Origin: Lactiplantibacillus plajomi
GTDB taxonomy: Bacteria; Bacillota; Bacilli; Lactobacillales; Lactobacillaceae
Direction: 5' to 3'
Assembly (NCBI RefSeq): GCF_005405405.1
Contig: NZ_BJDZ01000003.1
Span: 1-64,000, forward strand
Length of the DNA stretch: 64,000 nucleotides
Translations under genes and position numbers: made by a program
Notes under the pieces: generated by a model
Database searches by the model: none
Seen by the model: only the letters and a program-made list of their open reading frames with translations
Told to the model about the DNA's origin: nothing
Part shown: piece by piece, positions 1 to 64,000 of the stretch
Layout: every line of letters starts with the position of its first letter
Position numbering within the stretch: position 1 is the stretch's first letter

Positions 1-30
1 TGCTCTTTTTTTATTTTCTATTATATCAAA

Positions 31-77
31 AGCAGGTCTGGAAAAATCCGAAGATTTTTCCAGACCTGCTTTGTTTT
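31..77 (+). terminator. Rho-independent terminator of a gene upstream of the window
   Basis: A near-perfect inverted repeat of about 19 bp (AGCAGGTCTGG / CCAGACCTGCT at its ends) is followed by TTTGTTTTT. It would end transcription of a plus-strand gene that lies before base 1. Confidence 0.8.
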
Positions 78-131
78 TAGAGACTTATGTCACAGCCTCT
101 TTTTAGTGCGTCCAGATAATAATAGTTGCAA

Positions 132-174
132 CGTGCACCCAAAGCCAGCCGACTTTGGGTGCATGCGCTTTTTA
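132..174 (+). terminator. Second hairpin terminator in tandem
   Basis: Inverted repeat TGCACCCAAAG / CTTTGGGTGCA with a short T run (CTTTTT) on the plus side. It follows the first terminator by about 60 bases and lies between the window edge and the minus-strand membrane-protein gene. Confidence 0.6.
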
Positions 175-206
175 ATAACTTGCTTGATTTTTCGATTTAA
201 ACCCGA

Positions 207-407
207 CTATTCTAGGCCGGTCGGTACTGGCGCAACCATGATCCAAACCAAGCCAATGATAATTGCAATCAAAGCCAAACCAGCAACCAACATAATTTGT
301 GGTTGCCGGCGTCGGATACCAACGATTCCAATAATAATCAGGACAACAATTAATAATAACATTACTCCCGCGAGTCCGATGTTCCCCACCCCAATACATT
401 CACTCAC
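207..407 (-). CDS. Small two-helix membrane protein, unknown function
   Basis: Up to 66 residues with two hydrophobic helices (about residues 13-31 and 38-59) separated by a positively charged loop (RRRQPQ). The loop should face the cytoplasm by the positive-inside rule. The start is uncertain: the annotated one is GTG with the SD-like AAGGTG too close to it, and internal GTG or ATG starts in the same frame would give a shorter form. I do not recognise a family. It stands alone between two plus-strand terminators and the end of nagB. Confidence 0.5.
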   Translation of the reverse strand: MSECIGVGNIGLAGVMLLLIVVLIIIGIVGIRRRQPQIMLVAGLALIAIIIGLVWIMVAPVPTGLE

Positions 408-500
408 CTTAGTCTAGCCGTTCGTCAGTACACAACGCAAGCGTTCTAACAACTATTTACCTTTTATTAGCAAATGACCGCACTTATTAGTTCAACAGAC

Positions 501-538
501 CAAAATACCCGGTGCCAGCAAAAGCGGCACCGGGTATC
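501..538 (-). terminator. nagB terminator
   Basis: Stem ATACCCGGTGCC / GGCACCGGGTAT followed on the minus strand by TTTTG, just downstream of the nagB stop codon. Confidence 0.85.
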
Positions 539-556
539 AACTTAACTTATCCTAAA

Positions 557-1270
557 TTAGTATTTTTTGCTTAACTTGCTTGCAGCCGCTTCGTCAATAA
601 TAACGGTAACGTCTGGGTGGTTTTGCAAAATACTTGCTGGGCAGTCAACCGTGTCTGGGCCTTCGATCATGCCCTTAACCGCGTCGGCCTTGTTGTCGCC
701 AAAGGCTTCCAACAATAAGTGCTTGCTCTTCATGATTGAAGCCAAGCCCATTGAGAAGGCTTGCTTAGGCACATCGTTTTCGCTAGCGAAGAACCGTGCG
801 TTGGCTTCGATCGTTGAAGGCGTTAAATCAACCACGTGAGTCGTCACGTCACGGGCCGTACCTGGTTCGTTAAAACCAATGTGACCGTTACGGCCAAGGC
901 CTAAGATTTGTAAGTCAATTGGGTTATCATCAATAATTTTGTCATAACGTTTTACTTCGGCTTCTGGGTCTGAAGCCAAACCGTCTGGCAAGTATGATTG
1001 CTTGAACGGCTTGTCGTTAAATAAGTTTGATTGCATGAAGTACTTGTAGCTTTGTTCGTTATCTGGTGCGATACCAACATATTCATCCAAGTTAATCGAC
1101 GTGCAGTTACTGAAGTCTAAGTCACTGTTAACAATTTCCTTATAAGTTGTAATAGGGGTTGAACCAGTTGCTAACCCAAACACCTTAGCACCGTTTGCTA
1201 AAGCATCCTTAAATACTTTGTATCCTTCTTTACCGCCGGCAGCTTGATCCTTTACTACAATAACTTTCAT
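557..1270 (-). CDS. nagB: Glucosamine-6-phosphate deaminase
   Basis: Cytosolic 237-residue enzyme that converts glucosamine 6-phosphate to fructose 6-phosphate plus ammonia, feeding amino sugars into glycolysis. Visible family motifs are the phosphate-binding [16 protein letters not shown] with the general-base Asp, and [15 protein letters not shown] with the active-site His and Glu. Length is typical of the short Gram-positive NagB. I start at the ATG at 1270, eight bases after AGGGAG, rather than at the upstream in-frame codon, which would add 12 residues unlike the family. It is monocistronic: an own terminator follows and two GntR-type operators lie upstream. Confidence 0.96.
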
Positions 1271-1290
1271 AATTAACTGACTCCCTCTTT

Positions 1291-1328
1291 GTTTGGTATA
1301 GTCCAATTGTATATTGGTCTAGACTAAA
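1291..1328 (-). promoter_or_regulatory. Two tandem GntR/NagR-type operators upstream of nagB
   Basis: Two imperfect palindromes, TTTGGTATAGTCCAA (1292-1306) and ATTGGTCTAGACTAA (1313-1327), sit 22-57 bases upstream of the nagB start. Both resemble the dre site of the GntR-family amino-sugar regulator NagR/YvoA (ATTGGTATAGA...). By analogy, binding would repress nagB until an amino-sugar phosphate is present. No nagR gene is in the window. Confidence 0.65.
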
Positions 1329-1344
1329 ATTCAAGGGGTTTGTT

Positions 1345-1581
1345 TCAAATAATTGATTTTAAATTTGGGACCGTTACCATTTGCCGGTTAATCAGGTTTA
1401 CTTCAACAACAAAAGAATTGTATTTTGAAATCATTTTGCCTATACTTAACTTGTTCGTAACTCCGTAGAGCGTGAGAAACTCTACGACTAGCCAAGGCCT
1501 GGAAAGCTTTTGGCTATTTTTTTGCCCATAAATTGTGAGCTGAATATCATAAATCTCTTTATTTCCAATAAGTTTTTCCAT
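1345..1581 (-). CDS. Doubtful 78-aa ORF, possibly a gene remnant
   Basis: AT-rich open frame with a plausible protein composition but no Shine-Dalgarno before its ATG. The frame stays open for four codons upstream of the ATG (reading LDDL) before a stop, so it may be the tail of a longer lost gene. It contains a short inverted repeat (CGTAGAG / CTCTACG, about 1464-1486). No family recognised. It lies between the nagB operators and the divergent greA promoter. Confidence 0.25.
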   Translation of the reverse strand: MEKLIGNKEIYDIQLTIYGQKNSQKLSRPWLVVEFLTLYGVTNKLSIGKMISKYNSFVVEVNLINRQMVTVPNLKSII

Positions 1582-1627
1582 TAAATCATCAAGTGTTCAC
1601 TGACCAAACTAACCCGTGAACCCCCCA

Positions 1628-1655
1628 TTGCATTTTTGCCAACGTGCGGTAAACT
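1628..1655 (+). promoter_or_regulatory. Predicted greA promoter
   Basis: TTGCAT (1628-1633), 16 bases, TAAACT (1650-1655), about 40 bases before the greA start codon. Sigma-A type by appearance. Confidence 0.5.
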
Positions 1656-1693
1656 ATTCCCAGAAAAATCTACACAGACGAGGTTTAACGACT

Positions 1694-2164
1694 ATGGAAC
1701 CAACTTTTAATAAAATGACCCCCGCGGGTTACCACGCCATCGAACGGGAAATCGAAGCGCTCAAGCAGGACCGGCCACACCGCATCAAGGTTCTCGCCGC
1801 CGCAGCCGCTTTGGGTGACCGCTCGGAAAATGCCGAATACACGAACGCCAAGCGTGACTTGGGCCGCTTAGAGAGCCGCTTACGGTTCTTAAATAAGCAG
1901 CTCCAATACGCCCAGGTCGTCCATCCGGCCGATAATGATCAGTTAGACATCGGCAAGTTCGTCACCGTCGAATTCATGGACGACCACGACCACTTAACGT
2001 ACCAGTTAGTGGGCAAACAGGAAGCCAACCTTGACGAAAACAAAATTTCCTTTACGTCACCCATCGGCAAAGCACTGGCCGGCCACCGGGTCAACGACGT
2101 GGTGACGGTTGCCGCCCCGAACGGTGATTATCAGGTTAAAATTACGGCGATTAAACGCGACTAA
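1694..2164 (+). CDS. greA: Transcription elongation factor GreA
   Basis: 156 residues, the usual GreA length. The N-terminal coiled coil (about 10-75) carries the acidic tip LGDRSENAEY that enters the RNA polymerase secondary channel and stimulates cleavage of backtracked RNA. The C-terminal FKBP-like domain begins near VTVEFMDD and ends with the family pattern SPIGKALAGHRVNDVVTVAAPNG, shown here only in part: SPIGKALAGH. The start is the ATG preceded by GAGG; an upstream in-frame ATG would add 26 non-family residues. Lactobacilli often have two greA genes, and this may be the second one. Confidence 0.95.
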   Translation: MEPTFNKMTPAGYHAIEREIEALKQDRPHRIKVLAAAAALGDRSENAEYTNAKRDLGRLESRLRFLNKQLQYAQVVHPADNDQLDIGKFVTVEFMDDHDHLTYQLVGKQEANLDENKISFTSPIGKALAGHRVNDVVTVAAPNGDYQVKITAIKRD

Positions 2165-2167
2165 CGC

Positions 2168-2200
2168 AAAAAAAACGGGTGCCACTTTTGGCACCCGTTT
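2168..2200. terminator. Bidirectional terminator after greA
   Basis: Hairpin ACGGGTGCC / GGCACCCGT. The T run is longest on the minus strand (eight T), so it can serve the converging aldo/keto reductase gene as well as greA. Confidence 0.75.
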
Positions 2201-2216
2201 CGTTGCTTATCTGGAA

Positions 2217-2254
2217 ATCGAAGTCGTCACTTTTGTTGCGACTTCGATTTTTTT
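2217..2254 (+). terminator. Second terminator between greA and the convergent gene
   Basis: Stem ATCGAAGTCG / CGACTTCGAT followed by TTTTTTT on the plus strand. Confidence 0.75.
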
Positions 2255-2290
2255 GTTTCGTTCAAAAATGACAATCCGAACTAGTTGCGG

Positions 2291-3124
2291 CTAAAATTCT
2301 TGGTAAACGGCCGGATCCTGATTTTTCAGCCGGCCATCCGCCGTACTGAGGCCGTTGATCGTTGCCATGTCTGATTCAGCAATCTCGAAGTCGAAAATAT
2401 CAAGGTTCCCCGCCTGCCGACTCGGCGTGGACGACTTCGGAATTGGCAAAGTCCCCAGTTGAACTTCCCACCGCAAAATCAATTGACCCACGTTTTTACG
2501 ATACTTCGCGGCAATCGTTTGTAACGTTGGGTTTTGTAACATCTCACTAGCACGACCGATTGGGCTCCAATCCTGCGTTAGAATACCATGTGCCTTGTCA
2601 TAAGTACGCTGAGCTTGTTGGTTAAAATACGGGTGTAGTTCAACCTGATTGATGACCGGTAGCACGCCGGTTTCCTTTTCCAAGCGGTCCAGGTGTTCCG
2701 GCAAGAAGTTTGAAACCCCGATCGAACGGATCAAGCCCAATTCTTGTGCATCGATCAACGCCTGCCAAGCTTCCACGTAGTGATCCTCTTTCGGGTTCGG
2801 CCAGTGGATCAGATACAAGTCGTAGTAATCTAACCCGGCCCGGTAGAGGGATTCCTGAATCGTGGCAATCGCTTCTTCGTAAGTATGGTGCCGACCTGGT
2901 AGCTTAGACGAAATCAGTAGTTCGGAACGCGGAACCGATGAACGCCGGACCGCTTCACCGACCGCCCCTTCGTTTTCATAATTAAACGCCGTGTCTAGTA
3001 ACCGGTAACCACGGTCAATCGCTGAATCGATCACTTGGACCCCGTGAGCCCCGTTCAACTTATAAGTCCCAAAACCAACCTTGGGAACGGTTAAGCCGTC
3101 CCGTAACGTGTATGTTTCCACCAT
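2291..3124 (-). CDS. Aldo/keto reductase (2,5-diketogluconate reductase-like)
   Basis: 277-residue cytosolic NADPH-dependent TIM-barrel oxidoreductase of the AKR5-like class. The catalytic tetrad is readable: Asp and Tyr in LLDTAFNYENE, Lys in ISSKLPG, His in YLIHWPNP. The NADPH phosphate-binding stretch is IPKSSTPSRQAGN. The physiological substrate cannot be told from sequence; small aldehydes or ketones are likely. An SD (AGGAGG) sits at good distance before ATG 3124. It lies 21 bases downstream of the glutathione peroxidase gene on the same strand, so the two are probably co-transcribed as a carbonyl/peroxide detoxification pair. Confidence 0.9.
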   Translation of the reverse strand: MVETYTLRDGLTVPKVGFGTYKLNGAHGVQVIDSAIDRGYRLLDTAFNYENEGAVGEAVRRSSVPRSELLISSKLPGRHHTYEEAIATIQESLYRAGLDYYDLYLIHWPNPKEDHYVEAWQALIDAQELGLIRSIGVSNFLPEHLDRLEKETGVLPVINQVELHPYFNQQAQRTYDKAHGILTQDWSPIGRASEMLQNPTLQTIAAKYRKNVGQLILRWEVQLGTLPIPKSSTPSRQAGNLDIFDFEIAESDMATINGLSTADGRLKNQDPAVYQEF

Positions 3125-3145
3125 GAAAAAACCTCCTAAAATATT

Positions 3146-3622
3146 TTAACGATCCGCCAGTGCGTCGCGGATTTCGGTTTCAAACGCCACCGGCCGGGTC
3201 GTCGGCGCAAAACGGTTCAGAACTTGGCCATCGCGCCCAATCAAAAACTTCGTAAAGTTCCACTTGATCCGCCCGTGACCGGCCGTTTGCTTGAGGTACG
3301 TAAATAGCTGGTCGGCGCCGTCACCATTGACCAACACCCGCTTAGTCATCGGGAACGTCACCCCGTAGTGCCGCTGACAATAGTCCTGCGTGGCCGTATC
3401 ATCCGCCTTTTCCTGGTGAAACTGGTTTGAAGGCAGGCCGATAATCACCAGCCCCTCCTCCCGATACTTTTGGTACAACGTCTCGAGCCCCTTAAATTGG
3501 GGTGCGAGGCCACAATTACTAGCAGTGTTCACAACCAATAGGACCTTGCCGCGATAATCCGCTAAATCCAAAGTCGCACCGCTCATTTCCGTTTCCTTAA
3601 AGTCATAAATCGACGTGGTCAT
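3146..3622 (-). CDS. Glutathione/thioredoxin peroxidase family protein
   Basis: 158 residues, typical for bacterial GPx homologues that reduce hydroperoxides, usually with thioredoxin as donor. The peroxidatic Cys is in NTASNCGLAPQ (about residue 37), where most homologues read NVASKCGxTPQ. The Gln of the catalytic tetrad is in GLPSNQFHQE and the Trp/Asn pair in KWNFTKF. The usual G(Q)EPG after the Gln motif is changed. Start ATG with GGAGGGG upstream. First gene of a likely two-gene operon with the aldo/keto reductase. Confidence 0.92.
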   Translation of the reverse strand: MTTSIYDFKETEMSGATLDLADYRGKVLLVVNTASNCGLAPQFKGLETLYQKYREEGLVIIGLPSNQFHQEKADDTATQDYCQRHYGVTFPMTKRVLVNGDGADQLFTYLKQTAGHGRIKWNFTKFLIGRDGQVLNRFAPTTRPVAFETEIRDALADR

Positions 3623-3731
3623 TAACGACCCCTCCTAACAAACGTACTGGTCTTTGATTAATTTACTATCTTAAGTTAACCACAAAATCGTGATTTTCTA
3701 ATGAAGTTTGCTCCCGTTTTCAAAGTTATTG

Positions 3732-3761
3732 TTTGCGCTTCCTAAAAAAATCCGGTACACT
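3732..3761 (+). promoter_or_regulatory. Possible promoter of the thiamine-transport operon
   Basis: TTGCGC (3732-3737) and TACACT (3756-3761) are separated by 18 bases and lie just before the TPP riboswitch. The -35 box is weak. Confidence 0.4.
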
Positions 3762-3776
3762 AATTTTATCATCCAC

Positions 3777-3862
3777 AATAGCAACTGGGGTGCCAACTAC
3801 GGCTGAGATAATACCCATTGAACCTGAATCTGGATAATGCCAGCGCAGGAAGCAATGCTTTA
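3777..3862 (+). ncRNA. TPP riboswitch (thi box)
   Basis: The conserved blocks of the thiamine pyrophosphate aptamer are all present in order: CTGGGGTGCC, GGCTGAGATAATACCC, GAACCTGAATCTGGATAATG, CCAGCGCAGGAAGC. It precedes an intrinsic terminator and the ykoEDC genes. By analogy with other thi boxes, TPP binding should favour the terminator and shut off uptake when thiamine is plentiful. Confidence 0.95.
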
Positions 3863-3891
3863 TTTTGGGGAACCATCAAAGATGACTTAGC

Positions 3892-3923
3892 CGCCTACCG
3901 CCTTTTCGTGGTAGGCGTTTTTT
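3892..3923 (+). terminator. Regulatory terminator of the TPP riboswitch
   Basis: CGCCTACC / GGTAGGCG stem with TTTTTT directly after it, 50 bases before the ykoE start. This is the expression platform of the riboswitch. Confidence 0.85.
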
Positions 3924-3972
3924 GCGTCTAACGGGAGCACTGTGGGTGAAAAATATTTAGGGGGTTTTACTC

Positions 3973-4560
3973 GTGAAGTGGGTAAAAGATTGGTATTTAA
4001 GTGACATTATTTTGTTAGCATTAATTGGTGTTTTCTTTGGGATTATTTTCTTGGGGACGAACTACGTCTACGATATTTTAACCGCCGTGTTCGCACCGCT
4101 CGGCCTGAGCCAAATTCCAAATGAAATTTTACTCGGTCTCTGGTGCATGCCCGGAATGATTGCCGGCTACATGTTACGGATCAAGGGCGCTTCGGTCCTC
4201 GGTGAATTCCTAGCATCGGTCGTTGAAATGCTATTCGGGGGCCAATGGGGTGCTTCCACAATGATTTCTGGCGTCGTTCAGGGGGTCGGTTCCGAACTCG
4301 GATTCACGCTGACCCGCTATAAGCACTACGACTGGCTCGGGCTAGCCGCAACCACCGCCACGACCACCATTGTGACCTTTGGCTGGGACTTAGCCCGCAA
4401 CGGGTACGCTAAATTGCAACTGTGGTTACTGCTATTATTCTTCGTCGTGCGTTTCTGCTCAATGTTTGCCTTCGGGGGCTTACTGACCCGGGCCATCACC
4501 AGCTTACTAACGCGTAGCCACGTGCTCAAGTCAACCCATACTAACACGAACGTGAACTAA
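3973..4560 (+). CDS. ykoE: Thiamine-precursor ECF transporter substrate component YkoE
   Basis: 195-residue polytopic membrane protein with five to six hydrophobic helices. It matches the YkoE family (residues such as NEILLGLWCMPGMIAGY and EMLFGGQWGAS), the substrate-binding component of the dedicated YkoEDC importer for hydroxymethylpyrimidine or thiamine. The start is GTG at 3973 with the SD TTAGGGGG. It is the first gene behind the TPP riboswitch and is followed by the ATPase (18 bases) and the EcfT-like permease, so all three parts of the transporter are encoded together. Confidence 0.92.
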   Translation: MKWVKDWYLSDIILLALIGVFFGIIFLGTNYVYDILTAVFAPLGLSQIPNEILLGLWCMPGMIAGYMLRIKGASVLGEFLASVVEMLFGGQWGASTMISGVVQGVGSELGFTLTRYKHYDWLGLAATTATTTIVTFGWDLARNGYAKLQLWLLLLFFVVRFCSMFAFGGLLTRAITSLLTRSHVLKSTHTNTNVN

Positions 4561-4578
4561 TTTCGGAGGTCCTTTTTC

Positions 4579-6000
4579 ATGGCGTCAATTGCGCTTAAAC
4601 ACTTATCTTATCAATATGAAACGGCGCAAACGCCCATTTTCGACCGCGTGGTCACTGAATTTCCCGCGCACCAATTCACCCTGTTGACCGGGCCGTCCGG
4701 GACGGGAAAATCAACGCTTTTGCAACTAATGGCCGGGTTATTACCGTTACCTAAAAATAGTGGCACGATTAGCTACGACCACGTCGCGCTCAGCAGCCTA
4801 CCAGTCGGTACCCGTTCAAAACGGGTCGCGATGATGTTCCAAAATCCAAACCAACAATTCGCGATGGACACCGTGGAACACGAACTGGTCTTTGCTTTAG
4901 AAAACCAGCAAATCGCGGCTGTCGAAATCGAAGACCGCATAATCCAAGCACTAACGTTTGTCGGTATTCAAAAACTCCAACACCGCCAACTCAACCACCT
5001 GTCGGGTGGCGAAAAGCAGAAGGTGGCCCTAGCCGTCATCGTGGCCATGGACAGCGACGTCATTTTACTCGACGAACCGTTTGCCAGTGTTGATCCTCAG
5101 GCGCGTCAAAGTTTAATCGACCGCTTAGTGGAACTACGCGACCAGTACGGTAAAACCATTATTTTAGCCGATCACGATTATGCCGGTTACGATGCGGTCG
5201 TTGACCACGTCGTCCAAATTACCCGTGACCACCAACTAAGGCGCTTACCAAAAACGCAGTGGGCCCAATTTTTTGCGGCTTTCCGACCGCAGTCACTGCC
5301 GAGTTGGCCGGCACCCGCTCCTGAACCAACGCCGCTTTTTCAGCTCGATCAAGTCGCATTAACTCAGGGCAATCACCAACTACTCGTGCCAACCACGTTG
5401 CAACTGCACGCCCACCGAAACACCCTCATTACGGGTGCGAATGGCACGGGGAAATCAACACTTTTTGAAGCGCTGGTCCGGTTAACGACTTATCAGGGAG
5501 CCATTCGATATCAGGGGAAGGATATTCAAAAGAGCCGCCGGAAACGCTACGCCCGCCACGTCGCCCTGCTTTTTCAGGACGCCGAAGCCCAGTTCTTTAA
5601 CATCACCGTGGCGGAAGAACTCGCCCAAAGCCAAAAATACGCTTATGGCGACTACTTCACCCCCGCTAAAATTAATGATGCGCTGACCCAGCTGAACCTC
5701 GCCGGCCGGGATGACCAGGTGATTTACACCCTTAGCGAGGGCCAAAAGAAGAAATTACAAATCTTATTGATGCTGATCATGCAATCACCGGTCCTACTAA
5801 TGGACGAACCGCTTAAGGGACTCGATTTAAAATCGATCAACGCCCTGGTAACGCTCCTTAAAACGACACTGGCCGCCACTCAGCAAACCTTGATCATTAT
5901 TAGTCACCAATTAACGGGGCTGACCCCCTTAATCGACTATCACCTGCGGCTGGCCAACCACCAGTTACAGTACATTGGGGGACCAACCAATGAATCCTAG
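4579..6000 (+). CDS. ykoD: Duplicated ABC ATPase YkoD of the thiamine-precursor transporter
   Basis: 473 residues holding two complete nucleotide-binding domains in one chain. The first has Walker A GPSGTGKST, signature LSGGEKQK and Walker B VILLDEP. The second has Walker A GANGTGKST, signature LSEGQKKK and Walker B VLLMDEP. Fused ATPases of this type energise ECF/YkoEDC importers. SD GGAGG before ATG 4579. The 3' end overlaps ykoC by 11 bases, so translation is probably coupled. Confidence 0.93.
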   Translation: MASIALKHLSYQYETAQTPIFDRVVTEFPAHQFTLLTGPSGTGKSTLLQLMAGLLPLPKNSGTISYDHVALSSLPVGTRSKRVAMMFQNPNQQFAMDTVEHELVFALENQQIAAVEIEDRIIQALTFVGIQKLQHRQLNHLSGGEKQKVALAVIVAMDSDVILLDEPFASVDPQARQSLIDRLVELRDQYGKTIILADHDYAGYDAVVDHVVQITRDHQLRRLPKTQWAQFFAAFRPQSLPSWPAPAPEPTPLFQLDQVALTQGNHQLLVPTTLQLHAHRNTLITGANGTGKSTLFEALVRLTTYQGAIRYQGKDIQKSRRKRYARHVALLFQDAEAQFFNITVAEELAQSQKYAYGDYFTPAKINDALTQLNLAGRDDQVIYTLSEGQKKKLQILLMLIMQSPVLLMDEPLKGLDLKSINALVTLLKTTLAATQQTLIIISHQLTGLTPLIDYHLRLANHQLQYIGGPTNES

Positions 6001-6649
6001 TTTTAAAATCTTATTCGTGCTGATTATCGCCCTCGAGATTTCTTTCACCTCGATCGTCAGCCTGAACGTGGCGTTAATCGTGCTCGCCATCATTTATCTA
6101 CTTGCGCACCGGGTACCGATTAAAACCTTAGCGTGGTTGCTGATTGTGCCGCTAATTCCAGCAATTGGCCTTTGGAGCACCCAGTACATCAACGGCACGG
6201 GGAACAACGACCTGTTTGCTTGGGTCCTCTTCACCCGGATCTACGCCTTCGTCTTCACCGGCGCCGCCTTCACACTAACGACTGACGTTTTGGCCTTAGC
6301 CGACTCGCTAGAACAAAACTGCCACCTACCGGCCAAATTCGCGTACGGGGTCCTGGCCGCTTATAACTTGGCACCACGGATCAAACACGAGGTGCAGGTC
6401 ATCCGCGCCGCCGGCTTAATGCGCGGACAGACGCTATCCTTCTGGTCGCCACAACTTTACTTCAAAGCCATTTTAATTTCAATCAACTGGTCACAGAACC
6501 TGGCACAAGCCATGACGTCGCACGGTTTCGTGGAAGACGCGCCGCGCACCCATTTCCGAATAGTGCGGGTCCACACCAAGGACTGGCTATTACTAATTGG
6601 TGGCATTCTTTTATTACAAGTCGGGATTTTCTTAGTCCCGTGGCGTTAA
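5990..6649 (+). CDS. ykoC: EcfT-type transmembrane component YkoC
   Basis: 219-residue membrane protein with about five helices. Two charged cytoplasmic segments (AAGLMRGQTLSFW and the region around MTSHGFVEDA) correspond to the coupling helices with which EcfT proteins contact the ATPases. The start is the ATG at 5990 with GGGGG upstream; the open frame extends five codons further upstream. Last gene of ykoEDC, followed by a strong terminator. Confidence 0.9.
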   Translation: MNPSFKILFVLIIALEISFTSIVSLNVALIVLAIIYLLAHRVPIKTLAWLLIVPLIPAIGLWSTQYINGTGNNDLFAWVLFTRIYAFVFTGAAFTLTTDVLALADSLEQNCHLPAKFAYGVLAAYNLAPRIKHEVQVIRAAGLMRGQTLSFWSPQLYFKAILISINWSQNLAQAMTSHGFVEDAPRTHFRIVRVHTKDWLLLIGGILLLQVGIFLVPWR

Positions 6650-6652
6650 CCT

Positions 6653-6703
6653 AAAAGCGGTGCCCCCCGTCCTTCAACTCGGACGGGGGGTACCGCTTTT
6701 TAG
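6653..6703. terminator. Bidirectional terminator between ykoC and the ABC-F gene
   Basis: Long perfect stem AAAAGCGGTGCCCCCCGTCC with its complement, flanked by A on one side and T on the other, located between two converging genes. Confidence 0.9.
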
Positions 6704-6705
6704 CA

Positions 6706-8226
6706 TTATTTTTTTGCCGCATCAATTTGGCGTTTCAAAGCCTGTAAGTCAGCAGACTGGGCGTTAGGATCCTGCACCAACTGGTCATACTTAAATTGCA
6801 ATAGTGCGAGGTCCGCCGTTGCAGCTTTTGCCGGCATTGCCCGGGTTGCGGGGTTCGTAATTTGCCGGTCTTTGATCACCAGTGTTTGATTCGTGACGGC
6901 TTGCCGAAACGACGCGTCGTGCGACACAAATAGCACCGTTCCCGGATAAGCTTTGAGGTAGGCCGCCAGCGCGTCCAACGCGTCCACGTCTAAATAGTTA
7001 GTCGGTTCATCCAGCATTAAGACGTTATAATGCCCTACTAAAATTCGGACTAATTGCAGCTTAACCAGCTCACCACCACTGAGTTCAGCGACCAGTTGAT
7101 CGTAAAACCGTGCGGGCAGGCCCAGCGCACCCATGACGTTCCGCAGGGTTTGGTCGGGTAACTGGCTAGCTTGCCGCACCGTTTGCCAAACACGGCGTTG
7201 TTGGTCTAAAACCGTCATGTCCTGATTAAAAACGCCGACCTTGGCGCCGGGAGCTAACGACAGTCCGGACGTCTGACCAGCCATGATTGCCCGTAACAGG
7301 GTGGTTTTACCACTCCCGTTAGCACCGGTAATGGCCACCCGACTACCGGGTTGAATCGTAAACGTGCCGTCGCGAAAAATGAGCTGACCGTGTGCCCGTA
7401 ACGTGACGTGCAGTGCCGTCACCACGTTTTTACCCGTAAACGCCGGAAAATCCGTTGCTACCAGCTTAAACCCAGCCGTGGTAAACGGCTTGGCAACGGT
7501 AGCTTCCCGCTGACCGCGCTTGACCAACGCCTTCGCCCCGCGGTCCATTTTAGCCGCGGTGGTTTCGCGGAGCGTCCGTGAGTTACTCCGTTCCGCCGGG
7601 GTCATCCGGCGACTGCCCTTACGAATGCGATTAGCCTTTTCGTGGCGGGCTTGAACCGCTACTTGCAACTCCCGCTGGTGCTTCACTTGTTGCCGGTAGG
7701 CCGTGGTCTGGGTCGCGTAGTCGCGTTGGCGCACCTCATGATAGGCCGTATAGTTGCCCGGGTAAGCGTGGAATTGTTGTTGATCGACCGCCCAAATGGT
7801 GGTGGCCACCGCGTCTAATAATTGCCGGTCGTGTGAGATCAACAGTAATAGGCCGTGGTAACGGCGCAGTTGTTGCGCGAGCCACTGCTGGTACGCTTCA
7901 TCTAAGTTAGAAGACGGCTCATCTAAAATCAAAATTGCGGGTCGTTGACTTAGTGCGGTTCGAATGCGCGCCAACATTGCTTGACCACCACTCTGATCGA
8001 TTGTCGGCGCGATTTGTGGGACGTACACGACCGCCGCGTCAGCAATCAGTTGACCACTAAAATCCGGGTCGGTTCCCGCTATCATGTGGGCTAGCGTTGA
8101 TTTACCAGCCCCGTTACGACCGACAATACCAACCCGCGCACCGCTCGTGGCCGTTAAGCGGTCGATTTTAAACAGTAACCGACCGGCCACCAATTTTTCA
8201 ATTGCTTGTAAAGTTAATTCTGCCAT
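6706..8226 (-). CDS. ABC-F family ATPase, likely ribosome protection or translation factor
   Basis: 506 residues, two ABC domains in one chain and no membrane segment. Domain 1: Walker A GRNGAGKST, signature QSGGQ, Walker B ILILDEPSSNLD. Domain 2: Walker A GANGSGKTT, signature LSGGE, Walker B VLMLDEPTNYLD. A basic interdomain linker (about 170-240) is the part that reaches the peptidyl-transferase centre in ABC-F proteins. The first domain is shortened between Walker A and signature, as in Msr/Vga/Lsa-type resistance proteins. The substrate antibiotic, if any, cannot be told. An attenuator-like leader with a tiny upstream ORF precedes it, which favours antibiotic-induced expression. Confidence 0.9.
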   Translation of the reverse strand: MAELTLQAIEKLVAGRLLFKIDRLTATSGARVGIVGRNGAGKSTLAHMIAGTDPDFSGQLIADAAVVYVPQIAPTIDQSGGQAMLARIRTALSQRPAILILDEPSSNLDEAYQQWLAQQLRRYHGLLLLISHDRQLLDAVATTIWAVDQQQFHAYPGNYTAYHEVRQRDYATQTTAYRQQVKHQRELQVAVQARHEKANRIRKGSRRMTPAERSNSRTLRETTAAKMDRGAKALVKRGQREATVAKPFTTAGFKLVATDFPAFTGKNVVTALHVTLRAHGQLIFRDGTFTIQPGSRVAITGANGSGKTTLLRAIMAGQTSGLSLAPGAKVGVFNQDMTVLDQQRRVWQTVRQASQLPDQTLRNVMGALGLPARFYDQLVAELSGGELVKLQLVRILVGHYNVLMLDEPTNYLDVDALDALAAYLKAYPGTVLFVSHDASFRQAVTNQTLVIKDRQITNPATRAMPAKAATADLALLQFKYDQLVQDPNAQSADLQALKRQIDAAKK

Positions 8227-8271
8227 GCTTGATTCCCCCTTATGGGACTTTCAGCATGCTGCTTGAAGCAC

Positions 8272-8300
8272 AAAAAAAGCGTTCTCGATTCGAGAGCGTT
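8272..8300 (-). terminator. Attenuator terminator in the ABC-F leader
   Basis: On the minus strand AACGCTCTCG / CGAGAACGC forms a hairpin followed by seven T, 45 bases upstream of the ABC-F start codon. No gene ends here, so it can only act on the transcript that leads into the ABC-F gene. Confidence 0.8.
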
Positions 8301-8318
8301 GGTTTGGATTCCCAACCA

Positions 8319-8404
8319 GCACAACTAATTAATCCCAAAAACGACAGACTCTCCCTAATAGTCGGGATAGTGCTGTTCAGTTACTAGAATTAATTAGTTG
8401 CGCA
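8319..8404 (-). promoter_or_regulatory. Leader RNA with alternative stem upstream of the ABC-F gene
   Basis: Two 15-17 base arms (8388-8404 and 8319-8334) are complementary with one G-U pair (GCGCAACTAATTAAT with ATTAATTAGTTGTGC). The 5' arm contains the three-codon upstream ORF. A second small stem (GGTTGG / CCAAACC) sits between this structure and the terminator. The arrangement fits ribosome-controlled attenuation. Confidence 0.6.
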
Positions 8405-8405
8405 T
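8394..8405 (-). CDS. Three-codon leader ORF (MRN) of the ABC-F gene
   Basis: ATG CGC AAC TAA with the SD GGAGG ten bases upstream (8416-8420). A longer alternative frame of 17 codons starts at 8427 but its start lacks an SD. A ribosome on this ORF would cover the 5' arm of the leader stem. Very short upstream ORFs with this placement are known before inducible ABC-F genes of Firmicutes. Confidence 0.5.
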   Translation of the reverse strand: MRN

Positions 8406-8537
8406 TGGCTGAAATCCTCCGTACTTTCATAAATTATTTAATACCTTAGCACGTCGTCCGGCATTTGGCAAGCCACCCTTGCTCAGAATGTCAATTTTCA
8501 GTAAACTAAAGGAACTTTCTGAAATTGAGGCGCTCTG

Positions 8538-8921
8538 ATGAAAAAATTACTTGCAATCGCATTCTTCGCCATGTTGGGCGGCGGCTTCCGCGAAGCCCTT
8601 AACTTGCTGATTACGTGGCCCCAACAGTTCTGGCTAACGGTCCTGATTAACGTGGTGGGAGCGTTCCTACTCAGTATCGTCACCGGGATTCTGCCCGTCT
8701 GGCTACCACTTTCCGAAACGGTCGTCACCGGGATGAGCGTGGGGTTGATCGGTAGCTTTACAACTTTTTCAACTTTCACAACTGAAACGCTACGCTTAGT
8801 TCAAACTAGCCATAGCGTTTTAGCCTTGAGCTACCTAACCGTCAGCATTGGTCTTGGCTTAGTTGCTGGTCTTGGCGGCACGCTACTAACTGAAACTTGG
8901 CTTAAGCAACGGGAGGTGTAG
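8538..8921 (+). CDS. crcB: Fluoride channel subunit FluC/CrcB
   Basis: 127 residues with four hydrophobic helices. It carries the Fluc signature GSFTTFSTFTTE with the Phe box and the Thr-rich filter. The usual N-terminal GxxGAxxRY pattern is degraded to GGGFREALN. It exports fluoride as a dual-topology dimer. A second, divergent copy follows three bases later; paired genes like this encode the two halves of a heterodimer. SD GAGG. I see no fluoride riboswitch upstream. Confidence 0.92.
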   Translation: MKKLLAIAFFAMLGGGFREALNLLITWPQQFWLTVLINVVGAFLLSIVTGILPVWLPLSETVVTGMSVGLIGSFTTFSTFTTETLRLVQTSHSVLALSYLTVSIGLGLVAGLGGTLLTETWLKQREV

Positions 8922-8924
8922 CGT

Positions 8925-9284
8925 TTGTTAACCTTGACGCTATTAGCCGGCGGAGGTGCCGCGCTCGGAGCACTGGCCCGTTACGGCATCATGCAACTTG
9001 GTCGGCCAGTCAACAACCGCTGGCCGCTGCCCTTAACGACCCTTATTATCAACCTATCAGGGTCCTTTGGCTTGGGACTATTACTGGCTAGTCACTTACC
9101 AATCACTTGGCAAGTTCTGCTAGGGACCGGCCTCATGGGTGGCTACACCACTTTTTCAACCATGATCAACGAGGTCGTTTTACTGGCGCGTAATCACCAT
9201 TGCCGGACCGCAACGTATTACCTCATTTTAAGCATTATCGGCGGAATTGGGTTGGCTTGGTTGGGGACTTATTGCGCATTTTAA
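8925..9284 (+). CDS. crcB: Fluoride channel subunit FluC/CrcB, second copy
   Basis: 119 residues, four helices, with intact GGGAALGALARYG near the N-terminus and the signature GGYTTFSTMINE. It starts at TTG (8925) behind the SD GGGAGGTG that overlaps the end of the first copy. Expected to pair with the upstream subunit in a fluoride exporter in the cell membrane. Confidence 0.92.
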   Translation: MLTLTLLAGGGAALGALARYGIMQLGRPVNNRWPLPLTTLIINLSGSFGLGLLLASHLPITWQVLLGTGLMGGYTTFSTMINEVVLLARNHHCRTATYYLILSIIGGIGLAWLGTYCAF

Positions 9285-9319
9285 AAACACCCGTGCTCAG
9301 TCAACCTGAACACGGGTGT
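9282..9319. terminator. Terminator between crcB and the small membrane-protein gene
   Basis: ACACCCGTG / CACGGGTGT hairpin. The T run is on the minus strand, so it mainly serves the converging 64-aa gene. Confidence 0.75.
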
Positions 9320-9332
9320 CGTTAATTCATCA

Positions 9333-9527
9333 TTAATTTTGAAACGGTAGTGCCAGCAGTGCGATTCCGCCGATTGCGAGAATCGCAACGCCCAGCCACA
9401 GAAAGACCCGGATTAAAAACAAACCGATGATGACGGTAAAAATAAGTCCGAGCAATTTAAATCCAATTTTAAAGAAAACTTTTAGCAACCAAAAACCAAT
9501 TACCAAAGCAATCAAAAAACCGAGCAT
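9333..9527 (-). CDS. Small hydrophobic membrane protein, unknown function
   Basis: 64 residues, almost wholly hydrophobic, with two to three predicted helices and four Lys/Arg in the first half. I do not recognise a family. The only SD (GGAGGG, 9551-9556) lies 23 bases before the ATG, but a 15-base hairpin (GCTCT AAAAT AGAGC) fills the gap and would bring the SD to about 8 bases from the start. An in-frame TAG in that hairpin rules out a longer N-terminus. Confidence 0.6.
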   Translation of the reverse strand: MLGFLIALVIGFWLLKVFFKIGFKLLGLIFTVIIGLFLIRVFLWLGVAILAIGGIALLALPFQN

Positions 9528-9533
9528 GTTTGC

Positions 9534-9556
9534 GCTCTATTTTAGAGCTTCCCTCC
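9534..9556 (-). promoter_or_regulatory. Shine-Dalgarno with a hairpin spacer
   Basis: GGAGGG (9551-9556) followed by the hairpin GCTCT / AGAGC (9534-9548) and then six bases to the ATG at 9527. Folding shortens the effective SD-start distance from 23 to 8 bases. Confidence 0.5.
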
Positions 9557-9646
9557 TTACAGGTGGCGTATCCGCCCCTCAACTGCTAGTTTACCATGGC
9601 CGTTTCCGGGAACCTAATAAGTCACCGCAAGTTAAAAGAAGCTTAA

Positions 9647-10834
9647 TTAATCTTGCAGGGCGGCCACTTGCCGAACCATCGCCAACTCTTCGTTCGTTGG
9701 AATCAGTAGGACTTTAATTGCTGAATCAGAACTGCTGATAAGCCCTTCTTGATTGGCCGTATTTAACGCGTCGTCCAACTTCACACCGAAGATCCGTAAA
9801 CCGTCAATGACTTGTTGCCGAATCTGACTATTATGTTCACCAATGCCACCCGCAAAGACTAACGCGTCGGCAGCGCCTAACTCCGTTAAATAACTGCCCG
9901 CGTACTTCACGATGCGGTTAACGAAAATATCGATGGCTAATTGGGCTCGTGGGTTCGTGGCTGCCTGGGCCCGAACTTCGCGCATATCCGACGAAATTCC
10001 AGAGACGCCCTGCAACCCCGACTCTTGATTCAACATCATCAACACGTCGTTCGGGTCGCTTAAGTGTTCGACCTGCATCAGGTACGGGACCAGCGCCGGG
10101 TCCACGTCACCGGCGCGGGTGCCCATCGTAACCCCGGTCAGCGGGGTAAAGCCCATCGAAGTGTCGTAAGCCCGCCCGTTTTTAACGGCCGCTAATGACG
10201 CCCCGCTACCTAAGTGCATGGTAACCAAGTTGACCTGATTACGCGGCCGTTGTAATAATTCCGCCGCCCGACCAGTCAAGTAACCATGTGAAATTCCGTG
10301 TTCACCGTAGCGCCGAATCTGATACTTCTGGGTCAGCTCGTAGGGAAGACTGTAAATCGCATTTTTTTCGGGTAAATCAGTAAAAAATTGACTATCAAAA
10401 ACCGCGTACTGGGTCACGTTCGGCAGTGCTTGGGCCATCGTTTCGATCCCGCGGGCCTCCATCGGGTTATGCAACGGCGCAAAGTTGCTAAGCGCCTGAA
10501 TTGCTTTTAGAACCGCCGGCGTAACTTCAACGGCTTGTTTAAAGCGCTCGCCGCCAGCCACGACCCGGTGTGCGACCGCCGTAATTTCGTCCAGTGACTG
10601 CACAATGTTTAGCCGTTGTAACTCGGTCAACATTAAGGTCGCCGCAGCCCGTTGATCCAGCTGGTCGACCGTTTTTTCAAATTTTTGGTGGTCACCGTAC
10701 TTCACCGTAAATACCGAACCGGGTAAGTTGATCCGCTCAACTAAGCCACTCGCCACGACCGTTTCGGCCGGCATGGCGAATAGTTGCCACTTCAACGACG
10801 AACTACCCGCGTTAATAATCAATGTTTTTTTCAT
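9647..10834 (-). CDS. ackA: Acetate kinase
   Basis: 395-residue cytosolic enzyme that makes ATP from acetyl phosphate, giving acetate, the last step of the phosphoketolase and pyruvate-oxidase routes in lactobacilli. Motifs: NAGSSSLKWQL at the N-terminus, HLGSGASLAAVKNG, and GTRAGDVDPALVPYL with the catalytic Arg and Asp, then FAGGIGEHN. I start at the ATG at 10834; TTG and GTG codons just upstream are in frame. The SD is GGGAG. Single gene, no obvious cre site upstream. Confidence 0.96.
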   Translation of the reverse strand: MKKTLIINAGSSSLKWQLFAMPAETVVASGLVERINLPGSVFTVKYGDHQKFEKTVDQLDQRAAATLMLTELQRLNIVQSLDEITAVAHRVVAGGERFKQAVEVTPAVLKAIQALSNFAPLHNPMEARGIETMAQALPNVTQYAVFDSQFFTDLPEKNAIYSLPYELTQKYQIRRYGEHGISHGYLTGRAAELLQRPRNQVNLVTMHLGSGASLAAVKNGRAYDTSMGFTPLTGVTMGTRAGDVDPALVPYLMQVEHLSDPNDVLMMLNQESGLQGVSGISSDMREVRAQAATNPRAQLAIDIFVNRIVKYAGSYLTELGAADALVFAGGIGEHNSQIRQQVIDGLRIFGVKLDDALNTANQEGLISSSDSAIKVLLIPTNEELAMVRQVAALQD

Positions 10835-10942
10835 CACCAATTCACTCCCTTACCCTACTAGCATACCGGAATTTTCAGAAAATGGTTAATTTGTTTTCAT
10901 CAGTTATAATAGACTTAACTAATTAGAGAAAAGGACCTGACC

Positions 10943-11818
10943 ATGCAAATGACTACTGACGCTGAACTCGTAACCAACGGCCTGGCTCACCAAGTTCACC
11001 ACACCAAAAAACAAATTGAATCCTTAGAAAAAGCACTGGCGCACATGCCGGCCGCTGAAGACCTCCAAGTGAAGGGGACCCTCTTAAAAACTTATGCGAG
11101 TCAAATTGACGGCCACCACCACTTCGTCGAGTTGCCCGACTACCGGCGTCCGGGCCAAACGCTGACCATCAAGTTAGACGTGACGAAGACGATCATGGCT
11201 AACGCTGAAGATTATTTCCGTCGTTATCGCAAATCGAAGCGCGGCCAAGCCACCGTGCAACATAACTTGGAAACGGCTCACGCCGCCCTGATCCAGCAAC
11301 ACACCCGCCAAGCCGCGTTCGACCCGACTAACGCCGTGCAAGTCGCCGAACTGAAGCGGGCGCTGATTGCCGAAAATGTCATCCACACCCACGTTCTGCA
11401 TTCATCAAAGGTCCCCGAACCGGCCCACCCACGGCGCTTTTACACCCACGACCACGTCCTAGTCGAAGTCGGTAAAAACAGTTATCAAAACGATCAGTTA
11501 ACGTTGCACGCCCGCAAAGACTACTACTGGATGCACGCGGGCGGCGAGATTCCCGGTTCACACGTGGTCATTCACAGTACCACGCCCAGTGAACGAACTT
11601 TGCAGGAAGCCGCGGCCCTGACCGCCTACTACAGCAAGGGCCGGCAATTAAAGCGTTGCCCGGTCGACTGCCTCAAGGTCGGTCAGATGCGTAAACCAAA
11701 GGGCGCTAAATCCGGCTTGGTCACGTTTAGCGGCCACGCCCGCATCATTACGGTCACCCCCGATGCCGATTTAGTTCGGAAACTACGTGAGCCGGTCGAT
11801 ACCGATTTAAACCAATAA
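10943..11818 (+). CDS. Standalone NFACT-R / coiled-coil protein related to the C-terminal half of RqcH
   Basis: 291 residues. Residues 40-150 match the middle of RqcH/NFACT proteins (LQVKGTLLKTYASQI, then NAEDYFRRYRKSKRG leading into the coiled coil). Residues 165-275 match the NFACT-R RNA-binding domain (VEVGKNSYQNDQLT, KDYYWMHAGGEIPGSHVVI, YYSKGRQL, VTFSGHARIITVTPD). The N-terminal NFACT-N lobe of about 280 residues is absent. The start is clean (AAGGA, then ATG) and no remnant of the missing part lies upstream, so this is a short family member and not a fresh truncation. A role in rescue of stalled 60S/50S complexes or tRNA handling is inference. Monocistronic with its own terminator. Confidence 0.85.
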   Translation: MQMTTDAELVTNGLAHQVHHTKKQIESLEKALAHMPAAEDLQVKGTLLKTYASQIDGHHHFVELPDYRRPGQTLTIKLDVTKTIMANAEDYFRRYRKSKRGQATVQHNLETAHAALIQQHTRQAAFDPTNAVQVAELKRALIAENVIHTHVLHSSKVPEPAHPRRFYTHDHVLVEVGKNSYQNDQLTLHARKDYYWMHAGGEIPGSHVVIHSTTPSERTLQEAAALTAYYSKGRQLKRCPVDCLKVGQMRKPKGAKSGLVTFSGHARIITVTPDADLVRKLREPVDTDLNQ

Positions 11819-11822
11819 ATTC

Positions 11823-11877
11823 AAAAACAAGCGGCACCAATCCTTGTCATAACGAGGATTGGTGCCGCTTGTTTTTT
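11823..11877. terminator. Bidirectional terminator after the NFACT-R gene
   Basis: Long stem AACAAGCGGCACCAATCC with complement and T runs on both sides. Confidence 0.9.
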
Positions 11878-11898
11878 AGTTACTGATGATCTTCAGGA

Positions 11899-12120
11899 TT
11901 AACGTTGCCACCACGACTGTTTTAAAAAATCAATCGCCGTTACGGCCCGCAGTGGAATCTGGTTAATGACGCCGGCCTGCTGGTTAAAAAGGAGCGAAGT
12001 CCCGTTAATCGCGGCAATTAAGCCACTTGGTCGTTGCCCATCTTCCAGGGTCAACCGGACGACACAATTCAACTCATACGCTTGCAACAACGACGCTTCA
12101 ATTGGTTTCAACTGTTCCAT
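11899..12120 (-). CDS. Small 73-aa protein with Sm/SH3-like strand pattern
   Basis: The region VVRLTLEDG - SGLIAAI - TSLLFNQ - VINQIPLRAVTAIDFL alternates like a five-stranded barrel, and the ending IPLxxVTAIDF resembles YolD-like or Sm-fold proteins. This is pattern reading, not a family match. The SD GAGGTG before ATG 12120 supports translation. It converges on the NFACT-R gene and shares its terminator. Function unknown. Confidence 0.65.
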   Translation of the reverse strand: MEQLKPIEASLLQAYELNCVVRLTLEDGQRPSGLIAAINGTSLLFNQQAGVINQIPLRAVTAIDFLKQSWWQR

Positions 12121-12330
12121 TCAGATCACCTCATCGAAAATAATAGCTTAATCATAGCACACTTTCAGAACGTACGTTCGCAATTTATCATTACAATTTG
12201 ATGACGTTGTTAGCTCGGTATTTTGAGCCAATCAGCAATTTCCGGGACTAACCGATAACCCCGTTAACGACCGCGATTTCCGAACATTCTAACTAGTTGA
12301 ACAATTAATTGGCCGCTTTCGCTACCAACT

Positions 12331-12370
12331 AAAAATCCGGTTACGACTCATGACCGAGACGTAACCGGAT
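12331..12370 (-). terminator. Terminator of the YghZ-like reductase gene
   Basis: ATCCGGTTACG / CGTAACCGGAT stem with TTTTTA on the minus strand. Confidence 0.85.
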
Positions 12371-12379
12371 AACTTAAAA

Positions 12380-13372
12380 TTAAGCTGCTAAAATCTTTTT
12401 GATTTGGGCCACTTCGTCGTCGCTGAAAGCTAATTGATTCGTTGCTTCCAAGTTGGCGTGTAAGTGATCCACGTTAGTCGTCCCGATAATCACACTCGTA
12501 ACAATTTGGGACCGTAGTAACCAAGCTAACGCCATTTGCGCTAAGGTTTGGCCACGCTGAACGGCAATCTGATTCAACGCGTTCAACTTTTTCACCACGG
12601 CATCCGTACCGTTTGCCAACAAATACTTATTGGTACGGTGAATTGGAAAGTCGGCTGGAATGCCGTCCAAATACCGCTGAGTCAACAACCCTTCCGCTAA
12701 CGGCCCGTAAGCCACTAAGCCGGCGTTATTTTCACCTAATAAGTCGATCAAGCCGGTCGTTTCGGCTTCTTCGTGCAACATGTTGTACGAAAATTGGTTA
12801 ACCGTAAACGGCGTGTGCATGTCTTTAAAGTAACCGATCATTTCGGCCGTCTGGTCACGGTCATAGTTGGAGATCCCAACGTAGAGCGCCTTCCCTTGGC
12901 GAACGAGTTGGTCAAGCGCCTGGGCCGTTTCTTGCAAATCGGTATCCGGATCCGGACGGTGGGAATAGAACAAGTCAACGTAATCCAAGTGCATCCGTTT
13001 CAAACTACGGTCCAGGGAACCGATCAACGTCTTGCGGGAACCAAACGCCCCGTAAGGTCCTGGCCAAGCCGGGTAACCGGCCTTGGTCGTAATCACGAGT
13101 TCTTCCCGGTACGGCTTCAAGTCTTCTTGGAAAATCTTGCCAAAAGTTTGTTCCGCGGAACCCTTCGACGGCCCGTAATTATTCGCGAGGTCAAAGCTAA
13201 AGACCCCGTTATCGAACGCGTCTAAAACGACTTGCCGTGAATTGGCATAGGGCTGTTCGTCCCCAAAGTTCCGCCAAAGTCCAAGTGACACGGCCGGTAG
13301 TTGTAACCCGGTCCGGCCGACCCGGCGAATCGGTAAATTATCATAGCGTGTTGCCGCTGCATCATAAGCCAT
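12380..13372 (-). CDS. Aldo/keto reductase, YghZ/glyceraldehyde-3-phosphate reductase type
   Basis: 330 residues, cytosolic TIM barrel of the longer AKR14-like group. Tetrad: Asp/Tyr in SFDLANNYGPSKGSAE, Lys in VITTKAGYPAWPG, His in LFYSHRPDPDT. The AWPGPYG insertion and GSRKTLIGSLDRSLKRM pattern are typical of E. coli YghZ relatives that reduce methylglyoxal or L-glyceraldehyde 3-phosphate. The C-terminal cofactor motif SVIIGTTNVDHLHANL is present. SD GAGGTG precedes the ATG. Monocistronic; unrelated in sequence class to the shorter reductase at 2291-3124. Confidence 0.9.
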   Translation of the reverse strand: MAYDAAATRYDNLPIRRVGRTGLQLPAVSLGLWRNFGDEQPYANSRQVVLDAFDNGVFSFDLANNYGPSKGSAEQTFGKIFQEDLKPYREELVITTKAGYPAWPGPYGAFGSRKTLIGSLDRSLKRMHLDYVDLFYSHRPDPDTDLQETAQALDQLVRQGKALYVGISNYDRDQTAEMIGYFKDMHTPFTVNQFSYNMLHEEAETTGLIDLLGENNAGLVAYGPLAEGLLTQRYLDGIPADFPIHRTNKYLLANGTDAVVKKLNALNQIAVQRGQTLAQMALAWLLRSQIVTSVIIGTTNVDHLHANLEATNQLAFSDDEVAQIKKILAA

Positions 13373-13454
13373 TATTCAAACACCTCACATGAATTTTCGT
13401 TAACGGTTACATTATAGCGCAAAACCCGACCACGTCCCGTTTAGAAGTCGCCCG

Positions 13455-14078
13455 TTAAAACGCGCAGCGCCGGTTATAATAGCTCAAAAACGCGCGCTGA
13501 CTAGCCGCATCGACCGTGATCTTTGTCACACTCGTATTCTCCGGTTCCGGCAGGCTCATCGGGTCTTGGGGCTGTAAGACCGCTAGTGCCATCGCTTTAA
13601 CGGTAAACCCGTGGGTCACCACGATAACGTTATCGGTTGGAAACGCTTTGGCAGTTGCGGTTAAAAAGGCGCGTCCGCGTTGCACAACGTGGTCAAACGT
13701 CTCACCAGCGGTCGCCACGTCAACGTAACTAGGTAGCACGTCCTTGAGTAACGGGTCGAAGTACTGCGGGTAAGTCGCCAACAAGTCATCGTTGGATTGA
13801 CCGTCCCACTGCCCGTACGAAATCTCTAATAATCGCTCATCAGTTGTTAATGGTAAATCGTGACCGTGGTTCAAAATTGCGGCGGTTTCCTTAGTCCGTT
13901 CCAGCGGACTACAAATCAAACGGTCCGCAAAGCTAATATCAAAATCCGTGCGCAATTGCTGCGCTTGGCGTTGACCGACCGCGTTCAAGTGCGTAATGGC
14001 CGTGTTAATGGTCCCCTGCTTTAAATTTTGCGCGTTCGCGGTCGTTTGCCCGTGGCGGACGATGTAAAAGGTTGTCAT
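13455..14078 (-). CDS. Histidine phosphatase (phosphoglycerate mutase-like)
   Basis: 207 residues of the histidine phosphatase superfamily. The phospho-accepting His is in YIVRHGQTTANAQN, the second Arg in LICSPLERTKET and the second His in VIVVTHGFTV. Length and the lack of the cofactor-dependent mutase insertions point to a broad-specificity phosphatase (PhoE/CobC-like) and not to the glycolytic mutase. SD GGGAGG before the ATG. It is divergent from serC-serA. A role as missing phosphoserine phosphatase is possible but nothing in the sequence proves it. Confidence 0.85.
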   Translation of the reverse strand: MTTFYIVRHGQTTANAQNLKQGTINTAITHLNAVGQRQAQQLRTDFDISFADRLICSPLERTKETAAILNHGHDLPLTTDERLLEISYGQWDGQSNDDLLATYPQYFDPLLKDVLPSYVDVATAGETFDHVVQRGRAFLTATAKAFPTDNVIVVTHGFTVKAMALAVLQPQDPMSLPEPENTSVTKITVDAASQRAFLSYYNRRCAF

Positions 14079-14168
14079 GGTAAAAGTTGCCCTCCCGAAT
14101 TAATTAATTGCTGATTAGCAAAAAAGTTCTTTTCCTAATTATGCCATAGTTCTTTCTCATTTGCCGAC

Positions 14169-14197
14169 TTGACAAAATGAGAACATCTTGCTAAATT
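14169..14197 (+). promoter_or_regulatory. Promoter of the serC-serA leader
   Basis: TTGACA (14169-14174), 17 bases, TAAATT (14192-14197). It lies 30 bases before the leader-peptide start, so the transcript would begin with the leader. Confidence 0.7.
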
Positions 14198-14226
14198 GTA
14201 ATCATGAAATTTAAGGAGTGGCTACG

Positions 14227-14295
14227 ATGGTAATTAATCAAAACGCTAACTTAATCGTCTCCTCCTGGTCTACACAGACATCTGTGTTGGCCTAA
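14227..14295 (+). CDS. Serine-rich leader peptide of the serC-serA operon
   Basis: 22-codon ORF with SD AAGGAG eight bases before its ATG. It encodes MVINQNANLIVSSWS then TQTSVLA and a stop. Codons 12, 13, 15 and 19 are Ser (TCC TCC, TCT, TCT), so slow serine charging would stall a ribosome at the SSWS cluster. The cluster overlaps arm 1 (14264-14270) of the downstream competing stems. The ORF is too short for a typical gene caller. By position and composition it is a cis-acting attenuation peptide; no other role is suggested. Confidence 0.75.
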   Translation: MVINQNANLIVSSWSTQTSVLA

Positions 14296-14409
14296 TTTCG
14301 CGTGAGCAAATCAGCCCTAGCATGGATGTTTCCCAACATTCGATGACCAGGGCGTTCAACCAAAACTACTAACCGTCCTGGTGGTCGAAACGACTACCAG
14401 GACTTTTTT
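14264..14409 (+). promoter_or_regulatory. Trp-like attenuator of serC-serA
   Basis: Four arms are visible. Arm 1 is CCTGGTC (14264-14270) inside the Ser codons. Arm 2 is GACCAGG (14345-14351). Arm 3 is GTCCTGGTGGTCG (14375-14387). Arm 4 is CGACTACCAGGAC (14391-14403) followed by six T. 1:2 plus 3:4 gives termination. 2:3 (ACCAGG with CCTGGT) blocks the terminator when arm 1 is masked by a stalled ribosome. No T-box consensus (GGGTGGNACCGCG) is present. Confidence 0.7.
14375..14409 (+). terminator. Attenuator terminator upstream of serC
   Basis: 13-bp stem with one G-U pair, AAA loop and TTTTTT, 47 bases before the serC ATG. Confidence 0.9.
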
Positions 14410-14455
14410 CTGTTCTAAAATAATGACTAATTAATTTGAAAGTAGGGATTTTTTT

Positions 14456-15532
14456 ATGCCAACGTATAATTTTTCCGCCGGTCCGGCCGTGATGCCCGCC
14501 GCCGTTGTTCAACAAATTCAAGCCGAACTACCGTCATTTCAAGGTTCGGGAATGAGTATCATGGAAATCTCCCACCGTTCCGACCTGTTCGACCAAGTGA
14601 TCAACGATGCGGAACGGGACTTACGCGACCTGATGCAGATTCCGGATAATTATCGGGTGCTCTTCTTCCAAGGGGGCGGGACGCTTCAGTTCACCGCCGC
14701 CCCGCTGAACTTAGCCACCGGCCATCACCACATCGGGTTACTCAATAGTGGCCACTGGGCGGAACGGGCAGCGGCGGAAGCTCGCCGGGTCGGGACCCAA
14801 GTAGATATTTTAGGCACTAGCGCCGCCAACCACTTCACGGCGCTGCCAACCTTAGATCAGCCAGTGACAGCCGACCTCGATTACGTCCACGTCACGACGA
14901 ACAACACGATTGAAGGAACCCTGCTGACCCAGTTACCCGCAACTGGAAACGTTCCACTGGTTGCCGACATGTCCTCTAATTTCTTAGGTCACCAGTATAA
15001 CGTCACCGACTTCGGTATGATCTTTGCCGGCGCGCAAAAGAACTTGGGGCCAGCTGGCTTAACCATCGTTATTGTCCGCGACGATCTCATCGGACACGCT
15101 CAGGACTTACCAAGTATGTTAGATTACCAACTCTTTGCGGATAAACGGTCGATGTTCAACACGCCGCCGGTCTTTGCCATTTACGCCGCTGGATTAGTAC
15201 TAAAATGGTTGAAAGCTCAGGGCGGGCTCGCCGCCATGGCCACCCGCAACCGCGAGAAAGCCGCGTTACTTTACGACTTCCTCGATCAATCGACGTTGTT
15301 CACTAATCCGGTCAAACCTAGCGACCGCTCAACAATGAACGTCCCGTTCGTCACCGGTAACGCCGCAACCGATGCCCAAGTGATTGCCGGCGCCGCTGAC
15401 CGCGGTTTACTGAACTTAAAGGGGCACCGCTTGGTTGGCGGCATGCGGGCCAGTCTGTATAACGCCATGCCAAAAGCTGGGGTTCAAGCCCTGGTTGACT
15501 ACTTAGCGGCTTTCGAAGCCCACCACGCTTAA
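14456..15532 (+). CDS. serC: Phosphoserine aminotransferase
   Basis: 358-residue PLP enzyme of class V aminotransferases that converts 3-phosphohydroxypyruvate and glutamate to phosphoserine. It begins with the hallmark YNFSAGPAVMP; the PLP-binding Lys is in FAGAQKNLGPAGL; the end carries GHRLVGGMRASLYNAM. Length is as expected. SD weak (GTAGGG). It is followed by serA 14 bases later, reversing the pathway order but making a two-gene serine operon. The operon sits behind the serine leader attenuator, which fits end-product control. Confidence 0.97.
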   Translation: MPTYNFSAGPAVMPAAVVQQIQAELPSFQGSGMSIMEISHRSDLFDQVINDAERDLRDLMQIPDNYRVLFFQGGGTLQFTAAPLNLATGHHHIGLLNSGHWAERAAAEARRVGTQVDILGTSAANHFTALPTLDQPVTADLDYVHVTTNNTIEGTLLTQLPATGNVPLVADMSSNFLGHQYNVTDFGMIFAGAQKNLGPAGLTIVIVRDDLIGHAQDLPSMLDYQLFADKRSMFNTPPVFAIYAAGLVLKWLKAQGGLAAMATRNREKAALLYDFLDQSTLFTNPVKPSDRSTMNVPFVTGNAATDAQVIAGAADRGLLNLKGHRLVGGMRASLYNAMPKAGVQALVDYLAAFEAHHA

Positions 15533-15546
15533 GGAGGAACTTTACG

Positions 15547-16716
15547 ATGTATCAAATTAAAACTTATAATGCCATTGCCCAGGCCGGACTGGACCAGTTC
15601 ACACCCGCCTACACGTTAAACCAAACCGACGACGCCGATGCGTACCTAATTCGGTCGGTTAACTTACACGACCAACCACTACCGAAGTCACTCAAAGTCA
15701 TCGCCCGCGCCGGTGCCGGGGTCAATAACGTGCCGATCGAACGGGCCACCGTTAACGGCACCGCCGTTTTCAACACCCCCGGTAGTAACGCTAACGCCGT
15801 TAAGGAACTGGTCATCGCCCTGCTCGTCATTTCGTCCCGAAACCTACTGGCCGCCGCCAGCTATTCGGCTAAGCACACCGAAGCCGACGTTTCACAACGG
15901 ACAGAACACGATAAAACCAAGTTTAACGGGACTGAATTAGCCGGTAAGACGCTGGCCGTCATTGGGCTGGGCCACGTGGGATCGTTAGTCGCCAACGCCG
16001 CCCTCAACCTCGGGATGACCGTTATCGGCTACGACCCGTACCTGTCAGCGGACGCCGCCTGGAACATTTCCAAGCAGGTCCAACGCGCCGCAACCTTAAC
16101 GGCCGCCGTTAAAAACGCCGATTACGTTACCGTCCACGTCCCTAAAAATGACGACACCGTCGACCTGATTGGCAGCGCCGAAATTGCCGCCATGCCAGCC
16201 GGTACCACCCTGTTCAACTACTCGCGAATCGGCATCGTCAATAACGCCGCGGCGGTTGATGCGCTAAATCAAGGACAACTCCGGCACTACTACACCGACT
16301 TTGGTGAACCGCAAATCGCTAACCGTGAGGATGTGACGGTCACCCCACACATCGGTGGTTCAACGATCGAAGCCGAAGTGAACGGCGCCACCCAGGCCGC
16401 CCGCACGATTATGACCTATCTAGAAACCGGCAATGTCAAGGCGGCCATCAACTTACCGGACCTGACCGTTCCGTTCAACGCCGCCTACCGGTTCACGGTC
16501 ATTCACGACAACGTTCCGAACATGGTCAGCCAAATCACCCAAAAAATTGCCGCAGCCAACCTAAACATCGCCACCATGGCTAACGCTGCTAAGCAGGGCA
16601 CGGCCTACACCATTATTGATGTCGACGACCTCGACCACCAAAGTAGTCAGCAATTGATCAAAACCCTAACTGCTATTCCGGCGGTTGCGCGGGTTCGGTT
16701 GCTTACCCATAAATAG
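15547..16716 (+). CDS. serA: D-3-phosphoglycerate dehydrogenase
   Basis: 389 residues, the short SerA form. It oxidises 3-phosphoglycerate with NAD in the first committed step of serine synthesis. NAD-binding motif VIGLGHVGSLVAN (about 138-150). Active-site Arg in NYSRIGIVNN, Glu in DFGEPQIA, His in VTPHIGGSTIEAE. The C-terminal ACT domain (about 315-389, starting YRFTVIHDNVPNMVS) is the usual serine-feedback site. Strong SD AAGGAGG. Co-transcribed with serC. No serB is in the window. Confidence 0.96.
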   Translation: MYQIKTYNAIAQAGLDQFTPAYTLNQTDDADAYLIRSVNLHDQPLPKSLKVIARAGAGVNNVPIERATVNGTAVFNTPGSNANAVKELVIALLVISSRNLLAAASYSAKHTEADVSQRTEHDKTKFNGTELAGKTLAVIGLGHVGSLVANAALNLGMTVIGYDPYLSADAAWNISKQVQRAATLTAAVKNADYVTVHVPKNDDTVDLIGSAEIAAMPAGTTLFNYSRIGIVNNAAAVDALNQGQLRHYYTDFGEPQIANREDVTVTPHIGGSTIEAEVNGATQAARTIMTYLETGNVKAAINLPDLTVPFNAAYRFTVIHDNVPNMVSQITQKIAAANLNIATMANAAKQGTAYTIIDVDDLDHQSSQQLIKTLTAIPAVARVRLLTHK

Positions 16717-16750
16717 GTATTTTAATAATCAAAAATAATTTTCTAACTTT

Positions 16751-16786
16751 AAGCAAGCGCGTCAGTCAGTGATGCGCTTGCTTTTT
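16751..16786 (+). terminator. Terminator of the serC-serA operon
   Basis: AAGCAAGCGC / GCGCTTGCTT stem with CTTTTTG at the end. Confidence 0.85.
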
Positions 16787-16899
16787 GTGTCGTCAAGCAA
16801 TCAATAAATTAAAAAATAGCTATTGATTTTAATTTAATTTTAATGTATTCTCATTTTTGTATTAAAACATAGGTCAATCGAATTAGGGGGTACATACTA

Positions 16900-18564
16900 A
16901 TGAAATGGAAATTTTTAGCAACGGCAGCCGCGGTCACGGTGGCGGCCAGCGGTTTACTAGTCGGTTGTGGTAGTAAATCCAGCTCCAGCGCCAACAATGC
17001 TGGGAATACTAAAGCTAACATGGCTAAGACCCAGGTCCTCAACTGGTCAGAAAACGGCCAGGACATCACCACCTTGGATCCATCCAAGGCAACTGACGTC
17101 ATCAGCGGGACCATGATCAGTAACTCGCAGGAAGGGCTTTATCGCCTCGGTAAGAATAGTAAGGCAACCCCGGGGATTGCCACGAGCACCAAGGTTTCTA
17201 AGGGTAAGAAGACCTACACGTTCACCCTGCGTAAAAATGCAAAGTGGAGTAACGGCGATAAGGTAACGGCGCAAGACTTCGTTTATGGCTGGCGCCGGAC
17301 GGTCAACCCGAAGACCGCGTCCCAATACGCCTACCTCTATTCCGGCATTAAAAACGCTGATAAAATCACGAAGGGTAAGGCCAAGCCATCAACCTTGGGT
17401 ATCAAAGCCGATGGTAAGTATAAGCTGACCGTTACCTTGGAAAAACCAATGCAGTACTTTAAATTACTGATGGGCTTCGTGGTCTTCTTCCCACAAAACC
17501 AACACGCCGTTGAAAAGTACGGCAAGGATTACGGGACTAGTGCCAGCAAGATGGTTTACAACGGGCCGTTCAAGATGACCGGTTGGAAGGGCACCAACTC
17601 GACCTGGAGTTTAGTTCGGAACTCCTCATACTGGGATAAGAAGCACGTTTACCTGACTAAGATCAACGACCAAGTGGTTAAGTCCACGACGACCGCCTTC
17701 AACCTCTTCCAGAGTGGTAAGTTGGACGCCGCCGTCCTATCCGGTCAACAAGTTAAAAACGAAAAGAATAACAACAAGCTGGTCATCCGTAAATCAAGTC
17801 GTTTGAACTACTTGGAATACAATCAAAAGAAGGTTAAGGCGCTCGCTAACAAGAACGTCCGCAAGGCGATGTCGTTAACTTTGAACCGTAAACAACTGGT
17901 CAACAACGTCTTAGGTGACGGTTCCGTTACCCCTAAGGGCTTCGTAACCGCCGGCCTGGCCAAGGATCCAACCACGGGCAAGGACTTCGCCACTAGCACG
18001 ATGGTCAAGGATTCGGTTACGCAGGATACGACTAAGGCTAAGCAGCTTTGGAAGACTGGCCTTAAGGAACTCGGTAAGAAATCCTTAACGGTCACGTTGA
18101 CTCACGACGATACCGACCAAATGAAGGCCCTCTCCGAATACGTTCAGGGACAACTCGAAAAGGAACTTCCAGGCTTAAAGGTCAAGAGTGTCACAGTCCC
18201 TTACAAGACCCGGATTTCCCGTGAATTAGCTGGGAACTTCCAACTCGTCATCTCCGCATGGCAAGCCGACTTCGCTGACCCGGTATCCGACCTTGGCATC
18301 ATGACTTCGGATAACGACTACAACTTTGGTAAGTGGAACAACCCGACCTTCGACCAAGCCATCGAAACGGCTAACAGCACCACCAGCACGAAAGCACGCT
18401 GGGCTGCGTTAGCTAAGGCTGAACAAACCATCGGGACCGATCAAGGGGTGGCGCCACTTTCTCAAAACGTCATTGCCCAAATGGTTAACCCGAAGTTGAA
18501 AGGGCTCGTTTATAACACTGCCGGCATCAACTACAACTTTAAGAGTGCTTACATGGCAAAATAG
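16900..18564 (+). CDS. Peptide ABC transporter substrate-binding lipoprotein (OppA-like)
   Basis: 554 residues. An N-terminal lipoprotein signal ends at the lipobox LLVGCGSKSSS, so the protein is anchored outside the membrane. The body is a family-5 solute-binding protein: DITTLDPSKATDVISG, FTLRKNAKWSNGDKVTAQDFVYGWRR, and the domain hinge around NVRKAMSLTLNRKQL. These bind oligopeptides for Opp-type importers. No permease or ATPase genes are adjacent, so it probably works with a transporter encoded elsewhere. SD AGGGGG. Own terminator. Confidence 0.94.
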   Translation: MKWKFLATAAAVTVAASGLLVGCGSKSSSSANNAGNTKANMAKTQVLNWSENGQDITTLDPSKATDVISGTMISNSQEGLYRLGKNSKATPGIATSTKVSKGKKTYTFTLRKNAKWSNGDKVTAQDFVYGWRRTVNPKTASQYAYLYSGIKNADKITKGKAKPSTLGIKADGKYKLTVTLEKPMQYFKLLMGFVVFFPQNQHAVEKYGKDYGTSASKMVYNGPFKMTGWKGTNSTWSLVRNSSYWDKKHVYLTKINDQVVKSTTTAFNLFQSGKLDAAVLSGQQVKNEKNNNKLVIRKSSRLNYLEYNQKKVKALANKNVRKAMSLTLNRKQLVNNVLGDGSVTPKGFVTAGLAKDPTTGKDFATSTMVKDSVTQDTTKAKQLWKTGLKELGKKSLTVTLTHDDTDQMKALSEYVQGQLEKELPGLKVKSVTVPYKTRISRELAGNFQLVISAWQADFADPVSDLGIMTSDNDYNFGKWNNPTFDQAIETANSTTSTKARWAALAKAEQTIGTDQGVAPLSQNVIAQMVNPKLKGLVYNTAGINYNFKSAYMAK

Positions 18565-18582
18565 GCCGTGTTGAAACCCATT

Positions 18583-18627
18583 AATCAGGTCGCCTACAAC
18601 CAATTGTTGTGGGTGACCTGATTTTTT
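18583..18627 (+). terminator. Terminator of the OppA-like gene
   Basis: AATCAGGTC / GACCTGATT stem with TTTTTT after it. Confidence 0.85.
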
Positions 18628-18736
18628 GGCATTAAAAAAATATGCTACCATTAAATCACGTAACTAATTAGTGGCAGTTACTGTCCACCAATCACACCGC
18701 AACCGAAAACCAGCCGTTGCGATTAAGGAAAGATGT

Positions 18737-19174
18737 ATGCAAATTCAAGAATTGACCCACCCCACCGCGGCCGAACTCGATCAACTAATGACGATTTGGC
18801 TAACCGGCAATATCAGCGGCCACCCGTTTATTAAACCCGATTATTGGCGCAAACAAGCGCCGGCAGTTCGGCAGGCGTTACCACAAGCCAATTTATTAGT
18901 TGCCCGTGATGCGCACGCCACCATTATCGGCTTTCTCGGCCTTCAAAAAGATTACATCGCCGGTATTTTCGTTAGGGAAGACGCCCGTAAACGCGGTATC
19001 GGCACCGCCCTACTAACCGCGGCTAAGCAACGGAAACCCAAACTATGCCTCTCAGTCTACGTGGCTAACCGCACCGCGGTCGCCTTTTACCACCACAGCG
19101 GCTTCACGGTGCACGCCCAGGCCATCGATAAGCCAACTAACCAACCGGAATACACGATGCGGTGGCACCACTAG
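18737..19174 (+). CDS. GNAT family N-acetyltransferase (YiaC-like)
   Basis: 145 residues. The acetyl-CoA-binding motif A reads FVREDARKRGIGTALLTAAK (R-x-x-G-x-G/A), followed by LCLSVYVANRTAVAFYHHSGF, the usual last strands of the fold. N-terminus LTHPTAAELDQLMTIW resembles YiaC/PhnO-like acetyltransferases that act on small molecules or protein termini; the substrate is unknown. I start at ATG 18737 behind AAGGA; the frame is open 22 codons further upstream without family similarity. Confidence 0.88.
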   Translation: MQIQELTHPTAAELDQLMTIWLTGNISGHPFIKPDYWRKQAPAVRQALPQANLLVARDAHATIIGFLGLQKDYIAGIFVREDARKRGIGTALLTAAKQRKPKLCLSVYVANRTAVAFYHHSGFTVHAQAIDKPTNQPEYTMRWHH

Positions 19175-19228
19175 GCGGCATTTTTCTTCATCATATAATT
19201 TTAGAATATTTCCAATTACGTATAGATA

Positions 19229-19257
19229 TTGACAAGATTATACTATTAATGTTTAAT
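19229..19257 (+). promoter_or_regulatory. Promoter of the HTH-TPR regulator gene
   Basis: TTGACA (19229-19234), 17 bases, TTTAAT (19252-19257), about 60 bases before the TTG start. Confidence 0.65.
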
Positions 19258-19316
19258 TAATAGTGAAAGCGGTTAAAAAAGGCCGCTCTAGATCGTAAAA
19301 AAAAGGAAGTGTCGTC

Positions 19317-20159
19317 TTGAACATCGAGCTTTTTATCGCCCGGCGAAAGGCTCTCGGCTTATCGCAAAAAGCGCTTGCCGAGGGAATCTGCACCCAGGCG
19401 ACCCTTAGTAAATTTGAAAATAACGGTAAGGCGCCCGCAATTCGGATTGTCGCCCAACTTTGCCAGCGGCTTAACCTCCAATTAGAGGACGTTTTTCCAA
19501 CCGAGCGGGTCGCTGATGCCGCCGTTCTAAAGGTTTTGGAGCAAGTTGAATTTGACTTGATTACCAGCGAATTTCGCAACGCCGAAACGCTGCTTACCAA
19601 AATTGCGGATAAACCCCGTCACGACCGTGAGACCAACTTACAATATTGTTATTTAAAGGGGTACGTTTCCGCACTCACGAACCATCCGATCAGTGATGTG
19701 TTGTTCAATTTCGACCAAATCATCACCGACCTGGATGAATCCCACACGACGATTTATACCCAACTCGCTTATTGTGGCACCGGGATTGCCTACCAATTCA
19801 ACGAAGACAACAACAAGGCCCAGTACTACTTTGAAAAGGTCCGCCACGCCCTGCCCGATTTACCACTTGAGAATACGGCCAGCGTTTGGCGGGTCATCAA
19901 TCTGGCTTACTACACGGGTAATTTCTACGCCAGCATCGGTCAGTCGGAACAAGCCCTCAAGCTTTTGGATTACGGCATTAAGATTTGTTCCCAGTACCAC
20001 GTGACCTACTACGCAGCTTGGATCAAGTTCTTACAATCCCAGCTGATTGAAGACCCAGATCAAGCAGCGGAGTATTTAAACGACGCTGGCGCGTTCGCCA
20101 GAATCAACAATAACCGTCAATTACTTAAAAAAATCTCAAGTTATTCAAGTTCTCGTTAA
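19317..20159 (+). CDS. HTH-XRE/TPR regulator of the Rgg/PlcR (RRNPP-like) architecture
   Basis: 280 residues. The first 60 form an XRE helix-turn-helix (RRKALGLSQKALAEGICTQATLSKFENNGK, read in parts). The rest is helical with TPR-like repeats (LQYCYLKGYVSAL, TQLAYCGTGIAYQ, INLAYYTGNFYASIGQSEQAL), the layout of peptide-sensing cytoplasmic regulators such as Rgg, PlcR and PrgX. Start is TTG 19317 behind AAGGAAG. A short hydrophobic peptide gene follows 90 bases later on the same strand with no terminator between, as in plcR-papR. That pairing is inference; the target genes are unknown, though the divergent-facing adhesin gene is the nearest. Confidence 0.85.
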   Translation: MNIELFIARRKALGLSQKALAEGICTQATLSKFENNGKAPAIRIVAQLCQRLNLQLEDVFPTERVADAAVLKVLEQVEFDLITSEFRNAETLLTKIADKPRHDRETNLQYCYLKGYVSALTNHPISDVLFNFDQIITDLDESHTTIYTQLAYCGTGIAYQFNEDNNKAQYYFEKVRHALPDLPLENTASVWRVINLAYYTGNFYASIGQSEQALKLLDYGIKICSQYHVTYYAAWIKFLQSQLIEDPDQAAEYLNDAGAFARINNNRQLLKKISSYSSSR

Positions 20160-20249
20160 CCTTGGGTCAATTAATTGCATTTCGTTCGGCCATCCTCTAA
20201 ACTGCAAGTATCAAAGACGAGTTTGCCAACAATCAAGGAGGTTTTGACC

Positions 20250-20369
20250 ATGTTACTAGCCGGTCTTTTAACCGCGGCCGGGTTAGCCGTACTCGCTGGC
20301 GCCGCAGCCAGCAGTTCGGTCCCCGCTGCACAACCTGTCAAAATCAAACGTGAACGTCATCAACGTTAA
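20250..20369 (+). CDS. 39-aa hydrophobic peptide downstream of the HTH-TPR regulator
   Basis: The ORF begins at the ATG eight bases after a near-perfect SD (CAAGGAGG). It encodes MLLAGLLTAAGLAVLAG, a small Ala/Ser/Pro-rich segment and the basic tail VKIKRERHQR. It could be an exported signal-peptide precursor for the adjacent regulator. The lack of N-terminal Lys/Arg and the basic C-terminus are unusual for a secretion signal and also fit a small membrane-active peptide. Followed by a strong terminator, so it ends the regulator transcript. Confidence 0.6.
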   Translation: MLLAGLLTAAGLAVLAGAAASSSVPAAQPVKIKRERHQR

Positions 20370-20386
20370 TCATGACGTCAAAAATA

Positions 20387-20435
20387 AACGCGTATTCGCT
20401 AGACGAAGTTAGTCTAATGAATACTCGTTTTTTTT
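20387..20435. terminator. Terminator between the 39-aa peptide gene and the adhesin gene
   Basis: AACGCGTATTCGCTAGAC pairs with GTCTAATGAATACTCGTT (imperfect), then eight T on the plus strand. A shorter T-rich run on the minus side suggests use by the adhesin gene too. Confidence 0.75.
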
Positions 20436-20437
20436 AG

Positions 20438-23038
20438 CTATAATAACCGTTTGCGTAAACCGTAACCCGCGCCTAGGAGAAGCGTCATTAACAATAATCC
20501 GAATCCGACTAACCAGCCGTTAGTTAGTGCCGCGTTCGTTTGCGGCAACCGGCTAGCACTAGCCGTTACGGGTTTAGGGGCCGTTGGTTGCGTCGGCTGA
20601 CTGACCTTGGTCGGTACCGGCGTTGCCACTGGCCGTTTCGTTACCGGTGACTGAACTGGATCCGTCTTCGGTTGCGTTACTGGTAATTGCGGGGTGGTCG
20701 GGTCAACTGGATCAGTTGGGTCAACTGGGTCAGTCGGGTCAACTGGATCAGTTGGATCAACCGGGTCAGTCGGATCAACTGGATCAGTTGGATCAACCGG
20801 GTCGGTTGGATCAACCGGTTTAGCCGTATCCGACACCGTAACTAACGCATCGTAAGTGGTGTACGGGCTCAACGTAACTGGCCACGACGTCGCATTCAAC
20901 GCATAGCCGTCTGGCGCGACCGTTTCTTGAATGGTGTATTCGCCTTGCGCCAAACCGCTAAGCTGGGCACGGCCGTTTTGATCAGTCGTTAAGGTTGCAA
21001 CGACCTTACCCGTGACATCAGTGACCTTAAAGGTTGCGCCGACCAACGGTTGTTGGTTCGCCTGGTCAACCTTTTGAATAGTCAGCGATGCTAACTGGTA
21101 AGTATTAGTCAAAGTAACCGTATCGCCGGTCGTGGTTTGGGTCGCAACGTACCCATCCAGTGGCGTTTCCACCACCGTGTAACGGTAAGTCGTCCCGTTG
21201 GCGTCACTGACCGCTAAATCCGTAAACGCGCCGCGGTACTGGTTGGCCGCCGTCAAAGTTAACGTTTGGACGGCTTGACCATCCCGTTGTAACGTGACGA
21301 CCACGTCGGGCCGCGTCACGCTGGCCGGAACGTTTTGCCAAACTTTAACCACGTTCACTTGGGTCCGCGCAATTTTCGCATCGGCGACCGGTAACGTAAC
21401 CCGGGCATCGGTAGCGTTAGCAGCATCAACGACCACCTGATGCGACTGCGGATCGAGTAAGTACCCGGCCGGCGCAGCCGTTTCCTTAATGGTATAGGTC
21501 CCTGCCGATAAATTGTCAACGTAAATCCGGCCCTGCGCATCGGTGACCAAGTCGTCACGGAGTAGCTGGCCGTTGGCATCTAACAACTGGTAAGTTGCGT
21601 CCGCCAACGCTTGGTCGTCTTCACCGGTCTTCACAATGATTAACTGGTACGGTTGGTCATCGTAACTCCCCTGAATACCGTAGCCTAAGGCCGCGTTAGC
21701 CTGCTTATTTTCAGGTTCGGTCGTCCCGGGGTTTTCGGGATCAGACGGTGTGCCGTCCGGTGTATAGGTCACATCAGCATTGTTCGTGTATAAGTGACCC
21801 TTGGTAACCGTTACTGAATAAAATAAATTAATTGCAGTCGTAATATCGTCAAAATGAATGGTCAGCTGATTACCCGCTTGCGTGAAACGAATATTATCCG
21901 CAGCGCCCCCGGCAGCCGGCGTAAACTGGTTGGTCTCAAAATTAAAAGTTCCCAACGTGGTTTCTTTTTGAAAGGCACCGTCGACGTAGTGACCACTTTC
22001 AAGCGTCAGGTCGCTATCATGCGTCTGGTACAATCCCAGTTGATCAACAATCTCAACGTTTTGCCAATGTTCACTGCCAATGTTAGCAACAACTTGCCAG
22101 TACAGGCGCGAAGGAACACCATCTTCGTCAGTCGAATTAGCGTCCGCCCAACCGACTTTATTGATTTTAGCGGTACTATCACTCGCATCGTTATCGGTGC
22201 CGGTCACGTAAATTGCGAAGGACCCGTTACGTTTATCGTAATCATGCGTTGCAAAGTAATCACCAAAGGTTAGCGTCCCGGTCGTTGTCCCGTTGGTCAT
22301 TTTCAACGTGGCTACCGGTTGGCCATCCTTCATGAGCGTCTCAGTTCCGCCGGTCGACAAGACGTTGGCTGGTAACGTCAACGTTGCCGTATCACCAGGA
22401 TTAATCTTTTCACCATCCGGAATCGACCAGTTATAAGTCGCCTTGTAAGAAACGTAGCGACTTAGCGAATCGCTCGCATCGTACGTTGTTTGACCATCGG
22501 TACTGGTCAAAACGGCATCTTCAGCACCAATGCCATTCACAACGACCGCTTGTTTGACCGTCCGTTTTGGCTGGGTGGCAGCATCGCTCGACGCGTCAGT
22601 GTCATCCCCCGCTGGCGAGTCGTGACTAGTTGTCACCGCATCGTACATCTGCGTCGTCGTTTGGTGGTTCGCCGTCGTTGCCGTCGTTGCTTTGGTCTTG
22701 GCACTGACCCGCCGCTTAGCGGATTGCTGTTGATCAGTAACGTCCGACTGACTTTCGTTGGCCGTCGTATCGGCACTACTCGTTGTCGTTACCGCTGCCG
22801 GGGTCGGTGTCGTAACCGGCGTTTGACTAGCTGACGGTGCCGCCTTAGTTGACGCGGCAGACGATTTTAACGTGACTTGCTTAGCTGGTTTTGCAGCCTT
22901 AGAACTGGTGGTCACGACGTCCGCGTCCGCTTGCGCCGGCGTATCGGTCGCAGCGTGGACGTGAACATTAGTCGTGACCAACATCGTTAATAACGTTGCC
23001 GTCCCGGCTAACCAGGTCGTTAAGTGTTTGCGTTGCAT
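20438..23038 (-). CDS. LPQTN-anchored surface adhesin with Cna-B (SpaA-like) domains
   Basis: 866 residues. Signal peptide 1-29 ending HVHA. A long Ser/Thr/Ala-rich stalk follows (about 30-165). Next is an adhesive domain with an Ig-like fold ([15 protein letters not shown] region, about 190-430), then three Cna-B/SpaA prealbumin-like domains. Two of these end in the isopeptide Glu pattern, [12 protein letters not shown] and [12 protein letters not shown]. Then come seven PVDPT(D/T) spacer repeats, a Pro/Thr-rich wall-spanning segment and the sorting signal LPQTN (831-835), a hydrophobic helix and RKRLL. Sortase A would fix it to peptidoglycan; binding to collagen-like or mucosal ligands is inference. 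SD GGAGGGAGG. Confidence 0.93.
20698..20820 (-). repeat. 18-bp tandem repeats coding PVDPTD
   Basis: Seven in-frame 18-bp units encode PVDPT(D/T) just before the wall-spanning segment of the adhesin. Units differ at synonymous third positions (ggatca/gggtca, ttgg/tcgg). Such arrays change length by slippage or recombination and alter the reach of the surface protein. Confidence 0.9.
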
Positions 23039-24192
23039 TTAATTCCCTCCCTCCAAGAGTTTTATAACCAAATGACAAGCAAATGATTATCCCCTTTAAT
23101 TATAAGCTACCTTGCGCTAATTACGTATAAAAACATAATTTTATTAATAAACAGGGACATTGGTTTACGAAATCAATTTTTTAAGGTTGTTGACTTGCAA
23201 GCGTTCTCCCAATTACAATGACGCCAACGTTAAAAATCACCCACCGCTTTAGCGTAGTAGGTGGGGTTGGCTCGAATTTATGTATTATAAATAATTATAG
23301 TTAACAAATTAACTTGCCTTTATTTAGCTGTTTTAGGTATTTAATTTAGATTTAGTATTATAATTAATTATAACGATGGTTTGTTTACCCGTACTTTCCT
23401 AGTTAACCCCCCACTCAATTAGTTAAGGGACGCCATGGTGACGATCAATTTATAACAACCGTTTAACTAATAACTTATATTTATGCCAATTTAGCGCTTT
23501 TTATATTATTTTTAACGTACTGGTACAATTTACCATTATTAGCATTCGTTTACCTTATAACTTAAAGGGGTTGATCTTTGGTGCCATTATTAGCGGTTAA
23601 TCGTTTAAAAGCGCCCGCTTTCAACGTTACACGCTAACCTAGACCAATATTTCATTTATCAACCGATATCCAACAGCACCTTAACTGATAATTATTTTTT
23701 ATAACCTGATAGGTGAAACAAGCCGTCTAAATATTTAAGCACTTTAATTTAGCAATGACGCCTATAAGCAACGTTTATCCATTAAGCCCTTTAACCTTAG
23801 CCGCAGGACTTTCGGATTAACGTTAACTCGGTTAAAATTAACGGGAAGAACTGTCAGCTACTAGGCAACTGCAGCAATCTGACTGTAACAACCCCTTAAC
23901 TGATAACTAAATCCAATGGCCGTTAACCGAAAAATCACTGGCAACAACCGATAGACCAATTAAGCAAGCTCAGCTATTACTATCATTTATAGTTTCAGGC
24001 GCTTAACCATTTTCTTTGACAGTTCCCGTAAATAACCGCTATGATAATCAGTAATACTTCAAATCGTTTTATCTGGCCGTCCGCGATCAGTCCGGGACCC
24101 TTTTATTTTGGAATTTTTACTTTGTTCTAGCCTGTTTACTAGCGGTTCGAATCGCTAAAGCACCATTCATAATTTTATGGAGGCTACTTTTC
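23039..24192. other. 1.15-kb gene-free AT-rich stretch
   Basis: No convincing protein-coding frame. It holds a promoter-like pair (TTGACT 23190-23195, 18 bases, TACAAT 23214-23219), a hairpin at 23240-23265 resembling an IS200/IS605 end, and two similar blocks containing CCTTAACTGATAA (near 23677 and 23890). A possible 18-codon ORF (GTG 23581 to TAA 23637, SD AAAGGGG) was the only SD-led frame noticed. Composition is clearly more AT-rich than the genes on both sides, as in regions that have lost or gained DNA. Confidence 0.6.
23240..23265. repeat. Hairpin resembling an IS200/IS605-type end
   Basis: CCCACC - GCTTTAGCGTAGTA - GGTGGG. Subterminal hairpins with this GCTTTAGC/GGTGGG flavour are common at ends of IS200/IS605-family elements. 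No transposase gene is nearby, so at most a solo relic is present. Confidence 0.35.
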
Positions 24193-25098
24193 ATGAATAT
24201 TAAAGATTTATACTATTTTCAACGATTGATCAGTACCCAGAGCTATACCCAAACCGCGGCTGATTTTCACGTTAGTCAGCCAACTATTTCGCAGGCCATT
24301 AAGCGGCTCGAACGGCACTTTCAAACCACCCTGTTCTTCCGGCAAGCCAAAACCAAGGCACTGGTACTAACTCCGAGTGGGCAGCAACTACTACTGGCCG
24401 CTAACGACATCATCGCGAACTGGCAACACGTTAACGAATCAATCAGTCACTTACGCCAACATACGTTGCGGCTGGGAATCGAACCGTCCGTCAGTGAACA
24501 TTACTTACCGGCCCTGACCAAGCCGATTTTAGAACAAGACTTACTTAGTAGCATCCACACGGTTGAAATGAGTGCCAATTCGCTCGTCAAGCAGGTTTTA
24601 GGTGGCCAACTCGACCTCGCCATCAGCGGGAACCTTGACCAAACGTTGGACGAACGGCTGGCGGTCACGCCGTTACGCCCGTTCCAATTTAAAATCTTAG
24701 CCAGTCCGGACCACCCGCTGACGAAGATGGACCACCCAACTTTTGCCGAAGCGTTAAAGTCCCCATTCGTAATTTTAAACGCGACGTACCTGAACAAGCT
24801 GGTGTTCCACCAACTCGCCGAACAGTTATCGATCAAGCCGCAAGTCCTCTTTGAATCCGACAGCAGTACCCTGATCAACGGGTTAGTGCGGGAAAACTTG
24901 GCGCTCGGGTTCGTCTCGGACATTACGACGCCTAACGATGACGACCTGGTTGAAATTCCAATTGACGACGTTCAACTACCAAGCGTGCACATTAACTTGA
25001 TCCGACGGGCGCACCAGTTCCCAATCGGGTTATTCAAGCAAGTGATGGACATTATCGAAAAAACCTTTAAAAATGATCCGGCAACGCCGGAAGACTAA
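24193..25098 (+). CDS. LysR-family transcriptional regulator
   Basis: 301 residues. The N-terminal winged helix (1-60) reads LYYFQRLISTQSYTQTAADF then VSQPTISQAIKRLE. The effector domain (about 90-295) has the two-lobed substrate-binding form (LRLGIEPSVSEHYLP, LAISGNLDQ, LALGFVSDI). The effector is not evident. It is transcribed alone and the usual divergent target is missing: upstream is the gene-free stretch. The convergent glucosidase gene is unlikely to be its target by layout. SD GGAGG. Confidence 0.92.
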   Translation: MNIKDLYYFQRLISTQSYTQTAADFHVSQPTISQAIKRLERHFQTTLFFRQAKTKALVLTPSGQQLLLAANDIIANWQHVNESISHLRQHTLRLGIEPSVSEHYLPALTKPILEQDLLSSIHTVEMSANSLVKQVLGGQLDLAISGNLDQTLDERLAVTPLRPFQFKILASPDHPLTKMDHPTFAEALKSPFVILNATYLNKLVFHQLAEQLSIKPQVLFESDSSTLINGLVRENLALGFVSDITTPNDDDLVEIPIDDVQLPSVHINLIRRAHQFPIGLFKQVMDIIEKTFKNDPATPED

Positions 25099-25111
25099 CC
25101 AATAGTAATAA

Positions 25112-25155
25112 AGCGCGCATTCAAAGTCGGCCAGCTAACTTTGAATGCGCGTTTC
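25112..25155 (+). terminator. Terminator after the LysR gene
   Basis: GCGCGCATTCAAAGT / ACTTTGAATGCGCG stem; the T run is short (GTTTC). Confidence 0.65.
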
Positions 25156-25178
25156 GACTATTATGATCCGGACGCGTT

Positions 25179-25209
25179 AAAAAAGCCGTGACTTTGGTCA
25201 CGGCTTTTC
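25179..25209. terminator. Terminator of the GH13 gene, probably bidirectional
   Basis: AAAAAAGCCGTGAC / GTCACGGCTTTT with six T on the minus strand, eight bases from the GH13 stop. Confidence 0.85.
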
Positions 25210-25216
25210 GTTTCAC

Positions 25217-26896
25217 CTAAAACAGATAAACTTTGGCTTCGTAAGCGCGCAAGACGTCGCCCTGATCATCATCGTAATTGCTGATCAGTAACGGCGCGGC
25301 TGGTGGTCGTTGCTCAAAATGCCGACTCTGGGTTTCAGCCGTGAAGTTGCAAATCACCAGTAAGGTTTGGTGCCCGTCACGACGCGTATAGGCGTAAACT
25401 GACTGGTCGTCCGGCATCAGCAGGTGATACCGTCCGGTTCGAATCAACGGTAGCCGGTGGCGTAACGCCACTAGCCGTTGGTAGTAGTGATAAACTGAGC
25501 CCGGCGTGGTTTGCGCCCGCTGCGCGTTGATCCGCGGATAATTGGGGTTTACGGCCAGCCACGGCGTTCCAGTGGTAAAGCCGGCGTGTGGCGCGTCTTG
25601 CCACTGCATCGGCGTACGAGCGTTGTCGCGTGACGTATGGGCCAAGTAGGCGAGCATCGTTGCCGAATCGGTCGCACCTTCCACCTCAACGTAGTGGTGA
25701 TAGGCGTTAAGCGACTCCAAGTCCCGGTAATCATCCAAGCGGGTGAAGTGAGCATTGGTCATCCCCAGCTCCTCACCTTGATAAATAAAGGGCGTTCCCT
25801 GCATAAAGTGTAACAAGGTGGCCAACATTTTCGCGGAACGGGTCCGGTAAGCCGGGCGGTCATCGCCAAAACGGGAGACAATCCGCGGCTGATCATGGTT
25901 ATTCCAATATAAACTGTTCCACGCCTGGTCGTGTAAACCGGTCTGCCACTTCGACAAGCTGTGCTTTAAGGTTACTAATTGCACCGGCTGGTCGTTCCAC
26001 TTACCAAAGCGTGGGTCGGGATTACCATCCAAACTGACGTGTTCAAATTGAAAGACCATGTTCAACTCGTGACTGTTACGGCCGGCCAACTGCTGAGCAT
26101 CCGCTACGCTAGCCCCCGGAGTTTCGCCAACCGTCATCAACGCCCGCCCGGCAAAGACCTGGGCGTACATTTCCTGCAAGAATTCGTGTAGTCGCGGACC
26201 GTTAGCTTCGATGGCGCCAATCGACGCGTACGGCTCGCCGTCAGCGACCGGACCATCCACGAAGACGGTCGGTTTTGAAATCGAATTAATGACGTCTAAG
26301 CGGAAACCGTCTACGCCCCGGTCCACCCAGAAGTTCATCATGTCGTAGACCGCTTGCCGCAACCGCGGGCTTTCCCAATTCAAGTCGGGCTGTTCCACGG
26401 CAAACGAATGTAGGTAATACTGCTGCCGGCTCGCCACGTACTCCCACGCCGAACCGCCAAACAGCGCGCCCCAATTCGTCGGCGCGTGGCCGTCGACCGG
26501 ATCACGCCAAATATAGTAGTCGGCGTACGGATTGTCGCGACTGCTGGCACTTTCTTTAAACCACGCGTTTTGATCCGACGAATGGTTAACGACGATGTCC
26601 ATCATTAGCTTTAAGCCCTTAGCGTGTGCCGCCGTTAACAGTGCGTCAAAGTCAGCCATGGTGCCGAATTTTGGATCAATATCATAATAATCACTAATGT
26701 CGTAGCCGTTATCAACGCCCGGCGACCGGTAGATCGGGTTCAACCAGATAACGTCGACTCCCAGTTGTTTGACGTAATCCAAGCGCTGGGTAATCCCAGG
26801 TAAGTCACCGATGCCGTCACCATTCGAATCTTGAAACGACCGCGGATAAATTTGATAAACAACGGCGGATTGCCACCACTGCGTCGAAGTTGTCAC
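25217..26896 (-). CDS. Alpha-glucosidase GH13_31, oligo-1,6-glucosidase type
   Basis: 559-residue cytosolic enzyme that removes glucose from isomalto-oligosaccharides. Conserved GH13 regions: DIVVNHSSD, GFRLDVIN with the nucleophile Asp, VGETPG with the acid Glu, WNNHDQPR with the third Asp. Val directly after the nucleophile (DVI) is the accepted marker for alpha-1,6 preference; the paralogue at 44201 has DAF. No signal peptide. The start is GTG 26896; a nearby ATG is out of frame, and the SD is weak. Standing alone between the LysR gene and the Tyr T-box, away from the maltose cluster. Confidence 0.92.
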   Translation of the reverse strand: MTTSTQWWQSAVVYQIYPRSFQDSNGDGIGDLPGITQRLDYVKQLGVDVIWLNPIYRSPGVDNGYDISDYYDIDPKFGTMADFDALLTAAHAKGLKLMMDIVVNHSSDQNAWFKESASSRDNPYADYYIWRDPVDGHAPTNWGALFGGSAWEYVASRQQYYLHSFAVEQPDLNWESPRLRQAVYDMMNFWVDRGVDGFRLDVINSISKPTVFVDGPVADGEPYASIGAIEANGPRLHEFLQEMYAQVFAGRALMTVGETPGASVADAQQLAGRNSHELNMVFQFEHVSLDGNPDPRFGKWNDQPVQLVTLKHSLSKWQTGLHDQAWNSLYWNNHDQPRIVSRFGDDRPAYRTRSAKMLATLLHFMQGTPFIYQGEELGMTNAHFTRLDDYRDLESLNAYHHYVEVEGATDSATMLAYLAHTSRDNARTPMQWQDAPHAGFTTGTPWLAVNPNYPRINAQRAQTTPGSVYHYYQRLVALRHRLPLIRTGRYHLLMPDDQSVYAYTRRDGHQTLLVICNFTAETQSRHFEQRPPAAPLLISNYDDDQGDVLRAYEAKVYLF

Positions 26897-27024
26897 AAGT
26901 CATCACTGCCTTTCTTTAACCTAACTAAATATTAATAGTGTTACCGATTTCAATCACCTTCATTTTAGCATGGCGCCTCCTCAACGACTAGGGGGATACC
27001 AACCATTTCAGAAACCAGTTCCGG

Positions 27025-27053
27025 TTGACGAATAGCGGGTGGCGTGCTATCAT
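27025..27053 (+). promoter_or_regulatory. Promoter of the Tyr T-box transcript
   Basis: TTGACG (27025-27030), 17 bases, TATCAT (27048-27053), directly before the T-box leader. Confidence 0.65.
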
Positions 27054-27061
27054 CACACGTA

Positions 27062-27311
27062 TTCATATAAACGAACGAAGGGTCCTACCCCAAGTAACGG
27101 ATTAGCTGGGTGTCAGAAAGTCGGTGGTTGCTGCGAACCGATCAGGCTAAGCACGCTGAAATACAGTAGGACGTGTCCGGGGTCACCCGGCGGATAATAA
27201 CTAGACCCGTTAACTGCTAGTGAGAGGCGCACTTTTAACGCGCAATCTGGGTGGTACCACGGTCTAATCAATCGTCCCTGTTGTCAAATCGACAACGGGG
27301 ACGATTTTTTT
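27062..27311 (+). ncRNA. T-box riboswitch with tyrosine specifier
   Basis: The T-box consensus CTGGGTGGTACCACGG is at 27247-27262. In stem I, AGTA of the specifier-loop motif lies at about 27095-27100, and opposite it CTGAAATACAG places the codon UAC (27162-27164) in the specifier position, which reads tyrosine. The terminator (27270-27311, CGTCCCTGTTGTC / GACAACGGGGACG, then TTTTTTT) follows. Uncharged tRNA-Tyr should bind and allow readthrough into the transporter gene. Confidence 0.93.
27270..27311 (+). terminator. Regulatory terminator of the T-box
   Basis: 13-bp stem with seven T, 27 bases before the transporter start codon. Confidence 0.9.
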
Positions 27312-27337
27312 ATACTCAATTAAAGGAGCGTTTAATC

Positions 27338-28735
27338 ATGAAAAAGTCAGCAACTTGGCGACCGGTCCAACTACCGGAAGCCCTCACGATTTTGTTCGTT
27401 ATGTTAGCAATCATGGGCATTGCGGTCATCAAATTCGGTCTGTCACCGCAGACCCCGGTCATTCTAGTCATTGCGTTAGTCATCCTGTGGGCCCACCTGC
27501 GCGGCGCCAGTTGGGACACCATTCACGGTGGGATTACCGATGGCATTAAAACCGGGATTATTCCGATTTTCATTTTTATTTTAATCGGTGCGTTGATCAG
27601 TGTCTGGATTGCCGCCGGAATCATTCCGTCAATGATGGTTTTTGGGTTCCATTTAATTTCTGCCCGCTGGTTTGTGCCCTCGGTCTTCTTAGTTTGCGCC
27701 ATTATCGGTACGTCAATTGGGAGCGCCTTTACGATCGTTTCCACGATTGGGATCGCCCTCTTCGGAATCGGCACGACCATGGGCATCAACCCCGCTTTGA
27801 TAGCCGGTGCGATTATTTCCGGCGCCATTTTTGGCGATAAAACTTCACCGTTGTCCGATTCAACCAACTTGGCGGCCGCCATTGCGGAAAGCGACCTTTT
27901 CAGTCACATTCGCAACTTAATGTGGTCAACGATTCCGGCCTTCATTGTTTCACTAATTGGCTACACGATCCTCGGCAACGGTGCGGCCACCACCAGTCAC
28001 CTGGGGAAAATTCAGTCGACCCTGACCGCCCTCAACCAGAACTTTTCAATCAGCTGGTGGGCAGCCCTCCCGCTTGCCCTGATGTTCGCCTGCGCCTTTA
28101 TGAAGATTCCGGCAATTCCGACCCTGCTGTTAAACATCGGCTTAGCCATCGGGATGTTAGTGCTTCAACAGCCGCACATTCAAATCGCCAAAATCGCGAC
28201 GATGATTGAAAGCGGCTTTGTGGCCAAAACCGGCAACGCCAGCGTGGACGCCCTCCTGTCCCGCGGGGGGATCAGTGCCATGATGGGGACCGTCTCACTG
28301 ATTTTACTAACGCTGGCACTCGGGGGCCTGTTAATGAAATTCAACTTGATTCAAACGGCAATGGTGCCACTCGCAAAGCGGTTAAACGGCGCGGGCGCCA
28401 CCGTGACGGCCACGATTTTAGCCGGCATTGGCGTCAACATCTTCGTTGGGGAACAGTACCTTTCCGTCATTTTACCCGGTAAGGCCTTCAAGCCGACCTT
28501 TAACCAGCGCGGCCTTGCAAACCTAGCACTTAGTCGGGTGCTGGAAGACGGCGGGACGGTCATCAACTACCTGATTCCTTGGGGCGTCGCCGGGGCGTTT
28601 GCGGCCAACACGCTGGGCGTTTCCACACTAGCCTACCTGCCATTTTGTTTCTTCAGCCTGTCATCACCAATCTTCTCAATTATCAGCGGCTTTACCGGCT
28701 GGGGATTAAAACGCCAAGCACCCGCTGGCAACTAA
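27338..28735 (+). CDS. NhaC-family transporter, probable tyrosine permease
   Basis: 465 residues, about eleven to twelve hydrophobic helices, NhaC antiporter family by motifs such as GAIFGDKTSPLSDSTNLAAAI and GQYLSVILPGKAF-like GEQYLSVILPGKAF. The family is named for Na+/H+ exchange, but members behind tyrosine T-boxes have been proposed as tyrosine transporters, and here the specifier is UAC. The start is ATG 27338 with SD AAAGGAG; the open frame begins earlier inside the T-box. Single gene. The transport substrate is inferred from regulation only. Confidence 0.85.
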   Translation: MKKSATWRPVQLPEALTILFVMLAIMGIAVIKFGLSPQTPVILVIALVILWAHLRGASWDTIHGGITDGIKTGIIPIFIFILIGALISVWIAAGIIPSMMVFGFHLISARWFVPSVFLVCAIIGTSIGSAFTIVSTIGIALFGIGTTMGINPALIAGAIISGAIFGDKTSPLSDSTNLAAAIAESDLFSHIRNLMWSTIPAFIVSLIGYTILGNGAATTSHLGKIQSTLTALNQNFSISWWAALPLALMFACAFMKIPAIPTLLLNIGLAIGMLVLQQPHIQIAKIATMIESGFVAKTGNASVDALLSRGGISAMMGTVSLILLTLALGGLLMKFNLIQTAMVPLAKRLNGAGATVTATILAGIGVNIFVGEQYLSVILPGKAFKPTFNQRGLANLALSRVLEDGGTVINYLIPWGVAGAFAANTLGVSTLAYLPFCFFSLSSPIFSIISGFTGWGLKRQAPAGN

Positions 28736-28916
28736 AAACACTCCATTTATTATTCACTAAACATAAGGTCGCCGATAATCGTTCCTACTTGTACTTTCAA
28801 CGGCTCCCCCACTAAAATAAAAGCACGCATGGACGGCCCGACCGTTCAGAAGATTAACTGATTTAATTGGAGCTAGGGTTTTGATCAGCGGATCAAGGCC
28901 TAGGAGGGGGATTGAA

Positions 28917-29831
28917 ATGCTTGCTTTTGGTTATCGTAAATTTGGGGGACCCGCAGTTTTTGAAGCGATGGCACAACCGGGGTTGAAGCCAACTGGCAAC
29001 CAGATTTTAATTGAAACGTTGGCGGTTAATTTAAACGACGAAGACCGCAACGAACGCTTGGGAACTAACACCCAACTCGCGTTACCGTTGATACCGGGAC
29101 ACGACGTGGTGGGTCAGATCATCGAAATCGGGCCAGCGGTCACCGGTTTTGAAGTCGGCACGGTGATTGCCGCGCACACTCAGCACACTTACGCCGAACA
29201 GGTGTTACTGGATAGTGACCTAGCCGTAACCGTCCCAACCGATTTAACGCCCGCCCAGGCGGTCAGCCTGGTCACACCAGGGATCATTGCTTATAAAACG
29301 GTCCGCTACTTTGCGGACGTGCAGCGTGACCAAACGGTAATCATTCGCGGTGCTGAAAATTCGATCGGCATGTTGGCGGTTCAACTCGCACAACGGTTAG
29401 GTGCGCAGGTCATCGCCATCGCGCCGAACCGCTTTAGCGACCGCTTAACGGCACTCGGGGTTCACCAGGTCGTGGCCCCCGACCGCCAAAACCCGAACCA
29501 CGTCCTCGCCGATCAGGGTGACGTGGTCATCGACTTAACGCGCCAGGGCGAACACGGCAAGGACAACCTAGCCGTGGCCAAGTTCGACGCGACCATCGCG
29601 TCGTTTGCGCCGAGCTTACCGGCCACCAGTAAGTCGATTCGTTTCCAGTCGATTCACCCGACCAACGTCATTTCCGACCAGGCGACGCTACAGATGCTCT
29701 TTAAACTACTACGGACCGGTCAGTTGACCGTCGCCATTGCCCAGCAGTTGCCGTTTACCCTAAACGGCTTTATCCAGGGCCACACGCTGTTAGACGCGCC
29801 CCACGATGGCCAGCTGGTCGTCGCGAAATAA
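28917..29831 (+). CDS. MDR-superfamily NADP-dependent oxidoreductase
   Basis: 304 residues of the zinc-independent quinone oxidoreductase branch. N-terminal GroES-like domain (about 1-115, with LPLIPGHDVVGQIIEIG) and a Rossmann domain. The nucleotide-binding loop reads RGAENSIGMLAVQLA in place of the usual GAxGGVG, an altered but still Gly-containing loop. Zinc-binding Cys residues are absent. SD AGGAGGGGG before ATG 28917. Substrate unknown; quinones or enones are usual for the family. Monocistronic. Confidence 0.85.
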   Translation: MLAFGYRKFGGPAVFEAMAQPGLKPTGNQILIETLAVNLNDEDRNERLGTNTQLALPLIPGHDVVGQIIEIGPAVTGFEVGTVIAAHTQHTYAEQVLLDSDLAVTVPTDLTPAQAVSLVTPGIIAYKTVRYFADVQRDQTVIIRGAENSIGMLAVQLAQRLGAQVIAIAPNRFSDRLTALGVHQVVAPDRQNPNHVLADQGDVVIDLTRQGEHGKDNLAVAKFDATIASFAPSLPATSKSIRFQSIHPTNVISDQATLQMLFKLLRTGQLTVAIAQQLPFTLNGFIQGHTLLDAPHDGQLVVAK

Positions 29832-29838
29832 CCAAACT

Positions 29839-29905
29839 AAAAACGGCAATCCCGTTCGTTCGCCCCGGTTACTACCGAGGACGTTCGACTTGGATTGCCG
29901 TTTTA
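29839..29905. terminator. Bidirectional terminator between the MDR gene and the sucrose PTS gene
   Basis: AAAACGGCAATCC / GGATTGCCGTTTT outer stem with a long inner part containing CGGTT / ACCG; T runs on both strands. Confidence 0.85.
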
Positions 29906-29915
29906 ATCGTTTTAG

Positions 29916-31874
29916 TTAAGCTTCCGTCATGGCGACGCTAGCCGCTTGGTCGGGCTTCGTCAGTGCCACCACGTCGTCACCGGCCTGCACGGTTTGAACG
30001 TCGATCCGGTCAACGCTGGCGTACTCGGTCGTGTTAGTGACGACCACCATTACCGTCGGGTCGTAACCGGCCGTTTGAATGGCCGCCACGTCGAAGCTCC
30101 CGAGTTGGTCGCCCTGCGCAACGTGTTGCCCCGCCGTAACCTTTGTCTCAAAGTGCTGGCCGTCGAGCTTGACGGTATCGAGGCCCAAGTGGATCAGGAC
30201 TTCAGCACCGTTGTCGGCCTTTAAGCCGTAAGCGTGCTTGGTCGGGTAAGCGACCGTGATTGTTCCGGCAACCGGTGCGTAAACCCCGTTGTCACTAGGA
30301 ATCACTGCGACCCCCTTCCCCATCATTTCGCTGGAGAAAACTTGGTCGGCAACCGTTTTTAAGCTAACCGCCTGACCACTGACCGGTGCGGCGACCGTCC
30401 CGTCCGCAACCGTCACTTCGGTCACGGTCGGTTCCACAACCTGGTCGTCGTCCGGTTCGTTCGCCATGACCCGTTTTCCGTAGACGTACGTCCCGATGAA
30501 GGCCACGATCATGCTAACAATCAGTGCCATGAAGAATTGCAGGTAGAACTTAACGGGCAGGGAGATAAACCCTAACAAACCGGCTGCACCCAGCGCGGAC
30601 GAGCGGATACCGAAGAGACCCACGAAGAAACAACCGACCGCACTCCCAATCATCCCGATAAAGAACGGGAAGCGCCGCTTTAAGTTGACCCCGAAAATAG
30701 CTGGTTCAGTAATCCCAAGTAACGCCGAGACGCCGGCTGAAGAAGCGAGGCCCTTTTCTTTTTTACTCCGCGAAAGGAAGAAGATAGCTAAACAAGCCGC
30801 CCCCTGTGCCGCGTTAGCCATGGAAGCGATTGGGAAAAAGAGGTCGCCACCGGTTTTAGCAACGTCCGCCAATAACTGCGTTTCGATGGCCGGGAAGCTT
30901 TGATGCAGCCCGGTGATGACGATTGGCGAGTAAACCAGGCCGAAAATTGTCGACCCAATAAAACCGGAACGGTCGTACAAGAAGACAATGCCGTCGGTTA
31001 AGCCGTTCCCAACGATCCGCAGTACCGGACCAACGAAAGCAAAGGTAATGAAGGCCACGAAAATAATACTGATCATCGGCGTAAAGATAAAGTCGAGCGT
31101 CGCCGGCATCTTTTTATGCAACCAACTTTCGACCTTAGCCAGGATGAAGGCGACCGCTAATACCGGTAGCACTTGCCCCTGATAGCCGGCCTGGGCGATG
31201 TACCAACCGAAAATGTTCCAGTAGGTCATCGAGCCGTCCGCCAAGGCGGCCGAAACGTTATAACCGTTGACTAACGCCGGCATAACCATGATCATCCCCA
31301 TGGTTGCCCCGAGGTAGGCGTTACCTCCAAAGCGGCGGGTTGCCGAAAACCCTAATAGGATCGGCAGGAAGGTAAACGGCGCCGATGCAAAGGTGTTGAT
31401 CATTTCGGCAATCCCCTTAATACCGGGGTACATGCCGACCAGCGACTGAGCACCAAACAGGCCCTTCGACGTCAACACGTTGTTTAACGCCATCAGTAAC
31501 CCACCGGCAACCAACGCCGGAATCAACGGAACAAAAATATCGGACAAGACTTTGACTAACGCCATTAACGGGTTCGGTTTCTTGCCGTTTTCTGCGACCG
31601 CTTTCAAATCATCGGGAGTAACTTCCTTTAAACCGGTCATGGCAATGAGCTGATCGTAGACTTTGTCAACGTCACCAGGGCCGATGATAATTTGAAATTG
31701 GCCGTTCACGCGGAACGTTCCCTTAACGGCCGGATTATTGTCCAGGCCCTTCTGGTCGATCTTACTGTCATCTTTTACCACTAACCGCAGGCGCGTCGCA
31801 CAGTGGGCGGCGGCAATGATGTTATCACGACCAACTTGCACGAGGATGTCTTGCGCTGCTTGTTTATGATCCAT
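29916..31874 (-). CDS. scrA: Sucrose-specific PTS enzyme IIBCA
   Basis: 652-residue membrane protein that imports sucrose and phosphorylates it to sucrose 6-phosphate. Domain order is B-C-A. EIIB (1-90) has the phospho-Cys in [19 protein letters not shown] (about 105-450) has ten or so helices and the conserved [17 protein letters not shown] (about 500-640) has the phospho-His in [16 protein letters not shown]. The start is ATG 31874 with TTGGAGGGAAG upstream; an in-frame TTG lies five codons earlier. Divergent from the sucrose-6-phosphate hydrolase gene, with shared LacI operators between them. Confidence 0.95.
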
Positions 31875-31934
31875 GGGTCTTCCCTCCAAGGTTGTTTTCG
31901 AATTTGTGACCCAATTGTAACCGCTATCTTTTAA

Positions 31935-32007
31935 ATTGTCAAACGTTTATCAATTTCGTGCAAAAACTAATCATCCGTGCTATGATAGCGATATCAAACG
32001 TTAATCA
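31935..32007. promoter_or_regulatory. Two LacI-type operators in the sucrose divergon
   Basis: TGTCAAACGTTTATCAA (31938-31954) and TATCAAACGTTAATCAT (31992-32008) share the core TCAAACGTTWATCA. They lie about 54 bases apart between the divergent start codons, one near each. They are the expected binding sites of the adjacent SacR repressor. TATGAT (31981-31986) is a likely -10 box for the plus-strand transcript. Confidence 0.8.
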
Positions 32008-32024
32008 TATAGGAGCGAAGACTG

Positions 32025-33455
32025 ATGAAAAAATGGACGACAGCCCAACGGTACGCCGCGTATTCGACTTATTCGGACGCGACCCTAACACAGTTAATTG
32101 CAGCGCAACGAACTTCCCGTTGGCACTTAAACTACCACGTGCAACCACGGTCGGGACTATTGAATGACCCGAACGGCTTTAGTTACTTTAATTCGCGCTG
32201 GCACTTGTTTTACCAAAACTTTCCGTTCGGCGGGGTCCACGGGTTAAAATCGTGGCGGCACGTCAGTTCTAGTGACCTGTTCAATTGGCAAGAAGACGAC
32301 TTAAGCTTGTTACCGCAAGCACCGTACAGTACCCAGGGGGTTTACTCCGGTTCGGCCATTCCCATCAACGACCAGTTATTTCTAATGTATACCGGTAACG
32401 TCCGCACCGATGACGGCGGTCGCATCAGTACTCAGTTAGGTGCTTGGGTCGACGCCAATCAACACTTAACTACGACCGACCTGCCACTAATCAACCAGGC
32501 AACCGGCTACACCGCCCACTTCCGCGACCCACAAATTTTACACGTCGACGGTCACTACTACGCCATCCTGGGCGCCCAGCGCGCGGATCTGCAAGGCCAA
32601 ATTTTAGTATACCGTGCGGACACCGCCACCGGTCCGTGGTCACTGGTTGGCCCGCTCGACCTCGGTCACCGCGACCTTGGCTACATGATCGAATGCCCCA
32701 ACTTAGCCTTCGTTGACGGCCACGTGGTGTTGCTCTTCTGTCCCCAAGGATTGGACCGCGAGCGGGTCCCGTACGCCAACGTTTACCCAAACATGGCAAT
32801 TGTCGCCGACGACATCGACTGGCAAACCGCCCGGCTGATCAATCCCGGTCCGCTAACTAACTTAGACTTAGGTTTTGATAGTTACGCCACTCAGGTGGTT
32901 AATGGTCCGGACGGCCAGGCCCACACCATCAGCTGGTTAGGCTTACCAGACACAACTTACCCGAGCGATGCTGAAGGATGGCAGGGCTGCTTAAGCCTCG
33001 TCAAGACGTTACACGTCATCGACGGTCAGCTGCAACAAAAGCCGGTTGCGTTTCCGGAAAGCGACGTACCTTTCGACCCGTTCCGTGATACACTTAAGGG
33101 ACAAGAAGTCCTGTACGTTGACTTACCGGCCGCAGTTAACGGCCAACTCACGCTTGGTAACGCCAAGGAACGGTTGGTTCTGAACGTAACGGCCGGACAA
33201 CTGACCATTGACCGTCACGCCGCCGGTGCCGCCGTGGGTTCCACTTTCGGCGATACGCGGACGCTCCCGCTAAGTGCGGGTCCTCACCACTTGGCACTTT
33301 ACCTGGACCGTTCCACCTTCGAGCTCTTTATCGATGATGGCGCACAGGTCGCCTCCGGTAGGTTCTTCCCGCAAGACGACACCCCCTGGCACTTAACGTC
33401 CACCCTGAATACGCCGGTGCGGCTGACGGGTCAGCGACTTCCAACTCTTTACTAA
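32025..33455 (+). CDS. sacA: Sucrose-6-phosphate hydrolase (GH32)
   Basis: 476-residue cytosolic beta-fructofuranosidase that splits sucrose 6-phosphate into glucose 6-phosphate and fructose. GH32 signature motifs: LLNDPNGFSYF with the nucleophile Asp, HFRDPQILHV with the transition-state Asp, IECPNLAFV with the acid Glu. The C-terminal beta-sandwich (about 350-476) ends with LYLDRSTFELFIDDG. SD AGGAGCG. First gene of sacA-sacR, divergent from scrA. A fructokinase gene, often in this cluster, is not here. Confidence 0.96.
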   Translation: MKKWTTAQRYAAYSTYSDATLTQLIAAQRTSRWHLNYHVQPRSGLLNDPNGFSYFNSRWHLFYQNFPFGGVHGLKSWRHVSSSDLFNWQEDDLSLLPQAPYSTQGVYSGSAIPINDQLFLMYTGNVRTDDGGRISTQLGAWVDANQHLTTTDLPLINQATGYTAHFRDPQILHVDGHYYAILGAQRADLQGQILVYRADTATGPWSLVGPLDLGHRDLGYMIECPNLAFVDGHVVLLFCPQGLDRERVPYANVYPNMAIVADDIDWQTARLINPGPLTNLDLGFDSYATQVVNGPDGQAHTISWLGLPDTTYPSDAEGWQGCLSLVKTLHVIDGQLQQKPVAFPESDVPFDPFRDTLKGQEVLYVDLPAAVNGQLTLGNAKERLVLNVTAGQLTIDRHAAGAAVGSTFGDTRTLPLSAGPHHLALYLDRSTFELFIDDGAQVASGRFFPQDDTPWHLTSTLNTPVRLTGQRLPTLY

Positions 33456-33471
33456 ACTGGAGGTCTCCCCC

Positions 33472-34461
33472 ATGGCAAAATTATCAGACGTTGCGGCCCT
33501 AGCCGGCGTTTCCGTTACCACGGTCTCGCGAGTCATCAATAATTACGGCTCGCTCTCCGAAAAAACCAAGCAAAAGGTGTTCGCCGCGATGCGCGACTTG
33601 AATTACCAACCCAACAGCTTGGCCCGTTCCTTACAAGGCAAACAGACCAAACTAATCGGCCTCATTTTTCCCGGCGTCAGCCACCCCTTCTTCGGCGAAC
33701 TCGTTCAGGATTTGGAGGACCAACTGTTCAAGCACGGCTACCGGGTAATTCTTTGTAACGCGTCGGCCGGTGACGCCGAAAAGGAACGGGACTACGTGCG
33801 AATGCTGCAGGCAAACCAAGTTGACGGCATCATCGCGGGGGCCCACAACATGCCGGTTCCGGAATATCAAAAGATCAACGCTCCGTTAATTTCTTTTGAC
33901 CGCTACTTGGGCGATAATATTCCAATCGTTAGCTCCGACAATTACGCCGGCGCACGCTTGGCAACCAGCGCCTTGCTCGATACCGGTGCCCGCGACGTGT
34001 GGGTCCTGACCGGCGCTAACCGTCCGGGTAACCCGACTAACGACCGGCTGCGCGGTTATCAGGACGTGATGGCCGAAAAGGGATTGACCCCGCACGCCGT
34101 TGAGATTCCGTTCAGTACCGCGCCCGAGGTAAAGTGGGCCACGATCAAGCGGATGCTGAGCAGTCACGTTCCCGAAGGCGTCTTCGCAACCGACGACATG
34201 ACCGCCATCATGGTCATGCAAATTGCCCGCACGCTGGGAATCCAAATTCCGCAACAACTGCGGGTAATTGGTTACGACGGCACGGTGCTGACCCGGAACT
34301 ATTACCCGGAACTGGCCACGATCGTGCAACCGATCACCGCCATCAGCTCCTTAATGATCGACCTACTCATGCAACGGATTAAGGATGCGGACGCTCAGCT
34401 AGAGGCGCGCTACGTCTTACCAGTACGGCCGTACGCCGCCCGCTCACTACTAGGCGAATAA
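33472..34461 (+). CDS. sacR: Sucrose operon repressor, LacI family
   Basis: 329 residues. The LacI headpiece (1-55) reads KLSDVAALAGVSVTTVSRVI, with hinge helix NSLARSLQGKQ. The periplasmic-binding-like core follows (TKLIGLIFPGVSHPFF, NQVDGIIAGAHN, RVIGYDG). It sits 16 bases after sacA with SD TGGAGG, so it is co-transcribed and autoregulated through the two operators in the sucrose divergon. Inducer is probably a sucrose or fructose phosphate derivative. Confidence 0.93.
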   Translation: MAKLSDVAALAGVSVTTVSRVINNYGSLSEKTKQKVFAAMRDLNYQPNSLARSLQGKQTKLIGLIFPGVSHPFFGELVQDLEDQLFKHGYRVILCNASAGDAEKERDYVRMLQANQVDGIIAGAHNMPVPEYQKINAPLISFDRYLGDNIPIVSSDNYAGARLATSALLDTGARDVWVLTGANRPGNPTNDRLRGYQDVMAEKGLTPHAVEIPFSTAPEVKWATIKRMLSSHVPEGVFATDDMTAIMVMQIARTLGIQIPQQLRVIGYDGTVLTRNYYPELATIVQPITAISSLMIDLLMQRIKDADAQLEARYVLPVRPYAARSLLGE

Positions 34462-34496
34462 CCCCTAATTCGTACACTTTAATTAAAGTGTTCAGC

Positions 34497-34533
34497 AAAA
34501 CGCTATGGCGAAAAGTCGTCATAGCGTTTTGTC
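34497..34533 (+). terminator. Terminator after sacR
   Basis: AAAACGCTATG / CATAGCGTTTT stem. The perfect palindrome CACTTTAATTAAAGTG (34476-34491) sits just before it. Confidence 0.7.
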
Positions 34534-34541
34534 ATAGCGTT

Positions 34542-34577
34542 AAAAAAGGTCCGTGCAAACATTGCACGGGCCCCTTT
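34542..34577 (-). terminator. Terminator of the maltose operon
   Basis: GGTCCGTGCAA / TTGCACGGGCC stem with TTTTTT on the minus strand. A further imperfect hairpin (CTTGATTCCAACC / GGTTGAAATCAAG, 34618-34655) lies between it and the mapA stop. Confidence 0.8.
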
Positions 34578-34658
34578 AGGAGTAGGTTAGAATGAAGTGG
34601 TATCATCCTAGGTTGTGACTTGATTCCAACCAGTTACGGTCAGGTTGAAATCAAGGGA

Positions 34659-36932
34659 TTAGTTTTGACTCGTCACGCTGGTGGCTAAGTCAACTCGTTG
34701 CTGATTTAATTCAATAGCCAGTGGATCGCCGGAAACCAAGGTCACGGTCGTCCCCTGCTGGTCGACATCGACCTTTAACAAGCGACCCCGGAAGTTCACG
34801 TGGAACTGATAGTGCTGCCAAGCTTTCGGTACGAACGGTGCAAAGGCCAGCGTGTCATCGTGAACCCGCATACCGGCAAAGCCTTGCACGATTGCTAACC
34901 ACGAGCCGGTCATCGACGTAATGTGTAAACCGTCGACCGTGTCGTTGTTGTAGTTATCGAGATCGAGGCGGGCCGTCCGTTCGTACATTTCAACCGCCTT
35001 GTCTTCCTTATGCAGGTCGGCCGCTAAAACGGCGTGAACGGCTGGTGACAGGCTTGATTCGTGGACCGTCAACGGTTCGTAAAAGTCGAAGTTTGCCCGC
35101 TTTTGTTCCGGTGTAAAGCGGTCCATGAAATAGTAAATCCCTTGGAGAACGTCGGCTTGTTTGATGTACGGTGACCGTAAAATGTGGTCCCACGACCAGT
35201 GTTGATTAATTGGCCGTTGATTGGCCGGAATCGATGATACCGGTTTCAAATCCTTATCCAAGAACGTATCGTTTTGAATAAAGATGCCCAACTTGTCATC
35301 GTGTGGGAAGTACATCCGGTCAACGATGTCCTGCCAGTGCGCGCATTCCTCGTCACTAATCGCTAAATCTTCACGTTTAGCGGCGCTTACTTTCTGCAAG
35401 CTCGCTAACGTGTATTTCAACGTCCAGCGGGCCATCAAGTTAGTATACCAGTTATTATTCACGTTGTTTTCATACTCGTTCGGTCCGGTAACGCCGTGGA
35501 TCATGTACTGTTGCTTGCGTTGTGAAAAATGGACCCGGTCCGCCCAGAAACGCGAAATTGCGGTCAAGACGTCGATGCCCTTGGTCTTCAAGTAGGTCTC
35601 ATCGCTGGTATAACGGGTGTAATTAAAGATGGCGTAAGCAATCGAGCCGTTGCGGTGAATTTCTTCAAAGGTGATTTCCCATTCGTTATGGCATTCGATA
35701 CCGTTAAAGGTCACCATTGGGAACAACGCACCGGCTAAGCCCTGTTGCTTGGCGTTATGGAACGCGCCAGCCAACTGGTTATACCGGTATTCCAACAAGT
35801 TTTCAGTGACTTGCGGGTCTGCCAGTGATAAGTAGAACGGAACGCCGAACGCTTCGGTGTCCCAGTAAGTGGCACCACCGTACTTTTCACCGGTAAAGCC
35901 CTTCGGCCCCAGGTTCAGGCGTTTATCTTCGCCATAATAAGTGCTAAATAACTGGAATAAGTTAAAGCGAATCCCCTGTTGCGCCGCAGCGTCACCGTCG
36001 ATTACCACGTCGGCTAATTGCCAACGTTGGTGCCAAACGTCGACGTGAGCTTGCCGTAAATCGGCGTAGGCCTGCTGACTAATCGTTTCACTCAGACTAG
36101 CCAGGGCACCACGAAGGGCCGGCTCATCGTCGTAGTCACGTGACGTGACCACAACGACCCGTTTTTCAAAGGTCGTGCGTTCGTCCGGCGCTAACGTACC
36201 GCGGAAAATGTTGGTGACCGCCTTGTCCGTTTCCGGCGCTGCCACCGCTTCAAAGTCGGTTTGGTGCATCATTTGCATCCCCAGCGTAAACCGCGGGGTC
36301 CCAAAGGCGTTCGGCTTGGTTTCAGCGACCATGCTGCCGCCACTCAGGGCGTGCGACTTCGACAGTACTTGCCAGAACTGTTCGTCATAGTTAGCGTCTT
36401 CGTTGAACACGTCGGCGTCGATTTGCGAAATAAACCCGATTTGAACCGGATCTGCCCCCAGATTATGCACCTGGTAATGAACGTCAAAGAGTTCCTTCTG
36501 GGCGCCACTTACGAAGCGGTCGATCACGAAGCGTACCTGCTTAGCCCCCTTCGTGACGGTAAAGGCCCGCCGTAAAATACCGGTCTGCATGTCCAAGTCT
36601 AACGTGAAATCACTAATGTTATCCTTGGCTAAGTCGACCTGGTCGCCGTCAATCGTCAAGTTGACTTTGATGAAATTAACGGCGTTGACGACCTTGCCGA
36701 AGTAATCCGGGTAGCCGTTTTTCCACCAGCCGACCCGCGTCTTGTCCGGGTACCAGACGCCGCCAATGTAGATGCCCTTTAAGGTATCGCCCGAATAATG
36801 TTCTTCAAACATCCCGCGCATCCCCATGTAGCCGTTACCGATACTCGTCATACTTTCCTGTAACCGTTTATCCGCTGGGACTAATTCGTGGCTAACCACG
36901 TGCCACGGATCCACTTCAAAAATTCGTTTCAT
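34659..36932 (-). CDS. mapA: Maltose phosphorylase (GH65)
   Basis: 757-residue cytosolic enzyme that splits maltose with phosphate into beta-glucose 1-phosphate and glucose, saving one ATP per disaccharide. N-terminal beta-sandwich (1-270), then an (alpha/alpha)6 barrel. The catalytic acid Glu is in GVTGPNEYENNVNNNW. Other marks are LNLGPKGFTGEKYGGATYWDTEAF and HESSLSPAVHAVLAADL. Length is as expected. SD GGGGGAGGAG. Last gene of the malE-to-mapA operon, 24 bases after msmK. Confidence 0.96.
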   Translation of the reverse strand: MKRIFEVDPWHVVSHELVPADKRLQESMTSIGNGYMGMRGMFEEHYSGDTLKGIYIGGVWYPDKTRVGWWKNGYPDYFGKVVNAVNFIKVNLTIDGDQVDLAKDNISDFTLDLDMQTGILRRAFTVTKGAKQVRFVIDRFVSGAQKELFDVHYQVHNLGADPVQIGFISQIDADVFNEDANYDEQFWQVLSKSHALSGGSMVAETKPNAFGTPRFTLGMQMMHQTDFEAVAAPETDKAVTNIFRGTLAPDERTTFEKRVVVVTSRDYDDEPALRGALASLSETISQQAYADLRQAHVDVWHQRWQLADVVIDGDAAAQQGIRFNLFQLFSTYYGEDKRLNLGPKGFTGEKYGGATYWDTEAFGVPFYLSLADPQVTENLLEYRYNQLAGAFHNAKQQGLAGALFPMVTFNGIECHNEWEITFEEIHRNGSIAYAIFNYTRYTSDETYLKTKGIDVLTAISRFWADRVHFSQRKQQYMIHGVTGPNEYENNVNNNWYTNLMARWTLKYTLASLQKVSAAKREDLAISDEECAHWQDIVDRMYFPHDDKLGIFIQNDTFLDKDLKPVSSIPANQRPINQHWSWDHILRSPYIKQADVLQGIYYFMDRFTPEQKRANFDFYEPLTVHESSLSPAVHAVLAADLHKEDKAVEMYERTARLDLDNYNNDTVDGLHITSMTGSWLAIVQGFAGMRVHDDTLAFAPFVPKAWQHYQFHVNFRGRLLKVDVDQQGTTVTLVSGDPLAIELNQQRVDLATSVTSQN

Positions 36933-36956
36933 GTTGCTGCTCCTCCCCCGGATAAA

Positions 36957-38063
36957 TTAACGAATAACGTCCTTAGTTTCTGGATCAAAGAAGTGCGCCT
37001 TGGTCATTTCAAACGCCACTTCAACGTTTTCGCCCGGTTCATGGTAATCACGAGCGTCAACCTTGGCGGTGAACTTCGACTGTCCGGCCGTGCAGTAAAG
37101 CATCGTTTCAGCCCCTAAGAATTCGGAAACCATCACCTTGGTGTGAACGACCGAATCCGGCATTGCGGCCAACGCCACTTGTTCGGCGTGGATGTCTTCC
37201 GGTCGAATCCCGACGATCATTTGCTTTTGGTCGTAACCTTTCGACTTCAAAATCTTCAACTGGCCTTCTGGTACGGCAACGTCTAAGCCCTTACCGTCAG
37301 TGACCCGGCCATCGTGTAAGGTGGCGTCAAAGAAGTTCATCGATGGCGACCCCATGAACCCGGCAACGAACTGGTTGACCGGTTCGTTATAAAGTTCGTG
37401 CGGCGTCCCAACTTGCATAATCTTACCGTCGTTCATAATCACGATCCGGTCCGCCATGGTCATCGCTTCGATTTGGTCGTGGGTCACGTAGATCATGTTA
37501 GTCTTTAAGCGTTGGTGCATTTGGGCAATCGTCGTCCGCATGTCGACCCGCAGCTTAGCATCCAAGTTAGATAGCGGCTCGTCCAGCAGGAACGTGCCGG
37601 CATCGCGCACGATGGCCCGCCCTAAAGCGACCCGTTGCCGTTGCCCACCGGATAAGTTGGCGGGTTTGCGTTGCAAATAGTCAGTTAAGCCTAATTGTTC
37701 GGCGGCGTTGTCGACCCGCTTCTTAATTTCCGCGTTGCTATAAGTCTTACGAATTTTCAGTCCAAAGGCCATGTTGTCAAAGACCGACATGTTCGGGTAT
37801 AACGCGTAAGTTTGGAACACCATCGCAATATCGCGATTCTTAGGTTCCACGTCGTTCATGACCTGGCCGTTCATCTTCAAGTCACCCTTAGAAATATCTT
37901 CCAAACCGGCAATCATCCGCAACGTAGTCGACTTCCCACAACCAGACGGGCCGATGAAGAAGATAAACTCGCCATCTTTAATATCCAAGTTCATATCGGT
38001 AACGGAATAGTTGGCGTTACCGCTGTATTTTTTGTAAATGTGTTCGAGATTCATTTCAACCAT
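36957..38063 (-). CDS. msmK: Sugar ABC transporter ATPase MsmK/MalK
   Basis: 368 residues. Nucleotide-binding domain 1-235: Walker A GPSGCGKSTT, Q-loop VFQTYALYPNMSV, signature LSGGQRQRV, Walker B FLLDEPLSNLDAKLR, switch His in IYVTHDQIEAM. A C-terminal OB/TOBE domain (about 240-368) is typical of the MalK/MsmK/UgpC group that energises sugar importers. It provides the ATPase for the MalEFG components encoded upstream. SD GGGGAGTG. Confidence 0.95.
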   Translation of the reverse strand: MVEMNLEHIYKKYSGNANYSVTDMNLDIKDGEFIFFIGPSGCGKSTTLRMIAGLEDISKGDLKMNGQVMNDVEPKNRDIAMVFQTYALYPNMSVFDNMAFGLKIRKTYSNAEIKKRVDNAAEQLGLTDYLQRKPANLSGGQRQRVALGRAIVRDAGTFLLDEPLSNLDAKLRVDMRTTIAQMHQRLKTNMIYVTHDQIEAMTMADRIVIMNDGKIMQVGTPHELYNEPVNQFVAGFMGSPSMNFFDATLHDGRVTDGKGLDVAVPEGQLKILKSKGYDQKQMIVGIRPEDIHAEQVALAAMPDSVVHTKVMVSEFLGAETMLYCTAGQSKFTAKVDARDYHEPGENVEVAFEMTKAHFFDPETKDVIR

Positions 38064-38164
38064 CGAAATCCACTCCCCTGTTTTCTCACTAAGCTACTTC
38101 CTAATTTTGCAACCGACCGCAACCGGTTGCTTTTACTGTCAAAAATTAAAGCTGCGTCAACAGC

Positions 38165-39496
38165 TTAATTCGATTGGTCGGCCACCTGGGTTGGGGCCGC
38201 GTCCACGTGGTACTTGATAATGACGGGCTGGCCGTTGACGGCTAACTGACCGTCATTGACCGCGACGTCCGCATCCGTCAACAAGTTTTGGTAAGTGCCG
38301 GCCGTCAAATCACTATGAACCGCCGTCACTTGGCCCCTGAGTGGTACCCAGGCAACCAACGCGTCACCAGAACCATCGGCACTCCGGTAAGTTACGCGGA
38401 TCACGCCGTTTTCAACGACCGCTAAATCGTAAGCCGCCGCCCGCATTACGGGTAGTTGCTTAATTTTTGCCAGCCGTTGGATCAGACGCGTCACGTCGCC
38501 GTGGCGGTCGTTAACAATCACGTCCTTATCGAAAAGCGATGGGTGGTGTTCGGCTAAGAATTCTTGGCCGTTATAAACCTGGGCGATTCCCCGTTGCAGG
38601 AAGGTCCACGTCAAGTGATTAATGGCTTCCGGTTCGCTATGCAAATAGCTCATCATCCGTTCGTTATCGTGATTTTCAAGGAACCGCATCTTGACGTAGT
38701 TCGCTGGGAAGGTCGCGTCCTGACGCTTCAAAAGGTCCACGTACCGTTCAACCGTTGTTGCACCTTGGCAATAAGCTTGGTAGTCACTGAAAACGTCGTA
38801 ATCGTAGGTCATATCAAACGCCTGGTAGAGTTCACTGTCAGACAACCCGACGTAGCCCTGACCGCGTAATTCTTCAATGAAGCCACTACCTGAAGATTCT
38901 GCCAGCCAGAGGGTGCCCGGATGAGCCGCGTTAACTTGGCGACGGGCTTCCAACCAGAAGTCTAACGGCACTAGCGGCGCAACGTCACAACGGAAACCGT
39001 CCACAAATTGGGTCCAGTATAGCAACGTATCGATCTGGTACTGCCACAAGTCGTGATGGCCATAATCGAGGTCCTTCACGTCGCTCCAATCACCGACCTT
39101 GTTCGTCAGCGCACCACTTTCATCGTGATAAAACCATTCGGGATGGGTCGTAGCTAACACGGAATCGGGGGACGTGTGATTATAAACGATGTCCAACATC
39201 ACTTTCATCCCGAGGGCGTGGGCTTTATCCGTTAACGCTTGAAAATCCGCTAACGTCCCGTATTCCGGGTTGATGCCGCGGTAATCTTTAATCGCGTACG
39301 GTGAGCCCAAGGTGCCCTTACGGTTAACTTCGCCGATCGGGTTGATTGGGAGTAACCACAAAATGTCAGTTCCCAAATCCTTGATTCGTTGTAAATCAGC
39401 CGTAACCGCCGCAAAGGTGCCGGCTTCCGAATAATTACGTACAAAGACACAATAGATCATGTCGTTGCGTAACGTTGTTTGTGTTTCACGTGCCAT
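38165..39496 (-). CDS. Cytosolic GH13 amylase/neopullulanase-like enzyme
   Basis: 443 residues without signal peptide, so it acts on imported maltodextrins. GH13 regions: LDIVYNHTSPDS, GFRCDVAPLVP with the nucleophile Asp, LWLAESSGSGF with the acid Glu, FLENHDNERM with the third Asp. No N-terminal CBM34 domain, which makes it shorter than classical neopullulanases and maltogenic amylases. Equivalent genes sit at this place in lactobacillus maltose operons. Exact product pattern is unknown. SD ATGGGGAAG-type, ATG 39496. Confidence 0.9.
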   Translation of the reverse strand: MARETQTTLRNDMIYCVFVRNYSEAGTFAAVTADLQRIKDLGTDILWLLPINPIGEVNRKGTLGSPYAIKDYRGINPEYGTLADFQALTDKAHALGMKVMLDIVYNHTSPDSVLATTHPEWFYHDESGALTNKVGDWSDVKDLDYGHHDLWQYQIDTLLYWTQFVDGFRCDVAPLVPLDFWLEARRQVNAAHPGTLWLAESSGSGFIEELRGQGYVGLSDSELYQAFDMTYDYDVFSDYQAYCQGATTVERYVDLLKRQDATFPANYVKMRFLENHDNERMMSYLHSEPEAINHLTWTFLQRGIAQVYNGQEFLAEHHPSLFDKDVIVNDRHGDVTRLIQRLAKIKQLPVMRAAAYDLAVVENGVIRVTYRSADGSGDALVAWVPLRGQVTAVHSDLTAGTYQNLLTDADVAVNDGQLAVNGQPVIIKYHVDAAPTQVADQSN

Positions 39497-39532
39497 TAAT
39501 CTTCCCCATTTCTCTAATGCTGATGGCCAGGG

Positions 39533-40369
39533 TTAGAACACCCCGGTTTCATCAACTTCCGGATCTTTAAATTTCGTTTTCAAGTAAACCCACAACACGA
39601 CGAAGGCTAAGGTCAGCGACTGGATGGTCAGTTCAATCGTGACATCAAAGTGAATCAACCCGATCACCATCGCTAGCAAACTGCCAATCCCCATCATCAT
39701 CAGGGCTAGGTTGACCGCCTCACGGTAGTTGCGAATATGCGTAATTTTGTTATGCCGCGACAAGAATAAGAAGAACGCCGCGCCGTTAACCAGGATCAAG
39801 TTGACCCCGACGATAATCAGACCGAGCGTCATTAACATGAACAGGCCGATCATCACTTTGTTACTTTGGTACCACGAGCTGACCAAGAAACCGTGCGCGT
39901 CCGTCTTTTGACTGATCAACGGCACGTACTTGGCATCGAAGGTACTACCTACTGAACGAACTTCAAAGGATTTGGCGTGCAAGTTCAGCACGTTTTCGCG
40001 TCCAGCCATGTCCGCAGCACTCAGGTTGAAGCCGGCGACGTTGTTCGCCGTTTTAGTAATGACCTGGCGTTTCACGTGGTGGAACTGCTGGTTGCTGAAG
40101 TCCGCGTCCTTAAGTGCCGTCTGCATCTCCGCACTCGCCGCCATCTGGTCAACGGCCGGCATGAACGGCTTCAAGTTATAGCTGGTTTGCTGGTTATAGT
40201 AGAACGGAATCGGGATCAGCATCACCGCCGTTAAGAATAGGAACAGGACGATGATTTGTAACCAGTTAAACTTCGCACGGTTGGCAAACATTCTTCGAGG
40301 TGAGAAGAGGCTGCCAAAAAACCGGACCGGAAACGCGACGGTTCCTTCCTTTTTTGCTGTCATCTGCAT
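39533..40369 (-). CDS. malA: DUF1189 membrane protein, MalA-like
   Basis: 278 residues with an N-terminal membrane helix (about 38-58), an extracytoplasmic segment of roughly 110 residues, and three to four C-terminal helices. It matches the DUF1189 proteins annotated as maltodextrin utilisation protein MalA in Firmicutes mal operons. Its biochemical role is not established; location among transporter genes suggests an accessory to uptake. It follows malG and precedes the GH13 gene in the operon. SD AGGGGTGA. Confidence 0.85.
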   Translation of the reverse strand: MQMTAKKEGTVAFPVRFFGSLFSPRRMFANRAKFNWLQIIVLFLFLTAVMLIPIPFYYNQQTSYNLKPFMPAVDQMAASAEMQTALKDADFSNQQFHHVKRQVITKTANNVAGFNLSAADMAGRENVLNLHAKSFEVRSVGSTFDAKYVPLISQKTDAHGFLVSSWYQSNKVMIGLFMLMTLGLIIVGVNLILVNGAAFFLFLSRHNKITHIRNYREAVNLALMMMGIGSLLAMVIGLIHFDVTIELTIQSLTLAFVVLWVYLKTKFKDPEVDETGVF

Positions 40370-40396
40370 CTAAAGTCACCCCTACTAAAATTTGAT

Positions 40397-41278
40397 TTAA
40401 CCCTTGCTCCCACCAGCGAGTAAGCCGGATACGAAGAACCGTTGCAGGTAGAAGAACAAGCAAGCAATTGGTAACGCGATCAAAATGGCCCCGGCGGAGA
40501 AGAGTACCACCTGTTGATTTTGCGCGTTGTTAATAAACGTTTGTAACCCCACGGCAACCGTGTAATGCGATTCGGTCGTGAGTAAGAACTTGGCCATCAG
40601 GTAGTCTTGAACTGGCGACATGAATGCCCAGAGTGCTTGAACCGCGATCATTGGCTTGACCAGCGGCAAAACGATCGACCAAAAAATCTTGAAGTTACCG
40701 GCACCGTCCAACTTGGCGGATTCGTCCAAGTCGTACGGTACGTTGTCAAAGTACCCCTTCATCAACCAAGTGTTTTGTGGAATCCCACCACCAATGTAGA
40801 TGGCGGTCAAGAACCAGTAGTGGTCCAACGCGTTCAGCATGTTGGCCAAAACGTAGTAAGCCGTTAAGGCGGCCATCGTTGGCACCATTTGGATAACGAT
40901 GAAGAACGTCAAACTAAACTTCTTACCGGCAAAGCGGTACCGACTGTAAACGTAACCGGCTAACGTCACAACAATAACCTGGATCACCATGCAGGAAATC
41001 GAGATGACCATCGTGTTCAAGTACCAGCTACCGTAAAGTGAATCGGTGAAGAGCGCTTTGAAGTTTGCTAACGTCCATTCACCACCGAAGTCGAGGACGA
41101 ATGCCTGTACGTTGGCGTTTTTGAACGCCGTGATGAAGGTGATCAACACCGGATAAATAATAATGATGGCGAGAATCACCATGTACAGGTAGGTGAAGAA
41201 TTGTTTCCAAAAACGGTGACGACGGGCGCTATTTTGTTTGGAATTTGCATTTTTTGGTACTGCAGTCGTATTTTCCAT
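40397..41278 (-). CDS. malG: Maltodextrin ABC transporter permease MalG
   Basis: 293 residues, six membrane helices, with the EAA coupling loop in a [21 protein letters not shown]-type sequence ([10 protein letters not shown], then LPLVKPM). Inner-membrane half of the maltose/maltodextrin channel, partner of MalF. The start is ATG 41278 with GGGGGAC upstream; an in-frame TTG would overlap malF. Only four bases separate it from malF, so the pair is translationally linked. Confidence 0.95.
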
Positions 41279-41282
41279 AACG

Positions 41283-42572
41283 TTAGTCCCCCATTTCAAA
41301 CGCGTGCGTCTTCTTGAAGACGATTAGCGAAACCCCGATGACCAAGACGGAAATAATCAACGTAACGGCGGCCGCAAGTGAGTACTGTGGCGACGTCCCG
41401 GTCGTTAACTTGTAAATCCAAGAAATCAGGATATCCGTCCCACCGGCGTTGGCCCCCACGTCACCGGGACCCCCTTGGTTGAACAGGTAGATCATCGAGA
41501 AGTTGTTGAAGTTAAACGTGTATTGCGTAACGAAGATCGGGGCGGCGATGGCAAAAATCGTTGGCAAGGTAATCTTATTGAACTTTTGCATCACGGTCGC
41601 GCCATCCAGCGTTGCGGCTTCGTATAAGTCGTCCGGAATGGCTTGCAAGATCCCGGTAATCATCACGTAGATGTATGGGAACCCGAGCCACCCTTGAATC
41701 ATAATGATGGCAACCTTCGTCCAGAAAGTGTCGGTCATCCAATGAATCGGCGCGATGTGGGCGAATGGGAATAAACTGTTCCAAAGGCCAATCACCTGAA
41801 CGTTGATCGCACCGGCAGAGTCGTTGAAAATGTTCGAGAAACTCATGATCGAAACGAACGCTGGAATCGCCCACGGTAACAGGAAAATAACCCCGAAGAA
41901 CCGTTTCCCCTTAATAAAGTTTTGGTTGGCGATAACCGCCGTTGCAATCCCAATCACGATTTGTAAGGTTGTCGCGCAGACCGTCCAAATCACGGTCCAG
42001 CCAAAGACGGCGTTAAAGGTTGCCCGGTAACTACTGAGGAAGAACATCGAAGTGAAGTTCTTCAAACCAATCCAATCCAGCAACATGGCCGGTGGAATGT
42101 GGGCAAAGTCGTAGTTGGTAAAGGCCATCAGCAGGGTGACCAGTACCGGGAAGACGATCGTGAAGATCATCAAGAAGTAGGCCGGTGTGGTCAGCAGGTA
42201 AGCAAACCCACCGTCCAGTAAGTTCGCACCTAGTTCCTTGAACGTGTGCGAAACCTTTTTACCGTTATTAATCAGTTGTGCGACGTGCTTGGCATCGTAC
42301 AAGTTCGCAATCCAGAAAATGAAGAAAACAATTGTGAGTAAAATTTGTAACGTCCCGTAAATCATCATAAACAAGGAGTTATCTTCCATTGACACGGAGC
42401 CTAAGGTGAACAGGTTCGCAAAGGCGCTGACCCCTACGAACGCGAACTCTGCGACAAAGGCTAATAGAATGATGATGAAGAGGACACCCTTTAGTTTTTG
42501 GCCGTTATAAAATTGACCTAACCCGGGAATAATTGACAGGCGTTGCGCTTTTTTCGCATCTTTTGTTTGCAT
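41283..42572 (-). CDS. malF: Maltodextrin ABC transporter permease MalF
   Basis: 429 residues, about eight helices. The N-terminal 120 residues add extra helices before the six-helix core, as in Gram-positive MalF. The EAA loop reads [21 protein letters not shown] (shown in part: EAATLDGA). Works with MalG, lipoprotein MalE and ATPase MsmK. SD AAAGGGGGA. It follows malE after a terminator-like hairpin. Confidence 0.95.
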
Positions 42573-42625
42573 GTCGCCCGTCCCCCTTTCCTAATAAATC
42601 CAAAATAAAGTGCATTTTTCTTTTT

Positions 42626-42665
42626 AAAAAGGCTGAGACAAAACGAATTTTGTTTCAGCCCCCTT
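42626..42665 (-). terminator. Intercistronic hairpin between malE and malF
   Basis: GGGGGCTGAAACAAAAT pairs with ATTTTGTCTCAGCC and is followed by TTTTT on the minus strand. It should stop much of the transcription after malE, giving more binding protein than permease. Confidence 0.75.
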
Positions 42666-42683
42666 AATGCTATTGACTAATCA

Positions 42684-43943
42684 TTATTTATCGTATTTCT
42701 GAGAAATATTAGTTGAGATGGTCTTTTGTGCCTTGTTAGCAGCTTGCTTTGGTGTCATCTTGCCACTAGCAGCGTTAGTAACCATCGTTTGTGCAGGTGT
42801 CCAAACTTCAGCCATTTGTGGCAAGTTGATCAGCGGAACATCCTTATCGTATTGCTTAGAAACGGCTTTAGCCATGTCGTTGCCAGTTGATACGGCGTAC
42901 TTCCGTGCGGCCGTGTTGGCTGGAATTTCGTTAGCTGAGTTGTACAGCTTCTTCTGACTAGCGTCGTTTGACAAGTAGTCTAACCAAGCTTGTGCAGCGG
43001 TCTTGTGCTTAGAGTAGTTGGAAATTGCCCAGGCTTTCCCACCGGCAAACGCTTGATAATCCTTACCATTTGGTAACGTTGGTAATACGGCAACCCCGTA
43101 ATCAACTTTGGACTTCTTGTAAGTGGCAGCCATCCAAGGACCGTCGATAACGGCCGCTGTCTTGCCAGACGTAAATTGGGACGTCACAAAGTTTTCGTTT
43201 GAGGTAACGTTTTGCATACCACTTGGCCAGTACTTCGTGAACCACTTGGTCATGTAGGTCAATCCGTCAACCGCACCGGAGTTGTTCAAGCCGAGTTTCT
43301 TGTAGTTGGTGTTGTTGTCGCCAAAGACGTAGCCGCCATAACCTTTAATGACCCCAAAGGAATTATAGAAGTTGGTCCATTGCGTCAAGAAGGCAACCGA
43401 CTTGCTCTTATCATTAGCGTAAGCGTATTTCTTATCCTTCGCTAATTTTTCAAGTTCCGTAAAGGTCTTCGGCGCGTTCTTGATCAACTTCTTGTTGTAA
43501 TACAAGACGTCGGATTCGATCGTTACCGGAGCAGCGTAAACCTTACCTTTATAGGTAACGGATTCTTTCCCAGTATCGTTGTAACGACCCTTAACTAACT
43601 TAGCCGTTGCCAATTGACCTTGCGAAGCCATTTGACCAACCCGGTCGTAAGGGGCCATTAAGACGTCGGGACCCTTGCCGGAAGGACCGTCCAACTTCAA
43701 AGCGTCGTCTTCATCAAGCATGGCCTTGTATGAAACCTTCACCTTAACGTTGTACTTCTTTTCAAACTTTGGAATCACTGACTTCATATAAGATTTATAC
43801 GACGGGTCAGCGGAAACCTTTAACGTCTTGTCCATCTTTGATGAAGAGCTGGACGAAGATGATTTACTATTACCACAACCTACGAGTGTGAGTGCTAAAC
43901 CAGTGGCTAACGCACCCATCCCCAACTTTTTCCAAGTACTCAT
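42684..43943 (-). CDS. malE: Maltose/maltodextrin-binding lipoprotein MalE
   Basis: 419 residues. The lipobox is LTLVGCGNSKSSS, so it is lipid-anchored outside the membrane after cleavage before Cys. Family-1 solute-binding fold: GPDVLMAPYDRVGQMA, FTELEKLAKD, AAVIDGPWMAA, PNGKDYQAFAGGKAWAIS. These match MalE/MdxE-type proteins. First gene of the transport operon, with LacI operators and a cre-like box 57-100 bases upstream. SD AGGAGG. Confidence 0.95.
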   Translation of the reverse strand: MSTWKKLGMGALATGLALTLVGCGNSKSSSSSSSSKMDKTLKVSADPSYKSYMKSVIPKFEKKYNVKVKVSYKAMLDEDDALKLDGPSGKGPDVLMAPYDRVGQMASQGQLATAKLVKGRYNDTGKESVTYKGKVYAAPVTIESDVLYYNKKLIKNAPKTFTELEKLAKDKKYAYANDKSKSVAFLTQWTNFYNSFGVIKGYGGYVFGDNNTNYKKLGLNNSGAVDGLTYMTKWFTKYWPSGMQNVTSNENFVTSQFTSGKTAAVIDGPWMAATYKKSKVDYGVAVLPTLPNGKDYQAFAGGKAWAISNYSKHKTAAQAWLDYLSNDASQKKLYNSANEIPANTAARKYAVSTGNDMAKAVSKQYDKDVPLINLPQMAEVWTPAQTMVTNAASGKMTPKQAANKAQKTISTNISQKYDK

Positions 43944-43999
43944 AGTGCTTCCTCCTTGCGAAGTAACTTAATTCATTTACCATCATCATTATGCAACCG

Positions 44000-44041
44000 T
44001 GCAAACGTTTTTGCAAGCGTTTTCGTAATGTTAACGTTAAC
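44000..44041 (-). promoter_or_regulatory. MalR-type operator, cre-like box and palindrome upstream of malE
   Basis: TGCAAACGTTTTTGCA (44000-44015) is a LacI-type palindrome. TTGCAAGCGTTTTCG (44011-44025) matches the catabolite-responsive element (CcpA box) except at its edge. GTTAACGTTAAC (44030-44041) is a further perfect palindrome. Together they point to local LacI control plus glucose repression of malE and downstream genes. Confidence 0.7.
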
Positions 44042-44052
44042 AAAATTTGTTA

Positions 44053-44092
44053 AAAAATAAATCTCAGTTATATAAATAACTGAGATTTATTG
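44053..44092 (-). terminator. Terminator of the GH13 alpha-glucosidase gene
   Basis: AATAAATCTCAGTTAT / ATAACTGAGATTTATT stem with TTTTTTA on the minus strand. It separates the regulator-glucosidase transcript from malE. Confidence 0.8.
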
Positions 44093-44200
44093 ATATAACA
44101 ACGTTTATACCAGTTTAAAAAATGTTAACGCTTTTTGTTACGTCCCACGCGATTTAATTTGCCTATACCAATTTCACATAAGCCATGAATTATTTTTAAC

Positions 44201-45871
44201 TTAGTTGGCAACCACCAAACTACTCCACGCTGGCAGACTGACCGTCAAGCCGTCAACTTGCGCCCCCGCTTGGGTCAATAAGACCCGTTTGCCTGCAAAC
44301 GGTAACGTATAAGTTTGCGACCGCGGCGTTAAGTTGCAGACGATTGCCGCCTGCTGGGTGCCATCGTCGATCAGGTACGTGAAGAGCGTCTGGTCGCTTG
44401 GCAGCATGACGAACTGCCCGGTTGCAAACGGCGCTTGACGCTTCAAGGCTAATAATTGCCGGTAATAATTCCAAACACTTGCGGAATCCGCCATTTCTTC
44501 GGCCGCGTTCATCGTATCGGTATCCCCGTGTTTCCACGGTAAATGGTCGGAAAAGCCGTGGTACTTGCTAGTATCCCACTGCATTGGTCCGCGCCCCGCC
44601 ATCTTGTGGGTCCGGTTCAACATGCCGAGAATCGTCGGCAACGACTGGCCCGCCCGCTGTGCACTCGCCACGAAGTCCGCCACGGTTTGATCCTCAAAAT
44701 CAGCCAGCTCGTGGTAACAGATGTTGGTCAAGCCCAATTCTTCACCGTAGTAAATAATTGGCGTCCCGCGCTGTAAGTACAGGGCGGTTGCCAGCGACTT
44801 GGCACTAGCGAGTGGGTAGTCCGGATCACCGTAGCGGGTCGCCACCCGCGCCATGTCGTGATTATTCCAGTACAGCGTCGGTAAACTAGTTCCCGCTAAG
44901 GCCGCTTGAATGCCGACAGTGTGCTGTTTATAAGTCGTAACGTCGATTGGCCGCGGTTGAAAGGCGTTCGAAAAGCTCGGGTCGTCGCCACTTTCATCGT
45001 CCGCGAAGGTCTTAAAAGTGATTACTTGGTCACACTCATCCGTACCGGGGGTCGTGTAGTCGACCATTAAGTGTGGATCGGCCGAGGAAGCCTCACCAAC
45101 CACGTAAACGTCGGGGTGCTGGGCTTTAATGGCCGCCACAAAGTCGTGCAAATAGCGGTGAACTAACGGTAAGTGGGCGTAAAACATGTCGCTGATTACT
45201 GGTGTTTGGTCGCCGTCCGCACTCGGATAAGTTTGGCGGAAATCGGCTTTGGCCAGGTGGATAAAGGCGTCTAACCGCAAGCCGTCGACCCCCTTTTCGA
45301 CCCAGAACAACGCCACTTGTTGCATGGCTTTTTGAACCGCCGGATTTTGCCAATTCAGATCCGGCATCCGTTTATCGAATAAGTGGAAGTAGTACTGGTC
45401 CCCACCGGCAGGATCCTTTTCCCAAACGCTGCCGCCAAAAAACGAGCCCCAGTTATTGGGCCGCCCACCATCTGGCGCGGGATTTTGCCAAAGGTAGTAG
45501 TCCCGGTACGGACCGGTCGGATCAGCCAGCGCCTGCTGGAACCAGGGGTGCTGATCGGAGGTATGGTTCAAGACGAAGTCAAAAATCAGGTACATGCCGT
45601 TATCGTGGACGGTCTTGATCAAAGTCTCCACGTCGGCCATCGTTCCTAGGCTGGGATCGACCTGGTAGTAATCGGACACGTCGTAACCGTTATCCACTTG
45701 TGGGGACTGGTAGATTGGGTTAAGCCAGAGCGTCGTTACCCCGAGTTGCTTTAAATACGGTACTTTCGCCGTGATACCGGCAATGTCGCCGATGCCATCG
45801 TGATTACTATCGTTAAAACTCTTTGGATAAATTTGATAAATCATCTGTTGGTCATACCAATGTTGTTGCAT
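44201..45871 (-). CDS. Alpha-glucosidase GH13_31, maltase type
   Basis: 556 residues, cytosolic. GH13 regions: DFVLNHTSDQ, GLRLDAFIHL with nucleophile Asp, VVGEASS with acid Glu, WNNHDMAR with third Asp. Ala after the nucleophile (DAF, not DVI) predicts alpha-1,4 specificity, so maltose or short maltodextrins. I start at ATG 45871 behind GAGGA; the open frame continues five codons to a GTG that overlaps the regulator stop. It is the third gene of the LacI-LacI-glucosidase transcript. Confidence 0.92.
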   Translation of the reverse strand: MQQHWYDQQMIYQIYPKSFNDSNHDGIGDIAGITAKVPYLKQLGVTTLWLNPIYQSPQVDNGYDVSDYYQVDPSLGTMADVETLIKTVHDNGMYLIFDFVLNHTSDQHPWFQQALADPTGPYRDYYLWQNPAPDGGRPNNWGSFFGGSVWEKDPAGGDQYYFHLFDKRMPDLNWQNPAVQKAMQQVALFWVEKGVDGLRLDAFIHLAKADFRQTYPSADGDQTPVISDMFYAHLPLVHRYLHDFVAAIKAQHPDVYVVGEASSADPHLMVDYTTPGTDECDQVITFKTFADDESGDDPSFSNAFQPRPIDVTTYKQHTVGIQAALAGTSLPTLYWNNHDMARVATRYGDPDYPLASAKSLATALYLQRGTPIIYYGEELGLTNICYHELADFEDQTVADFVASAQRAGQSLPTILGMLNRTHKMAGRGPMQWDTSKYHGFSDHLPWKHGDTDTMNAAEEMADSASVWNYYRQLLALKRQAPFATGQFVMLPSDQTLFTYLIDDGTQQAAIVCNLTPRSQTYTLPFAGKRVLLTQAGAQVDGLTVSLPAWSSLVVAN

Positions 45872-45886
45872 CGTACCATTCCTCAC

Positions 45887-46837
45887 TTAACGGGTCGATT
45901 CGGAGATCGATAGCCGTGAATTAATAATAATTTTTTCTTGTTCAGTCGTCTGCGGGTGGGCGATTTTAGCCAGTAATAACCGCGCGGCGGCTCGGCCCAT
46001 CACTTCCAGTGGTTGTTTCATCGTCGTTAACCGCTTCGATGCAATCTGATTTAAGAAGACCCCGTCAAAGCCGACTACCCCATAATCGTTCGGCACGTTG
46101 CCGCCCTGCTGGATAATGCCGTCTTCAATCCCGATCGCCAACCGGTCACTCGCACAAATGAAGGCCGTATTTTTGGGGAACTCCAACCAGTGCTGGCGCA
46201 GATAATCGGTCGCGATGTGGCCGTGGTTCGCCAACCGGATGACCCTTGAATGGAGATGATTCTCACCGACAAAGTCCTGAAAGCCGCGTTCACGGTCAAG
46301 TTCAAACGGTGCATCGACCGCAATGCCGACAAACACCAGATTATCGTAGCCACACTGCACGGCGTAGGCGACGCTGTCTTGAATCGCCTGATAATTATCC
46401 GTATCAACGTAGTCATAATCCTGATAAGTCCGGCCAAAAAAGACGACCGGCTGGGAAAGTTGCTCAACCCAGGCGTAGTTTTTTTCGCGAATCCCGGTCA
46501 ATATATAACCGTCACATTCGCCAACTTTGTAACTATTACTCGTTGCTAGTTGTAGCGCGTACTGGTGCTGGTTCAACTCATTAGAGATTCCAGCTAGTAA
46601 CATCATGTAATACGGTTCGGTCGTATCCATATCCTCAAAAATCGTTAGCTTGACCACCCGCGTCCGCCGGCTAACTAGTGCTCGGGCGGCCGCGTTTGGT
46701 TGGTAGTTCAGTTCGGCCATGACGTTTAAAATGTTGGTCCGTAATTCTGGCCGGACTTGCCCCGGATGATTAATCGCCCGCGAGACCGTCATTTTAGAAA
46801 CGTTGGCTCGCTTAGCGACGTCGTGTAGCGTTGCCAT
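45887..46837 (-). CDS. LacI-family regulator of the maltose cluster (second)
   Basis: 316 residues. Headpiece TLHDVAKRANVSKMTVSRAI and hinge PNAAARALVSRRTR, then a periplasmic-binding-like core (VVKLTIFEDMDTTEPYY, CDGYILTG, YGVVGFDG). It is only 15 bases upstream of the glucosidase gene and 33 bases downstream of another LacI gene. One of the two should be the maltose repressor MalR; sequence alone does not tell which. SD GGGGGAGG. Confidence 0.92.
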   Translation of the reverse strand: MATLHDVAKRANVSKMTVSRAINHPGQVRPELRTNILNVMAELNYQPNAAARALVSRRTRVVKLTIFEDMDTTEPYYMMLLAGISNELNQHQYALQLATSNSYKVGECDGYILTGIREKNYAWVEQLSQPVVFFGRTYQDYDYVDTDNYQAIQDSVAYAVQCGYDNLVFVGIAVDAPFELDRERGFQDFVGENHLHSRVIRLANHGHIATDYLRQHWLEFPKNTAFICASDRLAIGIEDGIIQQGGNVPNDYGVVGFDGVFLNQIASKRLTTMKQPLEVMGRAAARLLLAKIAHPQTTEQEKIIINSRLSISESTR

Positions 46838-46870
46838 TGCCTAACCTCCCCCTGATTATTTATTAGCACA

Positions 46871-47890
46871 CTATTTTAACGAGGCAATCGGGTGAACCGA
46901 ATGCCGTTCGATAATTTGATGGGGCACGATCACCGCCGTGGTCAACTCATCGGCCGGATGATCCGCCATAACAATTTTGGCCGCTTCTTCGCCTAAGCGC
47001 TGTGGAAAGACGGCCACCGACGTCAACGTTGGGTGCGCCAAGTCGGAGAAAATCGAATTATTAAAACCAATTAGTGAAAACTGGCGGACTTTCCAATCCG
47101 GATCGTTATGCAACACTTGTTGCAATTTTAGCGCCAGCATATCATCGACCGCCACGAAACCGGTCACGTCCGGGTGCGCCTTAAAGAACTTTTTCAGGGC
47201 AGTCACTCCAGCCGCGTGGTTTTCAAAGCGTTCGCCCAGTAAAATGCTTGGTAGTTGCTTTTGCATCATCGCCCGCTGGTAGCCCAAAATTCGGTCACTT
47301 TGAACCATCTTAGTCAGGTCCGAATATAAGAAACAAATTTTTCGGTGACCGTGGTCGATCAAGTACTGGGTCGCGTCGGTACCGGCCTGAATGTTGTCGT
47401 TATCAACGTAGGAGGTCCGATTAACTTCCTGATACGGCTTACCGATGACGACGTACTGCACGTCAAAGTGGTTCAAACGGGTAACGACCGGATCATTTTT
47501 TTCTGAATATAATAAAATAAAATTACGAATATGGCCTTGTGCAATCATCACGTCGATATTGTGAACGAGCTCCTCACTGGAAATACCGGTGGCCAGCGTC
47601 GTCATGGCGCCGTTTTGACTACAAACCTGATTAATGCCGCGAATCATTTCTAAGAAAAACGGGTTCGAAAAGATCTCGTGATGGTCGACCGGTAAAACGA
47701 CCCCGATCGTATTACTAGCCTTCGTTGCTAAGTTTTGCGCGTTGAAGTCCGGCGCGTAGTTCAGCTCACGGGCCGCCTTAACGACTTTATCCCGCGTTGG
47801 CTTACTGATCATACTACTGCCATGCATGGCGCGGGATGCCGTGGATGCCGACACCCCCGCGCGCTTGGCAACATCCTTAATGGTTGCCAT
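46871..47890 (-). CDS. LacI-family regulator of the maltose cluster (first)
   Basis: 339 residues. Headpiece TIKDVAKRAGVSASTASRAM and hinge DFNAQNLATKASN, core with NTIGVVLPVDHHEIFSNPF-like start (NTIGVVLP), VAVDDMLALK and FSLIGFNNS. MalR-like by position at the head of the maltose cluster. Two operator-like sites lie upstream of its start, so autoregulation is likely. SD GGGGGG before ATG 47890. Confidence 0.92.
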   Translation of the reverse strand: MATIKDVAKRAGVSASTASRAMHGSSMISKPTRDKVVKAARELNYAPDFNAQNLATKASNTIGVVLPVDHHEIFSNPFFLEMIRGINQVCSQNGAMTTLATGISSEELVHNIDVMIAQGHIRNFILLYSEKNDPVVTRLNHFDVQYVVIGKPYQEVNRTSYVDNDNIQAGTDATQYLIDHGHRKICFLYSDLTKMVQSDRILGYQRAMMQKQLPSILLGERFENHAAGVTALKKFFKAHPDVTGFVAVDDMLALKLQQVLHNDPDWKVRQFSLIGFNNSIFSDLAHPTLTSVAVFPQRLGEEAAKIVMADHPADELTTAVIVPHQIIERHSVHPIASLK

Positions 47891-47928
47891 GTTATTCCCC
47901 CCGATCTGATTCTTCTACAAGCTTTAAT

Positions 47929-47964
47929 ATAAAACGTTTTCATTTTAATTGCAAGCGATTGCAT
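47929..47964 (-). promoter_or_regulatory. Two LacI-type operators upstream of the first regulator gene
   Basis: ATAAAACGTTTTCAT (47929-47943) and TTGCAAGCGATTGCAT (47949-47964). The second is a near-perfect palindrome of the MalR form and resembles the site before malE, so one regulator may bind both. Confidence 0.7.
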
Positions 47965-48113
47965 AAATTTTGCACAACGCCTTTCCAGACCCTTAATTTA
48001 ATAAAATTATTGATATTCATCCCCGTGGTCATCCGCTTCTTCCTTGAAAAACTGGCATAACCCCACGCTTTCCCTTAAAATACTAACTATCAATCACTTA
48101 GGGGGCTTGTTCC

Positions 48114-48632
48114 ATGTCAACACAATCATTAGTCAAGAAGCTGTCGTTACTCGGCGTCCTGACTGCTATGAACCTAATTTTAGGAAGTTTACTCTCAGTT
48201 CAGTTTTTAACGACCAAAATTTCGTTCGCCTTTATCATCGTCGCACTAACGGCGCGGCTCTTCTCACCACTAGTTACCGCCGGCGCCACCGGCCTAGCCT
48301 ACTTTCTCGGGATGGTGCTCTTTCCAAAATTCACCTTTTTCCCCGGCTTTATCTTAACGGCCGCACTAACCGGTTTAACGTTTGGGCTCGCGTTCCAACA
48401 CCAGCAAACGCTACTCCGAATCTTAGCCGCCAACTTCATCGTCGTTTTCATCTGGAATTTCATTTTAAATAGTCTATGGTTGCACATAATGTACCAGATT
48501 CCGTGGCCGGTCCTGCTGACGACCCGCTTTATTCAGGAAATCGTGACCTACGTCATTTACACGGCCGTATTAGTCGTACTCTTCAAAGTACCGATTTTAA
48601 ACCAGCTAACAACTAAGTTTAAAATCCAATAA
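48114..48632 (+). CDS. folT: ECF transporter substrate component, folate type
   Basis: 172 residues, five to six helices. N-terminus KKLSLLGVLTAMNLILG carries the AxxxA-like first helix that contacts EcfT. The pattern FLTTKISFAFIIVALTARLFSP and KFTFFPGFILTAALTGLTFG (both longer in the protein) is typical of FolT-like S components that bind folates. It would share the EcfAA'T module encoded elsewhere. SD TAGGGGG. Single gene with its own terminator; no riboswitch seen. Confidence 0.85.
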   Translation: MSTQSLVKKLSLLGVLTAMNLILGSLLSVQFLTTKISFAFIIVALTARLFSPLVTAGATGLAYFLGMVLFPKFTFFPGFILTAALTGLTFGLAFQHQQTLLRILAANFIVVFIWNFILNSLWLHIMYQIPWPVLLTTRFIQEIVTYVIYTAVLVVLFKVPILNQLTTKFKIQ

Positions 48633-48634
48633 AG

Positions 48635-48673
48635 AAATGGCGGCTCCCGAAAATTACGGGTACCGCCATTTTT
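48635..48673. terminator. Bidirectional terminator between folT and the flavoprotein gene
   Basis: AAATGGCGGTACCCG-type stem (AATGGCGG / CCGCCATT with inner CCCG / CGGG) followed by TTTTTAA. Confidence 0.85.
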
Positions 48674-48692
48674 AACCTAATGTGCGTTTTAG

Positions 48693-50207
48693 TTACTTCA
48701 CGTACTTCGCAACTTGGGTCCCGGCTTGGCGACCAAAGATAACGATTTCCGCAACGGAGTTCCCACCGATCCGGTTATCACCGTGTAACCCACCGGTGAC
48801 TTCACCCGCAGCGTAGAGCCCTGGAATCGTCTCACCGGACTTCTTCAACACTTCGGTTTGTGGGTTGATCTTAACGCCACCCATCGTGTAGTGGATTCCC
48901 GGTGCAATCTTAATTGCGTAGTACTTCGGCGTCTTCAACTGGTTATCCATCCCGGTCGTCCGCTTGTACTGGCTGTCCTTCTTATTCTTGACATCCTGGT
49001 TCCAAGTCTTAACCGTCGCGTTCAGTTTAGCTGCTGGAACGTCCAACTTCTTCGCTAACGCGTCTAAGCTGTCAGCACCAACCACCATCTTCTTCTTCTG
49101 GTACTGGTTAATGGCCTTGACCCGGTCCTTCACGCCACCGTCAAACAGTACGTAGGCGTACTTCCCGTCCTGCTTATTAATTGCGGCGGAAACTACGTCA
49201 CGGGTGCCCATTTCGTTAGTGAACCGTTGCCCGTTCTTGTTGATCAAAATACCGCCTTCACCACGGACCGCTTCACCGACCAAGTACGGTGGCTTTTGGA
49301 ATACCGTTGGGTGAATCTGAATTTTATCCATTCCAACCGTGTAGCCGCCCAGTGCCGTAATCATCTTAATCCCGTCACCAGTACTCCCTTCTTGGTTGGT
49401 CGTCACGTACTTAGCCAAGTCCGGCCGGTACTTCTTGATCATTGCCTTGCTGGCACCAAAGCCCCCGGTCGTCACAATGACGGCCTTCGAACTAATGGTC
49501 TTGGTCTTATCCTGGTTAAAGGTAACCTTTACGCCATCAACTTTGCCTGACTTTTCGTTGATTTTCGTCACGTCAGCATTAACGTAAATTGGAATGTTAT
49601 TTTTCTTAACGTTCTTGAGCAAGCCGTTCACCAAGTAACCCCCGACTGCGGAACCGTCGGCCGGCCGGTGCGTCCGTTTCACGCTCATCCCACCGGTAAT
49701 CGTCAGGTTCGTCAGCTTGATACCCATACCGTCTAACCAATCCACAGCACTCGCCGAATGGTCAACGAAGAAACGTAACATCTTCTTATCATTAGTCCCG
49801 TGACCACCCTTAAGTGTTTCGTCATAGAACTTATCGTTACTATCCTTAATGCCATCCTTTTTCTGCACGGACGTTTCCGAAGCGTTCATCCCGGAAGATG
49901 CCTTCAAGGTATTCCCCCCGGCTACCGGCATTTTCTCCAAGATAACCGGCTTTAGTCCTTTTTCCTTGGCCGCTAACGCCGCGGACATCCCGGCACCACC
50001 GGCACCCACAACGACCACGTCATACTTCGACTTCAAGTCCGACATCGACGAATATTCCGTCTTAGAGGCCCCGGACGTAACCGCCGTCTTCTTCGCACTA
50101 CTACTGCTACTACTTGCCTTTTTCGTGCTATTCGAATTGCCACAACCACTCAAACTAGCCGCAACCATCGTTAGCGTTGCCACTACTGAAAAAAGTCGGG
50201 TCTTCAT
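48693..50207 (-). CDS. Extracytoplasmic fumarate-reductase-like flavoprotein (lipoprotein)
   Basis: 504 residues. Lipobox LSGCGNSNS near residue 22, then a Ser/Lys-rich linker, then an FAD-binding domain (DVVVVGAGGAGMSAALAAKEKG, about 63-85). Flavocytochrome-c-type active-site region: HPTVFQKPPYLVGEAVRGEGG (read in parts) with the catalytic Arg, and ending AAGEVTGGLHGDNRIGGNS. It would reduce fumarate, urocanate or a related enoate outside the membrane. The FMN_bind domain that carries covalent flavin in many relatives is absent, so its electron donor is unclear. SD AGGGGGA. Confidence 0.88.
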   Translation of the reverse strand: MKTRLFSVVATLTMVAASLSGCGNSNSTKKASSSSSSAKKTAVTSGASKTEYSSMSDLKSKYDVVVVGAGGAGMSAALAAKEKGLKPVILEKMPVAGGNTLKASSGMNASETSVQKKDGIKDSNDKFYDETLKGGHGTNDKKMLRFFVDHSASAVDWLDGMGIKLTNLTITGGMSVKRTHRPADGSAVGGYLVNGLLKNVKKNNIPIYVNADVTKINEKSGKVDGVKVTFNQDKTKTISSKAVIVTTGGFGASKAMIKKYRPDLAKYVTTNQEGSTGDGIKMITALGGYTVGMDKIQIHPTVFQKPPYLVGEAVRGEGGILINKNGQRFTNEMGTRDVVSAAINKQDGKYAYVLFDGGVKDRVKAINQYQKKKMVVGADSLDALAKKLDVPAAKLNATVKTWNQDVKNKKDSQYKRTTGMDNQLKTPKYYAIKIAPGIHYTMGGVKINPQTEVLKKSGETIPGLYAAGEVTGGLHGDNRIGGNSVAEIVIFGRQAGTQVAKYVK

Positions 50208-50350
50208 AATAAATTCCCCCTGTATAAATATAATATTGTGAATATATTAATTAAATTGTATCACGCGGATTCCAGATTCAATACCCCTATTTCGCTAATC
50301 TCACCATATGCTAATGATAATTCGCGACCGATATTCAGTATTTTTTCACA

Positions 50351-50500
50351 AGGCTTCCACTTACACAAAAATAAAGCCGTAAACGCGCGACTTGTCGGTT
50401 CCTCCGCCTGCCAAGAAAGTAAAGATTTGCGGGGAAGTGCTCATTCCCGGTCCCTACGCCTACACGAAAGCAAGGCTGTGGGCACGTTCGGAAGCCAATT
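50351..50500 (-). repeat. Three diverged tandem units of about 50 bases
   Basis: On the plus strand units begin GGCTTCC (50353), GGTTCCTCCGCC (50397) and GGTCCCTACGCC (50450). Each continues with a TACAMRAAAGTAAAG-like core (ACACAAAAATAAAG, CCAAGAAAGTAAAG, ACACGAAAGCAAGG). The frame through them is open but reads as low-quality protein, so a repeated RNA or DNA element is more likely than a gene. Confidence 0.45.
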
Positions 50501-50837
50501 CAAAACCCGAATCGTCTCCCAAGTCGGCCTTGTTGTAATTCGCCAAGAGACGGCGACCAACAACAATTTCACAGCCATGTTTCGAAGGGCTCCGAGACCT
50601 CGATAACATCACTATAACTAATAACATGACAGTTTTAATGAATTGGCCACACAGTTAGTAGGCAATTCACTAATTTTGGACATCTTAGTAGAATATCGCT
50701 TTAGACCTCACTGATAACTAACCTTGATCAGTGATTCTAGATGCCTGGATTCAGAAGCGCCGAGTTTCATAAATAGTGACCACCATTCAATAATTAATCA
50801 CCAGACTAACGCAATCTGTTCATAAAAATTAACGTAT

Positions 50838-51025
50838 TAGTGCCCGCCAACGACCGATTCAGGCCAGGCGGGAAAGCGGGAACAGTCCCAGCGGTGAAAT
50901 TTCACTTGGTCGTCGGTCTTTGGCGAGTTAGTGAAAGCCCGGTGGTTAAGACCTGAACTTTGGGCTTAACCCCGTGGCCACCGCGTTCCGGACTGAGTCC
51001 CGCTGACCGGAGGGCTGGCAAGAGA
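50838..51025. ncRNA. Candidate structured RNA, strand unknown
   Basis: About 190 bases of GC-rich sequence with many nested complementary arms: CGCCAACGACCGA / TCGGTCTTTGGCG, GTGAAATTTCAC, CGGTGG / CCACCG around GGTTAAG / CTTAACC, GGACTGAGTCC, CCGG / CCGG, and a possible closing stem GCCCGCC / GGAGGGC. No match to RNase P, tmRNA, SRP RNA or a riboswitch I know. Confidence 0.45.
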
Positions 51026-51149
51026 ATACTAGCTTGGAATCGAGTACAACCAATAAACATGATGTATCGTTATTCAGCTGTTTAACATGATTAACGCTAT
51101 GTCGACTGGCAGATAGCTATAACAGCGAGTTCTAAACGAATTGAATAAT

Positions 51150-51190
51150 AAAAAGCCGCCCCCATCAGTTAGTCCAATGTGGGACGGCTT
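51150..51190 (-). terminator. Terminator of the ACAD-EtfA fusion gene
   Basis: AAGCCGTCCCACAT pairs with GATGGGGGCGGCTT, then TTTTTA on the minus strand. Confidence 0.8.
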
Positions 51191-51203
51191 AAAAATAATC
51201 AGT

Positions 51204-52742
51204 TTAATTTAGAGCGGCGACCATGCCGGCTAAGAAATCTTTGACCGTTCCGACGAAGACTTCTTGGGAAACGGTCATGACGGGGGCGGTCACGTCTTGG
51301 TTGACGGAAAGGACGTGGTGGGCGCCCGCCATGCCGGCTAAGTAGTGTTCGTCGCCGGAAACACCCAGGTTGATGAGTACTTCCGGGGCAATCGTGACGG
51401 CGTTGTCACCAATCTGTTGTTCGACGCTGAATTGTTCTAGCGCGGTCAACGGTTGGGTGACCGCAATTGCGGCACCAATCCACTTGGCGAGTTGTTGTGC
51501 TTGCAACAGGGTGGCCGGTTCGAGGGCGCCCCGTCCTAGGGCAACGACCCGTTTGGCGGTGGCGATACTGCCGACGTTGACCGGAACGTCTTTGGTGAGG
51601 TGCAGCCGTTTGACGACCCGGTGAAGGTCGGATACTTCAATTTGGACCGATTCAACGTGGGCTTTTTCAGTGTTAGCCGGTTCGCTCAGGGTGCTGATGG
51701 CGAAGTCCTTGGCGAGTTCACCCGGGGTACCCATCAAGAAGGGTAAGGTCTGGAGATCGCGGTTGAGAGCCATCAGTGGTGAGCGGTCGTTGTAAGCTAA
51801 GTTACCGATTAATTTAGTGACCGAATTGAGCCGAGCGACGCTGTATTGACTGGCGGTAAAGCCGGTCAACGCGGCGGCTTTCGTAAACGGTAGTTTCAAA
51901 TCGGCTTGGCTGGCGGTTGAGAGTACGTCTAAACCGAGTGAACGACTAAAGGCCAGTAACGGTGTTAGTTGAATCAGCGGTGGTTGTTCCGTGAAAGCTA
52001 ACCGTTGAATTTGTTGACTGGCATTTTCTAACGTTCCGGCACTGACCGCGGCAAGTAAGAATTGACCGACACTTTCAGCCCGTTGGCGCACGGCGATGCC
52101 GCCCCCCAACGCTCCTAACCGGTTGGCGGCGGTCACTTGGACATGATCAAGCGTGAGGTCCGCAATCGTCAGCCCGTGGAGACCGACCGGTGCGAACGGG
52201 CTGGTGACTGTAAGTCCCGGAGCATCCGCCGCAACCAGAAAAGCGTTGACCACGCCCGGTTCCGTTTCCGCCGTAACTAGGTAAGCCGCGGCTAACCCAG
52301 CGTGAATAACGTGACTAACCGTGCCCGTCAGTTGCCAGCCAGCCGGCACAATCTTCGCCGTGAGCGGTGGGTTAACACTAGCTTCCGCTCCTGTTGCGGG
52401 CAGGCCTAACAATTGGAGTGGCGTTAAGTACGTCTGCCACTGCTGGTCGGTTCCGTACGTCACAACGGCATCGGCGACCTGCCACCACGTTGCCAGCAAC
52501 GTTGCTAAACTGGCAGACTGCTGGGCAACCGCTAGTACCGTTAGGGCTTGATCACTCAGCCGACTGCTGCTGGCGGGTAGGCCGGTCTGGGAAATGCTAT
52601 GCTGTTGTAGCGTTTGTAAAACAGTTGTATCGATTGAGCCCGCCGCTTCAACTTTAGTCGTTAGCGGTTGCAATTCATCCGCCAGTAACGTGTTCAACCA
52701 GTGCCAGCGCTGGGCCTGCTTAGCAGTTAAATTCAATTCCAT
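51204..52742 (-). CDS. Fusion of an acyl-CoA-dehydrogenase-like domain and an EtfA C-terminal domain
   Basis: 512 residues. Residues 1 to about 350 follow the acyl-CoA dehydrogenase plan: helical N-domain, beta domain (KIVPAGWQLTGTVSHVIHAG, GVVNAFLVAADAPGL, FAPVGLHGLTIADLTLDHV), helical C-domain. Residues 399-512 follow the FAD domain of electron-transfer flavoprotein alpha: VALGRGALEP, VEQQIGDNAVTIAPEVLINLGVSGDEHYLAGM, VLSVNQDVTAPVM. The ACAD catalytic Glu (YEGT) appears as LMGT (336-339), and EtfA SRP appears as TQP. Start ATG 52742 with GAGGTGAGGA. Single gene; no etfB or thiolase nearby. Function unknown; electron-bifurcation or enoyl reduction is speculation. Confidence 0.75.
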   Translation of the reverse strand: MELNLTAKQAQRWHWLNTLLADELQPLTTKVEAAGSIDTTVLQTLQQHSISQTGLPASSSRLSDQALTVLAVAQQSASLATLLATWWQVADAVVTYGTDQQWQTYLTPLQLLGLPATGAEASVNPPLTAKIVPAGWQLTGTVSHVIHAGLAAAYLVTAETEPGVVNAFLVAADAPGLTVTSPFAPVGLHGLTIADLTLDHVQVTAANRLGALGGGIAVRQRAESVGQFLLAAVSAGTLENASQQIQRLAFTEQPPLIQLTPLLAFSRSLGLDVLSTASQADLKLPFTKAAALTGFTASQYSVARLNSVTKLIGNLAYNDRSPLMALNRDLQTLPFLMGTPGELAKDFAISTLSEPANTEKAHVESVQIEVSDLHRVVKRLHLTKDVPVNVGSIATAKRVVALGRGALEPATLLQAQQLAKWIGAAIAVTQPLTALEQFSVEQQIGDNAVTIAPEVLINLGVSGDEHYLAGMAGAHHVLSVNQDVTAPVMTVSQEVFVGTVKDFLAGMVAALN

Positions 52743-52840
52743 AACGGTCCTCACCTCGATAATTAATTACCTTTAACTTACCACACTTTGATGAATTTGC
52801 CCCTGAAAACTAATGAACGGGGGTTACAACACTGGTCGGC

Positions 52841-52875
52841 AAAAAACCGGCAAACGGTTCCCCATTTACCGGTTT
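52841..52875 (-). terminator. Terminator of the exporter-TetR operon
   Basis: AACCGGTAAAT pairs with GTTTGCCGGTT around a short loop, then TTTTTT on the minus strand. Confidence 0.75.
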
Positions 52876-52880
52876 AAGGC

Positions 52881-53522
52881 CTATCGCTGAACAAAGCCGT
52901 GTTCGAGAATTTCCATGTAAGCTTTCGCTCGTTCGACGACCCACTGCACGTCGGCCATCGATTGCGCATCGTGGTGCTTCGCCATGTGGGCTTGAAACTC
53001 TGAAAACACCTGGTTATATACACCGACAATCAGGTCCACCACGGTCGCTTCATCCAATTCCGGCCGGAGCGGCATCTGCTTTAAGACGTTGCGAATCATT
53101 TGCCGCGACGTCGCAATCGTTTGATCGTAGAGCGCCCGCATCTGTTTCTGAACGGCCGCGGGTAAGTGCGCACTCTCGCCGTACGCGTTAATCAGTAAAC
53201 GCATTTCGTCTGGATGACTGCGGCCAAAGTCACTTTTATACTTGGTCCCGCGCACGATCATGTCAACTAGGTCGGCGGGAACGTCGTAAATTGCCGGGTC
53301 AATCGTATCAATAATCACTTGGGTCGTGTGCTGGATCGTCGCCACGTATAACCCCTGTTTACTGCCATAGTAGTGGAAAATCAATCCCTTTGAAACGTCC
53401 GCATCCGCGGCAATAACGTCCGTTTTAGCCCCCCGGTAACCGGCCGTGGCAAAAGCGTGACAGGCCGCCTGCATAATTCGGGCCACCTTTTGTGGGTCCT
53501 TTGGAATCTCTTTTTTCGTCAT
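52881..53522 (-). CDS. TetR-family regulator of the ABC exporter
   Basis: 213 residues. N-terminal TetR helix-turn-helix: IMQAACHAFATAGYRGAKTDVIA, then DVSKGLIFHYYGSKQGLY (each read in parts). The C-terminal ligand domain is helical. It starts at ATG 53522 behind GGGGAGG, 16 bases after the permease stop, so it is the last gene of ATPase-permease-tetR. It most likely represses the operon until the exported compound binds. Confidence 0.92.
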   Translation of the reverse strand: MTKKEIPKDPQKVARIMQAACHAFATAGYRGAKTDVIAADADVSKGLIFHYYGSKQGLYVATIQHTTQVIIDTIDPAIYDVPADLVDMIVRGTKYKSDFGRSHPDEMRLLINAYGESAHLPAAVQKQMRALYDQTIATSRQMIRNVLKQMPLRPELDEATVVDLIVGVYNQVFSEFQAHMAKHHDAQSMADVQWVVERAKAYMEILEHGFVQR

Positions 53523-53538
53523 AAGTCGGTCCTCCCCG

Positions 53539-55158
53539 TTACTGCGCCAGGTCGCGGCGTCGGTAACCAATTGCTGCTAATCCTAATAGTAGCACAGTTA
53601 ACCCCAGGCACCACCAACTGACCGACCAATCAATCGCTTTAACTGGGACCCGGTCAACAAAGCCTAGTGGACTTAGGTGCTGGGCCCACTCCGGCAACGT
53701 TAAAAGGGTCCCGAGGTAGACGGCGAAGAAACTGTACCCGAGCCAGCCCCACGCAAGGTAGCGCCACTTAGGTAACCAGCCCACAAGCAGACTGGCAACG
53801 GCAATCATCACCAGCATGGCCGGCAAGTACGCTAACCAGACGTGCCAGTATGACGCCCAGGCTAACGAGTCGTTCATCGTGATGGCACCCATCACCGCCA
53901 TGCCCGCTAACCCCGCTAGTAAAACGGCTGCGCCGGCCAGCGCGCCCCAGCCCGTATAAGCGGCCCAAACGTGCCACCGTGCCGCGGCGGTCGCGCCAAC
54001 TTGATGTAGGTAACCTTTTTGCTCATCACCAACTAGTTTCAGCGTCAACTGAATGGCGGGAATCAACGCAATAATTACCATCACGATGGCAAGGACCGCC
54101 ACAAAATTTTTCACCACTAAGCGGTTAGCCGCCGCCAGTGCCGAAGTCCCCAGCAGTTGCTTGATCATCGGGTTAGTCTTCGCTAGGTCGCCAATCGTGT
54201 TGAACACTGAGCCGTAAGCCGCACCCAGTACAAAGTTCGCCACCAGCCAGGCGACTAGTCCCCCGCGGGCTTGCCGCCAAACTAAACCGACTGGTCCCCG
54301 TAACCACCAGCTCGCGCGTTGGCGGCCCCGGCGCGTCGCAATTACGCCGGCCCCCAGGTCCCGCCGCAAACGAATAACGATGGCAAGAACGGCTAACAGT
54401 AATCCCAACAATAAGTAGGCCCACACCGGCGCCCAGTCATTGGCCTGGTAAGCACTAATTTTTTCAACCCAACCAAACGGGACCCACCACGTTAGCTGCG
54501 GGTCACTAACGTCGGTACTCATTCGCAACACAAATAGCAAGCCTAAAACGGCAAAGCTTAGCCGGCTAGTTCCACCGGCACTGTCCGCTAGTTGCGCCAT
54601 GACGAGCGTCAGCATCCCGAACGCCCAGCCCACCGCAGCCAGACCGAAACCAATCAGCCAGTTACCCGTCGAATCGGCGCCCGGCATCGCCGCCAGTTGC
54701 AGGCCGAGGCCGTAGCCGCACCCTAAAATCAAGTTTAGTCCCGTTAATTCAACAATGGCGGCTAGTAACGGCGCCCCGCGTCCAACCGCGTGGGCGGTCA
54801 CTAATTCGGTTAAGCCGGCGTCTTCGTCATGACGGGTGGCCCGTACGCCGATGATCACGTTCATAATGACCATAAACAACGCCATAAAGACCAACATTTC
54901 GGCTGCAAATACTGCTGCCGTTGTGTACGGTGGCTTAGCCGTCATCGGTCCAAATAGGGCGACCATTGCGGGGGTTTTTAACGTTTTGACGATTTCATTA
55001 AGCGCCCGCTGGCTGCCGTAAATCTGGTCGAACTTGGCGGCCACCGCCGTCATCAAGCCTGCCAATACGACGCACCACAAAACCAGTTGGGTCCAATCGC
55101 GGCGTAAGTTAAGCTTGACCAACGCACTGGTACGTGTAAACCACTTCGTTAACGTCAT
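53539..55158 (-). CDS. ABC exporter permease, polyketide-antibiotic exporter type
   Basis: 539 residues with twelve or so hydrophobic helices in two halves, each beginning with a short charged segment (LVKLNLRRDWTQLVLW and GLVWRQARGGLVAW). This is the layout of the large single-chain permeases annotated as exporters of polyketide antibiotics (COG3559). The start is ATG 55158 behind GGGAAGTGA; a GTG overlapping the upstream stop (GTGA) is an alternative. Partner of the ATPase just upstream. Confidence 0.88.
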   Translation of the reverse strand: MTLTKWFTRTSALVKLNLRRDWTQLVLWCVVLAGLMTAVAAKFDQIYGSQRALNEIVKTLKTPAMVALFGPMTAKPPYTTAAVFAAEMLVFMALFMVIMNVIIGVRATRHDEDAGLTELVTAHAVGRGAPLLAAIVELTGLNLILGCGYGLGLQLAAMPGADSTGNWLIGFGLAAVGWAFGMLTLVMAQLADSAGGTSRLSFAVLGLLFVLRMSTDVSDPQLTWWVPFGWVEKISAYQANDWAPVWAYLLLGLLLAVLAIVIRLRRDLGAGVIATRRGRQRASWWLRGPVGLVWRQARGGLVAWLVANFVLGAAYGSVFNTIGDLAKTNPMIKQLLGTSALAAANRLVVKNFVAVLAIVMVIIALIPAIQLTLKLVGDEQKGYLHQVGATAAARWHVWAAYTGWGALAGAAVLLAGLAGMAVMGAITMNDSLAWASYWHVWLAYLPAMLVMIAVASLLVGWLPKWRYLAWGWLGYSFFAVYLGTLLTLPEWAQHLSPLGFVDRVPVKAIDWSVSWWCLGLTVLLLGLAAIGYRRRDLAQ

Positions 55159-55163
55159 TCGGC

Positions 55164-56078
55164 TCACTTCCCATCTACTGCTTGGTCGGCGCCTTGGTAA
55201 TAGCGCATGAACAAGTCTTCCAACGTCGGCGGCGTAGTTGTCAGTGCCACGAGCCCCTTCTCAGTTAGGAACGCCATAATGGCCGTCAACTGATCCGCGT
55301 CCACCGCAAAGGTCACGTGGTGATCAGTTTCGACGGTTACCCCGTGAACCCCGGCTAGTGCCGCCACGTCCGTAACCGGTGCCGTTGTTTGCACATCAAC
55401 CGTTGTGCGGGTCAGGTGCCGCATGTCGGCCAGGGTACCCGTTTCAACGATGCGCCCCTCACGAATAATGCCAATGCGATCACACATTTTTTCCACCTCG
55501 GATAAGATATGACTCGACAATAACACGCTCTTCCCACGCGCTTTTAATGCAAGTACTTCCGCCTGAAAAGTCTGCTCGTTGAGCGGGTCTAAACCCGAAG
55601 TTGGTTCATCAAAAATGTAAAAGTCGGCGTCCATTGAAAATGCCGCGATTAAGGCCACCTTCTGCCGATTCCCTTTTGAATACGTCCGCGCCTTTTTCCG
55701 CGGATCCAAGCCGAACTTTTTAATCAGCGTCTCCGTTTTGTCGCTATGCCGATCACCATTTAGTCGCAAAAACATATCGATAATTTCGCCACCACTCATA
55801 TTCGGCCACAGGGTGACGTCGCCAGGAACGTAGGCGATGCGGCGATGAATCGCCACGCTATCACGCCAAACATCCTGACCAAAGAGCGTCGCCTGCCCAC
55901 CACTCGCGCGAATTAGCCCTAATAAGATGCGAATTGTCGTTGATTTACCGGCCCCGTTGGGACCAATAAAACCAAAAACTTCGCCGGGGTAAATTTTAAA
56001 ATCCACGTCGGTTAACGCGTGAAATTGACCAAACTTTTTTTGTAAATGGTGCACATTTAATAATGGTGCTTGTGCCAT
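55164..56078 (-). CDS. ABC exporter ATPase
   Basis: 304 residues. Walker A GPNGAGKST, signature YSKGNRQKV in place of LSGGQ (usual for this exporter class), Walker B YIFDEPTSGLDPL, switch His in LLSSHILSEVEK. The C-terminal 80 residues form the small regulatory domain of DrrA/CcmA-type ATPases. Start ATG 56078 with TAGGAG; the open frame begins three codons earlier at a GTG. First gene of the exporter operon; its stop codon overlaps the permease start region. Confidence 0.92.
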   Translation of the reverse strand: MAQAPLLNVHHLQKKFGQFHALTDVDFKIYPGEVFGFIGPNGAGKSTTIRILLGLIRASGGQATLFGQDVWRDSVAIHRRIAYVPGDVTLWPNMSGGEIIDMFLRLNGDRHSDKTETLIKKFGLDPRKKARTYSKGNRQKVALIAAFSMDADFYIFDEPTSGLDPLNEQTFQAEVLALKARGKSVLLSSHILSEVEKMCDRIGIIREGRIVETGTLADMRHLTRTTVDVQTTAPVTDVAALAGVHGVTVETDHHVTFAVDADQLTAIMAFLTEKGLVALTTTPPTLEDLFMRYYQGADQAVDGK

Positions 56079-56174
56079 ACCGCTCACTCCTAACCCGTTT
56101 TATTTGAATTCAGCACTATCATAATCATTGTTGACCAGAAAGTCAATGACTGGCGAGTCAATTCTTGAGTTAAT

Positions 56175-56203
56175 AAAAACACCCGCCATAATCCGGGTGT
56201 TTG
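56175..56203 (-). terminator. Terminator of the SDR gene
   Basis: AACACCCGGAT / ATGGCGGGTGTT stem with TTTTTA on the minus strand. Confidence 0.8.
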
Positions 56204-56226
56204 CTAAGTAATCAAACTTATTCACG

Positions 56227-57021
56227 TTAATAAATCGTCGGGACGAGGCCGCCATCCGCCCGAATGGCCGCACCCGAAAAGCTGCTAGCTAGCGGACTGG
56301 CAACGAAGACCGTCAGCCGGCCGATTTCTTCCGGCCGAATCAGCCGTTGGATTTGCGACAACGGCCGGTGGTGAACCATAAAATCATGTTCCCAGGCTTC
56401 TCGTGGTAACTCGGAATCCGCGTACATCGTGTCTAACATCTGCTGAACCCCTTCCGTTAAGGTCGAACCGGGCATAATCGTGTTAATCGTCACGTGACTA
56501 CCAACAGTTAACTTCGATAAACTCTTCGCCAAGGATAGGTTCATCGTCTTGGTCATTGAATACTGGGGCATTTCCCCAGACGGCATGATGGCTTCTTCGC
56601 TCGCAATAAAAATGATCCGACCAAAATCGTTGGCCAACATCGCGGGTAGGTAGTGCTTGGCTAAGCGGTTACCCGCCAACACGTTAACGTTAAAAAAGTG
56701 TTCCCAGGTGGCATCATCAATCTCGGCGTACGCCATCGGCTTAAAAATTCCCATATTATTAACTAAAATATCAACCGTGGGCACCCGTTCAAACAGCGCG
56801 GTGGCTTGGTCGGGGTCACTAATATCAAACGGTGCGGCTAACGGGGTCGTTGCTGGGTAATCGCTGGCAAGCTGGTCAACGACTGCTTGAACCGTGGTCG
56901 CACTCCGCCCGTTAATCACCACGTCCGCGCCCTCTTGCGCAAAGGCCGTGGCAATGGCGCGGCCGATTCCCTTAGTGGAGCCGGTCACCAATACCCGTTT
57001 ATGGGCTAATTGCATTTCCAT
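56227..57021 (-). CDS. Short-chain dehydrogenase/reductase
   Basis: 264 residues, classical SDR. NAD(P) loop VTGSTKGIGRAIATAF, NNMGIF (the NNAG motif with Met), catalytic Ser in IFIASEEAIMPS-like region and YxxxK in QYSMTKTMN. The C-terminal part (GAAIRADGGLVPTIY) fits the FabG-like group. Substrate unknown. Start is ATG 57021 or, two codons on, ATG 57015; the SD GGAGG lies 12 bases before the first. Single gene with the palindrome TATTTCCCGGGAAATA about 85 bases upstream. Confidence 0.9.
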   Translation of the reverse strand: MEMQLAHKRVLVTGSTKGIGRAIATAFAQEGADVVINGRSATTVQAVVDQLASDYPATTPLAAPFDISDPDQATALFERVPTVDILVNNMGIFKPMAYAEIDDATWEHFFNVNVLAGNRLAKHYLPAMLANDFGRIIFIASEEAIMPSGEMPQYSMTKTMNLSLAKSLSKLTVGSHVTINTIMPGSTLTEGVQQMLDTMYADSELPREAWEHDFMVHHRPLSQIQRLIRPEEIGRLTVFVASPLASSFSGAAIRADGGLVPTIY

Positions 57022-57104
57022 CTCTAATTAAATCCTCCGCTTTCAACGTAATTGAGGCTTAAGTCTACTCGTACCACTGCCAAAAGCCAATTAATTAGTC
57101 CCAG

Positions 57105-57120
57105 TATTTCCCGGGAAATA
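57105..57120. promoter_or_regulatory. Perfect 16-bp palindrome TATTTCCCGGGAAATA
   Basis: Perfect dyad between the SDR start codon and the end of the AP2-domain gene. Its position suits an operator for the SDR gene. The binding protein is unknown. Confidence 0.45.
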
Positions 57121-57124
57121 AAAA

Positions 57125-57158
57125 ATCACCAACTGGGAAAAATTCCCAATCAGTGGTT
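57125..57158 (-). terminator. Terminator of the AP2-domain gene
   Basis: ACCACTGATTGGGAA / TTCCCAGTTGGTGAT stem (imperfect), then TTTTTTATTTC on the minus strand. Confidence 0.8.
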
Positions 57159-57162
57159 AATC

Positions 57163-57654
57163 TTATTCAGCACTTGTTTTTTCGTATTCAGCCAAAACTG
57201 GCATTACGTAATGCTTTTCCGCCTGTTTACGTGCCATGATTGCGTCATCCATGTCCGCAAATTGCTGGTTCAAGACCAGTTTACCGCGGTACATCAACCG
57301 TGCGACCCATTTTTGGGAACAGCGATCAAACGAAACCCCGATCACACCACTGCGGTTCCGGCTATTCGGCTTTAACCGGTTGACCGACGTTCCCTGATAT
57401 AACGGTAAGTTATCACTACGACCCATATTTTTACGGGTCTTTGGATTTTCAAAAATATTTTTACGACTGATATCTGCCCGTAGGCACCCACAACTCTTAG
57501 TGATGCCTTTCCGCAGCCGGTAGCTGTCTACGACGACTTGGCGTCCGCACGTGCATTGACACAACCACCGCGCGTTGCCGTTTGGTGCACTTTCAGCCCG
57601 TTCCACTACTGTTAGACGGCTGAACGTTTCACCCGTTAAATCTTTTAGTCGCAT
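57163..57654 (-). CDS. Zinc-finger plus AP2-like DNA-binding protein
   Basis: 163 residues. N-terminal part has a Cys cluster CQCTCG with SCGC about 29 residues later, a likely zinc site (about 33-65). The C-terminal part (about 105-155) reads SGVIGVSFDRCSQKWVARLMYRGK, seen in parts, an AP2/ERF-like three-stranded fold. This combination is common in phage and homing-endonuclease-associated proteins, but no nuclease (HNH) motif is visible here. It may be a leftover of a mobile element or a domesticated DNA-binding protein. Start ATG 57654 with GAGGTG. Confidence 0.75.
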   Translation of the reverse strand: MRLKDLTGETFSRLTVVERAESAPNGNARWLCQCTCGRQVVVDSYRLRKGITKSCGCLRADISRKNIFENPKTRKNMGRSDNLPLYQGTSVNRLKPNSRNRSGVIGVSFDRCSQKWVARLMYRGKLVLNQQFADMDDAIMARKQAEKHYVMPVLAEYEKTSAE

Positions 57655-57892
57655 CAAATCACCTCGTTAATTTTTTGCTAATTCGTTTTTATCGAACGTG
57701 TAATTATAAAATAAACTGATTTTGTGAAAATAATGTGACGAATACTAAAATATTCATTACATTATTTATTTACTTTTTAATAAATAAAAATAACGGCTCA
57801 ACACACCGCACATTCCAGCTTTAGTAACCATTTTTAGAATACTACTATTTCTATATGTTGTCATTTATTATTATTTATTTTATAAAAAACGC

Positions 57893-57928
57893 AAAAAAAT
57901 CCGTCGGCAGCGTTCCTGTCGACGGATT
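57893..57928 (-). terminator. Terminator of the DUF2812 gene
   Basis: AATCCGTCG / CGACGGATT stem with seven T on the minus strand, next to the stop codon. The 230 bases between it and the AP2 gene are AT-rich and show nothing else. Confidence 0.85.
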
Positions 57929-57930
57929 AT

Positions 57931-58719
57931 CTACATAAAACCAATTGGTCCCAAGCCCAAAAAGCTGAGTACCGAAATCTCCACATCCGGGCCCACGACC
58001 GGGCGTAACGCCTGCTTGATTTCCGCTAAACTAGCCAACGTCCGTACGTCGTACCAATAAACGTTCTTGCCATGACCGACGAGTGTCCATTCACCCAGAT
58101 CTTTTACCCGTTCAACGTCTAACTCCTGGGTCATGTGGCTCAAAAAGACGTGCTGGGTCGGTTTCCAAGCATCTTGATATTGCTGGGTCTGCAACCGTAA
58201 CCGGACAACTTGGCGGTGCGCCCGTAACGCAACCAACAGTGGGCACAAACTGATTGCTAACCACAGTGCAATCGTCCAATCCAAAGCCGGTTCCACCAAA
58301 ATCCCTTTAAATCCCAGCGTTGCCACAATTGCTAGCCCACCAATAAAGAAAATGTTCATCAAGTTCAATTGGTGGGCGCGCAACGCCAACGCAACTTTCA
58401 GTTGGAGGGTCGCGTCACCATTATCAACCTTCCCCTTAATTAAGTGGGTGGCCTTAGCCGCTGCTGAATACAATACCACGACGTCCGGTTCGTTAATCGG
58501 GCACGTCACGAGCACTTCAAACGGTCCGCGCGCCGAACCAGGGGGCACCGCGAGCTTACTCGGAACGTACTCACTAAAAATCTGCAACTTGGCGGTCGTC
58601 TTAGCAAACCGGTACCAGTTGCCGTGAATTGCCGTGAGTTTCCACCCGTGTTGCGCGCGCCGATTCAGCCAGCGGCGCTCACTCGCTGAACCCTTGACCG
58701 ATACCCGGTATCGCCACAT
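57931..58719 (-). CDS. DUF2812 membrane protein
   Basis: 262 residues. The N-terminal domain carries the DUF2812 pattern (RWLNRRAQHGWKL, then WYRFAKTT). Two membrane helices lie at about 120-140 and 150-170. A cytoplasmic C-terminal domain follows. Such proteins usually accompany a PadR-type regulator, as here (gene upstream, 29 bases). Function unknown. I start at ATG 58719 behind GGGGGGAGTG; the frame opens three codons earlier at a GTG. Confidence 0.8.
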   Translation of the reverse strand: MWRYRVSVKGSASERRWLNRRAQHGWKLTAIHGNWYRFAKTTAKLQIFSEYVPSKLAVPPGSARGPFEVLVTCPINEPDVVVLYSAAAKATHLIKGKVDNGDATLQLKVALALRAHQLNLMNIFFIGGLAIVATLGFKGILVEPALDWTIALWLAISLCPLLVALRAHRQVVRLRLQTQQYQDAWKPTQHVFLSHMTQELDVERVKDLGEWTLVGHGKNVYWYDVRTLASLAEIKQALRPVVGPDVEISVLSFLGLGPIGFM

Positions 58720-58748
58720 GCTGATCACTCCCCCCTAATAACGACTGG

Positions 58749-59081
58749 CTACAATACTTGTTCGTCCGTGCAAATCTGATGTAGTAACGCTAAGCGTCGG
58801 CACTCGGCAGCCAAGACCGCTTCGCCACTTCCAGTGATTTCATAAGTATGCTGATCATCCGCGTCGACGTGTTCCGTAATCAGATAATCATGCGTCATTG
58901 CGTGTAAGTTAGTAAATAACGTGCCCAGGCCCAGCTGAAGTTGCCCGTGCGTCAGCGTCGCGATTTTTTCAGGTAAATCGCCACTTTTGACCGGCTGGCG
59001 CACACTCATCAACGTCAAAAAGGCCGCTTCGGTCATAGGCTCATACTTATCGATTAGCCGTTGGTAAAACTGCTCCGCCAT
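58749..59081 (-). CDS. PadR-family regulator
   Basis: 110 residues. The winged-helix pattern is TEAAFLTLMSVRQPVKSGDL, then LTHGQLQLGLGTLFTNLHAM (the region that reads GxxYPxLxRL in PadR proteins) and DQHTYEITGSGEAVL in the wing. It precedes a DUF2812 gene, the usual partner, and probably represses this pair. SD GGAGG before ATG 59081. Confidence 0.85.
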   Translation of the reverse strand: MAEQFYQRLIDKYEPMTEAAFLTLMSVRQPVKSGDLPEKIATLTHGQLQLGLGTLFTNLHAMTHDYLITEHVDADDQHTYEITGSGEAVLAAECRRLALLHQICTDEQVL

Positions 59082-59295
59082 GCTTACCCCTCCAATTTAA
59101 AAGCGCTTACATTATTAATTTAATTATGGCGCTTTCACCAGGGGAATGCAACTTTCCACGCATCCGCCTCAGCAGCGCGCAACCGCCCTAACTTTGATTA
59201 ATTCAGCAAACTTGTAGCGCCTATTAATACCCCCGGTCACTACCCCGCGGGTATAATGATATCGTCCACACTAAACGTTTAGGGGGAGTGGCAAC

Positions 59296-59568
59296 ATGGA
59301 AGTTCATACAACTAGTTTAGATCAACAATCGGTCATCTTTTCGGCGGCAATCAAGGCCTTAGCCGGCGTCAAACCCGAAGTCGACGTTGATTTTTCAAAG
59401 GTTTCCAATCAGGAGGAGGCCCGCATCTTAGCGCAGGCCGCGGTGACGCAGTTCACACCGATTTTTCGGAAGCTGTTGGAACAGGGGTACGAAAAGGCCA
59501 TCTCAAAGGGGCAGTTAGCGGAATGGGGCGCCTACTACCTCGCACATAAAGTTCATGACAAATCGTAG
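59296..59568 (+). CDS. 90-aa protein of unknown function
   Basis: Soluble, mainly helical, with the stretch PEVDVDFSKVSNQEEARILAQ read in parts. No family recognised. SD AGGGGGAG nine bases before the ATG and an extended -10 box (GGGTATAAT, 59249-59257) 40 bases upstream support expression. It lies just before the parS site and has its own terminator. Confidence 0.65.
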   Translation: MEVHTTSLDQQSVIFSAAIKALAGVKPEVDVDFSKVSNQEEARILAQAAVTQFTPIFRKLLEQGYEKAISKGQLAEWGAYYLAHKVHDKS

Positions 59569-59589
59569 TCTAATCACCTATTCAACACG

Positions 59590-59625
59590 AAAGGGACTGC
59601 CGGCGAAATACCGGCAGTCCCTTTT
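59590..59625. terminator. Terminator after the 90-aa gene
   Basis: AAAGGGACTGCCGG / CCGGCAGTCCCTTTT stem, usable in both directions. Confidence 0.9.
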
Positions 59626-59640
59626 GGTCGCACACGTCAT

Positions 59641-59656
59641 TGTTTCACGTGAAACA
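59641..59656. other. parS site (ParB/Spo0J binding site)
   Basis: TGTTTCACGTGAAACA is a perfect match to the parS consensus and a perfect palindrome. It lies in the intergenic gap between two converging genes. ParB loads here, spreads and recruits SMC for origin segregation. parS sites cluster around oriC in Firmicutes, so the window is likely origin-proximal. Confidence 0.95.
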
Positions 59657-59659
59657 TCC

Positions 59660-61168
59660 CTAATGTTCCATTAACCACTGAAACTGTTGCAACGCGGCCC
59701 GGTGGTCACCGGTGTACTGGTGTGCCACGTAGTAGTAGGCCAACGTTTCGTGAACTTGGGCTTGTTGTTGCGGTGTTAGTTGGTAATACTGGTCAAACCG
59801 CTGTTGAAATTCAGTTAACGACGCGCTGGCCGGCTGCTCCCGCTGACAAAACGTCCGGAGTTCCCGTTGCCGCACTTGCCGGCGCTGAACCGGCTGTAAG
59901 TTTGGCCGGGTACGTAACCTGGTCAGTAACTCGCTTTGCAGCGGTTGAGCGGCGTTAGCCGTCACCCACTTAACCGGATTACCACTCGCAGCTGCGGCGC
60001 TTAACCACTCGGCGGATAGTCCGTCCGCCCAGCGAGTTGCTAACAACCGCTGCCAATCCGCCCGTTGATCAGTGGACTGGTGGTAAGTCCAGCCCCAACA
60101 ACTATTATAAAGGTCGTCGTAAAAGCGGGTCGTCTGGCGATAATCCAAGTCGCGCGTAATTTGGTTTAAATCGTTCACAAACTGGCGGTCGAGCATTGCC
60201 AAGCGCTTTACTTGAATCTGTCCGATCTGGCGGTACTCCGTGACGATCTGACCGAACTGGTAGCCGTTCACTAACGGCCGGGTCGTGTGCGGGGCACGTA
60301 CTTTGGCGAACGCTTGCTTGGCTTGCTCACGCTGCGGCCGGGTCACGATGATGGCCGCCAAGCGTTGCAAATACGTTCGGTAAGGCTGACTATGTTGAAA
60401 GGCGTGGGCGGCACTCGCCGCGCGCGCCTTGGCCGTCCCGCGTTGCTGTTGCTGCTCGCGCTCCCGTTGTTCAACAACTTGGCGTTGCTGGTCCTGCCGG
60501 CGCTGGTCATTTAAGGCCGCCAATTGCTGATACCGTTGTTCAGCCGGTCGTAACGTGGTTAACGGTAACACCGCCGCGCGCCGTTTTAAGTAACTCGTAA
60601 CCGTCGCCGTCGTCGTTTGCCGCAACACGGTCGCTTGTGGCCGGTAGTCGGCACCGAGGTCCGGTAGCCACGGCTGTGCGAACATGATGGTTGGCACGGT
60701 CGGTAGTTGCGCCGTTAGCGTTTGATATTGTTGAACGGCCTGTACATTGTCTTCCGTCGTAATCACCATCAGGTAGCGGGTCTCCGCGTTCATAAACTTC
60801 TTAACGCATTCCGATCCCACGATCAGTTGGCGGTGATCGTACTTATCCTGAACGTGGTATTCGTAACGCACCGGTTTATGACATAGTTGGCAGTGCCGCC
60901 ACCGTTGCCGGCTGGCACTCGGATTGATCACAAACGGCTCGCTAGCGAGTAACTGCCACTCGTGACTGCAGGCCGCCAACCAGTTGGCGTGCTCCTGAAT
61001 AATCAAATTACGCACGGTGCTTTTTAAAAAAGCGCTGTCCGCCTTGATCGTCACGTGCTCACGCAATAGTTGACTAATTTGTTGTAAGGTACTTTGTCGG
61101 CGCGTCCGCTCGCTCATCAGAAAAAAGCGGTTTTCAGCGGGCGTGACCAGGGTCGTTGTGGTAGCCAC
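59660..61168 (-). CDS. Zinc-ribbon-containing protein of unknown function
   Basis: 502 residues, soluble, rich in Gln and Arg. About residues 85-125 hold a zinc-ribbon-like motif: CQLCHKPV, then VGSECVKKF. A basic, Gln-rich coiled coil lies at about 215-260. No catalytic motif seen and no family name recognised; similar CxxC...GSxC ribbons occur in phage and plasmid proteins of unknown role. Start is GTG 61168 behind GGAGGGGG. It ends four bases from parS. Confidence 0.75.
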   Translation of the reverse strand: MATTTTLVTPAENRFFLMSERTRRQSTLQQISQLLREHVTIKADSAFLKSTVRNLIIQEHANWLAACSHEWQLLASEPFVINPSASRQRWRHCQLCHKPVRYEYHVQDKYDHRQLIVGSECVKKFMNAETRYLMVITTEDNVQAVQQYQTLTAQLPTVPTIMFAQPWLPDLGADYRPQATVLRQTTTATVTSYLKRRAAVLPLTTLRPAEQRYQQLAALNDQRRQDQQRQVVEQREREQQQQRGTAKARAASAAHAFQHSQPYRTYLQRLAAIIVTRPQREQAKQAFAKVRAPHTTRPLVNGYQFGQIVTEYRQIGQIQVKRLAMLDRQFVNDLNQITRDLDYRQTTRFYDDLYNSCWGWTYHQSTDQRADWQRLLATRWADGLSAEWLSAAAASGNPVKWVTANAAQPLQSELLTRLRTRPNLQPVQRRQVRQRELRTFCQREQPASASLTEFQQRFDQYYQLTPQQQAQVHETLAYYYVAHQYTGDHRAALQQFQWLMEH

Positions 61169-61221
61169 CAGACCCCCTCCTCTCTCAAAAAAACTGCCTT
61201 ATTAGCATACCACACGCGCGC

Positions 61222-61259
61222 CAAAAAGCGCCCCGCAAAGGTTGCTCGCGGGGCGCTCC
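61222..61259 (-). terminator. Terminator of the oleate hydratase gene
   Basis: AGCGCCCCGC / GCGGGGCGCT stem with TTTTTGG on the minus strand. Confidence 0.9.
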
Positions 61260-61272
61260 TAACTAATTTCAA

Positions 61273-62967
61273 TTAACTAAACATTTTCTTGGTTGCTTTC
61301 AACAACGTCTTCGGATCCTTATCATAACGTGGCGTCTTGACCAGGTTCTCCATTGGTACGCCGGCAAAGTGGTAAGCCGCAATTTCACCAGAACGAACCG
61401 CACTTTGTTCCGTGAAGATCATCTGGTAAGGTTGTTCGGCAAATTCACCGGTGAAGGCTAAGTTCGTGGAATGCTTTGGTAAGACCTCCGGACGGTCGGA
61501 CTTAGCCCGCTTGTTGAAGAGGGCCGAAGCGTACGGCATGTAAACTGGAATGCAGTTAATGATGCTATCCAAGATTTCCTTTTCCTTATCCTTAATGTTC
61601 CCTGGACCAGGATCGACTTTAGATAATTGCCCAATCAATTCCTGGGCCATCTCTTTCCCAGTCATTTCAATGTACGGCTTGTGGACAAATTCGCCGTGAC
61701 GCCGTGGGTACAGGAAGTAGCCCCAAAGTACGGTTTCGTTTGGCTTCTGTGTCGTAAAGTGTGGTTGGTGGTGCACCACGATCGACATGTTAACGTCCTT
61801 CTGGTTCAATGGCGTAATTGGCGTTGTGGACAGGAAGGAGTTCAACGCGTTACCAGGTTCCTGGGTGGTGATCCGTACGATTTCGTTTAAGAACAGGTGG
61901 TTCTTAGTCGTTAACGTGAAGCTCGACCACTCGCTGGAACGCCGGTCGTTAAAGAACTTGTCCGGGGTCCCTAAGTTGTAGAAGCGTTCGCTGGCTTTCT
62001 TCCAAAGGGCGGCACTGATACCATATTCCATGTTTTCCGGTGCCGGTGTGTTGTAGTCCCCCATGGTTGCCGAGTCGGTAATTGAGCCGTTCGTGAAGAT
62101 CACGGCGGTGTCGTCATCGACTTCAACTTCTTCACTATCCCCCGTCTTAACGTCTTTGACCACTAAGCCGGTTACGGTGATTTCATCTTGCATCGGCGTG
62201 TCCTTGAAGCGCCAGTCGGTCACGATCTTATTATCGATAAAGTTGACGTGCTGGCCTTCCAAGTACTTAATCAGCGGTAAAATCATACTTTCAAACTGGT
62301 TGTAACGGGTCCGGTTGACCCCAACCAGGTGTTCAATTTGCGTAAATTCATAAATCATCTGGTGCATGTAACGCCGCAATTCTTGAGCCGAGCTTTGCGT
62401 TCTGAAAGCAAAGGTCGTTTCCCACATGTACCAGAAGTTCGTGGTGAACATGTGCGGATCGTCCTTGAAGTAGTCGGCAATCGATACGTTATCCAACTTG
62501 GTTTCTTCGTCATCCGGCATCATGACCAACTTGCTAAGTAGCGTCCGGTCCTTATTGTTCAGGCCCAACTTGCCCGCTTCAATAATACCCTTACCCGCTT
62601 GCATTAACCGTGCGATATCGTAGGTCCGGTGCTTCGAATCGAAGTCGCGGGTGTCCTCAGCGGCCGTCATCCCCGGTTCGGTAACCGATGGGATCCGGTC
62701 CAATAAGTCCATCACGTCAACGTAAGTCCGGTAGTTCAGCATCCGCCCACCACGGGCAACGTACCCGGTCGTGTTTTCCATCGGGTGATTCTGGTTCCAA
62801 TATTCACTGGTAAAATCGGTGGTTGGTCCACCATCGTTTGCACCGTGCATATCCACACCGTAGAACGTGATGTCCTTACCATCCCAGTGGCCATCTTGAA
62901 TCAAATATACAGCGGAAGCCATGTTTGCAAGCCCCGCACCAATCATAATTGCTTTACTTTTAACCAT
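61273..62967 (-). CDS. ohyA: Oleate hydratase (MCRA family)
   Basis: 564 residues, FAD-binding. It adds water to the cis-9 or cis-12 double bond of unsaturated fatty acids, giving 10- or 13-hydroxy acids, and helps detoxify them. Motifs: AIMIGAGLANMASAVYLI for FAD, GVDMHGANDGG, ARGGRMLNYRTY in which Met replaces the Glu of the GGRE form, and WYMWETTFAFR. The GGRML variant is normal for one branch of the family. No signal peptide; peripheral membrane association is known for relatives. Start ATG 62967. Single gene. Confidence 0.95.
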   Translation of the reverse strand: MVKSKAIMIGAGLANMASAVYLIQDGHWDGKDITFYGVDMHGANDGGPTTDFTSEYWNQNHPMENTTGYVARGGRMLNYRTYVDVMDLLDRIPSVTEPGMTAAEDTRDFDSKHRTYDIARLMQAGKGIIEAGKLGLNNKDRTLLSKLVMMPDDEETKLDNVSIADYFKDDPHMFTTNFWYMWETTFAFRTQSSAQELRRYMHQMIYEFTQIEHLVGVNRTRYNQFESMILPLIKYLEGQHVNFIDNKIVTDWRFKDTPMQDEITVTGLVVKDVKTGDSEEVEVDDDTAVIFTNGSITDSATMGDYNTPAPENMEYGISAALWKKASERFYNLGTPDKFFNDRRSSEWSSFTLTTKNHLFLNEIVRITTQEPGNALNSFLSTTPITPLNQKDVNMSIVVHHQPHFTTQKPNETVLWGYFLYPRRHGEFVHKPYIEMTGKEMAQELIGQLSKVDPGPGNIKDKEKEILDSIINCIPVYMPYASALFNKRAKSDRPEVLPKHSTNLAFTGEFAEQPYQMIFTEQSAVRSGEIAAYHFAGVPMENLVKTPRYDKDPKTLLKATKKMFS

Positions 62968-63301
62968 AATAACGCCCCCAAAATGAAATTTTTAGGTATT
63001 TGTTAACGCTTATAGGTACATTATACAACTTGGATAGTGATTGTCTAGTTTGAGCCGAAAAAAATTCATTTTTTTCATTAAGCTACCGATAAATCGCCTT
63101 AAGATCCTTGTTATACCAGCGTTTAGCGATTTTAAAAATTAAGATTTTCCAATTGGCGTTTTACTAATTGTTAAATTATTTCTATTTAATATTACAAAAT
63201 AATATAATTTATCTATGATTTTTGCGACCTTTTCTCCTGTTACTGGGCGCGTGCATGCCTTACCATGGAAGTTGATTAGCAATATAGGGGGAATTTTTTG
63301 A
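62968..63301. other. AT-rich divergent promoter region
   Basis: 333 bases between oleate hydratase and the YczE-like gene. It holds the hydratase promoter (listed separately). The part nearest the YczE-like gene is AT-rich with an SD-like GGGGG at 63281-63287; no small gene or structured RNA seen. Confidence 0.6.
63020..63047 (-). promoter_or_regulatory. Promoter of the oleate hydratase gene
   Basis: On the minus strand TAGACA (63042-63047), 16 bases, TATAAT (63020-63025), about 55 bases before the start codon. Confidence 0.65.
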
Positions 63302-63982
63302 ATGCGACCAACTAATGCGCATAACTCACTACCCGCACGAATTGCCGCGCTGGTGTTCAGCTTACTACTTAACGCGCTCGGCAACGCCCTGTGCGTGACC
63401 GCCAACGTCGGCAGCGGGATGTGGACCGCGGCCGCCGTGAACCTACACGCCGCCATCGGTCTGGACGTCGGCTTACTACTCTTTATCGTGGGTCTGATCA
63501 ACGCCCTAACCAATCAACTGTTAATCCGCCGGGTTGATTTACCACGCTTCGGCGGCGAACTGATTTTTGTGCTGTGTTTCAGTTACCTGATCGACGTCTT
63601 CATCGCCGGCCTCACCTGGCTCGGCTTACCGCACTTACCCTGGTTAATTCGGGCGCTACTATCGATTGTTGGTGTCTCAACTTTCTGCGTCGCAATTTCA
63701 ATTTATCAACGGGCTAACATTTTCATGCACCCCAATGATGATACGACCAACATCCTGCGCTTCATGTACTTGAAGGGTAACGCCACCGCCTCACAACTAA
63801 TTGACTTCGTACCACCGATTTTAATTATGACGGTCACCTTCTTTATCACGCACCAAGTCCAAGCGGTCAACATCGGTACCATTTACTCACTATTCATGAA
63901 CGGTGTGCTGATCAGCACCGCCGACCGGCTCGTTTTCCCACGGCTCGTGCATAACTTCAAATTGAATCACTACCCGTCATAA
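63302..63982 (+). CDS. YczE/YyaS-like membrane protein
   Basis: 226 residues, five to six hydrophobic helices. The N-terminal pattern ALVFSLLLNALGNALCVTANVGSGMWTAAAVNL, seen in parts, matches the YczE family, whose B. subtilis member affects lipopeptide synthesis by an unknown route. SD AGGGGG before ATG 63302. The last bases of the window (from 63984) look like the start of a terminator stem. Confidence 0.82.
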   Translation: MRPTNAHNSLPARIAALVFSLLLNALGNALCVTANVGSGMWTAAAVNLHAAIGLDVGLLLFIVGLINALTNQLLIRRVDLPRFGGELIFVLCFSYLIDVFIAGLTWLGLPHLPWLIRALLSIVGVSTFCVAISIYQRANIFMHPNDDTTNILRFMYLKGNATASQLIDFVPPILIMTVTFFITHQVQAVNIGTIYSLFMNGVLISTADRLVFPRLVHNFKLNHYPS

Positions 63983-64000
63983 AACAAAAACTGGGAACCA

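Follow-up and report, generated by a model that had tools for sequence, protein, structure and literature searches.

A probable serine-specific, ribosome-mediated attenuator family ahead of serC in the Lactobacillaceae

Enterobacteria control their his and leu operons by attenuators of the six-arm type, and Firmicutes are commonly regarded as T-box users. The leader described here lies before serC-serA in a window of Lactiplantibacillus plajomi (the whole stretch of DNA that was analysed, 64 kb), and it resembles the enterobacterial his and leu attenuators in having a leader ORF led by a Shine-Dalgarno (SD) sequence and carrying a run of cognate codons, a biosynthetic operon downstream, an intrinsic terminator, and a nested order of helices in which 1:2, 3:4 and 5:6 are set against 2:3 and 4:5. 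It differs from them in its serine codons and in its occurrence in Firmicutes, with no relation visible at the sequence level (none of the Rfam leader families matched), and from the his attenuator, with its seven consecutive His codons, in having 4 to 6 regulatory codons and one interrupting codon. Like T-box leaders (RF00230), it would place amino-acid genes of Firmicutes under the control of tRNA charging, but the sensor proposed here is the translating ribosome, whereas the T-box binds tRNA directly.

The mechanism class is known, including for His and for Leu/branched-chain amino acids (BCAA) in Firmicutes. Leader peptides for His have been predicted in bacilli upstream of hisZ and hisS* (PMC2965389), and these are likewise Firmicutes peptide leaders replacing a T-box, but they concern histidine and genes of the aminoacyl-tRNA synthetase family in bacilli. 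The ilv-leu operon of S. aureus has a Leu-rich attenuator peptide with experimental support, for which a T-box was considered and excluded, and the same work cites BCAA leaders that were predicted for L. lactis and Streptococcus (PMC5794164). Our leader shares with the S. aureus system the proposed ribosome-mediated attenuation in Firmicutes, the experimental support being that of S. aureus, and differs in that the latter concerns leucine/BCAA, other genes and another family. No earlier description of a serine leader was found in the open-access literature, to which the search was confined, in agreement with a previous sequence-only reading of this locus that knew of none in lactobacilli; within that literature, the serine specificity and this Lactobacillaceae attenuator family appear to be undescribed. 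Serine would gain a leader-peptide attenuator, a specificity for which we found no description and which can feasibly be tested directly in laboratory strains. The Lactobacillaceae are rich in T-boxes, yet a peptide leader retained across 15 genera appears to govern their genes for serine.

The arrangement of the locus (Table 1) suggests that the leader is very probably a ribosome-mediated transcription attenuator sensing seryl-tRNA charging before serC-serA, for which we infer a response to serine. The promoter and the SD-led ORF MVINQNANLIVSSWSTQTSVLA with Ser at codons 12, 13, 15 and 19, all named by the sequence-only reading, were confirmed, and so was its U-tailed terminator, found between the leader ORF and serC as a 13-bp stem followed by a T-run to 14409. 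The two serine-synthesis genes downstream were also found as claimed, serC scoring above the NCBIfam cut-off and serA having phosphoglycerate dehydrogenase (PGDH) as its best NCBIfam match, with a score below the full-length cut-off. The closest SerC homologues of the window were those of Lactiplantibacillus. When both strands of the window were searched for SD-led ORFs of 10 to 32 codons with the SS.S motif, the leader ORF was the only one, and the leader region folded better than all of 200 shuffled sequences (z = -4.87). Relatives carried TTGACA...TAAATT-like motifs at the equivalent position and a GGAG or GGAGG-type SD ahead of the ORF start, and they retained the terminator.

Table 1. Coordinates of the leader, its RNA arms and the downstream genes in the window
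Feature	Position	Strand	Remarks
Sigma-70-type promoter	14169..14197	+	TTGACA 14169-14174, 17-nt spacer, TAAATT 14192-14197; 10/12 matches
Shine-Dalgarno AAGGAG of leader ORF	14213..14218	+	
Leader peptide ORF, 22 codons, MVINQNANLIVSSWSTQTSVLA	14227..14295	+	Stop TAA 14293-14295
Putative regulatory Ser codons 12 (UCC), 13 (UCC) and 15 (UCU), around Trp codon	14260..14271	+	
Arm A5	14267..14277	+	Overlaps codons 14-17; pairs with A3, -12.7 kcal/mol; helix conserved
Arm A3	14279..14292	+	Partner A5 (via 14282-14292) or B5 (via 14279-14291)
Arm B5	14314..14330	+	Partner B3 (16 bp, -15.6 kcal/mol) or A3
Arm B3	14335..14354	+	Partner B5 or T5
Arm T5	14374..14388	+	Terminator 5' side; B3 partner in antiterminator
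Arm T3 and U-tract of intrinsic terminator	14391..14409	+	T stem 14375-14403, -22.3 kcal/mol
serC, phosphoserine aminotransferase	14456..15532	+	NCBIfam TIGR01364, above cut-off
serA-type phosphoglycerate dehydrogenase, short, ACT-like C-terminus	15547..16716	+	NCBIfam

As judged from the compared sequences, the conserved layout is one of six arms, in which the hairpins A5:A3 (14267-14277 with 14282-14292, overlapping the Ser-codon region), B5:B3 (14314-14330 with 14335-14353) and the terminator T5:T3 (14375-14387 with 14391-14403) are opposed to the alternative helices A3:B5 and B3:T5. The A3:B5 helix (14279-14291 with 14314-14328) has 13 bp and -14.9 kcal/mol, and B3:T5 (14340-14354 with 14374-14388) has 14 bp and -24.6 kcal/mol, in comparison to -22.3 kcal/mol for the terminator. 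Within the genus (18 species), A3:B5 was paired in 96% of cells, and both helix sets covaried: two-sided changes were seen at 11 pairs of the terminating set (shuffled mean 4.9), at 7 of the 13 pairs of the terminator stem, and at 6 pairs of the alternative set (shuffled mean 3.7). Across genera, each arm was tested for better pairing with its cognate partner, taken from the same leader, than with the corresponding arms of leaders in other genera. As the A, B and T hairpins had been picked by folding, this cognate test is unbiased for A3:B5, B3:T5 and the control pairs alone. Both A3:B5 and B3:T5 were cognate-preferred (p = 0.0002, 87 leaders), in 12 of 13 and 11 of 13 genera, respectively, while the mismatched control arm pairs showed no cognate preference in the same test. 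The terminator and antiterminator helices are mutually exclusive, as the comparison supports.

These arms suggest the following course of events. RNA polymerase would start at the promoter and a ribosome would translate the leader. With sufficient Ser-tRNA, the ribosome would reach the stop codon at the end of A3 and cover this arm, so that B5:B3 would form and T5:T3 would terminate transcription ahead of serC. When Ser-tRNA is scarce, the ribosome would stall at UCC-UCC-x-UCU and cover A5, upon which A3:B5 and then B3:T5 would form, no terminator would arise, and serC-serA would be transcribed. The placement of the codons against the arms is of the kind that such a course would need: the Ser cluster starts 1 to 8 nt ahead of A5 in 80 of 84 leaders, where stalling would place the ribosome over A5 and leave A3 available, and a ribosome at the stop would cover A3, beside whose end the stop codon lies in the window, with the stop inside A3 or at most 15 nt beyond it in 83 of 87 leaders.

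We also simulated the two ribosome positions by equilibrium folding with the ribosome footprint masked, assuming a footprint of 13 nt, kinetics being outside this model. With the RNA cut after B3, a Ser stall opened helix B by at least 3 bp in 52 of 87 leaders and strengthened it in none; with the RNA cut before T3, the antiterminator gained more than 1 bp under a Ser stall in 54 of 87 and lost in 2. In each of the two simulations, the states are not told apart for roughly one third of the 87 leaders. In the window, the RNA cut before T3 gave the antiterminator in both states without separation (11.9 versus 12.0 bp), and the RNA cut after B3 gave a clear switch for a stall at Ser13 (helix B from 14.3 to 1.2 bp), a weak one for Ser12 and none for Ser15, and thus the simulated switch of the window varies with the truncation point and with the assumed 13-nt footprint.

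A short ORF with a Ser cluster and a terminator was present ahead of serC in all 20 Lactiplantibacillus species with serC. Among 100 further serC loci sampled from other Lactobacillaceae genera, 73 carried an SD-led ORF with a Ser cluster in the 600 nt that precede serC and 27 were without leader, whereas the same search returned 1 of 100 on the reversed strand of the same regions and a mean of 1.1 (maximum 3) on shuffled ones. The leaders, collected from 15 genera in all, were chosen by their Ser motif, which inflates the conservation of the Ser positions but not that of ORF position, SD, stop and RNA features. Ser accounted for 23.6% of leader residues in comparison to 1.7% of codons 2 to 8, and the cluster had the form S-S-x-S in most leaders, with Trp (56), Lys (10), Leu (10), Arg (7) or Gln (2) as residue x (n = 85), and Ser was thus retained while the intervening residue drifted. 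The sequence-only reading would have been refuted by relatives that kept the terminator but not the ORF or its Ser codons; the opposite was seen.

A core covariance model of 39 nt matched 100 of 401 genomes of the family, with one match each, and 96 of these matches lay 114 to 686 nt upstream of serC on the same strand. Three of the other four were weak (E = 0.005 to 0.009) and came from genomes without serC, and the remaining one was strong (E = 1.7e-7) and came from a contaminated genome whose two serC hits are outside the matches listed. Beyond these four, the core model found no leader ahead of non-serC genes in the family, so far as its matches reach an exclusive link to serC, and no convincing match outside the Lactobacillaceae in 298 genomes of the order, an absence that is only as good as the model, which misses divergent members such as Periweissella. 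Weak matches were returned in Streptococcus and others, those inspected being mostly inside genes such as mraY. No comparable ORF was found upstream of serC in other families, sampled by class and order, or in other phyla; the three true positives of the class, order and phylum serC sampling are Lactobacillaceae. In general, the analysis points to a serine-specific ribosome-mediated attenuator family of the Lactobacillaceae whose anatomy and conservation are well supported by sequence comparison and which would respond to serine.

On the SerC tree, leader presence needed 5 changes in comparison to 24 for shuffled labels. A g23 species with a SerC that clusters among those of leader-bearing genera carries the leader; a g6 species with a SerC from a leaderless clade does not. 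Based on the tree and these two cases, the leader tracks the serC gene and probably moves with it. In L. daoliensis (L092 / L007), about 500 nt more than in its congeners separate the leader terminator from serC, and the serC loci L021-L024, L026 and L034, as well as loci in genera g3, g23, g31 and g34, had neither leader nor T-box.

The codon choice was strongly biased: of the 255 Ser codons that occupy the three Ser positions of S-S-x-S across the family, 251 were UCN, in comparison to a UCN share of 66% in the serC genes at these loci and 58% for 15 genes of the window, with UCC at each of the first two positions in 69 of 85 leaders in comparison to 15% in serC. In B. subtilis under serine starvation, ribosomes dwell at UCN and not at AGY codons (PMC3862929); the sinR sensor described there, like the serC leader as proposed here, reads serine starvation via slow UCN codons, but it works without a leader peptide or attenuator structure. 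The near-exclusive UCN use provides a natural test of selective tRNA-Ser charging. RNA constraints could contribute to the codon choice as well, among them the complementarity of UCC-UCC (14259-14266) to the leader's own SD: 67 of the 91 leader ORFs contain UCCUCC, which is paired with the SD in the minimum-energy fold of the window and in those of many relatives. Leaders with UCA-UCA-UCC exist, which indicates that this complementarity is not obligatory. A bolder proposal, which we regard as rather unlikely in its full form, is a serine attenuator new for any bacterium, tuned to the UCN-reading tRNA-Ser isoacceptors and travelling with serC, in which UCC-UCC may sequester the start of an untranslated leader and so add a self-setting step.

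The absence of a T-box at the site, which the sequence-only reading had stated, was upheld by Rfam, which returned no T-box or other family at the leader even with E up to 5, the sole match being at chance level and on the opposite strand; likewise, no RF00230 T-box was found upstream of serC in the window or at the serC loci of relatives. A T-box or riboswitch at the serC leader was therefore rejected for want of an Rfam match here or in relatives. This genome has about 33 T-box matches, 12 of them over the Rfam cut-off and none at serC; among those below the cut-off is one directly upstream of serS (G000:C19:44271-44458). Seryl-tRNA synthetase thus appears to be under T-box control and serine synthesis under that of a peptide leader, and such a pair, serving one amino acid in one genome, makes a clean case in which to ask why one sensor takes the place of another. 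No serine T-box was found ahead of serC in Clostridia or other Lactobacillales at the Rfam gathering score. Elsewhere in the window, a T-box match below the Rfam cut-off (27078-27282, + strand, 58.9 bits), which has both a terminator and the conserved GGGTGGTACCACG, precedes an ORF which starts MKKSATWRPVQLPEALTILFVMLAIMGIAVIKFG and is membrane-transporter-like.

Two alternatives concern the form of the RNA. That the leader is instead a metabolite-binding riboswitch or protein-bound leader with an incidental short ORF could draw on the strong conservation of parts of the core as RNA within the genus; we regard this as extremely improbable, given that Rfam gave no match, that the conserved RNA consists of the coding part and simple hairpins with sequences drifting under compensation, and that the leader retains its SD and start, the Ser cluster and the place of its stop. 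The earlier reading had favoured a trp-like attenuator of four arms, in which the arm over the Ser codons pairs with arm 2 (here B3) and arm 2 pairs with T5. Its first helix is probably the 8-bp complementarity between UCCUGGUC (14263-14270, lying on the Ser codons) and GACCAGGG (14345-14352), and this is present in the window, but 15 of 18 relatives have one pair disrupted, no pair shows a two-sided change within the genus, and A5:B3 is not cognate-preferred across genera (p = 0.10 to 0.13). Since A3:B5 and B3:T5 are cognate-preferred while A5:B3 and the controls are not, the design is that of his and leu with six arms, and the four-arm layout, which would now be very improbable, was rejected; what stands of the earlier proposal is a serine leader peptide whose translation would control termination before serC-serA.

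Two further alternatives keep this six-arm anatomy and change what it senses. In erm leaders, antibiotic-induced stalling occurs at the nascent peptide, and the serC leader might similarly be driven by general translation slowing or by another trigger of this kind rather than by seryl-tRNA charging. The -SSxST- peptide core is alike across genera, with which peptide-specific stalling is compatible; yet the residue between the Ser codons varies freely among W, K, L, R and Q with Ser kept, the UCN bias exceeds what a peptide would require, and the leader is found only ahead of serine synthesis genes, all of which make such a trigger very unlikely. It is scarcely probable, too, that the leader senses both Ser and Trp (UCC UCC UGG UCU) and so reports the demand of tryptophan synthesis on serine. 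Such dual sensing would explain why 56 of the 85 aligned leaders, that of the window among them, have UGG amid their Ser codons, but Lys, Leu, Arg or Gln stands there in the other 29, in genera sharing the same RNA design, and leaders with AAG show a joint change of A5 and A3 (AAGUC with GGCUU), from which the intervening codon appears to be set by the RNA stem. Sensing of seryl-tRNA charging alone is the reading we prefer.

Divergent to the leader lies a histidine-phosphatase gene (13455-14078, - strand), with a cobC-like best NCBIfam match of 104 bits and a match to the phosphoserine phosphatase PspA of 81 bits, below the cut-off. Of the 73 loci with a leader, 50 have a gene of this type in the 600 nt preceding serC, in comparison to 1 of the 27 leaderless loci. 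No SerB above the cut-off was found in this genome, and the gene beside the leader is a candidate for the missing phosphoserine phosphatase. The window also contains a TPP riboswitch (3776-3870, + strand) that scored above the Rfam gathering score.

Follow-up and report, generated by a model that had tools for sequence, protein, structure and literature searches.

Does the regulator encoded at positions 19317..20159 of this contig read the small peptide encoded directly behind it and, if so, on which side of the membrane do the two meet? The question was raised by the first-pass annotation of a 64,000-nucleotide stretch of Lactiplantibacillus plajomi (hereafter the window; the assembly comprises 2.76 Mb in 77 contigs), which described an XRE-TPR regulator followed by a short peptide gene and proposed a signalling pair of the RRNPP type. 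From our comparisons across the genus and the family, we consider a receptor plus its cognate peptide likely. As a dedicated receptor-peptide module with a regulator of the PlcR type, we give it an even chance.

The regulator and its adjacent peptide gene

Both frames are as the annotation described them. The regulator gene, on the forward strand, runs from a TTG start at 19317, preceded by the Shine-Dalgarno stretch 'aaaaaaggaag', to the end of its stop codon at 20159, and encodes a PlcR-like XRE-TPR transcriptional regulator of 280 aa. The peptide gene follows on the same strand (20250..20369), with an ATG at 20250 and a stop ending at 20369. Its product of 39 aa has an uncharged hydrophobic N-terminal segment, a juxtamembrane motif (PAAQPVK here, PAAQPVR in most relatives) and a basic tail, with a predicted N-out/C-in orientation. 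The excellent ribosome-binding site noted earlier, AAGGAGG at 20235..20241 (+), is conserved in the genus alignment.

Regulator and peptide are inherited together as neighbours, and the peptide gene carries its own promoter-like element. The two genes adjoin in all 21 Lactiplantibacillus genomes searched, a Lactiplantibacillus herbarum record (L084) carries the pair, and with 39 aa, 90 nt downstream, the peptide lies within the 10–100 aa looked for in an adjacent peptide gene. The gap measures 86–95 nt in the 20 genomes scored by script; in the 21st (L010), which has a longer regulator frame, adjacency was judged by visual inspection of the alignment. A profile of the genus peptides run against 397 genomes recovered these 21 copies, every strong match adjoining the regulator, and elsewhere weak, embedded matches only; plasmid records contained no match to the peptide.

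The substitution pattern marks the peptide gene as a coding sequence under constraint. Among 19 equal-length genes (171 pairs, excluding the 39-aa form of the window and the 41-aa form of L010), pS was 0.624 and pN 0.117, giving a pN/pS of 0.188, and variation reached 0.375 at codon position 3 against 0.114 and 0.062 at the other two. Constraint is strongest in the membrane segment (0.115 for residues 1–21), followed by residues 22–31 with the PAAQPVR motif (0.137), and weakest in the tail (0.288). A 64-aa reading from TTG 20175, which would add Lys residues, was rejected because the gap of 86–95 nt brings frame changes between species, the −35 hexamer begins with this TTG, and the Shine-Dalgarno sequence precedes ATG 20250.

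In its size, single membrane segment and charged tail, the peptide resembles small hydrophobic type I toxins in general. That it is such a toxin is nevertheless very improbable, given its constant place in 21 of 21 genomes, the strong purifying selection and a regulator as its neighbour; a consensus scan, which also missed the forward promoters, returned no antisense promoter.

The regulator itself is supported as a member of the PlcR/RRNPP type by profile comparison. An N-terminal HTH DNA-binding domain is present in all 45 members of the regulator family (Pfam HTH_3 in the window's protein, E 3.1e-10), and TPR repeats in this protein are sub-threshold by Pfam. With a profile of the 45 sequences, PlcR was the top PDB match (E 1.4e-8) over positions 10–271, nearly the full length, which identifies the C-terminal part as a TPR or TPR-like domain homologous to that of a solved RRNPP receptor. 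HipB antitoxins came next, via their HTH, then PrgX and Rgg2; Rgg2 and ComR were weak matches. An AlphaFold model built from two sequences had low confidence (pLDDT 55.9). With this weak model, Foldseek placed PlcR first at E 1.2e-3, with no match at E ≤ 0.001, and VIA-align also placed PlcR first, with a Z of 15.3 and an rmsd of 8.4 across 201 residues; in this ranking of the families in the VIA-align list, NprR and unrelated TPR proteins tied with PlcR to within 1. None of the NCBIfam RRNPP models scored the regulator above its own cut-off. Across the genus genomes, the window's own aside, regulator identity is 76–89%. The HTH is nearly invariant (pN/pS 0.039 in 20 genes) and thus far more constrained than the TPR part (0.176) or the peptide, a pattern that favours the receptor-peptide module. 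A more distant regulator paralogue with 28% identity (L002, G000:C2:91901-92707) also occurs genus-wide, and no such peptide adjoins it in the five copies examined.

Promoters, a candidate operator and the neighbouring genes

A predicted regulator promoter (TTGACA, 17 nt, TTTAAT; 19229..19257, +), read from the sequence, is present in 15 of the 21 genus genomes, namely those with the common upstream region. The peptide gene has a promoter of its own at 20175..20203 (+; TTGCAT, 17 nt, TAAACT), seen in the 21-genome alignment. Both were missing from the output of the consensus scan. The annotation had placed the two genes on one transcript. A conserved promoter between them calls for a correction of this statement; a simple scanner, which also missed the terminator behind the peptide gene, reported no terminator between the genes, and read-through is therefore also possible. 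The terminator proposed behind the peptide gene held up well: at 20386..20434 (+), a long hairpin followed by T8 has a dG of −20.8 kcal/mol (z −4.2), and 0 of 200 shuffles were as stable.

An extended peptide-promoter pattern, allowing up to 3 mismatches, matched somewhere in 19 of 21 genus genomes and at the peptide promoter itself in 16 (G000, G003–G009, G011, G013–G019). The matches in G001, G002 and G010 are located elsewhere, and G012 and G020, which have no match, carry a one-base insertion in the promoter stretch (L003, L005 in the alignment). The promoter core TTGCAW-17-TAAACT is of ordinary vegetative type. It was rejected as a regulon marker, since nrdI-, ribU- and CopY-like genes, among others, have it upstream as well (names from translations). 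A promoter near the extended pattern occurs at 1501–1537 of L130, directly upstream of a Cof-type HAD hydrolase-like gene, and three other genomes have an equivalent promoter.

Over the predicted transcription start of the peptide gene lies the element GCAAGTATCAA (20204..20214, +), conserved in the genus alignment, which together with the TTGCA of the −35 hexamer forms a spaced inverted repeat. As an operator, this TTGCA-N-TGCAA repeat was weakened by the degradation of its right arm in L013 and L014 and by its absence in the second genus with such a peptide (g34, see below), where the element is not conserved.

The best candidate operator is instead a palindrome at 19195..19209, ATAATTTTAGAATAT (family consensus ATATTYYNRRAATAT), centred some 62 nt ahead of the point where the regulator transcript is predicted to begin. 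Within 2 mismatches it occurs upstream of the regulator in 15/21 genus genomes and 14/75 outside the genus (1.25 and 6.9 expected from dinucleotide shuffles), and within 1 mismatch in 12/21 and 8/75 (0.05 and 0.9 expected); the 8 outside sites come from three genera (3, 3 and 2) and are therefore not independent. The remaining six genus genomes lack it, with 3 or more mismatches. Of 15 exact sites in the 21 whole genomes, 8 are at the regulator promoter. In other genera, the palindrome stands 36–70 nt before nitric oxide (NO) reductase genes adjoining the regulator (L107, L141, L142, L092), or in the gap that separates the regulator from a divergent acyl-CoA dehydrogenase gene (L095–L097; identified by Pfam in L095). 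As the site accompanies the regulator through such differing neighbourhoods, it is our best guess for the regulator's binding site; it is possible that it belongs to an unrelated NO-responsive regulator. The peptide promoter has no such palindrome, a point against the receptor-peptide module, as is the weakness of the structure model. When no more than 1 mismatch is allowed, the window's own genome holds 19 palindrome sites, and a reversed-pattern control gives 4. An attempt to derive a regulon from them was abandoned, as the genes beside the 15 sites examined form no coherent set.

Of 20 relatives, 18 have an oligopeptide-binding-protein (oppA-like) gene close upstream of the regulator, and in one of the other two the contig is truncated (L111). 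Together with the PlcR matches and the conserved, coding peptide, this sustains the earlier assignment to RRNPP-type regulators with an adjacent peptide. The neighbouring cell-wall adhesin gene, which the annotation had offered as a possible target, was rejected as such. It is convergent to the regulator and peptide genes, its start lies about 2.7 kb away, and an LPXTG adhesin homologue is found downstream in 12 of 20 relatives, in stretches of 8 to 12 kb in which a distant copy could be missed; layout and occurrence make it a poor candidate. In the window, this gene (20438–23038) encodes an LPXTG protein that has SpaA/Cna-B domains and, ahead of its anchor, a long Asp-Pro-Thr-Asp-Pro-Val repeat.

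The regulator family outside Lactiplantibacillus

At E ≤ 1e-30, 65 of the 201 family genomes searched contain a regulator homologue, as do 14 of 40 genera; viral contigs contained no relative of the regulator. We examined 76 neighbourhoods outside the genus (75 plus L191) among about 84 matches listed. An analogous peptide adjoins four of these homologues, all in g34, and 72 have none. The expectation that regulator and peptide would co-occur in relatives thus holds throughout Lactiplantibacillus and for 4 of 6 regulators in the second genus, but fails at the other 70 outside homologues, including the closest in the tree.

The four g34 peptides (MLGETLLIVGISVILAGLLGLPPRSQRNKQTLAHNNQKK and three relatives) are encoded 81–122 nt downstream of their regulators, and two of the six g34 regulators lack one. 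All four peptide genes have a promoter with a TTGC-type −35, a 17-nt spacer and TARACT, the same geometry as in Lactiplantibacillus. A blind architecture scan recovered three of the four, none in other genera and 0 in an antisense control; this filter missed 3 of the 21 genus peptides and is therefore not fully sensitive. Searching 301 family genomes with one g34 peptide returned the four g34 peptides only, each adjoining the regulator, although the reach of this search is short because the Lactiplantibacillus peptides were not found by it either. Since hhalign aligned a single column between the peptides of the two genera, which is not informative as to homology, we term them analogous. Elsewhere, a frame of 18 aa (MTKKLIQVNNFYFGYYFS) that has a perfect AGGAGG and a promoter-like sequence lies 84 nt downstream of the regulator in L094 and resembles a classical short hydrophobic pheromone.

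In the regulator tree, from which L010 was left out, Lactiplantibacillus groups with g3 and g21, which have no peptide, with support of 84/78 only, and g34 groups with g15, which also has none. The peptide trait requires three changes, of which at least two are forced, and the regulators that have a peptide fall into more than one clade. A single origin followed by losses, a transfer, or two separate origins are all possible histories, and the peptide may have been added in particular lineages.

Outside the genus, the regulator often adjoins redox genes, such as a NO reductase gene or an ApbE/FMN-reductase cluster, from which it follows that no adjacent peptide is needed for the family to work. 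Homologues adjoin norB, encoding NO reductase, in three other genera (L092, L105 and L107 by Pfam; L108, L141 and L142 by matching N-terminus), and control of NO or respiration by this PlcR-like family is possible. In a second clade (L152–L190, e.g. L152, L155, L169), the neighbours are FeS-assembly, MoaA and LuxR-type response regulator genes, which suggests a link with nitrate respiration. The homologue of one g38 genome (L189) is broken by a stop codon after 88 residues. A 41%-identical homologue (L260, NZ_CP011282.1 144402-145259) is carried on a plasmid of Enterococcus faecium, where it lies between IS1216 copies and beside genes for ApbE, FMN reductase and NAD(P)H oxidoreductase; the gap in this one record contains no peptide of such type. 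Of 116 matching records, 107 are from Enterococcus.

These neighbourhoods bear on a reading in which the peptide is not a ligand at all, but a small membrane protein under the regulator's control or merely adjacent to it. The predominance of regulator homologues beside redox enzymes and without a peptide fits this, as does the ordinary promoter core shared with unrelated genes. We still think it rather unlikely, as every strong peptide match, all 21 in the genus and all four in g34, adjoins the regulator. The same observations divide the evidence on the receptor-peptide module: it is favoured by the co-occurrence in 21 of 21 genomes, by the g34 analogues with their shared promoter geometry and by the clean antisense control, and it is weakened by the 72 outside homologues without a peptide, the redox-enzyme neighbours and the scattered position of the peptide-bearing regulators.

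Orientation of the peptide and its possible role as ligand

According to the positive-inside rule, the orientation of a membrane segment can be predicted from its basic residues. None of the 20 distinct genus peptides has Lys or Arg in residues 1–20, and the remainder of each carries 3–7, so the peptide is predicted to lie N-out/C-in, the reverse of the orientation of a secreted precursor. The description of the window's peptide as an unusual precursor, without N-terminal Lys/Arg and with a basic tail, therefore holds generally.

Two systems provide the closest comparison. In the Bacillus cereus group, a small peptide gene with its own promoter, papR, lies directly downstream of the PlcR regulator gene. 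The order and promoter arrangement are the same here, the HTH-TPR regulator is likewise of about 280 aa, and PlcR is its best profile and fold match; by contrast, our peptide lacks a basic N-terminus, has a basic C-terminal tail and is most constrained in its membrane segment, and its promoter does not contain the candidate operator. The Lactobacillales receptors of Rgg-SHP, ComR-ComS and RopB-LCP are also HTH-TPR-like, with adjacent short hydrophobic peptides, some of which have no Sec signal or any leader according to PMC10075063 and PMC10518010; the present regulator is closer to PlcR, and its peptide is longer and has a basic tail. The 'loose' class of RRNPP_detector (PMC10075063) is also among the closest known systems. 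No paper on this regulator-peptide pair was recognised in searches of the open-licence PMC literature.

If the peptide were a classical RRNPP pheromone, it would leave the cell, be trimmed to a short C-terminal pheromone and return through an oligopeptide permease to bind the regulator. The PlcR homology and the upstream oppA-like gene are consistent with this, and peptide size and distance fall inside the limits of RRNPP_detector given in PMC10075063. The reversed charge pattern argues against it, as does the low constraint of the C-terminal tail, where pheromones usually sit according to a survey (PMC9765709). In the same survey, 56% of RRNPP propeptides contained a pair of lysines. The missing N-terminal Lys/Arg and the basic tail speak against a Sec signal in the 20 peptides, but this does not exclude export, since SHP, PrgQ and PptAB-type peptides are described as lacking one (PMC10075063). 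On balance, the design of the peptide probably makes export and quorum sensing less likely, and we regard the classical pheromone as a doubtful reading.

The charge pattern and the distribution of constraint would fit an N-out/C-in membrane peptide better. As a membrane partner, the intact peptide would hold or release the regulator through its cytoplasmic tail and report the state of the membrane or envelope, with no cell-cell signal. The strong constraint on the Ala/Gly-rich membrane segment and the juxtamembrane motif points this way, as does a tail that keeps its charge rather than its sequence. Against it, the interaction is putative and the topology a prediction, and the passages on RRNPP systems consulted in PMC10075063, PMC9765709 and PMC10518010 offer no precedent. 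We consider this role unlikely. A cognate peptide that is never exported, a genus-wide N-out/C-in micropeptide presenting a cytoplasmic PAAQPVR to the TPR domain, we likewise hold to be improbable when taken as a separate proposal. The confidence placed in these readings overlaps with that in the receptor-peptide module, because that module has two versions, one exported and one membrane-bound.

Within the receptor-peptide module, the peptide, or a fragment around its PAAQPVR juxtamembrane stretch, would be the ligand read by the TPR domain, putatively in its groove. Binding would alter the action of the regulator on its own promoter, via the ATATTYYNRRAATAT palindrome, and on a small gene set. 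The charge pattern would favour release of the ligand on the cytoplasmic side, and whether the module senses between cells or within the cell would depend on that side. The inverted charge pattern thus poses a sharp either/or between an exported signal and a membrane-bound ligand.

Members of Lactiplantibacillus, the L. plantarum group, are widely used in food and as probiotics. A PlcR-type receptor-peptide pair in every examined genome would represent a new control circuit of this genus, in an order for which a survey reported no PlcR systems (PMC9765709). If the peptide is indeed never exported, a pheromone-receptor fold would have been turned into an internal sensor of the membrane state.

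What the first reader, a model, noticed from the sequence alone, without database searches (positions are those of the whole stretch)
51204..52742. Acyl-CoA-dehydrogenase/EtfA fusion in a fermentative bacterium
Seen: an ACAD-like body joined to an EtfA FAD domain in one 512-aa chain, with the ACAD base Glu (YEGT) read as LMGT and EtfA SRP read as TQP. Known: ACADs pass electrons to a separate EtfAB heterodimer, and lactobacilli lack beta-oxidation. Inference: a self-contained two-flavin redox protein with changed chemistry. No etfB or acyl-CoA genes are near.
Basis: partly seen in the sequence, partly recalled or inferred. Interest (0 to 1): 0.65.

Follow-up and report, generated by a model that had tools for sequence, protein, structure and literature searches.

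The report
Eroded dehydrogenase fused to EtfA half
Every sequenced Lactiplantibacillus species checked carries one gene in which a former acyl-CoA dehydrogenase is joined to half of its old electron-carrier partner; in the window's lineage the dehydrogenase active site has been lost while the carrier half stays strongly conserved, so the gene appears to have a new, unknown job.

Summary
The fusion is real (window 51204-52742, minus strand, 512 aa): an ACAD-fold body (1 to about 345) joined to the FAD domain (domain II) of EtfA (about 365-512). EtfA domain I and EtfB are missing. It is in 21 of 21 Lactiplantibacillus species. Fifteen of those have no EtfB gene and none has a rubredoxin. Low dN/dS shows it is functional. 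Basal species keep the catalytic Glu (AEGS), the TEP motif, the FAD-type motifs and the EtfA Arg (TRP); the plantarum/window lineage has lost them. Both halves are closest to Lactobacillales ACAD-EtfB-EtfA operons, and AU tests reject a common clade with the known ACAD-EtfA-rubredoxin fusion of Fusobacterium and Clostridia (BCR of BOOR). This is therefore an independent fusion, best explained by in-frame loss of etfB plus EtfA domain I, followed by stepwise erosion of the ACAD site. Constraint is inverted: the ACAD half averages 38% identity against 69% for the EtfA half; in the operons it is 63% against 52%. Most likely it is an ACAD pseudoenzyme scaffold carrying an EtfA-type FAD/nucleotide module, not an acyl-CoA dehydrogenase. 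Biochemical function is unknown.

The parts
51204..52742 (-). ACAD/EtfA fusion gene, 512 aa
   Evidence: Open frame; orthologue in 21/21 Lactiplantibacillus genomes over residues 1-512; dN/dS 0.00-0.10
51708..52742 (-). Residues 1 to about 345: ACAD-fold body with eroded active site
   Evidence: Pfam ACAD N/M/C weak matches; PDB fold match to ACADs, TM about 0.83; 27 of 65 ACAD-conserved columns kept against 46-49 in basal orthologues
51732..51734 (-). Met337 codon, at the position of the catalytic Glu (YEGT/AEGS) of relatives
   Evidence: Alignment: E in L029-L031 and L033, D in L034/L035, M/V/T/L elsewhere
51207..51650 (-). Residues about 365-512: EtfA domain II (FAD domain); EtfA domain I absent
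   Evidence: PF00766 E 5.6e-18, no PF01012; profile search of PDB finds only EtfA chains; fold match to EtfA
51453..51455 (-). Gln430 codon, at the position of the flavin-tuning Arg of EtfA (SRP to TQP)
   Evidence: Arg kept in basal orthologues (TRP)
52772..52785 (-). Conserved promoter-like motif TGTGGTAAGTTAAA (extended -10 type), starting 43 nt upstream of the ATG
   Evidence: Present at -43 to -52 in 18/21 orthologues; the only occurrence in the own genome
52881..53570 (-). TetR-family regulator, gene upstream of the fusion in 20/21 species
   Evidence: Pfam TetR_N; synteny. Its likely operator (TTGACT...AGTCAA) lies before the ABC genes, not before the fusion
53539..56087 (-). ABC exporter permease and ATPase genes, usually upstream of the TetR gene
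   Evidence: PF00005 for the ATPase; no Pfam hit for the permease; synteny
48693..50207 (-). Lipoprotein flavocytochrome-c / fumarate-reductase-like flavoprotein; downstream neighbour in 10/21 species only
   Evidence: NCBIfam NF005064 E 2e-260; synteny

Best explanation
The gene descends from a Lactobacillales acd-etfB-etfA operon that lost etfB and the first domain of etfA, fusing the ACAD directly to EtfA domain II in the ancestor of Lactiplantibacillus. In basal species the ACAD site is still largely present. In the lineage holding L. plantarum and the window species it has been dismantled, so the ACAD half is now a pseudoenzyme: a folded, probably oligomeric scaffold that no longer oxidises acyl-CoA. 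The working part is the conserved EtfA-type module, which most likely binds one FAD (or its ADP part). It acts either as a single-flavin electron relay to an unidentified partner or as a flavin/nucleotide-dependent binding or regulatory protein. Shown: fusion, closest relatives of both halves, loss of residues, purifying selection, independence from EtfB and rubredoxin. Inferred: the deletion route, FAD binding by the EtfA half, loss of catalysis, and the relay or binding role.
For: Fold and domains. 21/21 fusion against 6/21 EtfB. No rubredoxin in the genus and no ODP flavodiiron domain in the own genome. Both halves hit Lactobacillales operon proteins best: ACAD 1e-80 and EtfA 3e-36, against 5e-44 and 7e-18 for BCR. 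The operon order ACAD-EtfB-EtfA is collinear with the fusion. AU tests reject fusion+BCR, p 0.0004 and 0.0006. Graded loss: 46-49, 37-39, then 22-31 of 65 ACAD-conserved columns. Inverted constraint: 38/69% against 63/52% identity. dN/dS 0.02-0.10 for the ACAD half and 0.00-0.04 for the EtfA half in close pairs.
Against: The EtfA half has also lost flavin-tuning positions (Arg to Gln; QSG to DNA), and in one species (G008) it is eroded too (11 of 24 columns), so FAD binding there is unproven. The ACAD half keeps dN/dS at or below 0.1, so it does more than fill space. No partner is visible from synteny. The union of fusion and operon rows is only moderately supported (78/74 ACAD, 94/91 EtfA).
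Confidence: 0.5

Rival explanations
1. Non-redox pseudoenzyme: neither site holds flavin; the protein is a scaffold or a sensor of CoA or nucleotide ligands.
For: Flavin-proximal residues are lost in both halves; the conserved patches (LHRVVK..LT..VPVNVGS..TAKR, QLAKWIGAA) lie largely outside the flavin-tuning motifs.
Against: GRG, SG, VN.D and AP motifs of the EtfA domain, where the nucleotide part of FAD is expected, are kept in nearly all species; the fold is intact.
Confidence: 0.3
2. Self-contained two-flavin redox enzyme, with a different base and altered flavin potentials.
For: Both folds are present; basal orthologues keep the Glu, TEP and R/Q/G motifs.
Against: In the window lineage most of the conserved ACAD columns in known active-site motifs are changed and the R..FG region is deleted; no alternative Glu at the helix-G position.
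Confidence: 0.1
3. It pairs with EtfB (or the whole Etf) of the separate acyl-CoA operon on the same contig.
For: That operon exists about 23 kb away in this genome.
Against: 15 of 21 species have the fusion but no EtfB; EtfA domain I is missing; EtfB presence does not follow retention of the Glu.
Confidence: 0.04
4. A BOOR-like acyl-CoA:O2 oxidoreductase, as in Fusobacterium.
For: Same ACAD-EtfA(II) order as BCR.
Against: No rubredoxin in any of 21 genomes; no ODP flavodiiron domain in the own genome; catalytic Glu lost; separate ancestry.
Confidence: 0.03
5. A decaying gene on its way out.
For: Fast divergence of the ACAD half.
Against: Intact frame in 21/21 species; dN/dS 0.00-0.10; conserved promoter motif.
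Confidence: 0.03

Closest known systems
BCR subunit of butyryl-CoA oxygen oxidoreductase (BOOR), Fusobacterium nucleatum and many Firmicutes (PMC12288474; Bystrom and Wolthers 2024 as cited there)
   Same: One chain with an ACAD followed by the C-terminal FAD domain of EtfA, no EtfA domain I and no EtfB
   Different: BCR ends in rubredoxin, sits beside a flavodiiron protein gene and keeps the active-site Glu; the Lactiplantibacillus fusion lacks the first two, has lost the Glu in this lineage, and is rejected as the same clade for both halves
ACAD-EtfB-EtfA three-gene operons of other Lactobacillales (several families)
   Same: Closest sequence relatives of both halves, same gene order, AEGS/AEGT motif as in basal fusions
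   Different: Three separate proteins with full EtfAB; no close copy of this operon among the matches in the 21 Lactiplantibacillus genomes
Bcd-EtfAB / CarCDE / acryloyl-CoA reductase complexes (e.g. PDB 5ol2, 6fah)
   Same: EtfA domain II works next to the ACAD in those complexes (general knowledge); the fusion could fix that contact (inference)
   Different: No EtfB flavin, no EtfA domain I, ACAD active site lost in this lineage

Membership tests
Acyl-CoA dehydrogenase (functional) | ACAD fold | tested here: met
   Foldseek to ACADs E about 1e-20, TM about 0.83
Acyl-CoA dehydrogenase (functional) | Catalytic Glu (YEGT position or helix-G position) | tested here: not met
   Met337 and Gly226; met in basal orthologues
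Acyl-CoA dehydrogenase (functional) | FAD-site motifs (TEP, ITN, R..FG, QI.GG) | tested here: not met
   Replaced or deleted in the window protein
EtfA | Domain II (PF00766) fold and sequence | tested here: met
EtfA | Domain I (PF01012) and EtfB partner | tested here: not met
   No PF01012 in the protein; EtfB absent from 15/21 genomes with the fusion
EtfA | Bound FAD | not testable with these tools
   Only residue retention could be judged: 15 of 24 conserved columns kept, flavin-tuning Arg lost
BCR/BOOR | ACAD-EtfA(II) fusion | tested here: met
BCR/BOOR | C-terminal rubredoxin and flavodiiron partner | tested here: not met
   No PF00301 in 21 genomes; no PF19583 in the own genome
BCR/BOOR | Common ancestry of the fusion | tested here: not met
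   AU p 0.0004 (ACAD half) and 0.0006 (EtfA half)

The most novel reading that the evidence does not exclude
A genus-wide core protein in which an ETF-linked dehydrogenase has been recast stepwise, within one genus, into a pseudoenzyme carrying an orphan EtfA flavin domain that works without EtfB: a new EtfB-free way of using the EtfA domain, with all evolutionary stages still living.
Probability: 0.45. Interest if true: 0.7.

Novelty: new variant of a known kind. Interest (0 to 1): 0.52.

Why it matters
It is a core, selected gene of the widely used species L. plantarum and its genus, and no paper assigning it a function was found. The genus holds a graded series from near-intact to fully eroded active site in orthologous, mostly syntenic genes, so loss of enzyme activity with retention of an electron-carrier domain can be tested directly. 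It is also a second, independent invention of the ACAD-EtfA(II) fusion, which suggests that the EtfA FAD domain can work without EtfB more generally.

Tried and rejected
Common origin with Fusobacterium/Clostridia BCR: rejected by AU tests on both halves. EtfB of the nearby operon as obligatory partner: rejected by distribution. Rubredoxin/flavodiiron exit: no genes. Pseudogene: dN/dS and conservation. TetR control of the fusion: the shared TTGACT...AGTCAA operator-like repeat is before the ABC operon, not before the fusion; only in G018/G019 do TetR and the fusion lie about 6 nt apart. Flavocytochrome-like neighbour as dedicated partner: adjacent in only 10/21 species, and its N-terminus looks like a lipoprotein signal, so it is probably outside the cell. 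Literature: four searches aimed at this gene in L. plantarum/Lactiplantibacillus gave no paper on it; the locus tags lp_0160-lp_0163 were guessed from memory and found nothing relevant. The promoter/terminator scan listed no promoter at the conserved motif; terminator-like hairpins on both sides of the gene are seen only by eye.

Full report
What is there. The frame at 51204-52742 on the minus strand is intact and encodes 512 aa. Pfam gives ETF_alpha, the EtfA FAD domain, at residues 393-471 with E 5.6e-18, and weak, sub-threshold matches to all three ACAD domains; PF01012 (EtfA domain I / EtfB) is absent. AlphaFold2 with 12 Lactiplantibacillus sequences gives a whole-chain model (pLDDT 78, pTM 0.66) whose body matches ACADs of the PDB (E 2e-20, target-normalised TM about 0.83). 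The last 152 residues modelled alone (pLDDT 85, pTM 0.85) match EtfA chains (1efp E 2.5e-10), and a sequence profile of this part finds only EtfA chains in the PDB.

Distribution. All 21 Lactiplantibacillus genomes searched carry the full-length fusion. In 201 Lactobacillaceae genomes, every PF00766 match outside the genus lies in a frame of 419 aa or less, so no fused copy was seen there. EtfB/PF01012 occurs in only 6 of the 21, rubredoxin in none, and the ODP flavodiiron domain is not found in the own genome. In this genome EtfBA belong to a separate operon at C3 73-81 kb with two complete ACADs, a family III CoA transferase, an AMP-binding ligase and a thioesterase.

Origin. Other Lactobacillales carry a three-gene operon ACAD-EtfB-EtfA, and these are the best relatives of both halves of the basal fusion (ACAD about 36% identity, E 1e-80; EtfA domain II 42-50% identity, E 3e-36), far ahead of the Fusobacterium/Clostridia BCR (E 5e-44 and 7e-18). 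In the trees fusion plus operon rows form one side of a branch (support 78/74 for ACAD, 94/91 for EtfA). Forcing fusion plus BCR together is rejected (AU p 0.0004 and 0.0006; the tree program warned of long branches). The simplest route is in-frame loss of etfB and of EtfA domain I; this route is inference from collinearity. BCR of F. nucleatum, a characterised ACAD-EtfA C-terminus-rubredoxin protein working with a flavodiiron protein on O2 (PMC12288474), is thus a convergent architecture.

Erosion series. Of 65 columns conserved in at least 90% of 21 reference ACADs (stand-alone and BCR), basal fusions (mudanjiangensis/daowaiensis group and G019) keep 46-49, the daoliensis group 37-39, and the plantarum/window group 22-31. 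The Glu is E in the first group (AEGS), D in G018/G019, T in the daoliensis group and M/V/T/L in the last. The TEP motif, the Arg of R..FG, Gln336 and Gly340 are likewise lost in the plantarum/window group, which also has a deletion of about 10 aa around R..FG. The Arg of the EtfA SRP motif is kept in the basal group (TRP) and lost elsewhere.

Selection. In close pairs dN/dS is 0.02-0.10 in the ACAD half and 0.00-0.04 in the EtfA half (several more distant pairs are saturated at silent sites and were not used). Mean pairwise identity across the genus is 38% (ACAD half) and 69% (EtfA half), the reverse of the operon proteins (63% and 52%). The protein is functional and its constraint has moved to the EtfA half. 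An exception is G008, where the EtfA half is eroded as well (11 of 24 columns).

Surroundings. The most constant neighbour is a TetR gene upstream (20/21; directly adjacent in 14), usually with an ABC exporter pair before it; the flavocytochrome/fumarate-reductase-like lipoprotein follows in 10/21. The fusion has its own conserved promoter-like motif TGTGGTAARTTAGA at -43 to -52 in 18/21 species, which occurs once in this genome. An operator-like repeat TTGACT...AGTCAA is found before the ABC genes but not before the fusion. Basal species have arylsulfotransferase and MFS genes beside the fusion. No partner is fixed by synteny.

Mechanism. Most likely (confidence 0.5) this is an ACAD pseudoenzyme scaffold carrying an EtfA-type FAD/nucleotide module that acts alone as a relay or ligand-dependent protein. 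Rivals are a wholly non-redox scaffold or sensor (0.3) and a true two-flavin enzyme (0.1 here, more likely in basal species). Whether flavin is bound cannot be tested with these tools. EtfA residue roles (Arg249, Thr266, His286 in human numbering) and the IVD helix-G Glu are from general knowledge, not tested here; the His position is already Tyr or Phe in the closest operon EtfA proteins, so its absence is not a change made by the fusion.

Verdict. Real, selected, genus-core, independently evolved; a new variant of a known kind. It is of interest mainly as an unassigned core gene of L. plantarum and as a complete series of active-site loss.

Noticed in passing
L016 (G000:C3 63500-82000), 9530-18423: Operon with MFS transporter, two ACADs, CoA transferase family III, EtfB, EtfA, AMP-binding ligase and thioesterase: an apparently complete caiABC-like acyl-CoA reduction pathway in a Lactiplantibacillus; PF01012 genes occur in 6 of 21 species.
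   Followed up: partly
L163 (G561:C5), 6386-8071: A 561-aa BCR relative (62% identical to Fusobacterium BCR) that lacks rubredoxin and has no flavodiiron gene beside it.
   Followed up: no
L150, L155, L156, L157, L166: The ACAD-EtfB-EtfA operon of several Lactobacillales lies near a Crp/Fnr-type regulator gene (Crp/cNMP domains confirmed by Pfam only in L150), hinting at anaerobic or redox control.
   Followed up: no
window 56088-56230 and the same place in most of 11 related loci: Conserved TTGACT...AGTCAA repeats overlapping the likely promoter of the ABC-exporter/TetR operon: a candidate TetR operator.
   Followed up: partly
L011 9696-11405 and its counterparts in L015, L091 and L092: Arylsulfotransferase (ASST) family gene next to the basal fusions (Pfam-confirmed only in L011).
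   Followed up: no
plasmid collection: Thirteen Latilactobacillus plasmid records hold a protein-level match to the query; which half matches was not examined.
   Followed up: no
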